Below the pieces are notes generated by a model that searched no databases, was not told the DNA's origin, and worked only from the letters and a program-made list of their open reading frames with translations. A stretch of DNA of 35,602 nucleotides from positions 1 to 35,602 of the forward strand of contig CAKZPT010000096.1 of assembly GCA_937139365.1 (NCBI GenBank), given 5' to 3'. The position numbers and the translations under genes are program-made. The stretch is from an uncultured bacterium (GTDB taxonomy: Bacteria > Verrucomicrobiota > Kiritimatiellia > PWTM01). Positions 1-35,602 of the stretch are shown piece after piece. How positions within the stretch are numbered: position 1 is the first letter of the stretch; each line of letters starts with the position of its first letter.

Positions 1-265
1 ATCCCCCGATGGCGAAGAGGCCCGGTGGATCTCCATAACCGCCCCCATCGTCGGCACGTTCTACCGCTCCCCCGCCCCGGACGTCGAGCCGTTTGTCACC
101 GTCGGCCAGGAGGTAGATGAAAACACCGTCGTCTGCATCATCGAGGCGATGAAGGTCATGAACGAGATCAAGGCCGACTGCCGGGGCATTGTCCGCAAGG
201 TGCTGGTGGACAACGCCACGGCGGTGCAGTTCGGCCAGCCCCTGTTCCGCGTCGAACCCCTCTGA
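1..265 (+). CDS. accB: Biotin carboxyl carrier protein of acetyl-CoA carboxylase, 3' end
   Basis: The last 87 codons of a reading frame that enters from the left edge (codons start at base 2) and stops with TGA at 263-265. The peptide contains EAMKVMNEI, the biotinyl-lysine motif of the BCCP biotinyl domain, preceded by the APIVGTFYRSPAPD stretch typical of AccB. In the family this lysine carries biotin, is carboxylated by AccC and passes CO2 to the carboxyltransferase, making malonyl-CoA for fatty acid synthesis. The N-terminal linker lies outside the window. Only 6 bases separate it from accC, so the two are surely cotranscribed. Confidence 0.95.
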   Translation, partial: SPDGEEARWISITAPIVGTFYRSPAPDVEPFVTVGQEVDENTVVCIIEAMKVMNEIKADCRGIVRKVLVDNATAVQFGQPLFRVEPL

Positions 266-271
266 TCCCGC

Positions 272-1639
272 ATGTTTGAACGCATCCTGATCGCGAACCG
301 CGGCGAGATCGCCGTGCGCATCATTCGCGCCTGCCGCGAGCTGGGCATCCGCACGGTGGCCGTCCATTCCACCGCCGACGAGAAGGCGCTGCACGTCCAG
401 ATGGCGGACGAGGCGATCTGCATTGGCCCGCCCCCCGCCCGGGACAGCTACCTTAAGATCGCCAACATCATCAGCGCCGCCGAGGTGGCGGACGTGGAGG
501 CCATCCATCCCGGCTACGGGTTCCTCGCCGAAAACGCTCATTTCGCCGAGGTCTGCCGCAGTTGTAACATCGCTTTTATTGGTCCGACCGCCGAGAACAT
601 CCGAGCGATGGGCGACAAGGTCGTGGCCCGCCAGACGATGAAGAAGGCGGGCGTGCCGGTGACGCCGGGCAGCGAGGGTGTCGTGGCCACCAAGGAGGAG
701 GCCCTTGAGGTGGCCCGCCGCATCGGTTTCCCCGTGCTCGTCAAGGCCGCGGCCGGCGGCGGCGGCAAGGGGATGCGGATCGCGCGCAACGACGTCAGCC
801 TCGTGCAATCCTTCATGACCGCCAGTTCGGAGGCCGAGCGGGCATTCGGCAGCGCCGCCGTATACATCGAGAAATACGTCGAAAACGCGCGGCACATCGA
901 GGTGCAGATCATCGCAGACCACCACGGCAACGTCGCGCACCTCGGCGAGCGCGACTGCAGCATCCAACGGCGCCACCAGAAGCTCATCGAGGAGGCGCCC
1001 AGTCCCGGCCTGCCGGCCGAGGTCCGCCGCCGCATCCATCGCACCGCCGTGGACGCCGCCCGGGCCGTGGACTACCGCAACGCCGGCACGATCGAGTTCC
1101 TCTACGACGTCGAGAGCCATGAGTATTACTTCATGGAGATGAACACCCGCATCCAAGTCGAACACCCCGTGACGGAGGAGATCACCGGCGTGGACCTGGT
1201 GAAAGAGCAGATCCGCGTCGCGGCCGGCGAAAAGCTCTCCTTTAATCCGCACGAGGTCAGGTTCCGCGGCCACGCGATCGAGTTTCGCGTCAACGCCGAG
1301 GATCCTTACCGCGGGTTCAGTCCGTCGCCCGGCGTCGTTGAGTTCGTCCATTTCCCAGGCGGCCGCTCGGTGCGGGTGGACAGCCACGTCTATAGCGGCT
1401 GCGAAATCTCCCCGTACTACGACAGCATGATCGCCAAGATCATCGCCACGGGGCGCAACCGCGCCGAGGCCCTCGCCGTCCTCGCCCGCGCCCTTCACGA
1501 GTTCACGCTCGAGGGCGTGGCCACGACCGCCCCCCTCGGCCAGGCGGTCCTTGCCGACGCCCGGTTTGCCCGGGGCGAATACACCACCACGTACCTGGAA
1601 AACTTCATGCAGGAGACGTTCCTGATTAACCGGCCCTGA
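272..1639 (+). CDS. accC: Biotin carboxylase subunit of acetyl-CoA carboxylase
   Basis: A 455-residue protein of the usual family length that catalyses ATP-dependent carboxylation of BCCP-biotin. The N-terminal domain begins with the [20 protein letters not shown] signature. The ATP-grasp glycine loop GGGGKGM is near residues 162-168. The metal-binding and catalytic stretch [14 protein letters not shown] is near 289-302, with the arginine at about 293 matching the family's catalytic Arg. No residue expected in the active site looks missing. The ATG lies 6 bases after the accB stop with no strong Shine-Dalgarno sequence, so translational coupling is likely. The cytosolic heteromeric ACC also needs accA and accD, which are not in this window. 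Confidence 0.97.
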
Positions 1640-1654
1640 CCCCGGAGGTGGCCC

Positions 1655-2110
1655 GTGAAAACTGACCCCATCCCCCCGAGCGAGGCCAAGCGCCATCCGC
1701 CGGCCTACCCTGTCCCCGAGGACCGGCCCGACGAGGAGCAGGACCTCGGATCCATCCACATCCACAACAGCGTCATCGCCGCCATTGCTCGGGCCGCCGC
1801 TGCGCGAGTGCCCGGCGTCGTGGACCTCGTCGGCTCGCTGGTGGACGACATCGCCGGCCTCGTCGGCCGCACGCCCACCGACAAGGGCGTCCACGTCGAG
1901 GTGGCCGACAACGCATTGGTCATCGAGGTCAGCCTGGTCGTCGAATATGGCGTCAACATCCCCCGGGTCGCCTGGCAGGTTCAGAGCGCCATCCGGCAGG
2001 ACGTCGAGCGCATGAGCGGCAAGTCAGTCCGCAGCGTGAACGTGGTCGTGCAGGGCATTCGCACGCGCGCCGAGGCCCCCCCGCCGACCCCCCGGGAGAC
2101 CGCCCCATGA
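1655..2110 (+). CDS. Asp23/Gls24 (DUF322) family protein, YqhY-like
   Basis: A 151-residue soluble protein starting at GTG, supported by the strong Shine-Dalgarno GGAGGTG at 1644-1650, four bases before the start. From about residue 30 it has the Asp23 fold sequence: IHIHNSVIAAIARAAAARVPGV, then alternating beta strands such as ALVIEVSLVVEYGVNIPRVAWQVQ, ending in VRSVNVVVQGI. The N-terminal 30 residues are charged and proline-rich. In Bacillus the DUF322 protein YqhY is encoded directly after accB-accC and is implicated in keeping ACC activity in balance. The same order here supports a YqhY-type role, but that is inference. The stop overlaps the next start (ATGA). Confidence 0.85.
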   Translation: MKTDPIPPSEAKRHPPAYPVPEDRPDEEQDLGSIHIHNSVIAAIARAAAARVPGVVDLVGSLVDDIAGLVGRTPTDKGVHVEVADNALVIEVSLVVEYGVNIPRVAWQVQSAIRQDVERMSGKSVRSVNVVVQGIRTRAEAPPPTPRETAP

Positions 2111-2676
2111 AGGCCCTGCGCATCGTGCTCGGCGCGGCAGTCTGGTCCGTCGCGGCGGCGGCCGGCCTGTGGCTCGTATGCGCCGCCGTGGCGCCGGAGG
2201 GGTGCAACCTCTGGGCGTGGATTGTCCACCGGCCGGAGCGGGCCATGCTCGCCGGCATTTTGGTGGCCGGCGTCGCCGTGCTGTGGGCGATGAGCCTGGC
2301 AACGCGCGCGCCCGGCGAGGAGGAACTGCGTTTTGCCGGCGACGGCGGCGATGTCCGCATTCGCCTCTCCGCCATCCGCGACTACATCCTGCGCATCGCA
2401 CCGCAGGTCACCGGCCTCGAGGCCTCCCGGTGCCGTGTGGGTCTGGCTGGCAACCGCCTTCGGATCGTCCTCCAGTGCCGCATGCCCCCCGGCCGCTCCG
2501 CCATCGGCGCCGCACGCGCACTGCAGGAGCGCGTGCGTTCTGCTCTGCGAGAAGACCTGGGCATCGAGGAGGTGGACGCCATCGAGGTCCAGGTGGTGGC
2601 GTTCGCCGAACCGCCCGCCGCCGGGCGCAGCGGTCCGGGGCGGATCACCGTGGACGGCCCTCCCTCGCTCGCATGA
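2107..2676 (+). CDS. AmaP-like membrane protein (Asp23 partner)
   Basis: A 189-residue protein whose ATG overlaps the stop of the Asp23 gene by four bases. Two hydrophobic segments are visible: about residues 5-30 (IVLGAAVWSVAAAAGLWLVC) and about 47-66 (AMLAGILVAGVAVLWAMSLA). They are followed by a soluble domain with an Asp23-like beta/alpha pattern (VRIRLSAIRDYILRIAPQV; LRIVLQCRM; EEVDAIEVQVV). This two-TM plus C-terminal domain layout is that of AmaP, which anchors Asp23 to the membrane in Firmicutes. The assignment rests on topology and gene order, not a recognised signature. The stop again overlaps the next ATG. Confidence 0.65.
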   Translation: MKALRIVLGAAVWSVAAAAGLWLVCAAVAPEGCNLWAWIVHRPERAMLAGILVAGVAVLWAMSLATRAPGEEELRFAGDGGDVRIRLSAIRDYILRIAPQVTGLEASRCRVGLAGNRLRIVLQCRMPPGRSAIGAARALQERVRSALREDLGIEEVDAIEVQVVAFAEPPAAGRSGPGRITVDGPPSLA

Positions 2677-3239
2677 ACTGGGACGTCCTTTCGGCCGATT
2701 GTCTGTCCGTCCTTCATGAGGTTCTCACCGCGTTGCGCGAGCCGGCCCAGGCCGCTGCAAGGCGCCTCGCCCAGTGCCTCCGCGACGGCCACAAGGTGCT
2801 TTTGTGCGGTAACGGCGGCAGTGCCGCCGACGCCCAGCACATGGCCGCCGAGCTCGTCAACCGCTTCCTTCGCGACCGCCGCGGCCTGCCCGCCGTGGCC
2901 CTCACGACCGACACCTCCGTCCTCACCGCCGTCGGCAACGACGCGGGGTTCGAGTCGGTCTTCGCACGGCAGGTCGAAGCCTTGGGGCGGCCCGGCGACG
3001 CGCTGGTGGCCTTCAGCACCAGCGGCCGCTCGCCCAACGTCCTGCGGGCGATGGAGACCGCCCACGCCGCCGGCCTCTGGGTGCTGGCCGTCACCGGCGG
3101 CGACGGCGGACGCATGCCCCCGCTGGCCGACGCCGTGCTCTCCGTGTCCGCGGCCTCCCTCACGCCGCGAATCCAGGAGGGGCATCAGCTCCTCATCCAC
3201 ATCCTGTGCGAGCTGATCGAGGAGGCGTTTGCGTCATGA
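2673..3239 (+). CDS. gmhA: SIS-domain sedoheptulose-7-phosphate isomerase family protein
   Basis: A 188-residue SIS-domain protein. The ATG overlaps the upstream stop (ATGA), which fixes the start. The phosphosugar-binding loop GNGGSAADAQHMAAEL (near residues 48-63) and the later FSTSGRSPNVLRAM are the GmhA-type signatures, and the length equals that of GmhA. The family converts sedoheptulose 7-phosphate to a heptose 7-phosphate, the first step to ADP- or GDP-heptose for LPS core or S-layer glycans. The sugar kinase immediately downstream, overlapping by four bases, could supply the following phosphorylation. No cytidylyl- or adenylyltransferase (HldE/HldC) is visible, so the heptose route is not proven. 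Confidence 0.8.
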   Translation: MNWDVLSADCLSVLHEVLTALREPAQAAARRLAQCLRDGHKVLLCGNGGSAADAQHMAAELVNRFLRDRRGLPAVALTTDTSVLTAVGNDAGFESVFARQVEALGRPGDALVAFSTSGRSPNVLRAMETAHAAGLWVLAVTGGDGGRMPPLADAVLSVSAASLTPRIQEGHQLLIHILCELIEEAFAS

Positions 3240-4159
3240 CCGAACGTCCTCCGCGGCTGGTCGTCGTCGGCACCGTCGGCCTGGACACCATCCTGACGCC
3301 GGCCGAACGGCGCGAACAGGTGCTGGGCGGGTCCGCCACCTACGCCTGCGCCGCCGCATCCCTGTACGCGCGAACCGGCATCGTCGCGGTGGTGGGGACG
3401 GACTTCCCCCCGGCCGCCCGCCGCCTCTTCCGACGCCTAGACATCGATCTCCGCGGCCTCCAAACCGCCGCCGGCCGCACCTTTCGCTGGACCGGCGAGT
3501 ATTTCGCCAACATGAACGACCGACGAACCCTGAAGACCGAGCTCAACGTCGTCGAGTCGTTCCGACCTGACCTTCCCCCCGCCTATCGTCGCGCGCCGTT
3601 CGTCTTTCTGGCCAACATCGGCCCCTCCCTGCAGCACCACGTCCTCGACCAAATGGACCGGGCCGCGTTCGTGATGGCCGACACAATGGACCTTTGGATC
3701 CGCACCTCGCTCGACGACCTCCGCCGCCTCCTGCCCCGCGTCGACGCGCTCACCGTGAACGAATCCGAAGCCCTCCACCTCACCGGCGAGCCCAACGTCC
3801 CCCGTGCCGGCCGCTCGCTGCTTCATATGGGCCCCCGCTTCGTGATCGTCAAGCGCGGCGAATACGGTAGCCTTCTGTTCTCGGGGCGATCGGTTCGTAT
3901 CGTACCCGCCTGCCCGGTCGACAACGTGCGCGACCCCACCGGCGCCGGCGACACCTTTGCCGGCGCCCTGGCCGGCCGACTGGCGCAAGGTGGACGGCCC
4001 ACTTTAGATTCGATCCACGCGGCGATGTTCGACGCCGCAGCGGTGGCGTCGCTCGCCGTCGAGTCGTTCGGCTTGGACGAGCTGGCCTCCGTCTCCTCCG
4101 CTGAGGTCCGCCGCCGCAGCGCGGCGTTGCGTCGCGCCTGCCGCCCCCCGTCGCAATAA
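3236..4159 (+). CDS. PfkB-family carbohydrate kinase
   Basis: A 307-residue cytosolic kinase of the ribokinase/PfkB family. The start at 3236 is chosen because it overlaps the gmhA stop (ATGA) and has GGAGG at 3221-3225. A frame extending 30 bases further upstream is in gmhA and not needed. PfkB signatures are clear: the N-terminal VVGTVGLDTILTP strand, the LGGSATYACAAASLY sugar-binding loop, and near the C-terminus the ATP/anion-hole motif DPTGAGDTFAGALAG, whose Asp is the catalytic base in this family. The sugar substrate cannot be read from sequence. Its position behind a GmhA-type isomerase makes a heptose phosphate a reasonable guess, while adenosine or ribose are alternatives. Confidence 0.85.
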   Translation: MTERPPRLVVVGTVGLDTILTPAERREQVLGGSATYACAAASLYARTGIVAVVGTDFPPAARRLFRRLDIDLRGLQTAAGRTFRWTGEYFANMNDRRTLKTELNVVESFRPDLPPAYRRAPFVFLANIGPSLQHHVLDQMDRAAFVMADTMDLWIRTSLDDLRRLLPRVDALTVNESEALHLTGEPNVPRAGRSLLHMGPRFVIVKRGEYGSLLFSGRSVRIVPACPVDNVRDPTGAGDTFAGALAGRLAQGGRPTLDSIHAAMFDAAAVASLAVESFGLDELASVSSAEVRRRSAALRRACRPPSQ

Positions 4160-4176
4160 AGCGCGCCGGCGCCGCC

Positions 4177-5208
4177 ATGAAGGCGTGGCAGATTCAACGC
4201 ATCGGGCCGATCCGGATGGACTCCCCTCCGCTCCGGCCGGCCGAGCTGCCGATCCCATCGCCCCGGCCCGGCGAGGTCCGCCTTCGCGTCTCCGCATGCG
4301 GCGTGTGCCACACCGAGCTGGACGAAATCGAGGGCCGGACGGCCCCGCCCCGCCTCCCTGTGGTGCCGGGCCACCAGATCGTCGGCGTCGTGGATGCCGT
4401 CGGACCCGGCGCGGACCGGGGTCTGGTCGGCCGGCGGGTGGGCGTGGCGTGGATCGCGTCGGCCTGCGGACGGTGCGCTCGCTGCCGGGAGGGCCGTGAA
4501 AACCTGTGCCCGGAGTTCCGCGCAACGGGACGCGACGTGGACGGCGGCTACGCCGCGTTTGCCGTCGCCCGGGCCGATTTTGTCTATCCCCTGCCGGACT
4601 CCGTTTCCGATCTCGAGGCCGCTCCGCTCCTGTGCGCGGGGGCCATCGGCTGGCGGTCGCTGCGCCTGGCGGAACTGAACGACGGCCAGGTTCTCGGACT
4701 CACCGGCTTCGGTGCCTCCGCCCATCTCGTCCTCCGACTGGCTCGTGCGCGATGGCCTCGGTCGCCGGTCTTTGTGTTCGCCCGCTCGGAACGCGAACGT
4801 GAGTTCGCACGCTCGCTCGGCGCAACGTGGGCCGGCGACACCAGCGACACGCCGCCGGCGCCGCCGGACCGCATCATCGACACGACGCCCGCATGGCGAC
4901 CGGTTGTGACCGCGCTCCGAGTCCTCGCGCCCGGTGGCCGGCTCGTGGTCAACGCCATCCGCAAGGAGGACGCCGACCGGTCCGCGATCGCGGAGCTCGA
5001 CTATCCGCGCGACCTCTGGATGGAAAAACAGATCGTCAGCGTGGCCAACGTCACCCGGGCGGACGTGCGCAACTTCCTTCAAATCGCGGCGGAAATCGGC
5101 CTGCGGCCGGAGGTGGAGGTCTATCCGTTCGCCGATGCCAACCGCGCCCTGCTCGACCTCCATCAGCGCCAGGTCCGCGGGGCCAAGGTCTTGGCCGTCG
5201 CCGACTGA
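4177..5208 (+). CDS. Zinc-dependent alcohol dehydrogenase (MDR superfamily)
   Basis: A 343-residue medium-chain dehydrogenase. The GroES-like domain carries the catalytic zinc site with CGVCHTE at 41-47 and GHQ at 65-67. The position that is GHE in classical ADHs is Gln here, as in the AdhA-like zinc ADH family. The structural zinc lobe has Cys97, Cys100, Cys103 and Cys111. The NAD(P)-binding half is recognisable by LGLTGFGASAHLVLRLA. It presumably interconverts a primary alcohol and an aldehyde with NAD(P); the substrate is unknown. It follows the kinase after 17 bases with no clear Shine-Dalgarno sequence and ends only 6 bases from the convergent PQQ-propeller pseudogene, with no terminator hairpin. 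Confidence 0.88.
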   Translation: MKAWQIQRIGPIRMDSPPLRPAELPIPSPRPGEVRLRVSACGVCHTELDEIEGRTAPPRLPVVPGHQIVGVVDAVGPGADRGLVGRRVGVAWIASACGRCARCREGRENLCPEFRATGRDVDGGYAAFAVARADFVYPLPDSVSDLEAAPLLCAGAIGWRSLRLAELNDGQVLGLTGFGASAHLVLRLARARWPRSPVFVFARSEREREFARSLGATWAGDTSDTPPAPPDRIIDTTPAWRPVVTALRVLAPGGRLVVNAIRKEDADRSAIAELDYPRDLWMEKQIVSVANVTRADVRNFLQIAAEIGLRPEVEVYPFADANRALLDLHQRQVRGAKVLAVAD

Positions 5209-5214
5209 CCCCGG

Positions 5215-6532
5215 TTACCCACCCTCTCCTCCTCCGGACGGTCGAGAGCCCGTCGGGGCCGATGTGGACGCCCTCACGTCATGGCATGCGAGTCGGTCGT
5301 GATGGCGTACGTACAGTCGGCCGTCGAGCAGCACGGGGTGGGCCCAGCAGTCCCGGGCCTTTTCCGGCGCGATGCGAAACCGGCCATGAATCCGGAACCC
5401 CGTGTCGCCGGCCTCCATCCAAACTGCCTCCCCGTCCTCGGTGACCACGGCCAGCCGTCCGTCGGCCCAAATGGCGGCCCCGCGCGTCAGCCCTTCCATC
5501 TCGAACGCGGGGCGGCCCTCCACGAGATCGAGCGTCGCCCAGCGGGTCGGCTGCCGATAGTAGGGTGCGATCAGGCGGTCGCCGACGACGAGCGCGCCAT
5601 GCTGGCCGGTGTCCAGGGGCGTGGTCCACACGTCGTGGACCGCAAAGGCCCCGTCCGGCCCGACCGCCATTCGGGTCAGCCGGCCACCTTCGCCGTCGGG
5701 GCCGGTCGCAAACACACAATCCCGCCAGGCCGCGGGCGTGCATGCGAGGACGCGAAAGCGCGTCGGCAGTGGCCGGGTCCACAGCAGCTCGCCGGTGTCT
5801 GCGTCGGCCCCGAAGACGTGGCGGTTCGAGCAGTTCACCATCACTCGGCGACCGCCGGCGCGCACCAAGACCGGCGAGGCATACCCTGCGGGATCCGCCT
5901 CCCCCCGCCGGCTCGGGCACGCGCTGATGCCGTGGAGATGGAGAAGGACCGAGGAGGAGGGGATCGGATGTCCAGATCGTCATGCCCGTCCGCGTCTCGA
6001 GCGCGGCCGCGAGCGCCAGCGTTCCCCCCGCCGTGACGTAAACGCGGCCGCCCCCCACCAGCAGACATTCGCTCAAGGCCCAGCGAATGTTCTCTCCGCG
6101 AAACCGTTCGAGCAAGTTGACCGCCCAGCGTTCGCGACCGCTGTCCATCTCGAACGCCGCCAGCCGTCCGTGCGCGTTCAGGTGGAACACCAGCCCGTCG
6201 GCGATTGCGCAGCTCGCCCGCGCCCCCGGGTACGGCCCCTTCCACGCCGCGCCGTTGGTCGCCTGCCAAAGACGCCGGCCGTCGAGGTCGAGCGCGTGAA
6301 CGACCAGCGCATCCCCCAGGTCGCCGGTGATCACGAGGCGGCCCCCCGAGATGACCGGAGACGACCAGCCGCGCCCGAGGCCGTCGACCTCCCACGCCTT
6401 CGGCGGCCCTCCCTCCGGCCAGGTCCGCAGCAAGCCGGTCTCCAAGGAGATGCCGTCGCGGCGCGGCCCGCGCCACTGAGGCCAGCCGGGCTCGGCGGAG
6501 GCCACGAGAGGCGACTCGACCGCCCCCACCAC
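5215..6532 (-). pseudogene. PQQ-like beta-propeller (BamB-type) secreted protein, frameshifted
   Basis: Two minus-strand frames together read as one roughly 430-residue outer-membrane/periplasmic beta-propeller protein. The first half (6532 to about 5905) has a signal-peptide-like lead and PGWPQWRGPRRDGIS, then PQQ-type blades such as SSPVISGGRLVITGD and AFEMDSGRERWAV. The second half (about 5905 to 5215) continues with SPVLVRAGGRRVMVNC, DADTGELLWTRPLP and LDGRLYVRHHDRLACHDV. The frames join at a run of six C on the plus strand (5901-5906). Removing one base gives a smooth EPAGEADPAGYASPVL. The best start is GTG at 6532, but the open frame extends to about 6610 without an ATG, so the 5' end may also be damaged. 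Such propellers accompany sulfatases in PVC genomes. Confidence 0.8.
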
Positions 6533-6603
6533 GGCCGACGTGACCGCGAAAATCGCGACGGCCTCAAGGCCTCGCCAGATCGGGATGCCTGCTCGAGAGA
6601 TCC

Positions 6604-7941
6604 AGCCGTCTCATTTTGTAACTCCAGCAGGCGCGCAAACATGCGGCACGCGATCGTCCTGGCCGCCGGATCGCCCAATCGGTCCTCCGTCTCGAGCGGG
6701 TCGTGTTCCAGGTCGAACAACGACGCCCTGCCGGCGGCTGGATACAGGATGAGTTTCCAACGCCGGTCGACGATCATGCGCTGCCGGTCCATGTACGCCC
6801 CGCACACGTAGCCACGCCCAGGTCCCATCGGGTTGGTCAGAAGGGGGCGCAGGCTGCGCCATGCCCACTCCGGCGGCACGGCCACTCCGGCCAGGTCCAG
6901 CGTCGTCGCCGCCAGATCCTGCATGTACACCGGCTCGTCGCAACGGACGCCGACCGGCACCCCGGGACCGCTCACGACAAGCGGCACGCGAACGCTGTGC
7001 TCGTACATGTTTTGCTTGCCCATCAGGCCGTGCCGACCGCAGGCCAAGCCGTTGTCCGACGCCAAAATGATGTACGTGTTGGAGGACCCGTGCGTTCCAC
7101 CTCCTGCAGGAGACGGCCAATCTGCGCATCGAAATGCGAGATGATCGCGTAGTACTCGCGGCGATGCGTTCGGATGGCGAACGGAGTGCGGGGAAAGGGA
7201 GCGAGGTTTTCGTCCCGCAGCTCCGGCCCCGCACCCATCGCAGCAGCGTCGGCGTGTTCGGGCCGGAAATTTTCTGGCAAGGGGACTGACGCGAGGGGAT
7301 AGGCCTCCCAGCATCCCCGCGGCGACTACCGCGGATCGCGCGGCATTGAAGATGGCGTACACCAGCCATGGCCGGCCGTCGGCGCGGGCTCGACGGACCG
7401 CTGCTGCAACCTCGTCCGCCTGCACCTGCGTCCAGTGGCGATCGTCTTTGCGCCAATAACCGCCCTCCGCCGGGTTGCACGGATCGAATGGGGCGGGCCG
7501 GCCTTCTACTGGCCGGCCGTACCAATGTTTCGGGTTCGATCCCAGCAGCCCCGCCCCGGTTGGGCCGGCGTCCTCGAAAATGTCCTCGGGTTTCGCTCCC
7601 TGCACATGCCACTTGCCCACGAAGGCGGTGCGGTAACCTGAAGCGCGCAGCAGTTGGGGCCACGTCCGGGCGGCATGCGCGACCTCGGAAGACCGCGCTT
7701 GGGCGCGCCACAACGGCAGCCCGGTGATCAACATCGTACGGCTTGGAATGCATACCGCCGGCGTCCATGAGCCCTGGATATAGGCCCGCGTGAACATGGC
7801 GCCGCGCCTGACCAGCCGGTCGAGATTGGGGGTTTGGACCGCCGGATTCCCGAAGTCGCCGATGCCATCGACCGCCAGATCGTCCGCCATCAGCACCAGA
7901 AAACTGGGCCGCCGGTGGTCCTGATCGGCCGAGGTGCGCAC
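6604..7941 (-). pseudogene. Secreted sulfatase (S1 family), multiply disrupted
   Basis: The N-terminal part (7941 to about 7345) reads FLVLMADDLAVDGIGDFGNP, then CIPSR (the formylglycine motif) and FVGKWHVQG. The middle, in another frame (about 7345 to 7090), reads VPLPENFRPEHAD, LRDENLAPFPRT and YYAIISHFDAQIGRLL. The end returns to the first frame with SNTYIILASDNGLACGRHG and LFDLEHDPLETEDRLGDP. Defects: a +1 shift near 7335-7345, an amber codon at 7326-7328 (where the family usually has Gln in DPRQSP), a -1 shift near 7087-7091, no stop at the expected C-terminus near 6604, and no start codon before a stretch that resembles a signal peptide end (AAPRIAGAAPASS, to about 7980). It is dead as it stands. 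Confidence 0.85.
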
Positions 7942-7992
7942 GCTCGAGGCTGGGGCGGCGCCGGCAATCCGTGGAGCAGCCTCCCGGCTTAC

Positions 7993-8249
7993 TAATTCGC
8001 CCTGCTAGACGACCATGGCGCATACCGCAATTCGAGCGCCATCGAGGCGCAGGCCGTCGGCTCGACCCTCACTCTGAGGTTCTCAACCCTATCCAACCGG
8101 CCCTACCGGGTCGAATGAGCTGCGTCGCCCATCCATGCCACCTGGAGTTCCGAAACGGCAACCACGACGAGTACGGGCGGGTGGGTCGTGACGACCATGG
8201 CCAATCCGCGGGGCCCGTCTGGTTTCACCGCCTGAAGCGCTTCCCATAA
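7993..8249 (+). pseudogene. 3' remnant of a secreted protein gene (tentative)
   Basis: This sits in the 335-base gap between the sulfatase remnant and the HAD gene. The plus strand reads GSTLTLRFSTLSNRPYRVE, then TGA, then ATWSSETATTTSTGGWVVTT. Near the end a neighbouring frame gives GPVWFHRLKRFP followed by TAA at 8247-8249. Ignoring the TGA (Trp would be expected) and one frameshift, this matches the style of a C-terminal beta domain of large PVC secreted proteins, with YRVEW, a W-containing repeat and a final FYRL-like strand. Codons are G/C-ending, as in real genes here. The 5' part is missing. The identification is by pattern only. Confidence 0.4.
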
Positions 8250-8276
8250 GCGACCGGCGTCGCTGGAGCCCGGGGG

Positions 8277-8984
8277 TTACAAACCGCAGTCGCGCAGGAA
8301 GGCGGAATCGAGCGAGGCGAGGTCGGCGGCGGCCCAGGTCGGGCGGGCGCCCTCGATGACCGCCCGCGGGAACGTCGTCCAAAGCCCCAAACACCTCATT
8401 CCCGCCCGGCGGGCCGCCTCGATGCCCGGCAACGTGTCCTCAATGACCACGCACTCCCCAGCCCGCAACCCCAGCTTTCGAGCCGCAAACAAGAATATAT
8501 CCGGCTCGGGCTTGTTGCGCGAAACGTCCTCCGCCGTGACGAGAGCGTCGAACCCCTCGGCCGGCAGTCCGATCTCCGCCAGAATCGCATGCAACTTGAT
8601 CGGATCGGCGCTCGTCGCCACCGCCGTTCGCCGGCCGGCCTTTTGCAGGCGCTGGAGGAACTTGACGACCCCTGGCAGCGGTCGCAAATGTCCCGCTATC
8701 ACCTCGCGGAAAATCTCATAGGTCCGGTCCCGGTCGCGCGGCAGCACCGCCTCGACCCCGTACCGCCGAGCCACGCCGCCGAAATAAGCGATCGAACCGC
8801 AGCCCATAAACTCGCGGAAATCCGCCGGCGCCGGCGAGACGCCGTGCAGCTCGCGGAACATCCGGCAGGCCGCTTCGGCCATCAGCTCCTCGGAGTCGCA
8901 CAAGACCCCGTCCATGTCGAAAATGAAGCCGCGGAGTTGGCAATCCGCTCCACCGGTGTTACGTTGATTCGACAACGATGTCAT
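8277..8984 (-). CDS. HAD-superfamily phosphatase/phosphoglucomutase-like hydrolase
   Basis: A 235-residue haloacid-dehalogenase protein, subfamily IA. Motif I is FDMDGVLCDSE at 22-32 with nucleophile Asp23 and Asp25. Motif II is VATSAD, the motif III lysine is in NKPEPDIF, and motif IV is VIEDTLPGIEAA. The helical cap between motifs I and II suggests beta-phosphoglucomutase or sugar-phosphatase relatives; the substrate is unknown. The ATG at 8984 overlaps head-on, by 7 bases, the ATG of the plus-strand small membrane protein. The nearest purine-rich AAGGA is 12 bases upstream, inside that neighbour. There is no strong alternative start before the motif I strand. Confidence 0.85.
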   Translation of the reverse strand: MTSLSNQRNTGGADCQLRGFIFDMDGVLCDSEELMAEAACRMFRELHGVSPAPADFREFMGCGSIAYFGGVARRYGVEAVLPRDRDRTYEIFREVIAGHLRPLPGVVKFLQRLQKAGRRTAVATSADPIKLHAILAEIGLPAEGFDALVTAEDVSRNKPEPDIFLFAARKLGLRAGECVVIEDTLPGIEAARRAGMRCLGLWTTFPRAVIEGARPTWAAADLASLDSAFLRDCGL

Positions 8985-9184
8985 CGCTGATCACATTCCT
9001 TCTGGCGCTGGCGGCAACGGCGCTGTGTTTCGCGGGCATCGGGATCGGCCTCTGGCTCGGCCGGCGGCGACGGATCGGCGCCTGCGCGTGCGAGTTCAAC
9101 GTCGAACGCGCCCGCCGGCCAATGACCGGCGCTTGCAGCTGTTGCGCCGGCCCCCGCGACGGGTCGCCGTCGGCCTGCGGCTGA
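8978..9184 (+). CDS. Small Cys-rich membrane protein, possibly NqrM-like
   Basis: A 68-residue protein. One N-terminal transmembrane helix (about 4-26, LITFLLALAATALCFAGIGIGLWL) is followed by an arginine patch (GRRRRIG) and a tail with six cysteines arranged as CAC, then CSCC, then a final Cys. The layout (one TM, G-x-C cluster, then C-x-C-C) resembles NqrM/DUF539, which helps deliver iron to Na+-translocating NADH:quinone reductase, but the GSCGGL motif of NqrM is not intact, so this is tentative. No nqr genes are in the window. Its start overlaps the divergent HAD start by 7 bases, no Shine-Dalgarno sequence is visible, and the stop lies 16 bases from the convergent DUF3857 gene. Confidence 0.55.
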   Translation: MSSLITFLLALAATALCFAGIGIGLWLGRRRRIGACACEFNVERARRPMTGACSCCAGPRDGSPSACG

Positions 9185-9200
9185 CCAACCGGCACCCCGC

Positions 9201-12200
9201 TCACGGCGTGTCCGCCATCCGGATAGCCACCACGGCGGCCCCCGGATGCCGCAGCCGTCGCGCGAGCTCCAACAGGTCCGCATAATGCGAGGCCGGAATC
9301 ACCGCCGGTCCCAGCCGCACCGACCGGCGCCAAACCAGCATGCCCGCCGAGCACTCGAGATGGTGCGCGACCTCGGCCCCGTCGGTCAGACGCCATTCCC
9401 ACGCGGCCGGTCGAATCGCGGCGACACCCCCGGGCCAGCGGACGCGCACCTCTAGGTCTGCCCGGGCAGCGTCAGGCCAATACAGAGGGGCGACGCGCGA
9501 TTCGGGGCCGAGACCCGGCAGCTCGGGTGGCTCGGCCGGTAGCCAGAAATGCATCCACCCCTCCGCGCGCGGCGCAAAGTCCGCGATCCGCACCGCGACC
9601 TCCTCCACCGCCGGATGAGCGTCGGTCCGCCACGTCGTCATCCCCTCGGCCACCGCGTCCTGCGCGAGCGCCGCCACCCGCTCCTGATGATGGCGACGCC
9701 GCTCCTCCGGCGACATCTCGGCGATCCGCCGGACAAACTCCGCGTGTCGCATGCCGTAATACTCGATCCGCCTTTGTAGCCGTGCGCCACCGTCGGCCGC
9801 CAGCTCGATCTCGACGCTGGTCACCGTCCGAGAGCGGAACTCCGCCGGAGGCTCGACCGTGACGATCCGGCCGGAGGCCAGATCCACCGCAGCATGGCCC
9901 TCGTGCGGTGTCGCGCCGGGCTCGGCGTACTGGTCGGTGTCGTTGAGTATTAGGGGGCGGCCAGCCTCGTCCTCGACGACGACGAGCACGACGGGGCAGT
10001 GCTCGGGCTGGGGTGCGTCCGCCAGCGGGGACTCCAGCCCAAGGCCCGCCGGCACCGTCGTGGCGACGAGGAATCGCGGGCGCAATCCCGCCGCCGAGAC
10101 CATGGCCGCCATCAACGCCGCACGGTCGGCCGAATGCCCGTACCCCTCCTTCAACGTCCGGTCCGCCGGCGTCAAAGAACCTCGGGGCAGAATCCACGGC
10201 GCTGGGCCGGCGGGGCGAACGGCGGTGGCCACGAAATCCCGGATGGCTCTCACACGCGCAACCGCGCCGGTGCGGCGCTCGACCAAGGCGGCCGCGCGAC
10301 GGCCAGCCTCGGGCGCAGCGGCGGCCGCCGAGTTCAGCTCCGCCGCCCAAGCCTCTCCCAGCGCCTTCCAGTTCCCCGCGCTGAACCACACCGAGGGGCG
10401 GCCGATCCAAGCCGGCAGCATCGCGCTCTCGCGCGGGACGGCGGGCAGGCGGGTCGCCGTCCACTCCATGCACACGACGCCGTCGTTCGTCGCGCAGGAC
10501 CTCGCCGCGTCGCCGGCAAAGTCGGCGACTCGTAGCGGAAGGTCCGCCGGAAAGCGCACGCGGACCATGCGCCGGGCGACCGGCTCGAAGGCGTCGAGCA
10601 CCTCGACGCCGGCGAAACACCAGCGGTTGCTATAGGAGCCGACGGTTCGGAAACGGATGGTGGAACCGACGGCAACGGCGGGCAACGGGGCGACGCGCAG
10701 ACGGCCGCGCGCATATCGGGGGGCGTCGGCGGACCAACCCTGCTCCATTGTCTGCACGTCGGCCGGGTCGAGCCGGCGGACGACGCCGTCGGGCTCAGCC
10801 ACCTCGGCCTCGAGGATCTCGACGCGGTCGGCGCCTTCGATGTACGGCAGCTTGAGTTCGGCGTTCGCCTTGACCCCGGCGTAGGTCAGGATCCGCTTCG
10901 TCACGGCATTGGTGACCGTCCAGGCGCCGGCCCCCTCCACGGCGTAGTCGGTGACGATTTCCACAAATTCCGCGTCCGGCTCGGGCGGCGGCGGCGCGGC
11001 GTCGGCCGTGGCCGGGGCGGGCTCCGCGGCCGGCGGGGCATCGAAGATCGCGCGCCGGCGCCGGGCGGCTTCGATGCGGCGCAGGGCGTCCTTCAGCCCG
11101 GCGTACTCGGCCGGGTCGAGCTCCGGTTTTCGAACGAGCGCCTCCGTCTCGGCCTCGAGGTGGCCCTCCGCCACACGCCACCGGCGCCGCCACGAGAAGC
11201 CGGGGGCGTCGAGGTCCTCGAAGGATGGCACGTGGAGGGCGACGCCGAAGGCGGGGCCCGGATCGAGCCGGACCCGCTCGGCGACGCCGCAGGAATACTC
11301 CGTGACCAGAGGGTATCGGCGCCGTTCGAGTCCCGCGGAGCCAAGGGCGCCGTGCATGACCCCGAACGCCCCGGCGAGGCTTGGCGGTGCGACCAGGGCA
11401 ATGCCGGCGCCGCGGACGGACAGATCCGGCGCATCGAACTGGAGACGGGCGATCAGCGGCCGACCCCGGTCCTGCATGTCGGCCGGGTCGAGTTCCAGGG
11501 ATTGAACGCGCACTCCGGGCAGGGCGCGCTCCACCGCGGTTTCGAGGAACCGACGGCGCTCGTCGGGTTTTCGGCGGGCGAAGAAGCCCCGGTAGGCGTT
11601 GTCGTTGACACCCTCGAACCGGAGTTCGGCGCGGCCGCGCAGGCGGCCGGCGGCATCGAGGGCGGCGTCGAGGGCGATCCGGACGAGGTTGGATTCGGCC
11701 GGCTGCACGGGCGACGTGCGCAGCGGCTCGCCCTCGGGCGAGGCGACCAGGTAGCTGCGGTTGGCCAGATGGGCGGGCAGCAGGTGGCGTGTGGTCTCGT
11801 CGGTCGGATCCATCAGCAGCCACGATCCATCCCGCAGTCGGGCGGCGGAGATGGCGTGGTTAAAGTAGGGCAACGGGACCTCCGGATCGCAGCGGGGCCC
11901 GACGTGGATCAACACCGGATATCCTTCGATGCCCGCGAGGCGGTGCATCGCGGCCAGCAGGGCGGCCTTGTCGCGGCAAACGCCGTGGCGGTTGCGAAAG
12001 GTCAGGTCGACGTCGTGGGGCTCGTAGCCGGGCGCCTCCGTCTCCGGCGTCAGGCCAACGTAGCGGACTTTCTGCGAGACGAAGGCAAACAAGGACTCGA
12101 CGCGGGCGCGTTCGTCCTCCAGCCCGGCGACCAGCTCGCGCACTGCCTGCGGAATCTCCTGGCCCTTCGGTTCAAGGCGGGGCCGGCAGAGGTTCCAGTA

Positions 12201-12998
12201 CCAGCGCGAGATGGACGGCCAATCCTCGCAGGTGCTCACCAGCACCCGCTGGACCACGGCGGAGGCGTCGGGCATGTCGGGCTCGGGGAACATCCGCGGC
12301 ACGTCGCGCGCGATCCACCGGTGGAGCCGGCCGTCGGGCAGGTCCTCCACCTCGTAGCGGACGGTGCCCGGGACCTCGTCGCGCACGACCTTGTGCCGCA
12401 GCGGCCGCGCGGCCGGCGCGCGCACCTCATAGACGGACCGCAGGATCGGCGCCGTGCCCTCGAGCAGGCAGACGTCGTACCACTGGTCCGGGATCCGCAC
12501 GCGCACATCGCGCCGCCACGCGCGCACACGCATCACATCCCCCGTCTCCACGCCGGGCACACCGACCGACAGGATCCGGTGGCCTGGATCATAGATGTTC
12601 TGCCCCATCTGAGAGGCATCGATCGAGACGCGTGTCAGCGGGGCGGGATCGATGTCCACACGCCGGCCGTCCGCCTTCCACAGCTCAACGCGTTCGACGA
12701 CGACGGTCGTGTAGAATTGGTGGAAGCCGATCCGCAGCACCGACGCGTCGCGCCGGCCCCGTTCCGTCAGCACGCGCGTGAAGCTGTCGTACCGCGTCTC
12801 CGCGGTCCCGTCCGGCGCGTAGGCGACGCGCTCGAGATCGTCCACGACGACGAGATCGGCGTCGGGGAACCGCTCCGGCGTGGCGAGGCGGGCGGCCTCC
12901 AGCGCCGCCACGGGGTCGAGCATCTCCGCCGACGGCCCGCCCCCCGCCCACGCGGCGCAGACCGCGGCGCATCCGCAGACGATGGCCTGACGAATCAT
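9201..12998 (-). CDS. Exported tandem DUF3857/transglutaminase-like protein (1265 aa)
   Basis: The N-terminus is a signal peptide (about 1-20, IVCGCAAVCAAWAGG). Two successive copies of the DUF3857 plus transglutaminase-like architecture follow. Copy 1 spans about 45-640, with a papain-like triad at Cys341 (RHGVCRDKAALL), His381 (YFNHAIS) and Asp397 (LLMDPTDE). After an Ala/Pro-rich linker (about 652-676), copy 2 runs from about 677 to the end. At the position of the first Cys it has Ser956 (GYGHSADRAALMAAM), while His1000 and Asp1020/1022 remain, so the second domain is probably catalytically dead. The family is periplasmic and of unknown substrate. The start is leaderless-like: TATAGT at 13008-13013 ends 9 bases before the ATG. 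It is not obviously linked to its neighbours. Confidence 0.88.
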   Translation of the reverse strand: MIRQAIVCGCAAVCAAWAGGGPSAEMLDPVAALEAARLATPERFPDADLVVVDDLERVAYAPDGTAETRYDSFTRVLTERGRRDASVLRIGFHQFYTTVVVERVELWKADGRRVDIDPAPLTRVSIDASQMGQNIYDPGHRILSVGVPGVETGDVMRVRAWRRDVRVRIPDQWYDVCLLEGTAPILRSVYEVRAPAARPLRHKVVRDEVPGTVRYEVEDLPDGRLHRWIARDVPRMFPEPDMPDASAVVQRVLVSTCEDWPSISRWYWNLCRPRLEPKGQEIPQAVRELVAGLEDERARVESLFAFVSQKVRYVGLTPETEAPGYEPHDVDLTFRNRHGVCRDKAALLAAMHRLAGIEGYPVLIHVGPRCDPEVPLPYFNHAISAARLRDGSWLLMDPTDETTRHLLPAHLANRSYLVASPEGEPLRTSPVQPAESNLVRIALDAALDAAGRLRGRAELRFEGVNDNAYRGFFARRKPDERRRFLETAVERALPGVRVQSLELDPADMQDRGRPLIARLQFDAPDLSVRGAGIALVAPPSLAGAFGVMHGALGSAGLERRRYPLVTEYSCGVAERVRLDPGPAFGVALHVPSFEDLDAPGFSWRRRWRVAEGHLEAETEALVRKPELDPAEYAGLKDALRRIEAARRRRAIFDAPPAAEPAPATADAAPPPPEPDAEFVEIVTDYAVEGAGAWTVTNAVTKRILTYAGVKANAELKLPYIEGADRVEILEAEVAEPDGVVRRLDPADVQTMEQGWSADAPRYARGRLRVAPLPAVAVGSTIRFRTVGSYSNRWCFAGVEVLDAFEPVARRMVRVRFPADLPLRVADFAGDAARSCATNDGVVCMEWTATRLPAVPRESAMLPAWIGRPSVWFSAGNWKALGEAWAAELNSAAAAAPEAGRRAAALVERRTGAVARVRAIRDFVATAVRPAGPAPWILPRGSLTPADRTLKEGYGHSADRAALMAAMVSAAGLRPRFLVATTVPAGLGLESPLADAPQPEHCPVVLVVVEDEAGRPLILNDTDQYAEPGATPHEGHAAVDLASGRIVTVEPPAEFRSRTVTSVEIELAADGGARLQRRIEYYGMRHAEFVRRIAEMSPEERRRHHQERVAALAQDAVAEGMTTWRTDAHPAVEEVAVRIADFAPRAEGWMHFWLPAEPPELPGLGPESRVAPLYWPDAARADLEVRVRWPGGVAAIRPAAWEWRLTDGAEVAHHLECSAGMLVWRRSVRLGPAVIPASHYADLLELARRLRHPGAAVVAIRMADTP

Positions 12999-13007
12999 GG
13001 CGCCGTC

Positions 13008-13013
13008 ACTATA
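13008..13013 (-). promoter_or_regulatory. -10 box of a probable leaderless promoter (DUF3857 gene)
   Basis: Read on the minus strand this is TATAGT, ending 9 bases before the ATG at 12998. No Shine-Dalgarno sequence fits between them. Transcription starting about 7 bases after the -10 box would begin at or next to the start codon. No good -35 hexamer was found at 16-18 bases. Confidence 0.45.
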
Positions 13014-13064
13014 CCGGCACCGACGGCGTCCACCAGCCGGACGCCGGGCCGCTGTTCCCCGCGC

Positions 13065-14243
13065 TCAGGAGGGCCGCCGCCCGTCCATCAGCTCCATGAA
13101 CTCCTGGAACAGGTAGGTCGAGTCGTGCGGCCCCGGACACGCCTCGGGGTGGTACTGCACCGAAAAGATCGGCCGCCGTCGATGCCGCAGGCCCTCCGAC
13201 GTCCGATCGTTCAAGTTAATGTGCGTCGTCTCGACCTGCTCCGGATCCAGCGACTCCAGGTCGACCGCGAAACCGTGATTCTGCGAGGTGATCTCGACCT
13301 TGCCGGTCCGGCGGTTCAGCACCGGCTGGTTGGCGCCGCGGTGGCCGAACTTGAGCTTGTAGGTGCGCCCGCCCATGGCCAGCGCCAGCAGTTGATGCCC
13401 GAAGCAGATGCCGAAGATCGGCACTTCGGTGCGCATGAGGTCGCGCAGAATCCCGATCGTGGTCTGCACGCCCTCGGGGTCGCCCGGCCCGTTGGAGATG
13501 AACACGCCGTCCGGCCGGCTGGCGAGAATCTCGGCGGCGGGGGTCTGGTTGGGGAAGACCTCCACCTCGCAGCCGAGCCGCGCCAGCAGGCGCAACTGGT
13601 TAAACTTCACGCCGCAGTCGAGCACCGCCACCCGCCGCGGCTTCGCCGGCCGGGCAACGCCCGACCCGAGCAAGCGGTCGTAGGCGCGGAACTCCGGTCC
13701 GATCAGCGGAAACCGGTCGAGCGCGGCATGCTCCCCCGGCCAGGTGTATCGCCGCGCTGCGCTGACCTCGGTCGAAAGGTCCCTCCCCACCAGCCCCGGC
13801 GACCGGCGCGCCTTCTCAACGAGGGAATCGGGATCGGGGTCGGTCGTCGAGACCACGCCCTTCATCGCACCGCGCGAGCGGATGTGGAGCGTGACCGCGC
13901 GCGTGTCGACGTGGTGGACGCCGATCAATCCCTTCGACTCGAGAAACTCGGGCAGGGACATCACGGCTCGCCAGTTGCTCGGCCGCCGGCTGCACTCGCC
14001 GACGACGAGGGCCGCGCAGTGCGGCCGCCACGACTCCATGTCCTCGGCCGTGATGCCGTAGTTGCCGATCAGCGGGTAGGTCAGGGTCACGATCTGGCCG
14101 TGATAGGAGGGGTCGGTCAGGATCTCTTGGTAGCCGGTCATTGAGGTATTGAAGACCAGCTCCCCGTACACCTCGCCCTCGCCGGCGAAGGCCTCGCCCT
14201 CGAACCACGTGCCGTCTTCCAGAGCGATGATCGCCTTTTTCAT
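13065..14243 (-). CDS. carA: Carbamoyl-phosphate synthase small (glutaminase) subunit
   Basis: A 392-residue class I glutamine amidotransferase subunit that hydrolyses glutamine and supplies ammonia to CarB for carbamoyl phosphate (arginine and pyrimidine synthesis). The start at 14243 is chosen from the family N-terminus KKAIIALEDGTWFEGEAF; an in-frame extension to 14372 crosses the upstream repeat array and is not coding. Residues 1-150 are the CarA-specific domain (NTSMTGYQEILTDPSY). The amidotransferase domain has nucleophile Cys280 in FGICFGHQ and His365 with Glu367 in SVQYHPEA. The length is normal and all catalytic residues are present. carB is not in the window, which is common for scattered car genes. 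The four-copy palindrome array lies 92-202 bases upstream. Confidence 0.96.
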   Translation of the reverse strand: MKKAIIALEDGTWFEGEAFAGEGEVYGELVFNTSMTGYQEILTDPSYHGQIVTLTYPLIGNYGITAEDMESWRPHCAALVVGECSRRPSNWRAVMSLPEFLESKGLIGVHHVDTRAVTLHIRSRGAMKGVVSTTDPDPDSLVEKARRSPGLVGRDLSTEVSAARRYTWPGEHAALDRFPLIGPEFRAYDRLLGSGVARPAKPRRVAVLDCGVKFNQLRLLARLGCEVEVFPNQTPAAEILASRPDGVFISNGPGDPEGVQTTIGILRDLMRTEVPIFGICFGHQLLALAMGGRTYKLKFGHRGANQPVLNRRTGKVEITSQNHGFAVDLESLDPEQVETTHINLNDRTSEGLRHRRRPIFSVQYHPEACPGPHDSTYLFQEFMELMDGRRPS

Positions 14244-14334
14244 TGTACGTGCCGGCCATCGGCCGGGCGGGCACGTATGCGCCATTTTGGGGCCGAAATC
14301 AAGCCGCACCACGCCTCGTCGTTCCCCGTCGGGC

Positions 14335-14445
14335 TTCCGAACATTGGACGATCCGGCGCCCAAAGGTTCCAACCCTTGGAACGGCCAGGGCCAAAACGTT
14401 CCAACCCTTGGAAGCTCCGGGCGGCGGCGTGTCCAATCCTTGGAC
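14335..14445. repeat. Four TTCCAA-N3-TTGGAA palindromes at exact 32-base spacing
   Basis: Copies begin at 14335 (TTCCGA-ACA-TTGGAC, degenerate), 14367 (TTCCAA-CCC-TTGGAA), 14399 (same) and 14431 (GTCCAA-TCC-TTGGAC). Each is a 15-base dyad of two 6-base arms around a 3-base spacer, and the start-to-start distance is 32 bases every time, close to three DNA turns. The sequence between copies is not conserved except for a CCAAAG/CCAAAAC tract just before two of them. It lies between carA and the end of an isomerase remnant. The phasing suggests cooperative binding of a dimeric protein on one DNA face. The 15-base dyad is too short for a CRISPR repeat, and no spacer or leader structure is present. 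Confidence 0.85.
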
Positions 14446-14459
14446 AGCTTCGGCCGCCG

Positions 14460-14943
14460 TCAGGCGCCGGGCAAGTCGAAGGCGATGCGCCCGATGAACT
14501 CGAGCGCGGCGCGGGCGGCCGCCGCAATTTCGGCCGGCGCTCCCGGCGGCAGGCACTCGATCATCATCGTACCGGAATCCGCCGGCCGTCAGCCGGCGCA
14601 ACATCGCCGGAAAATCCGCCCGGCCGGAACCTGGCGCGATGTTCTCAAGGGCGCGAAGTCCTTTACGCAGAACCCGGTGACCAGCCCGTCCAGCAGGCTG
14701 GCCTGCTCGGCCGGATCGAGTCGCCCGTCCGAGTAGTAGAGGATGTTGCCGGCGTCGAACCCGACGCGAAAGTTGGGCCGGTCCACGCGCCGCACCCAGT
14801 CGCGCACCTGTTCGGCCGTCGCGTTGAGGCCGCCGTGCGGCTCGATGACGATCGCCATACGCCGTTTGGCGGCGTACGGGGCGCATTCGCGCACGGCGCC
14901 GAGCCAACCGTCGGCCAGGCCGGCGTTTCCCGTGCCGCCGAGA
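14460..14943 (-). pseudogene. Sugar phosphate isomerase/epimerase (TIM barrel), 3' fragment
   Basis: The back half of an AP-endonuclease-2-type TIM-barrel isomerase. It reads GGTGNAGLADGWLGAVRECA, then MAIVIEPHGGLNATAEQVRD (conserved metal-ligand Glu-Pro-His), FRVGFDAGNILYY and FCVKDFAPL. Two shifts follow: the frame moves after KDFAPL to LENIAPGSGRADFPAMLRRL, then again to MMIECLPPGAPAEIAAAARA, ending FDLPGA-stop at 14460-14462. The front half of the barrel is absent. Instead, the sequence runs directly into a Gfo/Idh oxidoreductase remnant at about 14944. It is non-functional. Confidence 0.8.
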
Positions 14944-15590
14944 GTGCACCAGGTCGATGAAATGGCTACCCAGCCCCGGGACCGGCCCCTGCGAGAATTC
15001 ACCGTACCAGCCGGAGTCGACGTCGGCCCGGAATGGCCGCGGCAAGCGGTACGTCAGGAACTCGGCCCATTCGACGTCCTCGGCGCGGACGTCCTTGTGG
15101 GACCAGAAGGGCTTTTCGGCGTTGCGGACCTCCTCGATTCGCGTAATCTGGCCCAACACGCCCGAGCGCAGCACCTCATGGCATCCGACGATCGCTGGCA
15201 GGCTCCGCAGCTGCGTGCCCACCTGGCAGACCACGCCGGCCCGTCGGACGGCGTCCACCGCGCGGACGACGCGGTCGAACTCGGTGCCGAGCGGCTTTTC
15301 GACGTAAATGCGCTTCCCCGCCCGCGCCGCTGCCTCCAGGTGCGTCGTGTGCTGGTGGCCGCAGAAAGCGATCATCACCGCGTCGAGGTCGGCGACCTCC
15401 AGAGCTCCCGGTACAAGACGAACTGGCGCGGCTCACTTCCGAACCACTCCTTCGCCCGCACGGCGGCGTCCTCGCGCGCCTTCCGCCACGGGTCCGCCAC
15501 CGCGACCCCCTCGAGGTTCATCGCCTGCGCATGGGGTCGGATGCCGCCCAGGAGGGCGCCGCCGCCGCGGCTGCCACTCTTCCAACTTCT
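14944..15590 (-). pseudogene. Gfo/Idh/MocA oxidoreductase, 5' fragment fused to isomerase remnant
   Basis: The N-terminal Rossmann half and start of the catalytic domain of a Gfo/Idh/MocA dehydrogenase. It reads GSRGGGALLGGIRPHAQAM, LEGVAVADPWRKARED and, after a 1-base loss near 15396-15405, LEVADLDAVMIAFCGHQHT. The diagnostic EKP motif is in RIYVEKPLGTEFD. The frame continues through WSHKDVRAEDVEWAEFL to GSHFIDLVH and then breaks into isomerase sequence. The true start codon is missing: upstream of about 15590 the frame has no plausible N-terminus. It is a truncated, frameshifted chimera left by a deletion between two genes of a sugar-catabolism cluster. Confidence 0.82.
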
Positions 15591-16031
15591 CTCTTTTCTT
15601 GGCTCGGCTAGATCTTCACCGGCTCGGCCTAGTCGAATCGAGTTGCCGAGCCTGAATGGCGACTCGACGATGCACTGACCGAGCCGATCGCCCGCCTGCG
15701 GGCGCTCTTGGCGACGGCGACCATGAGGCACGAAGGAGAGTTTGCGGACCCGAACTATACCGAGGGGGCGCTGCCCTCCAAGTTTGCAGCGACGATCGAA
15801 GCCCGCATCCGGACGACCGGTAGTGCCCCGGCCTCGCCGAAGGGCACCAACAACCCCACGGTCCGTCCGCTTAGGATTGACGGCCCCAATAGCTTTCAGA
15901 GAAGAAGGTATGCGGCCCGAGAGGCGCCGCGCACGGAGCGCGGTGGACACCCCGTCATCGCCCCAGTAGGATGGCGATCGACGCGTCCGCGCCAGGCCGG
16001 CCCGCCGGCGCGCGCAAGGAGGGCCACGATC
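15591..16031. other. 441-base region without a supported gene; repeats of GGCTCGGC
   Basis: GGCTCGGC occurs at 15601-15608 and 15621-15628, and its inverse GCCGAGCC at 15645-15652, so a hairpin with an 8-base stem and 16-base loop could form. From about 15632 the plus strand is open without stop into the methyltransferase gene (WRLDDALTEPIARLRALL, then FADPNYTEGALPSKFAATIE) with G/C-ending codons. This might be the remnant of another gene, but I do not recognise it and give it no product. AAGGAGG at 16016-16022 belongs to the methyltransferase. Confidence 0.5.
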
Positions 16032-16706
16032 ATGAAGGGCATGCTCGCCATCACGGCCGCCGCCGTCGCGCTCGCTTTCCCGGCCCCAGCCCCCGCCTCG
16101 CCCGAACGCCCCCGCATCAGCTTCGAGACGGCGACCCTGGCCGATAACCCAACTGAGCGGCGCATCCTGGAGGTGCTGGACGACGGCTTTCAACACCAAC
16201 GCCGCGGGAGCATGAGCGTGCCAAAGGAAGACGGCCGCATCCTGCGCCTGCTCACCGAGGCCATCGGAGCCAAACACGTCGTCGAGATCGGCACGTCGGT
16301 CGGCTACTCGGGCCTTTGGCTGACGCTGGCCCTCAAACGCACGGGCGGCCGGCTGACGACGTTTGAAATCGACGCGGACCGCGCGGCGAAGGCGCGGGAG
16401 AACTTCCGGAGGGCCGGGGTCGACGATATCGTCACCTTGGTCGAGGGCGATGCACACGTCGAGGTGACGAAGTTGAAAGACCCCATCGACCTGTTGTTCC
16501 TGGACGCCGACAAGGAGGGCTACATTGACTATCTGAACAAGCTCCTTCCGCTGGTGCGCCCCGGCGGGCTGATCGTCGCTCATAACATGAGCGAGCGGAT
16601 GGCCCATCCGCCCTACGTGCAGGCGGTCACCACGAACTCGGCGCTGGAGACGATCTTCATTAACATGCAGACCTCCGGCATCGGAATCACCCTGAAGAAG
16701 CGTTGA
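16032..16706 (+). CDS. SAM-dependent O-methyltransferase (family 3) with signal peptide
   Basis: A 224-residue protein. The start at 16032 is fixed by AAGGAGG at 16016-16022 and by a clear signal-peptide-like N-terminus (KGMLAITAAAVALAFPAPAPA, cleaved near residue 20), although the frame is open further upstream. The methyltransferase core is the catechol-O-methyltransferase-like family 3. SAM motif I is VVEIGTSVGYSGLWLTLAL (about 80-98), the acidic adenosine-binding residue is in TFEID, and DLLFLDADKEGYIDYLN supplies metal-ligand aspartates. The substrate is unknown. An exported SAM enzyme would lack SAM in the periplasm, so the lead may be a membrane anchor. It is followed after one base by the APC permease, so the two are probably cotranscribed. 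Confidence 0.82.
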   Translation: MKGMLAITAAAVALAFPAPAPASPERPRISFETATLADNPTERRILEVLDDGFQHQRRGSMSVPKEDGRILRLLTEAIGAKHVVEIGTSVGYSGLWLTLALKRTGGRLTTFEIDADRAAKARENFRRAGVDDIVTLVEGDAHVEVTKLKDPIDLLFLDADKEGYIDYLNKLLPLVRPGGLIVAHNMSERMAHPPYVQAVTTNSALETIFINMQTSGIGITLKKR

Positions 16707-16707
16707 G

Positions 16708-18036
16708 ATGGCCGGCGGTCCCCGGCGAGAGCTGACGCGGCTGGACGCGGCCGCGTTGATCATCGGCGTCATCGTCGGCGCGGGGATCTTTCAGGTCGTG
16801 CCGGACGTGGCGCGGGGCACGCCGGGGCCGGCGGCGATGTTGGGGTTGTGGCTTCTTGGGGGGGTGTTGTCGTTTTGCGGGGCGGCGGTCTACGCCGAGT
16901 TGGCGGCGGCGTGGCCGGAGGCGGGAGGCGACTACGCGTTTCTGAGCCGGGCGGCGGGGCCATGGGCGGGATTTCTGTTCGCGTGGCTGCACGCGGTGGT
17001 GATCCGGCCGGGCGACATTGCGGTGATGGCCTTCGCGTTCGCGACCTACGCCGCGCCGTTGGTACGGGAGTTGAGCGGCGGGCGGGCAGACCTGCCGGAG
17101 TGGGTCTGGGCGGCGGGGGCCGTCGCGGCGCTGACGGCCGTGCACGCCGCGGGGGTGCGGACGGGGACCCGAACGCAGAACGCGCTGACGGCGCTGAAGG
17201 TCGGCGGGCTGCTGGCGGTCATCGGACTGGCGACGGCGGCGACGCCCGCCGCACCGCCGACGGCCGCGCCGGAGCCGCTGCCAGCAGCCGTGGCGCTGAT
17301 CCTGGTGCTGTTCACCTACGGCGGCTGGAACGAGATCGCCTTCGTCGCGGGCGAGGTGCGCAACCCCGGCCACAACATCCCGCGGGCGCTGGCGCTGGGG
17401 CTGGGGACGGTGACGACGTTGTACGTGTTGGCGAACGCGGCCTTCCTGCATGCCCGAGGGGGACACGCGGGCGTCGCCGCGTCGCGCGCGGTGGCGGCCG
17501 AGGCGGCGGCGGGCGCGTTGCCGGGGGCCTCGTTGTGGGTTTCGGCGCTGATCGCCGTCTCGGCCCTCGGCGCCGTCCACGGGCTGATTTTCGCGGGCGC
17601 CCGGGTGCCGTTCGCGGCGGGACGGGACCATCCGCTGTTCCGCCCGTTGGCCGCCTGGAACGAGCGATGCGGTGCGCCGGCGTGGGCGCTGGCGTTCCAA
17701 GGAGGGCTGGCCGTGTTGCTGGTGGTCGTGCTGCGCTCGTTCGTGGACACGCTGCTCTACACGGCCGCGCCGGTGTACCTTTTTTACCTGGCGACGACGC
17801 TCGCGCTGCCGGCGCTGCGGCGGCGGCACCCCGAGCGACCGCGCCCGGTGCGGGCGCCGGCATGGGCGGTGGCGGCGTTCGCCATCACCTGCGCGTACCT
17901 CGCATGGCGGGCGGTCGCGTATCGTCCCCCGATCGCCGCCGCAGCGCTGGGGCTAGCGGCGCTCGGGTGGCCGCTGTGGCGGCTGTCTCGGCGGATGGGG
18001 CCGGCGGGGTCCGCGCAGACCGCCGAAACGGAGTGA
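16708..18036 (+). CDS. APC-superfamily amino acid permease
   Basis: A 442-residue inner-membrane protein with about 12 hydrophobic segments spread over its whole length. The first helix carries the APC-type broken-helix substrate motif LIIGVIVGAGIFQVVPDVA (about 15-33), followed by GPAAMLGLWLLGGVLSFCGA, AELAAAWPEAGGDYAFL and, mid-protein, FTYGGWNEIAFVAGEVRNPG, all family landmarks. It probably imports an amino acid or amine by proton symport; specificity cannot be read. The ATG directly follows the methyltransferase stop. The downstream sulfatase begins 12 bases after its stop. Confidence 0.88.
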   Translation: MAGGPRRELTRLDAAALIIGVIVGAGIFQVVPDVARGTPGPAAMLGLWLLGGVLSFCGAAVYAELAAAWPEAGGDYAFLSRAAGPWAGFLFAWLHAVVIRPGDIAVMAFAFATYAAPLVRELSGGRADLPEWVWAAGAVAALTAVHAAGVRTGTRTQNALTALKVGGLLAVIGLATAATPAAPPTAAPEPLPAAVALILVLFTYGGWNEIAFVAGEVRNPGHNIPRALALGLGTVTTLYVLANAAFLHARGGHAGVAASRAVAAEAAAGALPGASLWVSALIAVSALGAVHGLIFAGARVPFAAGRDHPLFRPLAAWNERCGAPAWALAFQGGLAVLLVVVLRSFVDTLLYTAAPVYLFYLATTLALPALRRRHPERPRPVRAPAWAVAAFAITCAYLAWRAVAYRPPIAAAALGLAALGWPLWRLSRRMGPAGSAQTAETE

Positions 18037-18048
18037 GGAGAGAGTGCG

Positions 18049-19428
18049 ATGAAGCTCAGGCTCATTGGGGCATGGATCGCCGGGCTCGTAGCCGCCGCGG
18101 TCGCGGCGGCGCCGCGGCCGAATATCGTGTTCATACTGGCCGACGACCTCGCGATGGCCGACCTCGGGTGCTACGGGCAGACGAAGATCCGCACGCCGCG
18201 GCTGGACCGGATGGCGGCCGAGGGCATGCGGTTCACGCAGGCCTACTGCGGCACCAGCGTCTGCGCGCCTTCGAGGGCGTCGCTGATGACGGGCCTGCAT
18301 TGCGGGCACTGCCCGATCCGCGCCAACCGCGAAGGCGAGCCGGAGGGCCAGATGCCGCTGCCCCCGGGCACCCTCAGCGTCGCGCAGGTTCTGAAGTCCG
18401 CCGGCTACGCCACGGCCTGCGCGGGCAAGTGGGGCATGGGGATGTTCGGCACCAGCGGCGATCCGCTGAAGGTCGGGTTCGACCACTTTTATGGCTACAA
18501 CTGTCAGCGCCACGCGCACAGCTATTTTCCGACCCACCTGTACGACGACGACCGGCGCGTGGAACTGCCGGGCAACGACGGGCAGGGCGTGGGGCGGACC
18601 TACGCCCAGGATCTGATCGTCGCCGACGTGCTTCGCTGGATCCGCTCGGCGGCGGGTCGCCCGTTTTTCCTATTCTTCGCGGTAACGCTGCCCCACGGTC
18701 GCTACGAGATCGACGACCTCTGGCCCTACCGCGACGAGCCTTGGACGGACCGCCAGAAGACCTACGCGGCGATGGTTACGCGGCTGGACACGGACGTCGG
18801 CCGGGTGCTGGACCTGCTGAAGGAGCTGAACGTGGACGAGCGGACGCTGGTGATCTTCTCCGCCGACAACGGCTCGGCGCTGCCGCCGGCCGACGAGCTG
18901 CACCAGTTGTTCGGGCATTCGATGGGCGGCCGGCTGCGCGGGATCAAACGGTCGTTGTACGAGGGCGGACTGCGCAATCCGACGATCGCCCGGTGGCCCG
19001 GCGTGGTTCCGGCGGGGAGGGTATGCGACGAGCCGTGGGCGTTCTGGGACTTTCTGCCCACGGCGGCGGAACTGGCGGACGCGACGCTGCCGGAGGAGTT
19101 CCGCCCCGACGGCGTCTCGATCGTGCCGTTGCTGCGGGGAGGCCCGGCGCCGGCGCGGGAGTACTTCTACTGGGAACTGCACGAACGCAGCGGGCCGTCG
19201 CTGCAGGCCGCCCGTTTCGGGACGTGGAAGGCGGTGCGCAACGGCCCGTCGGCTCCGGTCGAACTCTACGACCTAGCCTTGGACCCCGGCGAGGTTCGGG
19301 ACCTCTCCGCGGAGCGGCCGGAACGGGTCCGGCGGGCGCTGGAGATCTTCCAGGAAGCCCACCGGCCCGACCCGAACTGGCCGCTGGTGGACCGCCCGCC
19401 GCCGAGGAAGCGCGGGACGGCGAGATGA
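18049..19428 (+). CDS. Secreted sulfatase (S1 arylsulfatase family)
   Basis: A 459-residue sulfatase with a signal peptide (about 1-21, [17 protein letters not shown]). [12 protein letters not shown] at 23-34 supplies the two calcium-binding Asp (32, 33). CAPSR at 72-76 is the formylglycine-conversion motif, so Cys72 would be the catalytic residue after maturation by an FGE or anaerobic SME. GKWGMG and IFSADNGS are further family motifs, and [14 protein letters not shown] marks the C-terminal subdomain. All motifs are intact, unlike the sulfatase remnant at 6604-7941. It likely removes sulfate esters from polysaccharides outside the cytoplasm. GAGGAGAG at 18035-18042 is a good ribosome site. 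Confidence 0.93.
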
Positions 19429-19441
19429 GGATGGGCCGCCC

Positions 19442-20359
19442 GTGACGCTGCCGCCGTCCACCGCCATCCTGATGGCCGCCTACGGCACCGTGGAGCGGCT
19501 GGACCGAGTGGCGGAGTTTCTGCGCGACGTCGCCGGCGGGCGGGAGCCGTCGCCGGATCTCGTCGCGGAGATGCGGCGGAGGTACGAGGCGATCGGCGGA
19601 TCGCCGCTGATCCGCATCACGATGGCGCAGGCGGCAGCGCTGGAGGCCGAGTTGGCGCGACGCGGCCGGCCTCGGGCGGTGGTCGTCGGAATGCGGCACT
19701 CCGCCCCGCGCCTTGCCGACGCCGTGCGCCGTATCGCTGCCGACGGGCACCGCGCGATGACCGTGCTGGTGATGGCTCCGCACTATTCGGCCTTGAGCAT
19801 CGGCCGCTACCGGGAGTGCGTCCAGGAGGCGCTGTCCGGGCTGGCCGACCCGCCCGCCGCGCGCTGGATCGAGCGGTGGTGGCACCAGCCGCGGCTGGCG
19901 GAGGCGTTCGAGGTTCGCATCTGGGCGGCGCTGGCCGCACATGGATGGGTGCCGGACGACGTACGGGTCGTGTTCACCGCCCACAGCCTGCCCGTGCGCA
20001 TCCGCGAGATGGGCGACCCGTACGAGGAGGAAGTCCGCGCCCATGCCCGGGCGCTCGCACAGCGGCTGCGGCTGCCGGACTGGGCGCTGGCCTTTCAGAG
20101 CGCGGGGGCGTCGGGGGAGCCGTGGCTGGGGCCGGACCTCGGCGAGGCGCTGGCGGCGACGGCCGCGGAGGGTCGGCGACGGGTGCTGGTGGCGCCGATC
20201 GGCTTCGCCTGCGACCACCTGGAAATCCTCTTCGATCTCGACATCGAAATGCGGCGGCGCGCCGGCGAACTCGGGCTGGAGTTCGCCCGCACGGAGTCGC
20301 TGAACGTGTCCGCCCCGTTCATCGCGGCGCTGGCCGACGCGGTCGAGCAGGTCGGCTGA
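19442..20359 (+). CDS. hemH: Ferrochelatase
   Basis: A 305-residue chelatase inserting Fe2+ into a porphyrin, close in length to the Bacillus enzyme. Start is GTG; an ATG 11 bases upstream is out of frame. The catalytic His181 sits in VVFTAHSLP and Glu261 in ACDHLEILFDLDIE, the two residues expected at the active site. AFQSAGASGEPWLGPD is the conserved SxG-x-WL-P motif. There is no C-terminal 2Fe-2S cysteine cluster. Whether it acts on protoporphyrin or coproporphyrin cannot be told, so HemH/CpfC is left open. It follows the sulfatase by 13 bases but shares no obvious pathway with it. Confidence 0.93.
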   Translation: MTLPPSTAILMAAYGTVERLDRVAEFLRDVAGGREPSPDLVAEMRRRYEAIGGSPLIRITMAQAAALEAELARRGRPRAVVVGMRHSAPRLADAVRRIAADGHRAMTVLVMAPHYSALSIGRYRECVQEALSGLADPPAARWIERWWHQPRLAEAFEVRIWAALAAHGWVPDDVRVVFTAHSLPVRIREMGDPYEEEVRAHARALAQRLRLPDWALAFQSAGASGEPWLGPDLGEALAATAAEGRRRVLVAPIGFACDHLEILFDLDIEMRRRAGELGLEFARTESLNVSAPFIAALADAVEQVG

Positions 20360-20516
20360 TGCCCCGGCTGGCGCGCGCGACGGCCTTGACTTTCCGCCGG
20401 TCAGGTTGGAGGATGTGGAGCGTTTCCCATGGACCGGCGCGACACCATTCCGGGGGTCTGATGACCGTGATCGCCCCCAGTCCGCGTTGCGGACGCCGGC
20501 CCTCCCCGTGGCGCCC

Positions 20517-21992
20517 ATGCCCCAGATTCTCTGCGTCGTAGACGATCCGGGCGAATGGCCGCTGCAGTTGCCCAACCTCAGCGTGGTGGGCGCCCAGAGC
20601 TACCTGACGGACCCGCGTTTTTCCAACACGCCGCACTGCCGCGTGTACAACCTGTGCCGCTCCTACCGCTACCAGACGGCCGGCTACTACGTGTCGCTGC
20701 TGGCGGAGGCCCGCGGCCACAAGCCGCTGCCGAACGTGGCGACGATGCAGGACCTGAGGTTTCCGTCGGTGGCGCGCGCGATGTCCGGCGGGCTGGACGA
20801 CGTGCTCGACAAGGCCCTCGGCCATCTGCAGGGCGCGCGGTTCGCGCTGCCGGTCTATTTTGGGCGGACGGTGAACCCTCGCTACGACCGGCTGGCCCGC
20901 AGCTTGTTCAACCTGTTCCCGGTGCCGCTGTTGCGCGCGCATTTCATCCGCGAGGAGGACGGATGGGAGCTGCGCAGCGCGGTGGCCATCTCGATGGACG
21001 AGGTGCCCGCGGCGCACCGGGAGACGGTCCTCGAGCATGCCCGGGCTTATTTTTCGCACCCGAGCGCGACGCGCGCGCGACGCGCCCCGGCGCGCTACCG
21101 GCTGGCGATCCTTCGGGACCGGCACGATCCGACGGCGCCGTCGGACGAGAAGGCCCTCGACCGCTTCTGCGAGGCCGCCGAACGGCTGCGCATCTCGGCC
21201 GAGATCATCGACGAGGACGACTACGGCGAGCTGGCGGAGTTCGACGCGCTCTTCATCCGCCAGACGACGGCCGTGAACAACATCACGTACCGCTTCGCGC
21301 GCCGCGCCGAGGCGGAGGGGCTGGTGGTGATCGACGATCCCGACTCGATCGTGAAGTGCACCAACAAGGTCTTCCTCGCGGAGCTGCTTGCGCGCCACGA
21401 CGTGCCGATGCCGCGCACCTGCATCCTGCACCGAGACAACGTGGACGAGGTCCGCCGGCAGCTCGGCCTGCCGATGGTGCTCAAGCAGCCGGACTCGTCG
21501 TTCTCCCTTGGCGTGGTCCGGGTGGACGACGAGGCGGCCTACGCCGAGCAGGTCCGGCGGCTGCTGACGACCTCGGACTTGCTGATCGCGCAGGAGTTTT
21601 TGCGGACGGACTTCGACTGGCGGATCGGTGTGCTGGACCGGCGGCCCCTCTTCGCGTGCCAGTACTTCATGGCGCGCAACCACTGGCAGGTGTACCATCA
21701 CCACGGCAACGGCGAGCCGGCGTACGGCCCGTACAAGACCCTGCCGGTGGAACTGGCGCCGCGGCGCGTGGTGCAGACGGCCGTCCGCGCCGCCAACCTC
21801 ATCGGCAACGGCTTCTACGGCGTCGACCTGAAGGTGGTCGGCGGGCGGCCCCACGTCATCGAGATCAACGACAACCCGAGCGTGGAGTACGATTGCGAGG
21901 ACCGCGTCCTGCGCGAGGGCCTCTACGACCGCGTGATGGAGGTCTTCCTGAAGCGGCTCGACCAGCGCCGCGAGGGCCGCGTCGAGGACTGA
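20517..21992 (+). CDS. RimK-type ATP-grasp ligase with N-terminal RLAN domain
   Basis: A 491-residue protein. The start at 20517 is chosen from the family N-terminus PQILCVVDDPGEWPLQLPNL; the frame is open to 20406 but the extra residues look non-coding. Residues about 1-190 match the RLAN domain that precedes RimK-like ligases (VYNLCRSYRYQTAGYYVSLLAEARGH). Residues about 270-485 are the ATP-grasp: LPMVLKQPDSSFSLGV, the QEF hinge, FYGVDLKV and the metal-binding VIEINDNPSVEYDCED. Such enzymes make amide bonds between an amino acid such as glutamate and a carboxylate; the substrate is unknown. TTGACT at 20386-20391 lies in the 157-base upstream gap without a convincing -10. It ends 4 bases from the convergent metG. 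Confidence 0.88.
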   Translation: MPQILCVVDDPGEWPLQLPNLSVVGAQSYLTDPRFSNTPHCRVYNLCRSYRYQTAGYYVSLLAEARGHKPLPNVATMQDLRFPSVARAMSGGLDDVLDKALGHLQGARFALPVYFGRTVNPRYDRLARSLFNLFPVPLLRAHFIREEDGWELRSAVAISMDEVPAAHRETVLEHARAYFSHPSATRARRAPARYRLAILRDRHDPTAPSDEKALDRFCEAAERLRISAEIIDEDDYGELAEFDALFIRQTTAVNNITYRFARRAEAEGLVVIDDPDSIVKCTNKVFLAELLARHDVPMPRTCILHRDNVDEVRRQLGLPMVLKQPDSSFSLGVVRVDDEAAYAEQVRRLLTTSDLLIAQEFLRTDFDWRIGVLDRRPLFACQYFMARNHWQVYHHHGNGEPAYGPYKTLPVELAPRRVVQTAVRAANLIGNGFYGVDLKVVGGRPHVIEINDNPSVEYDCEDRVLREGLYDRVMEVFLKRLDQRREGRVED

Positions 21993-21996
21993 GCCC

Positions 21997-23919
21997 TCAG
22001 CGCACCGTCGCGCCGGGCGGAAGGTCGCCGTCCACCGTCAGCACGCGCAGCTCCGGGCCCGCCGAGGCGGCCAGCAGCATTCCCCGGGACTCGACGCCGC
22101 GGATCTTCGCCGGCGCCAGGTTCGCCACCACGACGATCGTGCGGCCGACCAGCGCGTTGGGCGCGTAGTGCTTCGCAATGCCCGCGACGACCTGCCTGCG
22201 CTCGTCGCCAAGGTCGATCTGGAGCTTCAACAGCTTGTCCGTCCCCGGCACCGGCTCGGCCGCCAGCACGCGGGCGGTGCGCAGCCGGACACGGGCGAAT
22301 TCGTCGAGGGTGATCTCCGCCGGCGCGGCCGTCTCCGCCGCGGGCGGGACGGCCGACGGCGGCGGGGCGGCCTCCGCGGCGGCCTCGATGCGCGGAAAGA
22401 GGGCGGCCGGCGGCCCGACGGCCGCGCCCTCCGGCAGTACGCCCCAGCGACGCAGCTCGTCGGCCGATGGGTCGGGCGAGGGGCATCCGAGCGCTCGACG
22501 CAGGTCCCCCATCCGGCCCGGCGCCACGGGGTGCAGCAGCGAGGCGGCAACGCGCAGCGATTCGGCGGCGGTGTACAGCACCGCGCGCAGCGGGGCCGGG
22601 TCGGCGGACTTCGCCAGCGTCCACGGCGCGCGGACCTCGAGGTAGCGGTTAATGCCCCGGACGGCGGCGATGACCTCGGCGACGGCGCGGTCGAGCTCGA
22701 AGGTGGACAACGCCCGCTCCATCGCGCCGACGGCTCGCTGGGCGCCGCCCCAGACCTCGGCCTCCGCGCCGCCGGCGGGCTCGGGGGGAGGCGCCGGCAG
22801 GCGGCCGCCGAGGTAGCGCCCGATCATCGCGAACAGGCGGTTGGCGAGGTTGCCGAGGTCGTTGGCGAGATCGCTATTGTACCTCCGCACGAACGCCGCC
22901 TCGCTGAACGAGGCGTCCTGTCCGAGCGCCATCTCCGCGATCAGGAAGTAGCGGAACGCGTCCGGCCCATGGCGTCCGATCAGGCTCATCGGGTCCACGA
23001 CGTTGCCCAGCGACTTGCTCATCTTCGTGTCGCCCATCAGCCACCAGCCGTGCGCGAAAACCGTCCGAGGCATCGGCAGGCCGAGGGCCTTGAGCATCGT
23101 CGGCCAGTAGACGGTGTGCGTGGTGAGGATGTCCTTGCCGATCAACTGCACCGTCGCAGGCCACCAGGACGAGAAGCGGTCCTCGTCCCGCCGGTAGCCG
23201 ATCGCGGTCAGGTAGTTCAGAAGGGCGTCGAACCAGACGTAGCAGACGTAGTCGTGGTCGAACGGCAACTCGATGCCCCACTCGAGGCGGCTCTTCGGCC
23301 GCGAGATGCACAGGTCGCCCAGCGGGCGGGTGCGGAGGAAGCCGAGCGTCTCGTTGCGACGCGTCTCGGGCCGGATGAAGTCGGGGTGCGACTCGATGTG
23401 CTCGATCAGCCAGTCCTGGTACGCGCTCATCCGGAAAAAGTAGTTGGACTCCCGGATGCGGACGATGTTCGGCAGGTCGGCCGGCGAGCCGCCCTCGGGG
23501 ACGCGGAGGTCGCGCTCGGTGACGAAGGTCTCGCTGGCGACGTCGTACCAGCCGTCGTACTCGGCCCGGTAAATCTCGCCGCGGTCGTACAGCTCCTGCA
23601 GCACCTCCTGCACGACGTCGGCATGCCGCGGCTCGGTGGTCCGGATGAAGTCGTCGTGGGTGATGCCCAGCGTCCGCCACAGCTCCTGGAAGCGCACGAC
23701 GGTGCGGTCCGCGTGTTCGCGCGGCGGGATGCCGGCCGCCCGGGCGGCCTGCTGGACCTTCTGGCCGTGCTCGTCGGTGCCGGTCAGGAACCACGCCGGC
23801 ACGCCGAAGGTCCGGTGCGCCCGGGCGAGGACGTCGGCCAGGACCGTCGTGTAGGCGTGCCCGATGTGGGGCCGGTCGTTGACATAGTAGATCGGGGTCG
23901 TGACGTAGAACCGCTTCAT
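21997..23919 (-). CDS. metG: Methionyl-tRNA synthetase
   Basis: A 640-residue class I synthetase charging tRNA-Met. HIGH is at 18-21 and KMSKS lies in GDTKMSKSLGN, ahead of the anticodon-binding helical domain. The connective peptide lacks the zinc-knuckle cysteines, placing it in the MetG2-like group. An Ala/Pro-rich linker leads to a C-terminal tRNA-binding OB-fold (about 530-640: ITLDEFARVRLRTARVLAAE, ending SAGPELRVLTVDGDLPPG), so the dimerising tRNA-binding domain is fused rather than separate. Its ATG overlaps the stop of the upstream epimerase gene (ATGA), so the two are translationally coupled. Confidence 0.96.
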   Translation of the reverse strand: MKRFYVTTPIYYVNDRPHIGHAYTTVLADVLARAHRTFGVPAWFLTGTDEHGQKVQQAARAAGIPPREHADRTVVRFQELWRTLGITHDDFIRTTEPRHADVVQEVLQELYDRGEIYRAEYDGWYDVASETFVTERDLRVPEGGSPADLPNIVRIRESNYFFRMSAYQDWLIEHIESHPDFIRPETRRNETLGFLRTRPLGDLCISRPKSRLEWGIELPFDHDYVCYVWFDALLNYLTAIGYRRDEDRFSSWWPATVQLIGKDILTTHTVYWPTMLKALGLPMPRTVFAHGWWLMGDTKMSKSLGNVVDPMSLIGRHGPDAFRYFLIAEMALGQDASFSEAAFVRRYNSDLANDLGNLANRLFAMIGRYLGGRLPAPPPEPAGGAEAEVWGGAQRAVGAMERALSTFELDRAVAEVIAAVRGINRYLEVRAPWTLAKSADPAPLRAVLYTAAESLRVAASLLHPVAPGRMGDLRRALGCPSPDPSADELRRWGVLPEGAAVGPPAALFPRIEAAAEAAPPPSAVPPAAETAAPAEITLDEFARVRLRTARVLAAEPVPGTDKLLKLQIDLGDERRQVVAGIAKHYAPNALVGRTIVVVANLAPAKIRGVESRGMLLAASAGPELRVLTVDGDLPPGATVR

Positions 23920-24875
23920 CGCTCACGCCTCCCCAGGGAACCGGCATGCGCCCACAGCGCGGCGAGCCCCTCCGCGAGGGAGACGGAGGGCTCGTAGCCG
24001 AGCAGCTCCCGGGCCGCCGAGATGTCCGCCACCGAGTCGCGCACGTCGCCCGGCCGCGGCGGGCCGAACTCCGGCCGCACGCCGCACCCCGCCGCCGCCG
24101 CCAGCGCGTCGAGCAGCTCGATCAGCGACGTCCGCCGCCCGGTGCCGACGTTGACCGTCTCGCCGCGGCCGACGCGAGGCGAGCGCATCGCCGCAAGGTT
24201 CGCCCCCACCACGTCGCGGACGAATACGAAGTCGCGCGTCTGCCGTCCGTCGCCGAACACCCGCGGCGCCTCGCCGCGCCGCATCGCCTCCACAAACCGC
24301 GAGATCACACCTGAGTAGGGCGACGAAGGGTCCTGCCGCGGGCCGTATACGTTGAAGTACCGCAGCGAGACCGTCTCCAGCCCGTAGAGCCGCGCGTGAA
24401 CGGCCAGCACGTGCTCGGCGGCCAGCTTCGCGGCCGCGTACGGCGACTCCGGCGCCGGCCTCATGTCCTCGCGCTTCGGCAGCTCCGGCGCGTTGCCGTA
24501 CACCGCCGCCGTGCTGGCGAACACGACGCGACGCACGCCAGCCGCCCGCGCCGCCTCGAGCACGTTCACCGTTCCCATCACGTTGATCTCGTAATTCTCC
24601 CGCGGCCGCTCGACGGATTCGGCCACGGACACCAGCGCGGCCTCGTGGAAGACGCCCGCGACGCCCGCCATCGCCGGCGCCAGTTGGTCGGGATGGCGCA
24701 CGTCGCCGAGGATCAGCTCGACGCGGCCGCGCGCGGCCGCGAGGTTCTCGGCCCGGCCGCTCGAGAGGTTGTCGAACACGCGGACCTCGTGGCCCTCGGC
24801 GGCCAGCGCCTCGACCAGGTGCGAGCCGATGAAGCCGCAGCCCCCGGTCACCAGATACGCGGAAGATGTCGTCAT
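23916..24875 (-). CDS. NAD-dependent epimerase/dehydratase (UDP-glucose 4-epimerase type)
   Basis: A 319-residue extended SDR protein. It opens with VTGGCGFIGSHLVEAL (about residues 8-23), the NAD-binding TGxxGFxG. The catalytic set follows: VVFASTAAVYG (Ser/Thr) and SPYAAAKLAAEH (Tyr-x3-Lys). YFNVYGPRQDPSSPYSGVI is typical of GalE/WbpP-like UDP-hexose epimerases. The start at 24875 is preferred because the protein begins six residues before the first beta strand; upstream codons are non-coding. It likely epimerises a nucleotide sugar for surface glycans. It overlaps metG by four bases, which ties it to a housekeeping transcript. TATGCT about 45 bases upstream on the minus strand is a possible -10. 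Confidence 0.9.
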   Translation of the reverse strand: MTTSSAYLVTGGCGFIGSHLVEALAAEGHEVRVFDNLSSGRAENLAAARGRVELILGDVRHPDQLAPAMAGVAGVFHEAALVSVAESVERPRENYEINVMGTVNVLEAARAAGVRRVVFASTAAVYGNAPELPKREDMRPAPESPYAAAKLAAEHVLAVHARLYGLETVSLRYFNVYGPRQDPSSPYSGVISRFVEAMRRGEAPRVFGDGRQTRDFVFVRDVVGANLAAMRSPRVGRGETVNVGTGRRTSLIELLDALAAAAGCGVRPEFGPPRPGDVRDSVADISAARELLGYEPSVSLAEGLAALWAHAGSLGRRER

Positions 24876-24957
24876 GCTTCGACCGGCCGTTCCCTCTGGG
24901 GGGCGGCCGGCGGGGCCAGCATACGGAATCCGGGCGCGCCGAGCGAACCGGCCGACG

Positions 24958-26484
24958 TCAGGGCGATGCCAGCCGCCCGGGCAGGTGTCGCTGCAGCAGT
25001 TCGAGCATGCGGCGGTCCAACCGGTGGCCGCGCCATTCCTCGTAGCGCACGTCGGCGCGTCCGCTGTCGAGGATCCCGAACGTTCCGCGAAAATTCCACA
25101 TCGCCCAGCCAATACCCTCCCTGTGCCAGAGCCTCAGCCAATCGCCGAGCCAGGCCAACGCCACCTCATGCGGGGTCTTGTTGTAGCAGCCGAATTCGCC
25201 GACGAAGATCCTTCCACCCCGGGCCCGATAGTCTAGCCACGGTTTCAGATACTCCCGCAACGGCGCGTCCGGCTCGACGCCGGGCTGCGGCAGGATGTGC
25301 CCCTCAGCCGAGACGCGCCAGACGGCCTGCGTCGCCCCCCACCGCGGATCGGCCCCAAAGGCGCGCGGGGGGTCGCCGGGCCACCAGAGCCCGATCTCGC
25401 GGAAGATCGCCCAATCGCCTTCGACGGCGCGCAGCGCGATGCGGGAGGCGGGCCGTTCCAGCCGGACCCGCCACACCACCCCCGAGGGCGAGGCGTGGAT
25501 CGGCCACCGCGGCTCCGAGGGATCGCGGTGCCAGTCGTTCGTCTCGGCGGCGGGCCGGATCGCCCGGCGGGCGATCTCGACGCCGTCCGCCTCGGCCGCC
25601 AGCGTCATCGAGCCGGACATCCGCCGCAGGTCGAGCCAGACCTCCGCCCCGGCAGGGAACGAACCCTCCAGTACCAGCGGGGACTGGTACTCTTTCTTCG
25701 TCGGTCCGTACAGGTAGCCGACGATTCCCAGCATCGGCCAGGCGGGCGTCGGCCACTGATCGGACCCCTTCACCCACCCCGCCCGGTAGTGCGAGACCGT
25801 GCCGGGATGGTATCCGCGTGTCGCCAAAATGACGTTCGGCCGCGCCAGAAACTCCTCCAGGGGAGCCCGGCCCGCCTCGTGGCCATCCACCATGACGGGC
25901 CGGTCGGGGTCGATCGCATGGATCGCGTCGATCGCCGCGAGATGGACCTTCAGGTACGCCTCCCGCGTGCATCGCGCCGGCTCGTTAAGCAGGTTGAAGC
26001 TCAGCTCGCTCCCGGGGATGCCCCGATACCGACGCGCAAACATCGTCCAGTGGGCGACGAACGCCGCCTGTACCTCCGGGTCGGTCCACAGGTCGCGCGG
26101 CTCAGCCGGTGGATTGATGCAGAACCCCGGCGCGCGATGGAGGTTGATGCAGACGTGCACGCCGTGCCGCCGGCCGTAGTCGACCGCCTGGTCAATCTCC
26201 CGCAACACTTCCTCGCGGAAGTTGGTGGAGAGGATGTCCGGCGCGTAACATCGGTAGTCCATCGGAAGCCGCACGAAGTTGAAGCCCAGCTCGCAGATCC
26301 ACCGAAAATCGTCCTCGACGAAGGGGCGTTGATTGCGGGCGGTGAATTTCTCGAGCAAGTTGAATCCGTGCCACCGCGAGGGATCGGGCGCTCCCCCCGC
26401 GACGGCGGCGGCCGTCACAACGGCCGACATTCCGACGAGGCGGCGCAACGGAGCGGCGCGCGGGGTGCCGACAACTGCGATCAT
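24958..26484 (-). CDS. Exported GH5-type cellulase-fold glycoside hydrolase with inserted domain
   Basis: A 508-residue protein. The start at 26484 has a perfect ribosome site (AAGGAGGT at 26490-26497, read on the minus strand) and is followed by a signal peptide (RRLVGMSAVVTAAAVAGGAP, cleaved near 32). GH5-like TIM-barrel motifs are WHGFNLLEKF, FNFVRLPMDY, VHVCINLHRAPG, the acid/base in LSFNLLNEP (Glu168) and the nucleophile in IFVGEFGCYN (Glu430). About residues 251-400 do not belong to the barrel: a beta-rich insertion (VLEGSFPAGAEVWLDLRRM; GVVWRVRLERPASRIALRAV) sits between barrel segments and looks like a carbohydrate-binding sandwich. It probably cleaves a beta-glycan outside the cytoplasm. 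The next gene starts 82 bases downstream. Confidence 0.88.
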   Translation of the reverse strand: MIAVVGTPRAAPLRRLVGMSAVVTAAAVAGGAPDPSRWHGFNLLEKFTARNQRPFVEDDFRWICELGFNFVRLPMDYRCYAPDILSTNFREEVLREIDQAVDYGRRHGVHVCINLHRAPGFCINPPAEPRDLWTDPEVQAAFVAHWTMFARRYRGIPGSELSFNLLNEPARCTREAYLKVHLAAIDAIHAIDPDRPVMVDGHEAGRAPLEEFLARPNVILATRGYHPGTVSHYRAGWVKGSDQWPTPAWPMLGIVGYLYGPTKKEYQSPLVLEGSFPAGAEVWLDLRRMSGSMTLAAEADGVEIARRAIRPAAETNDWHRDPSEPRWPIHASPSGVVWRVRLERPASRIALRAVEGDWAIFREIGLWWPGDPPRAFGADPRWGATQAVWRVSAEGHILPQPGVEPDAPLREYLKPWLDYRARGGRIFVGEFGCYNKTPHEVALAWLGDWLRLWHREGIGWAMWNFRGTFGILDSGRADVRYEEWRGHRLDRRMLELLQRHLPGRLASP

Positions 26485-27107
26485 CGCGGACCTCCTTGAA
26501 ACAAGCGGCGCATCGGGCGGCATTTTGGCCCGGAGCGGGACGGCCGGCAACCGCGAGGACCCGCTTCCTCGGCCGCCGACGGAATCCGCGGACCGGCGTC
26601 CGCGGAGGATTGCGCGTCCGACCCAACGCGCCTACCGCGACGGGCAGGGCTTGGCGGCGTCGCCGCCATTGGACCGCTGGGCGCAACGGTCGCACCCGCC
26701 GCATTCGACGGCCGGGTCGGGACTCCGCTGGCGTCGAGAGCGCCCAACCGCGCTAGTCGAAAGCTCCACCACGAGCGCGTCCTCCGGCGGGCTCCTTACA
26801 CCGCCGTCGGCGGAGGACGAGGCGTGCCTCCGAGTGGGCAACGTGCCGTTCGGGTTCTCCCTGCGGATCCGACTGCTCGTCGCGTACCACTCCGCGGAGG
26901 TGTGCCCCGGGCCCAAGATCCTCTGCGGCGCATGGATCTAGCCGGACGGGGCCCCGGACAAGTCGGAGTTCTACGCGCAGCTTGGTTTCGACGTAGGCCT
27001 GAGGTTCGGGCCGGTCCTGCTGCGCTGGCCGGAGCTGTCGCAGAGACTGGATTTCTGCTCGAGGACCACGGCCTGGAGCCGCGGTCCGCCTCCGGGCCGC
27101 TTCCACC
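26485..27107. other. 623-base region without a supported gene
   Basis: It holds the GH5 ribosome site, a perfect 9-base inverted repeat at 26585-26606 and a 7-base hairpin at 26653-26667. On the plus strand, from about 26745 to 27100, one frame uses G/C-ending codons and reads protein-like (CLRVGNVPFGFSLRIRLLVA, then after TAG at 26939-26941 FYAQLGFDVGLRFGPVLLRW). This could be a decayed gene interrupted by an amber codon, but I do not recognise the family. No RNA gene is visible. Confidence 0.45.
26585..26606. repeat. 9-base perfect inverted repeat upstream of GH5 gene
   Basis: TCCGCGGAC (26585-26593), a 4-base loop CGGC, then GTCCGCGGA (26598-26606). It sits about 100 bases upstream of the GH5 start. 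There is no T-run on either side, so it is not an intrinsic terminator. An operator is possible but unproven. Confidence 0.5.
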
Positions 27108-27644
27108 TTACTTCGACGCAGCGGGCGACGATTCCTCGAACTTGAGCGCGGCCGAGTTGATGCAGTACCGCAGGCCGGTCGGGCGAGGACCGTCGGGAAA
27201 GACGTGCCCGAGATGCGCGTCGCAACGGACGCAGCGAACCTCCGTGCGCACCATGCCGTGGCTGCGATCCATCAGCTCGCGGAGATTGGCCCGGTGAACG
27301 GGCTGGAAGAAACTCGGCCACCCAGTGCCGGACTCGAACTTGTCGACCGAGCGAAACAACGCCAACCCGCAGCAGACGCAGCGGTAGAGTCCGCGCCCCT
27401 TGTGCCGGTAGAGCTCGCCCGCGAAGGCGCATTCGGTTCCGCCCTGTCGGGTGACCCGGTACTGTTCGGGCGTGAGCTGACGACGCCACTCCTCGTCGGT
27501 GTGCACGATCCGCGGCGCGCGGACGATGGCGTTGGACTCCACGAGATAGACCTCAACCTCCTCGGCGGCGTTGGTCATGGCGGCCTCCACGCGGGCGGCG
27601 GCCAGGATAGAGGCCAGCACCGCCGCAACGGACATTGCCTTCAT
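27108..27644 (-). CDS. msrB: Peptide methionine-(R)-S-oxide reductase, exported
   Basis: A 178-residue MsrB that reduces Met-R-sulfoxide in proteins. A signal peptide (about 1-22, [19 protein letters not shown]) puts it outside the cytoplasm. The zinc site has Cys89/Cys92 (CVCC) and Cys138/Cys141 (CVRC). [11 protein letters not shown] and [22 protein letters not shown] are the core motifs, with catalytic Cys161. Cys72 (GGTECAF) may act as resolving cysteine. GGAGAG lies about 8 bases before the ATG. Some 45 bases separate it from mvaD on the same strand, so it could be read through from the mevalonate genes. Confidence 0.95.
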
Positions 27645-27689
27645 CGTGGTCTCTCCAGCCTTGGACGGCCGAACGACCGGTCCGACGGG

Positions 27690-28751
27690 TCACTCTACGC
27701 CCGGCATCTCGGCTCCGCCAGCGCCGGCGTCGCGCACGTCCCAGGGATCGACGATCCGCAGCGCGGGGATGCGCTCCCGCAGGGCGCGTTCCTCGCGGAC
27801 CTCGAAAAGCAGTTTGAGGTTCGGGCCGGCGTCCATCGTCGCCCACACCGCGACCCCCTCGCGCCGGAGGGCCGCGACCTCGGCCAATGCCCGGAGGGTG
27901 GCCCCCGTCCAGTAGATCACCGGCGGCCGGGCCGCGATCATCGTGGCGTGCATGGCCAAGGCATTGCCTTCGGCGGCCGTGCCCAGGCGCTCGAGGTCGC
28001 GCGCGCGAAGCGCGGCGAGGACCTCCCGCAGGTCGGCGGCGACCGTCGCCGGCCATGCGGCGTACAGCGGCGAGGTCCGCCCGCAGCGCCGCATCGCCTC
28101 TCTCGATCCGACCGCTTTGGCGCCGCGGCGCACCATCCACAGGCCCACCCGAAGCCCGGGCCATGTCGCGGACAGGGGCTCGGCACGACTGTCCAGGCCG
28201 TCCGAGCGGCGGCCGCGGCGCCACCGGACAAACCCCAGCGCGATCGAGCGGGCGGCGCTGCCGCTGCCAAGCCGGGCCAGCACCGACAATTCGCCGGGCG
28301 CCAGTCTCCAGCCGAACAGCATGTCAAGGGCTATCGCGATGGAGGCGTACGCCGAGGCCGACGACGCGACGCCGGCGGCCGTCGGAACGGTGTTGCGCGA
28401 CTCGACTTCAAAGGCCGGGCATTCCGGCCCCCGAAACAGGTCCAGGTACGCTCGCAACCGCGTACACGCCGGATCGTTCGCCGCAAGGCACCGCCCGTTC
28501 ATCCGGAAACGGTCGCGGTCCGAGGGGCGGATCGACGTCCACGTGCCCAGCGGACCGAGCGAGAGGGAAAGGCTGTCCGTGTTCGGCAGGTTTAGAACCT
28601 CGTCGCGCTTGCCCCAGTACTTGACCAGCGCGACGTTGGCCGGCGCGTAGGCCGCGCCCACCGCCCGCGCCGGCGGGCGCCCCCACTGGCGGCCCAGGAC
28701 GGCGGTGACCGCGCGCCGCCGCGCATCGGGGAGGACTGCGCGTCGGCTCAC
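27690..28751 (-). CDS. mvaD: Diphosphomevalonate decarboxylase
   Basis: A 353-residue GHMP-superfamily enzyme that makes isopentenyl diphosphate from diphosphomevalonate. The start is GTG at 28751, overlapping the upstream kinase stop as GTGA; the frame extends further upstream inside the kinase but that part is not real. Signatures are APANVALVKYWGKRD (about 38-52), NLPNTDSLSLSLG and the GHMP loop NTVPTAAGVASSASAYASIA. The C-terminal half has the conserved MDAGPNLKLLF. An N-terminal extension of about 30 Arg-rich residues precedes the usual start of the family. It works with the adjacent kinase; HMG-CoA reductase and synthase are not in the window. Confidence 0.92.
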   Translation of the reverse strand: MSRRAVLPDARRRAVTAVLGRQWGRPPARAVGAAYAPANVALVKYWGKRDEVLNLPNTDSLSLSLGPLGTWTSIRPSDRDRFRMNGRCLAANDPACTRLRAYLDLFRGPECPAFEVESRNTVPTAAGVASSASAYASIAIALDMLFGWRLAPGELSVLARLGSGSAARSIALGFVRWRRGRRSDGLDSRAEPLSATWPGLRVGLWMVRRGAKAVGSREAMRRCGRTSPLYAAWPATVAADLREVLAALRARDLERLGTAAEGNALAMHATMIAARPPVIYWTGATLRALAEVAALRREGVAVWATMDAGPNLKLLFEVREERALRERIPALRIVDPWDVRDAGAGGAEMPGVE

Positions 28752-29677
28752 GGCCCTCCCTCCACCACCAGGCCCGATGCCGTCCCCTCCGCAGCGATGA
28801 GCCGGCCGGCCGGAGGCGCGCACGCGCACCGTCCGATGGCGACCACGCAGTCGCCGAGGCCGGACCCTGAGATTTTCGCCCCGTGCACGCCGGGTTGGGC
28901 GCGGAGCCAGTCCGCGATCGCGCGCAGTTCCGGCGTCTCCAACTCCAGCGCCGCCATCAGCGCATGCCCGGCGTTCATCCAGCGCCCGAGCCCTGCAAGG
29001 TCGCCGCCCAAGAGCGCGGCCGCCCCCTCCATCGCGGCAGCTCCCATCGCCGAAAACACCGCCTCGCAGAATGCCGGCGCGGCCCGGCACAGCAGGCCCA
29101 CCCGGGCCACGACCTCGGGCGTCGAACGCTTGTACCCGCAGTACACCAGCGTCAACGGGGGGACGGCGCCGAGCGGCCGGACCTCGACCGGGTCGGCCCG
29201 GTATTGAACCGCACCGCCCCAGATGCTGGCGGCGGCGTCGGCGCCCGAGCCCGTGCCCTGCACCGCGCGAATGGCGGCCAGCGCGGCGGCATGCACGTCG
29301 TGGGGCGCGGGCGCACGCCCCGCGAGCGCATGCAGCGCCCCGATCGTCGCTACCGTCACGGCGGCGGAGGACCCCAGGCCGACATCCGAGGGGATGTCGG
29401 AACGGATCGAGAGGGCGCAACCTCCGTCGAACACCTCCGAGGCCGCCGCCGTGGCTGCCATCGCGAACCTCAGCGGACCCGTCCACGGCGGCCGCAGTTC
29501 CTCGCGCGACAGCGAGACGCTGCCGAACGGCGATTCGACGCCGACGCGCCGGTCGGGGCGCGGCCGGGCCTCGACCGTTAGGCGCGGCTCCACCGCCGCA
29601 ACGACGGCCGGCCGGCCGCGGAGCACGGCGTGCTCCCCCAGTAGCATCACGCTACCCGGCGCGGATGCGCGAACCAT
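28748..29677 (-). CDS. GHMP kinase, mevalonate/phosphomevalonate kinase-like
   Basis: A 309-residue kinase. The start at 29677 begins VRASAPGSVMLLGEHAVLRG, matching the mevalonate kinase N-terminus (LxGEHAVxxG). The ATP loop is IPSDVGLGSSAAV near 95-107. QGTGSGADAAASIWGGAVQY resembles the GSGxDxAA segment of phosphomevalonate kinases more than the GxPSGxD segment of mevalonate kinases, so the substrate could be either or both. The C-terminal GHMP motif is AKISGSGLGDCVVA. It is the promoter-proximal gene of the pair with mvaD. TATACC ends 7 bases before the ATG with no Shine-Dalgarno sequence, suggesting a leaderless message. Confidence 0.85.
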   Translation of the reverse strand: MVRASAPGSVMLLGEHAVLRGRPAVVAAVEPRLTVEARPRPDRRVGVESPFGSVSLSREELRPPWTGPLRFAMAATAAASEVFDGGCALSIRSDIPSDVGLGSSAAVTVATIGALHALAGRAPAPHDVHAAALAAIRAVQGTGSGADAAASIWGGAVQYRADPVEVRPLGAVPPLTLVYCGYKRSTPEVVARVGLLCRAAPAFCEAVFSAMGAAAMEGAAALLGGDLAGLGRWMNAGHALMAALELETPELRAIADWLRAQPGVHGAKISGSGLGDCVVAIGRCACAPPAGRLIAAEGTASGLVVEGGP

Positions 29678-29757
29678 GGCGCAAGGTATACCACAGCCCG
29701 CCCGACCGGGCCGATCCGTGGGCATGGCCCGCCGCGACGGGTATACTTTGGCCATGG
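29674..29757. promoter_or_regulatory. Divergent promoter region with an imperfect 19-base dyad
   Basis: Between the kinase (minus) and MBL (plus) start codons. The left arm, CCATGGCGCAAGGTATACC (29674-29692), and the right arm, GGGTATACTTTGGCCATGG (29739-29757), are near-perfect inverses. Each contains the start codon in a CCATGG context and a TATAC box 6-7 bases behind it. The plus-strand -10 TATACT (29742-29747) has TGGGCA (29719-29724) at 17-base spacing, 4 of 6 matches to TTGACA. The minus-strand -10 is TATACC (29690-29685) without a clear -35. Both genes lack a Shine-Dalgarno sequence. Confidence 0.6.
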
Positions 29758-30539
29758 GTCTTCGATTCTGCGTGCTGGGCAGCAGCAGCGCCGGCAACGC
29801 CACCTGGGTGGCCTCGGACACGACCGCGATCCTGGTGGACGCGGGCTTCAGCGCCCGGACGCTTCAGGCCCGCCTGGCCGCCATCGACGCCGACGCTTCG
29901 GCCCTGGCGGCGGTGGTGCTCAGCCACGAGCACGCCGATCACACCGCGGGACTGCCGCGTCTGCAGCGGCAGTACGGCGTGGAGATTTTCGCCAACGAAG
30001 GGACGCGCGAGGGGGTCGAACGGGATCCGGCGTTCGAGGGCCTCCGCTGGCGGATGTTCGTCACAGGTCAGCCCTTCGTCATCGGCGACCTGCGGATCCA
30101 CCCCTTCGCGGTGCCGCACGACGCGTATGACCCGGTCGGCTTCCTGATCGAGCACGACGGAGCGACGATCGGCATCGTCACGGACCTCGGAACGCCGACT
30201 TCGCTGGTGTGCGAGCGGCTGCGGCCGTGCCGCGCGATCGTCCTCGAGTTCAACCACGAGGAGCGGATGCTGCTCGACTCGTCACGTCCGTGGCCGGTGA
30301 AGCAACGGATCCGGAGCCGCCAGGGGCACCTATCCAACCGCGACGCCTCGAGCCTGCTGGCCGAGGCGGCTGGCGAGGCGCTGTCGGACGTGTTTCTGGC
30401 GCACCTCTCGGTGGAGTGCAACGACCCGGCGATGGCCGCGCAGTGGGCCGAGGAGAGCCTTCGGATGGCCGGACGGGCGGGGGTACGCGTCCGCCTGACC
30501 CATCCCGACCGTCCCTCGGAAATATGGCCTTGCGCCTGA
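29754..30539 (+). CDS. MBL-fold metallo-hydrolase (YycJ/WalJ-like)
   Basis: A 261-residue metallo-beta-lactamase-fold protein. The metal motif is SHEHADH (57-63, ligands His58, His60, Asp62, His63), preceded by LGSSSAGNATWVASDTTAIL and an AILVDAGFSART strand, both typical of YycJ-type hydrolases. Later ligands are in VPHDAYDPVGF, TDLG and LSVECN. YycJ relatives are thought to act as nucleases or in cell-wall-linked control; the substrate here is not known. The start at 29754 is chosen from the family N-terminus; the frame is open upstream but antisense to the kinase gene. Its last 16 bases overlap the SUMF1-like gene. Confidence 0.88.
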   Translation: MGLRFCVLGSSSAGNATWVASDTTAILVDAGFSARTLQARLAAIDADASALAAVVLSHEHADHTAGLPRLQRQYGVEIFANEGTREGVERDPAFEGLRWRMFVTGQPFVIGDLRIHPFAVPHDAYDPVGFLIEHDGATIGIVTDLGTPTSLVCERLRPCRAIVLEFNHEERMLLDSSRPWPVKQRIRSRQGHLSNRDASSLLAEAAGEALSDVFLAHLSVECNDPAMAAQWAEESLRMAGRAGVRVRLTHPDRPSEIWPCA

Positions 30540-31357
30540 AAGGCGGCCGCGCCGGCCGGACGCGCCGTCGGGCCGGCGCACTGGTGGGGATCGTTCTGGC
30601 GGCGCTGCCCTGCGGTTGCGCGCCCCCGCGGCCCGGCTGGGTGCGGATCCCCGCCGGCACTTACGAGATCGGAAGCCGGCTCGCCCCGCGGGATAACCCG
30701 CCCCGGCTCGTCAAGCTGGCTGCGTTCGACCTGGGGCGGCACGAGGTGACGGTGAGGGACTTTGCCGAATATCTCAACGCCACCGGCCGCTCGCCCGCGG
30801 CCCAGCCGCACCCCGACCTGCGGCGTCGCGGCACGGCGTGGGTGCCGGCCGCGGGACGGGCGCGCAAGCCGATCACGACCATCCGCCACGACGAGGCGGT
30901 TGTTTACTGCCAATGGCTGTCGATTCGTACGGGCCGGCGTTGCCGCCTGCCGACGATCGAGGAGTGGGAGGTGGCCGCTCGCGGAGGAATCCGGGGCGCG
31001 CCCTGGCCGTGGGGATGGGGGTCGCCGAAGGGCCGCATGGCCTGGAACCTGGACGCCGCGGCGAAGGTAGGCCGCTTTCCGCCGAACCCGTTTGGCCTGT
31101 TCGACATGGCGGGCAACGTCTGGGAGTGGTGCGCGGCCGACCGGGGCGGCGAGCTTCCCGCCCGCGGCGGCGCTTGGTCCGAGCGCGATCCCGCGATCTG
31201 CGAGGTCCAGCGGATCGCCCGGTTCAGGGCCGATTACATGGACGCGGACGTCGGATTCCGGGTCGCCGCCGACGCGGAGGCGGCGGCGGACGGCCCGTCC
31301 GTCGGCAACAGTGACGGATGGAGGAGCGGCAGAAACTCCTTCAACCGATCGAGGTAG
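30524..31357 (+). CDS. SUMF1/FGE-fold protein with lipoprotein-like leader
   Basis: A 277-residue protein. The N-terminus (RRRAGALVGIVLAALPCGCAPP) is an export signal with a possible lipobox, although the residues before the cysteines fit the consensus poorly. The rest is a formylglycine-generating-enzyme-sulfatase fold: GWVRIPAGTYEIGSRLAP, DLGRHEVTVRDFAEYLNATG, RLPTIEEWEVAARGG, PNPFGLFDMAGNVWEWCA and DVGFRVAA. The two active-site cysteines of true FGE (in the RYR-containing C-terminal loop) are not present as a pair, so it is unlikely to mature sulfatases. It starts 16 bases inside the MBL gene. Its final 90 or so bases (beyond GFRVAA) overlap the convergent EpsI gene and look like an accidental tail. 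Confidence 0.82.
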   Translation: MALRLKGGRAGRTRRRAGALVGIVLAALPCGCAPPRPGWVRIPAGTYEIGSRLAPRDNPPRLVKLAAFDLGRHEVTVRDFAEYLNATGRSPAAQPHPDLRRRGTAWVPAAGRARKPITTIRHDEAVVYCQWLSIRTGRRCRLPTIEEWEVAARGGIRGAPWPWGWGSPKGRMAWNLDAAAKVGRFPPNPFGLFDMAGNVWEWCAADRGGELPARGGAWSERDPAICEVQRIARFRADYMDADVGFRVAADAEAAADGPSVGNSDGWRSGRNSFNRSR

Positions 31358-32043
31358 GAATCCGACGAGGGATCGCGGCGGCCGGCCACGGCGATGTAGG
31401 CCCAGCGATGCGCGACGCCGCGGACGACGCGGTCCCACGCCAGCCAGAACATCCGCGTCAAATGCCGGGGCGTCTCGCGGCCCTGGCCGACAAACCAGAA
31501 GGCGTAGAAGCCGAACACCTCGCCGCCGTCGAGGAAGGCCTCCTGTTTCCGCTGGGTGAGGAAGACCTGCACCTGGAGGTCCGGCCGCCCCGGTATCGGC
31601 ACCGCGACGACCTCGCCGCGGGCGAGGTGAAACCCCTGTCCCACGAGGCAGCGTTCGGGCCGGTGGATGCTCTCGCGTTCACGGCCGCTGAGCACGATCG
31701 AGACCTGGAGCGACTCGCCGAGGTCGTTCTGATAGATCGCCTTGACGAACTGCGTGTCCTTTGGAAGCTGTTCGTACTCCTCCAGCGTCATCGTATGCAG
31801 CGGCCCCCGGCAGGCCGGACATGGCGCGTCGCGGGAGGGGAGTTCGTCCACGTGGAATTCGCGTTTGCACTCCGGGTTGTGGCAGAACCGCAGTTCCCGG
31901 CCGGTCCACCGGCCCAGCCGTTCGGGCAGCGCCATGCGCACGCCGGCCTGGTCGGAGAGCGACACATCCACGAAGGCATGGAGCGCCCACGCGGTCACCG
32001 CCATCAGCACGACCACCGGCACCGCGGCCGCCGACCGCTTCAT
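31234..32043 (-). CDS. Exosortase-associated EpsI-domain protein with zinc ribbon
   Basis: A 269-residue protein. One N-terminal transmembrane anchor (about 6-26, AAVPVVVLMAVTAWALHAFV) is followed by a four-cysteine zinc-ribbon-like segment, Cys54-x4-Cys59 and Cys75-x2-Cys78 (CHNPEC, CPAC). The EpsI core (DUF3485) then has SIHRPERCLVGQGFHL with His127 and Cys132, the family's conserved HxPExC-like motif. The C-terminal tail from about 250 is low-complexity Ala/Ser and overlaps the convergent SUMF1-like gene by 124 bases. The ATG overlaps the exosortase stop (ATGA), so the two are made together. EpsI proteins work with exosortase in exopolysaccharide/PEP-CTERM export; the exact role is unknown. 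Confidence 0.85.
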   Translation of the reverse strand: MKRSAAAVPVVVLMAVTAWALHAFVDVSLSDQAGVRMALPERLGRWTGRELRFCHNPECKREFHVDELPSRDAPCPACRGPLHTMTLEEYEQLPKDTQFVKAIYQNDLGESLQVSIVLSGRERESIHRPERCLVGQGFHLARGEVVAVPIPGRPDLQVQVFLTQRKQEAFLDGGEVFGFYAFWFVGQGRETPRHLTRMFWLAWDRVVRGVAHRWAYIAVAGRRDPSSDSYLDRLKEFLPLLHPSLLPTDGPSAAASASAATRNPTSASM

Positions 32044-33065
32044 CCGCCCCACGTCCCGGCCGCCGGCGCCGGGGAAAACCAGCGCGCCCGCACGCCCCGC
32101 CACCAGGCGCGCCAGTCGTTGTTCAGCGCCCGCCCCAGCGAAACCATCAGCAGGATCGCAACGATGAACACTACGTAGCCCGAGTACTCGTGGATCAGGC
32201 CTACCGCGACCTTCTCGCCGAAGGCTTCGGCGATCAGACCGATGCCGACGATCCGCACGACGTTGCCGGCGATCGCCAGCGGGATGCTCGACAGAAACAG
32301 CAGCCATTTTTTTAGCAGCGTTTTCTGCGTCGCATACGCATAGACGGCCGTCAGCGCCGTCATCGCCAGCAGCGAACGAAGGCCGCTGCAGGGGTTGGCC
32401 ACGTCCACCCCCCACCGCTCCGTTCCCATCGGCGAAAACGAGCGGATCGCCGAGCCGGACTGGACCACGTCGATGCCGAGGCCGTGGAGGATCGTGACCG
32501 AGGCCGACGTCGCGAACATCCGCAGCGGGAAGGCGATCACGTCCAGGAAGTTCATCGGGATGCAGAAGATGAGGTACGCCACGGGGAAGACCAGGTGGCG
32601 AGCGAAGTCCCACCCGTAGAAGTAGTAAGGTAAGGCCCACAGCAGAAGGATCAGCGCCATCAGCGAGACGCGGGTCTGCTGCATCTTCGCGCCGACCCAG
32701 TGCATCGCGAACCCCAGCGCGATCAGCGCCAGCCCCGACACCGCCACCGATTTGCGCGCAGACATCAACTCGTCGCGCTTGTGCCAAAGCGCCCACAGGC
32801 TGACGAAGGGAATCAGGAAACCGTGCGAGTAATCGGCCCCGCCGAACGAGATCTTGTCCTGCCAGCGGGCGTACATCCACAAAAACGCCGAGCGGCCGCC
32901 GGCGTCGCTCACGGTGTTGCCGAGGAAATGGAAAAGGCCGAACAGGCCCGCGGCGATCGCGGCGGCGACGGCCACCGCCGCCCACTCGTGCGGCTCGAGG
33001 GCCATCAGGCGCCACCGGTCGCTCACCACCCTGACCCGGGGGGTCGCCACCTGTGTTCCGTTCAT
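32040..33065 (-). CDS. Exosortase (membrane transpeptidase-like)
   Basis: A 341-residue inner-membrane protein with about eight hydrophobic helices. The exosortase catalytic triad is clear: Cys226 in VANPCSGLRSLLAM, Arg271 in AGNVVRIVGIGL and His292 in LIHEYSGYVVF. DYSHGFLIPFVSL in the N-terminal half is another family mark. Exosortases recognise C-terminal PEP-CTERM-like sorting signals (motif, TM helix, basic tail) and cut them during export. No protein in this window ends in such a tripartite signal, so the substrates lie elsewhere. The start at 33065 is chosen because the longer frame upstream is Arg-rich and crosses the palindrome array. It is translationally coupled to the EpsI gene. 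Confidence 0.94.
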   Translation of the reverse strand: MNGTQVATPRVRVVSDRWRLMALEPHEWAAVAVAAAIAAGLFGLFHFLGNTVSDAGGRSAFLWMYARWQDKISFGGADYSHGFLIPFVSLWALWHKRDELMSARKSVAVSGLALIALGFAMHWVGAKMQQTRVSLMALILLLWALPYYFYGWDFARHLVFPVAYLIFCIPMNFLDVIAFPLRMFATSASVTILHGLGIDVVQSGSAIRSFSPMGTERWGVDVANPCSGLRSLLAMTALTAVYAYATQKTLLKKWLLFLSSIPLAIAGNVVRIVGIGLIAEAFGEKVAVGLIHEYSGYVVFIVAILLMVSLGRALNNDWRAWWRGVRARWFSPAPAAGTWGG

Positions 33066-33361
33066 GGCAGTTCCACCATCGCTTCGAACCCACGCAAGCC
33101 TACACACGTCCTGGGCCTCGTCAACTTCTCGCGCCCCCTTTCTTCGTCCGGCACGCCATGGACGCCGCGGCCGCGCCTTCCTCGGATGCGCCTTGCGGCT
33201 CCTTGCCCGGATCGCGCCATGCCTTCGACGCGGAACGCGACCTGTTCGCAAGGGAACACCGAAAATGTCCAAGGATTGGAATGCGCCGGGGCAAAACTGT
33301 CCAAGGGTTGGAAACGCTGCGAATGCCACGGCCGGCGGCACGGGCCGGGGTGGGCGCCGCG
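33066..33361. promoter_or_regulatory. Upstream region of the exosortase operon
   Basis: About 296 bases between the exosortase start and the end of the isomerase gene, both on the minus strand. Apart from the two-copy palindrome array (33267-33313) I see no convincing -10/-35 pair and no strong Shine-Dalgarno sequence before the exosortase ATG. No small ORF or RNA is supported. Confidence 0.4.
33267..33313. repeat. Two TTCCAA-N3-TTGGAA palindromes, 32-base spacing (second array)
   Basis: Copies are at 33267-33281 (GTCCAA-GGA-TTGGAA) and 33299-33313 (GTCCAA-GGG-TTGGAA), with starts exactly 32 bases apart as in the array at 14335-14445. Each is preceded on the plus strand by an A-rich tract (CGAAAAT, GCAAAACT) in the same place as CCAAAAC before the 14399 copy. 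It lies about 200 bases upstream of the exosortase start. I looked for further copies at -32 and +32 and found none worth counting. Confidence 0.85.
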
Positions 33362-34193
33362 TCAGGGAAACGCAACGCGCCAGGCGTCCATCGAGGCCTT
33401 GAGGTTGTCCTGTGAGTTGCCCTTGACGCCGTACAACTGAAGGCAGACGGGGCCGTTGTAGCCGCGCGCAAGCAGCGACCGCACCAGATCGGCCCAGTCG
33501 TACTCGCCCCGGTCAAGGGGTTGGATCAGTGCCGCCCAGCTCTTGTCGCCCCCCGTCGACGCGCCGTTGATGGTGACGCAGTACAGCCACGGCATGGCCG
33601 CCTCCAGACGCTGCTCCAGGTCTCGGCCATCCACCCGCAGCCAGTGGCAAAGGTTAAAGGTCACCCCGAGGTTCGGCCGATTGGCCTTCCGCGCCAGACG
33701 CACGGCGTCCTCAACGCGCTCGACCCAGTAGCCGGTGTGGGGATAAAGCGCAACGCGTAGGCCGGCGGCGGCCGCGCGGTCGGCCAGATCCTCCAACGCC
33801 GGTACGGCCACCGCGTCCCCGGCGTCGGACGAACGTGGGAAGTCAGAACTTTGCACCGTGAGCCAGATGAGCGTCGGAAACCCCTTGAGCGCGGCGATGG
33901 CCGCCTCGATGCGTGGATCGGGGGAGAATCCTTCGCGGTCCAGCCGCGCCCCCCCAGCAGAGCGCAACGAACCGCAGCTTCATCCGGTCGCCCAGCTCCG
34001 CGACGCGGCGGATGGGGTCGGGCTCGGTCAGCGTCCAGGTGAAGCCGCCATACCCCAGTCGGCGGACCGGGTCGAGCTGTTCCTCCTCCGTCATCCCGCG
34101 TCCGCGAAATCCGGTGTCCATCGCCGCCAGGTCGGGCCCCGCCGCCGCGCGCAACGCAATGCCCAACCCAACCGCGCGCACTTCCGCCGGCAT
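33362..34193 (-). pseudogene. Sugar phosphate isomerase/epimerase (TIM barrel), one homopolymer frameshift
   Basis: An otherwise complete roughly 276-residue AP-endonuclease-2-type isomerase in two frames. The front (34193 to about 33956) reads LAAMDTGFRGRGMTEEEQLD, YGGFTWTLTEPDPIRRVAEL and MKLRFVALCWG. The back (about 33950 to 33362) reads ARLDREGFSPDPRIEAAIAA, RVALYPHTGYWVERVEDAVR, PNLGVTFNLCHWLRVD and GYNGPVCLQLYGVKG. The frames meet in a run of seven C on the plus strand (33949-33955); six would restore the gene. A sequencing error is as likely as true decay. The start at 34193 is set by AAGGA 9 bases upstream; ATG at 34202 abuts the ribosome site. It is divergent from the Gfo/Idh gene, a common sugar-catabolism pairing. 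Confidence 0.8.
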
Positions 34194-34294
34194 CCGATTC
34201 ATTCCTTGACACCCCGGCCCCGCCGGCCCGGCTCGACGGCGTGACGTTAACCGCGGGCGGCAAAAGAATGCAAGAGCACCATGGAGGATACGTT

Positions 34295-35602
34295 ATGAAC
34301 CATGTTTCACCGGCCGGTTCCACCGTACCACGGCGAACCTTTCTCAAGACCGCCGCCTCGGCCACCACGTGGGCGGGGATTCAAGTGGTGACGCAGCCCC
34401 AGCGTGTGTTTGGCGCCAACGAGAAGGTGCGCGTGGCCGTGCTTGGCGTGCGCGGCCGCGGATGGGACCTCGTCCAGGGGTTCTGGAAGTTGCCGGATGC
34501 CGAAGTCGCGGCCCTCTGCGACGTGGACCGGAAGGTCCTGACCGATCGGGCGGCCCAATTCGAGAAGGCCCGCAACGTCAAACCCTCGACGTTCTCCGAC
34601 CCGCGCAAGGTGATGGAGGACAAATCCATCGACGCGGTGGCGATCGCCACGCCGAACCACTGGCATTCGCTGCTCGGCATCTGGGCATGCCAGGCCGGCA
34701 AGGACGTGTACGTCGAGAAGCCGATGTCGCACCGGTGGTTCGAGGGCCGCCAGCTCGTCGAGGCCGCCAGAAAATACAAGCGAATCGTCATGCACGGCTC
34801 CCAAAGCCGCTGCAGCCCGGCCCTGAAGGAGGCCGTGCAGAAGATGCGTGAGGGGCTCATCGGCGAGCTCTACCTGGCGCGCGGTCTTTGTTACAAGCGG
34901 CGGAAGAGCATTGGAAAAACCCTACCTTCGCCGGTGCCGGAGGGGGTGGACTACGACCTGTGGACCGGCCCCGCTCCTTTGAAGCCGTTCACCCAGAACC
35001 GGTTTCACTACAACTGGCACTGGTTCTGGGATTATGGGGACGGCGATTTCGGCAACCAGGGGGTCCATCAGCTCGACATCGCCCGCTGGGGGCTCGGCGT
35101 GACCTACCCCAACCGCGTCGCCGCCATCGGCGGCAAGGCGATGTTCGACGACGACCAGGAAACCCCAAACGTGCTGAACGTCGCGTACGAGTTCTCGATG
35201 CCCGACGGCAAGAAACGGCTGCTCGTGTTCGAGGTGAGGCACTGGCTCACCAACCACGAGGCCGGCATCGGAACGCCGTTGTTCGGCGAGGATGACATCC
35301 CGGCCGTGGTCGGCGCGGCCGCCCCCACGCCCCCGCCGGCTGCCGGCGGAAAGGAGAAGAGGAAGGGGCCGCCATGGACCAACGTGATCGGCAACCTCTT
35401 CTACGGGTCCGACGGCTACCTCGCCATCAACGGCTACACCACGTACAAGTCGTGGCTCGGCGAGAACCACGAACCGGGCCCGGAGGGCAGGAAGGGCGGC
35501 GACTACCTCGGCAACTTCATCGCCGCGGTGCGCAGTCGGCGGCCGGAGGACGTCGACGCCCCAGTAGAAGAGGGCCATATCTCGTGCACCCTCCTCCATC
35601 TG
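34295..35602 (+). CDS. Gfo/Idh/MocA oxidoreductase with Tat signal, 3' truncated by window edge
   Basis: 436 codons from ATG 34295, open to the last base. GGAGG at 34283-34287 gives a good ribosome site. The N-terminus is a twin-arginine signal (PRRTFLKTAASATTWAGI). The NAD(P) Rossmann fold follows: VRVAVLGVRGRGWDLV, CDVD, then AIATPNHWHSLLGIWACQAG and the EKP motif in DVYVEKPMSHRW. The catalytic domain shows YDLWTGPAPLKPF, NWHWFWDYGDGDFGNQGVHQ and LDIARWGLG, matching secreted Gfo/Idh proteins of planctomycetes and relatives. It likely oxidises or epimerises a sugar derivative in the periplasm using a tightly bound cofactor. A short low-complexity stretch (AAAPTPPPAAGGKEKRKG) sits near residue 350. 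Confidence 0.93.
   Translation, partial: MNHVSPAGSTVPRRTFLKTAASATTWAGIQVVTQPQRVFGANEKVRVAVLGVRGRGWDLVQGFWKLPDAEVAALCDVDRKVLTDRAAQFEKARNVKPSTFSDPRKVMEDKSIDAVAIATPNHWHSLLGIWACQAGKDVYVEKPMSHRWFEGRQLVEAARKYKRIVMHGSQSRCSPALKEAVQKMREGLIGELYLARGLCYKRRKSIGKTLPSPVPEGVDYDLWTGPAPLKPFTQNRFHYNWHWFWDYGDGDFGNQGVHQLDIARWGLGVTYPNRVAAIGGKAMFDDDQETPNVLNVAYEFSMPDGKKRLLVFEVRHWLTNHEAGIGTPLFGEDDIPAVVGAAAPTPPPAAGGKEKRKGPPWTNVIGNLFYGSDGYLAINGYTTYKSWLGENHEPGPEGRKGGDYLGNFIAAVRSRRPEDVDAPVEEGHISCTLLHL

Follow-up and report, generated by a model that had tools for sequence, protein, structure and literature searches.

The arrays of phased palindromes in the genome of this uncultured bacterium of the class Kiritimatiellia are best explained as about 70 copies of one dispersed chromosomal element. 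Judged from its sequence features, the element is very probably a genome-wide protein-binding site, and it probably anchors a putative chromosome-binding protein in some Kiritimatiellia. As a phased palindrome DNA mark it is apparently undescribed. The preliminary description of this DNA knew of no named element of the kind, and we likewise found no match to a known element; the open-access papers searched with the motif strings, or with Kiritimatiellota together with palindromes, contained no prior report.

Two arrays in the window

The window is the whole stretch of 35,602 nucleotides that was analyzed. Dyads of the form TTCCAA-N3-TTGGAA start at 14335, 14367, 14399 and 14431, and both direct reading and a pattern scan returned the originally described steps of 32, 32 and 32 bp (dyad positions carry no strand). 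The dyads at 14367-14381 and 14399-14413 are perfect (TTCCAACCCTTGGAA in both, 0 mismatches), and those at 14335-14349 (TTCCGAACATTGGAC) and 14431-14445 (GTCCAATCCTTGGAC) have 2 mismatches each to TTCCAAN3TTGGAA, so the initial count of three strong dyads and one degenerate dyad is replaced by two perfect ones and two with 2 mismatches. Because the outer T/A of the dyad tolerates G/C genome-wide, the dyad at 14431 is effectively a good site by the source-genome consensus [T/g]TCCAA-nSn-TTGGA[A/c], while the one at 14335, which keeps the 32-bp phase, is the weakest of the four. The array is separated by 91 bp from the start codon of carA (13065-14243, minus strand; CPSase small chain and GATase, Pfam PF00988 and PF00117).

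A second array that had been overlooked was found by the pattern scan of the window. It consists of dyads at 33267-33281 (GTCCAAGGATTGGAA) and 33299-33313 (GTCCAAGGGTTGGAA), exactly 32 bp apart. The flanking exosortase (EpsH) gene begins 201 bp from this array (32040-33065, minus strand; PF09721 on 32040-33341, minus strand, with the start placed by the codon-usage gene call). Both carA and the exosortase gene are named here as flanking genes only. When up to 3 mismatches are allowed the window holds 8 dyads against 2.99 expected, a number that was reached in 0 of 100 shuffles. The region adjoining the carA array (14460-15521, minus strand) contains frame-shifted remnants of a Gfo/Idh oxidoreductase and of a TIM-barrel-sugar-isomerase-like sequence, which probably represent a decayed fused gene pair.

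Anatomy of the element

The anatomy in the source genome (G000) was derived from 59 stretches around sites which together with the window comprise 995 kb. The source genome has 140 occurrences of TCCAANNNTTGGA (TCCAAN3TTGGA) against 2 for a reversed-pattern control, and 61 exact 32-bp dyad pairs against 0. Among neighbor distances of up to 140 bp over the 995 kb, 32 bp dominates (n = 69), followed by 64 bp (n = 5) and 31 bp (n = 3), with all other distances occurring at most twice. The genome-wide peak near 32 bp that was named beforehand as a check is present, and the phasing of the dyads by three helical turns holds. Most copies have only two dyads, that is, 15-bp palindromes with 17-nt spacers. 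The first base of the dyad is T in 67% and G in 29% of cases, and at the center about 97% of the G000 sites have C or G, oriented at random. Arm positions are 95-100% conserved, the spacer of 17 nt is almost free of information and the flanks are random sequence as well. This agrees with the earlier proposal that dyads and their spacing, and not the DNA between them, are under selection.

In the richest genome (G096) the dyads are 32 or 33 bp apart and the base composition around them is phased, with AT-rich positions at 9-10 bp and GC-rich positions at 16 bp from the dyad center. Such a pattern is expected for bent or wrapped DNA, from which we infer that DNA carrying the element may bend.

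Protein site or structured nucleic acid

A palindrome may act as a hairpin or as a double-stranded protein site. Covariation between dyads was absent (z −0.65 and −0.35) and the spacers gave no pairing signal (z +1.0 and −2.6). Since base-pair covariation is lacking, a double-stranded protein site is likely and a hairpin unlikely. A search of the window against Rfam gave no match, and a hairpin or RNA element was rejected on this ground and for the missing covariation. A CRISPR or other structured RNA was also rejected, in view of the 15-bp palindromes, the 17-nt spacers, the presence of mostly two copies and the lack of an Rfam match in the window. The preliminary description had favored a dimeric, cooperative or nucleoid-type protein over a terminator or CRISPR. 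Both parts agree with these results, with the qualification that cooperative binding of the candidate protein is something that the geometry suggests.

Distribution and dialects

The pattern TTCCAANSNTTGGAA was counted along with controls in 346 genomes of the class Kiritimatiellia, all of them fragmented metagenome bins. Counts range from 0 to 3,017 per genome and do not exceed 3 for the controls. Most families are without the element, including the large family f36, which is at or near zero, and others have hundreds of copies. Variation also occurs inside genera, with 0 versus 110 copies in genus g28 and 2 versus 183 in genus g37. In same-genus comparisons of G030 with G041 and G306, and of G098 with G043 and G097, 0-2 sites stand against 85-183; the deficit in G030 and G098 reflects either loss of the element or a change of dialect.

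In the sampled part of the phylum outside the class, G380 was the sole genome with pairs (n = 2). A scan of public genomes gave, among the matches listed, named records that all belong to Kiritimatiellia, Verrucomicrobia, Lentisphaerae, the PVC group or unclassified metagenome bins. The element was not found in plasmid sequences, and a pair occurred in 2 of 2.9 million viral contigs. In one of these (L203) the pair, at 7669, lies inside a gene for 2,550 amino acids; in the other (L202) the dyads at 89 and 121 are at the start of a gene for 2,020 amino acids, which was called from position 130.

Across families the step is 31-33 bp, with 31, 32 and 33 mixed, and rarely 22 bp. In G081 steps of 22, 30, 31 and 32 bp are found, all near whole helical turns. 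Three of its loci (L230-L232) have 4 to 6 dyads with steps of 22, 30-32 and 22 bp, the 22-bp step often being the first or last. This is a different array grammar in the genus of G081. A different dialect occurs in family f18, where standard sites are almost absent and the symmetric TTCCGA-NSN-TCGGAA forms pairs with 31- or 32-bp steps in 9 of its 11 genomes; such pairs were absent from every other genome searched. The f18 dialect suggests co-evolution of a putative protein with its DNA site. Other phased palindrome pairs were sought in five element-free genomes and none were found in 57-80 kb each, a sample size at which a sparse dialect could escape, while the element was recovered from positive-control samples of the same size.

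Position relative to genes

Genes were called with a simple codon-usage predictor written for this analysis. In G000, where position statistics are conditional on the selection of stretches around sites, 52 of 75 clusters are intergenic against 8.4 expected. This is an about 6-fold over-representation and answers the comparison of coding with intergenic DNA proposed earlier. In G096 the corresponding numbers are 68 of 83 and 8.2. Within the intergenic DNA of G096 the density of clusters is 2.56 per kb in convergent, 2.56 in divergent and 2.58 in tandem gaps, and in G000 it is 0.53, 0.34 and 0.53 per kb, respectively. Arrays in these two genomes thus have no promoter preference and are not depleted from convergent gaps. 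The near-equal density in the three types of gap speaks against promoters as well as terminators. In being dispersed and indifferent to gene orientation, the dyads share a feature of sites that organize the nucleoid or chromosome.

These numbers bear on two explanations based on transcription. The arrays could be operators, either of a global transcription factor or specific for carA, to which dimers bind cooperatively. Operators typically show dyad symmetry and helical phasing, and many arrays lie no more than 300 bp from a start codon. However, convergent gaps, which hold no promoters, have the same density of arrays, some arrays lie inside coding sequence, and the arrays are evenly spaced. 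We regard operators as improbable and disfavored. A link with carA is not supported, on two grounds: arrays have no promoter preference, and none of the other carA loci examined has the array, not even those of G001 and G002 from the same genus. For conservation at orthologous promoters across many genomes, carA is the one locus that was compared. In genomes with few copies, inspection by eye of the genes next to arrays revealed no shared gene.

Alternatively, bound arrays could be insulators or roadblocks at gene boundaries that stop RNA polymerase or the spread of supercoils from either direction. Among gaps of 80 bp or longer, about 60% in G096 contain an array, almost always a single one, and the fraction is highest for convergent gaps (10 of 12). 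Yet divergent gaps are equally dense in arrays, some arrays lie inside genes, and in G000 only about 15% of the gaps of at least 80 bp contain an array. A roadblock function is quite improbable.

Even spacing

Distances between arrays are more regular than expected. With stretches treated separately and distances across stretch joins omitted, spacing in G096 has a coefficient of variation of 0.42, compared to 0.75 ± 0.08 when an equal number of distinct gaps is chosen at random. No neighboring arrays in G096 are closer than 1 kb (8.7 expected) and none in G000 are closer than 7 kb (5.3 expected, P 0.0004); several tests share these same two genomes and are not independent. The two longest stretches free of arrays in the G096 sample correspond to a single gene of 9 kb and to a DISARM island. 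The latter (L216, 1-17006; DrmA, DrmB, DrmMI) is the largest. Genes with atypical codon usage are located farther from arrays, a difference that is no longer significant once the DISARM island is removed.

Origin and maintenance of copies

The carA gene itself indicates how a copy may arise. Its codons for LPTFGIC resemble half of the element, and at these same codons G005, which has the standard dialect, and G025, which has the f18 dialect, possess a full 32-bp pair with no indel. CarA of G005 has a Trp at a position that is Arg or Lys in the other ten sequences of the alignment, and this Trp supplies the TTGG of a dyad. The occurrence of the pair in the own dialects of two families, without indels and with one Arg to Trp replacement, argues against insertion. 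At this one locus the observations fit growth of a pair by substitution, possibly under pressure at the DNA level.

The genomes G001 and G002 are 70-82% identical over most aligned blocks and have about three clusters in common among those located in aligned DNA. In two conserved clusters the arms are identical at 38 of 40 positions, the spacers at 19 of 34 and the center triplets at 6 of 12; the high value for the arms is partly due to ascertainment, because both genomes had to show the motif. Alignments of gaps between the two genomes revealed no clean insertion boundary, though the sequences have diverged. Two species of one genus (G072, L221; G073, L222) have the same pair inside an apparent trpF gene, which suggests that the pair may have been retained at that place for a long time. 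Strict maintenance of sites is also indicated in G096, where 136 are perfect and 30 have one mismatch.

A REP-like or other mobile repeat that was spread by a transposase, and of which the spacers have since decayed, would account for the intergenic, patchy occurrence with variable copy number, and several spacers in G022 are indeed similar to each other. Against this, spacers and flanks in G000 are random whereas the arms are almost invariant, stem covariation is missing, copies are evenly spaced, and neither the insertion at carA nor the clean boundary in the diverged G001 and G002 alignments was observed. We consider a mobile repeat very improbable and largely disfavored.

Comparison with known systems

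Dispersed palindromes that are bound by dimers and are not tied to gene regulation include the Noc and SlmA sites, matS and parS. These differ from the element in number, with about 1 to 100 sites, in their regional bias, and in not being strict three-turn pairs. REP elements and REPINs are similar in being extragenic and paired and in having hundreds of copies, but REPs form hairpins with a defined orientation that a transposase mobilizes, and the element has no orientation, no observed insertion and none of the covariation that an imperfect hairpin with compensatory pairing would display. HIP1 of cyanobacteria is also a very abundant palindrome that varies between lineages, and alternates take its place in some of them (PMC4390886). 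However, it is an 8-bp sequence (GCGATCGC) without phased partners and is linked to methyltransferases.

The closest geometry is that of NrdR boxes. These are tandem 16-bp palindromes bound by an NrdR tetramer. Tight binding requires two boxes, and kinking of the DNA has been reported; like the element, the boxes are paired short palindromes that are separated by 15-16 bp and have their centers three turns apart (PMC12051234). The two-box geometry with an integer number of turns is found here as well, with 69 pairs at 32 bp and 3 at 31 bp. The element differs in sequence, in the odd length of its dyad, in being genome-wide and in not being located at ribonucleotide-reductase operons; the last point follows from the copy number (hundreds to thousands) and the missing promoter preference rather than from the ribonucleotide-reductase promoters themselves. 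Of 58 relatives, 56 have NrdR, whether they carry the element or not, nearly always as one copy and with a similar Zn-ribbon where this is readable. It was rejected as the binder, as neither its presence nor its DNA-binding ribbon tracks the element.

As a further possibility, the element could mark self DNA in natural transformation, in the manner of the DNA uptake sequences of Neisseriaceae and Pasteurellaceae. A surface receptor would prefer DNA with phased dyads, and copies would accrue by point mutation and biased uptake. The DNA uptake sequences DUS and USS similarly occur in thousands of copies, both intergenic and coding (PMC3630211, PMC7811141). The DUS of Neisseriaceae has dialects and 1,900 to 6,000 copies (PMC3630211) and USS is relatively evenly spaced (PMC7811141); the element shares dispersed copies, here up to 3,017 in a genome, clade dialects and even spacing. 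Substitution in place within carA at a cost to the protein, the DISARM island as the largest array-free gap, and the distance between arrays and atypical-codon genes (non-significant without the island) are on the same side. A ComEC domain is present in 57 of 58 relatives, but genomes that lack the element have it just as often, so it carries no information here and competence was dropped as a discriminator. On the other side, known uptake sequences have short, asymmetric, non-palindromic cores, in contrast to a strictly symmetric dyad with a partner three turns away. Also, one-mismatch sites are more numerous than perfect ones in DUS genomes, and the reverse is found in G096 (30 versus 136), with G000 closer to equal (60 versus 55). 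Uptake is an unlikely function for the element, though it is the main rival to the role favored below.

Proposed role and significance

In view of the above, we favor a role in organization of the chromosome. Each copy would comprise at least two 15-bp dyads TTCCAA-NSN-TTGGAA with centers three helical turns (31-33 bp) apart, or, in one sampled genus, roughly two turns (22 bp) apart. Each dyad would most likely be bound by one dimer of a sequence-specific protein, and dimers on the same face could touch, bind cooperatively and probably bend the DNA. Copies would be spread evenly along the chromosome wherever the sequence is free to hold them and would not be operators of specific genes; their most likely job would be nucleoid anchoring, bridging or domain marking. 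We consider organization of the chromosome most likely because the copies are not operators but are evenly spread. We give about equal weight to this reading, in which evenly spread, gene-independent sites are occupied by cooperative same-face dimers of a putative organizing protein, and to its being wrong. A range from 0 to 3,017 copies, variable inside genera, is odd for a core function, even spacing would also fit a DNA-uptake mark, and the sites of known organizers number from tens up to about a hundred and are often regionally biased. More tentatively, and with some doubt, the element may be a new type of clade-wide chromosome marking, in which an oligomeric putative protein with family-level dialects recognizes evenly spaced three-turn dyads, which in the densest genomes recur at intervals of about 3 kb, and selection alters conserved residues in essential genes to fit the sites.

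The element is an abundant and strictly built DNA mark with lineage dialects in one bacterial class. If it is a self-DNA mark, the phylum Verrucomicrobiota, for which we know of no uptake sequence, would have a palindromic one. If it organizes the chromosome, it would provide a bacterial system for the study of even spacing, dialect change and loss in hundreds of genomes. In either case a pattern search readily locates the element, and the dialect together with the loss within genera provides a direct route to the candidate binding protein.
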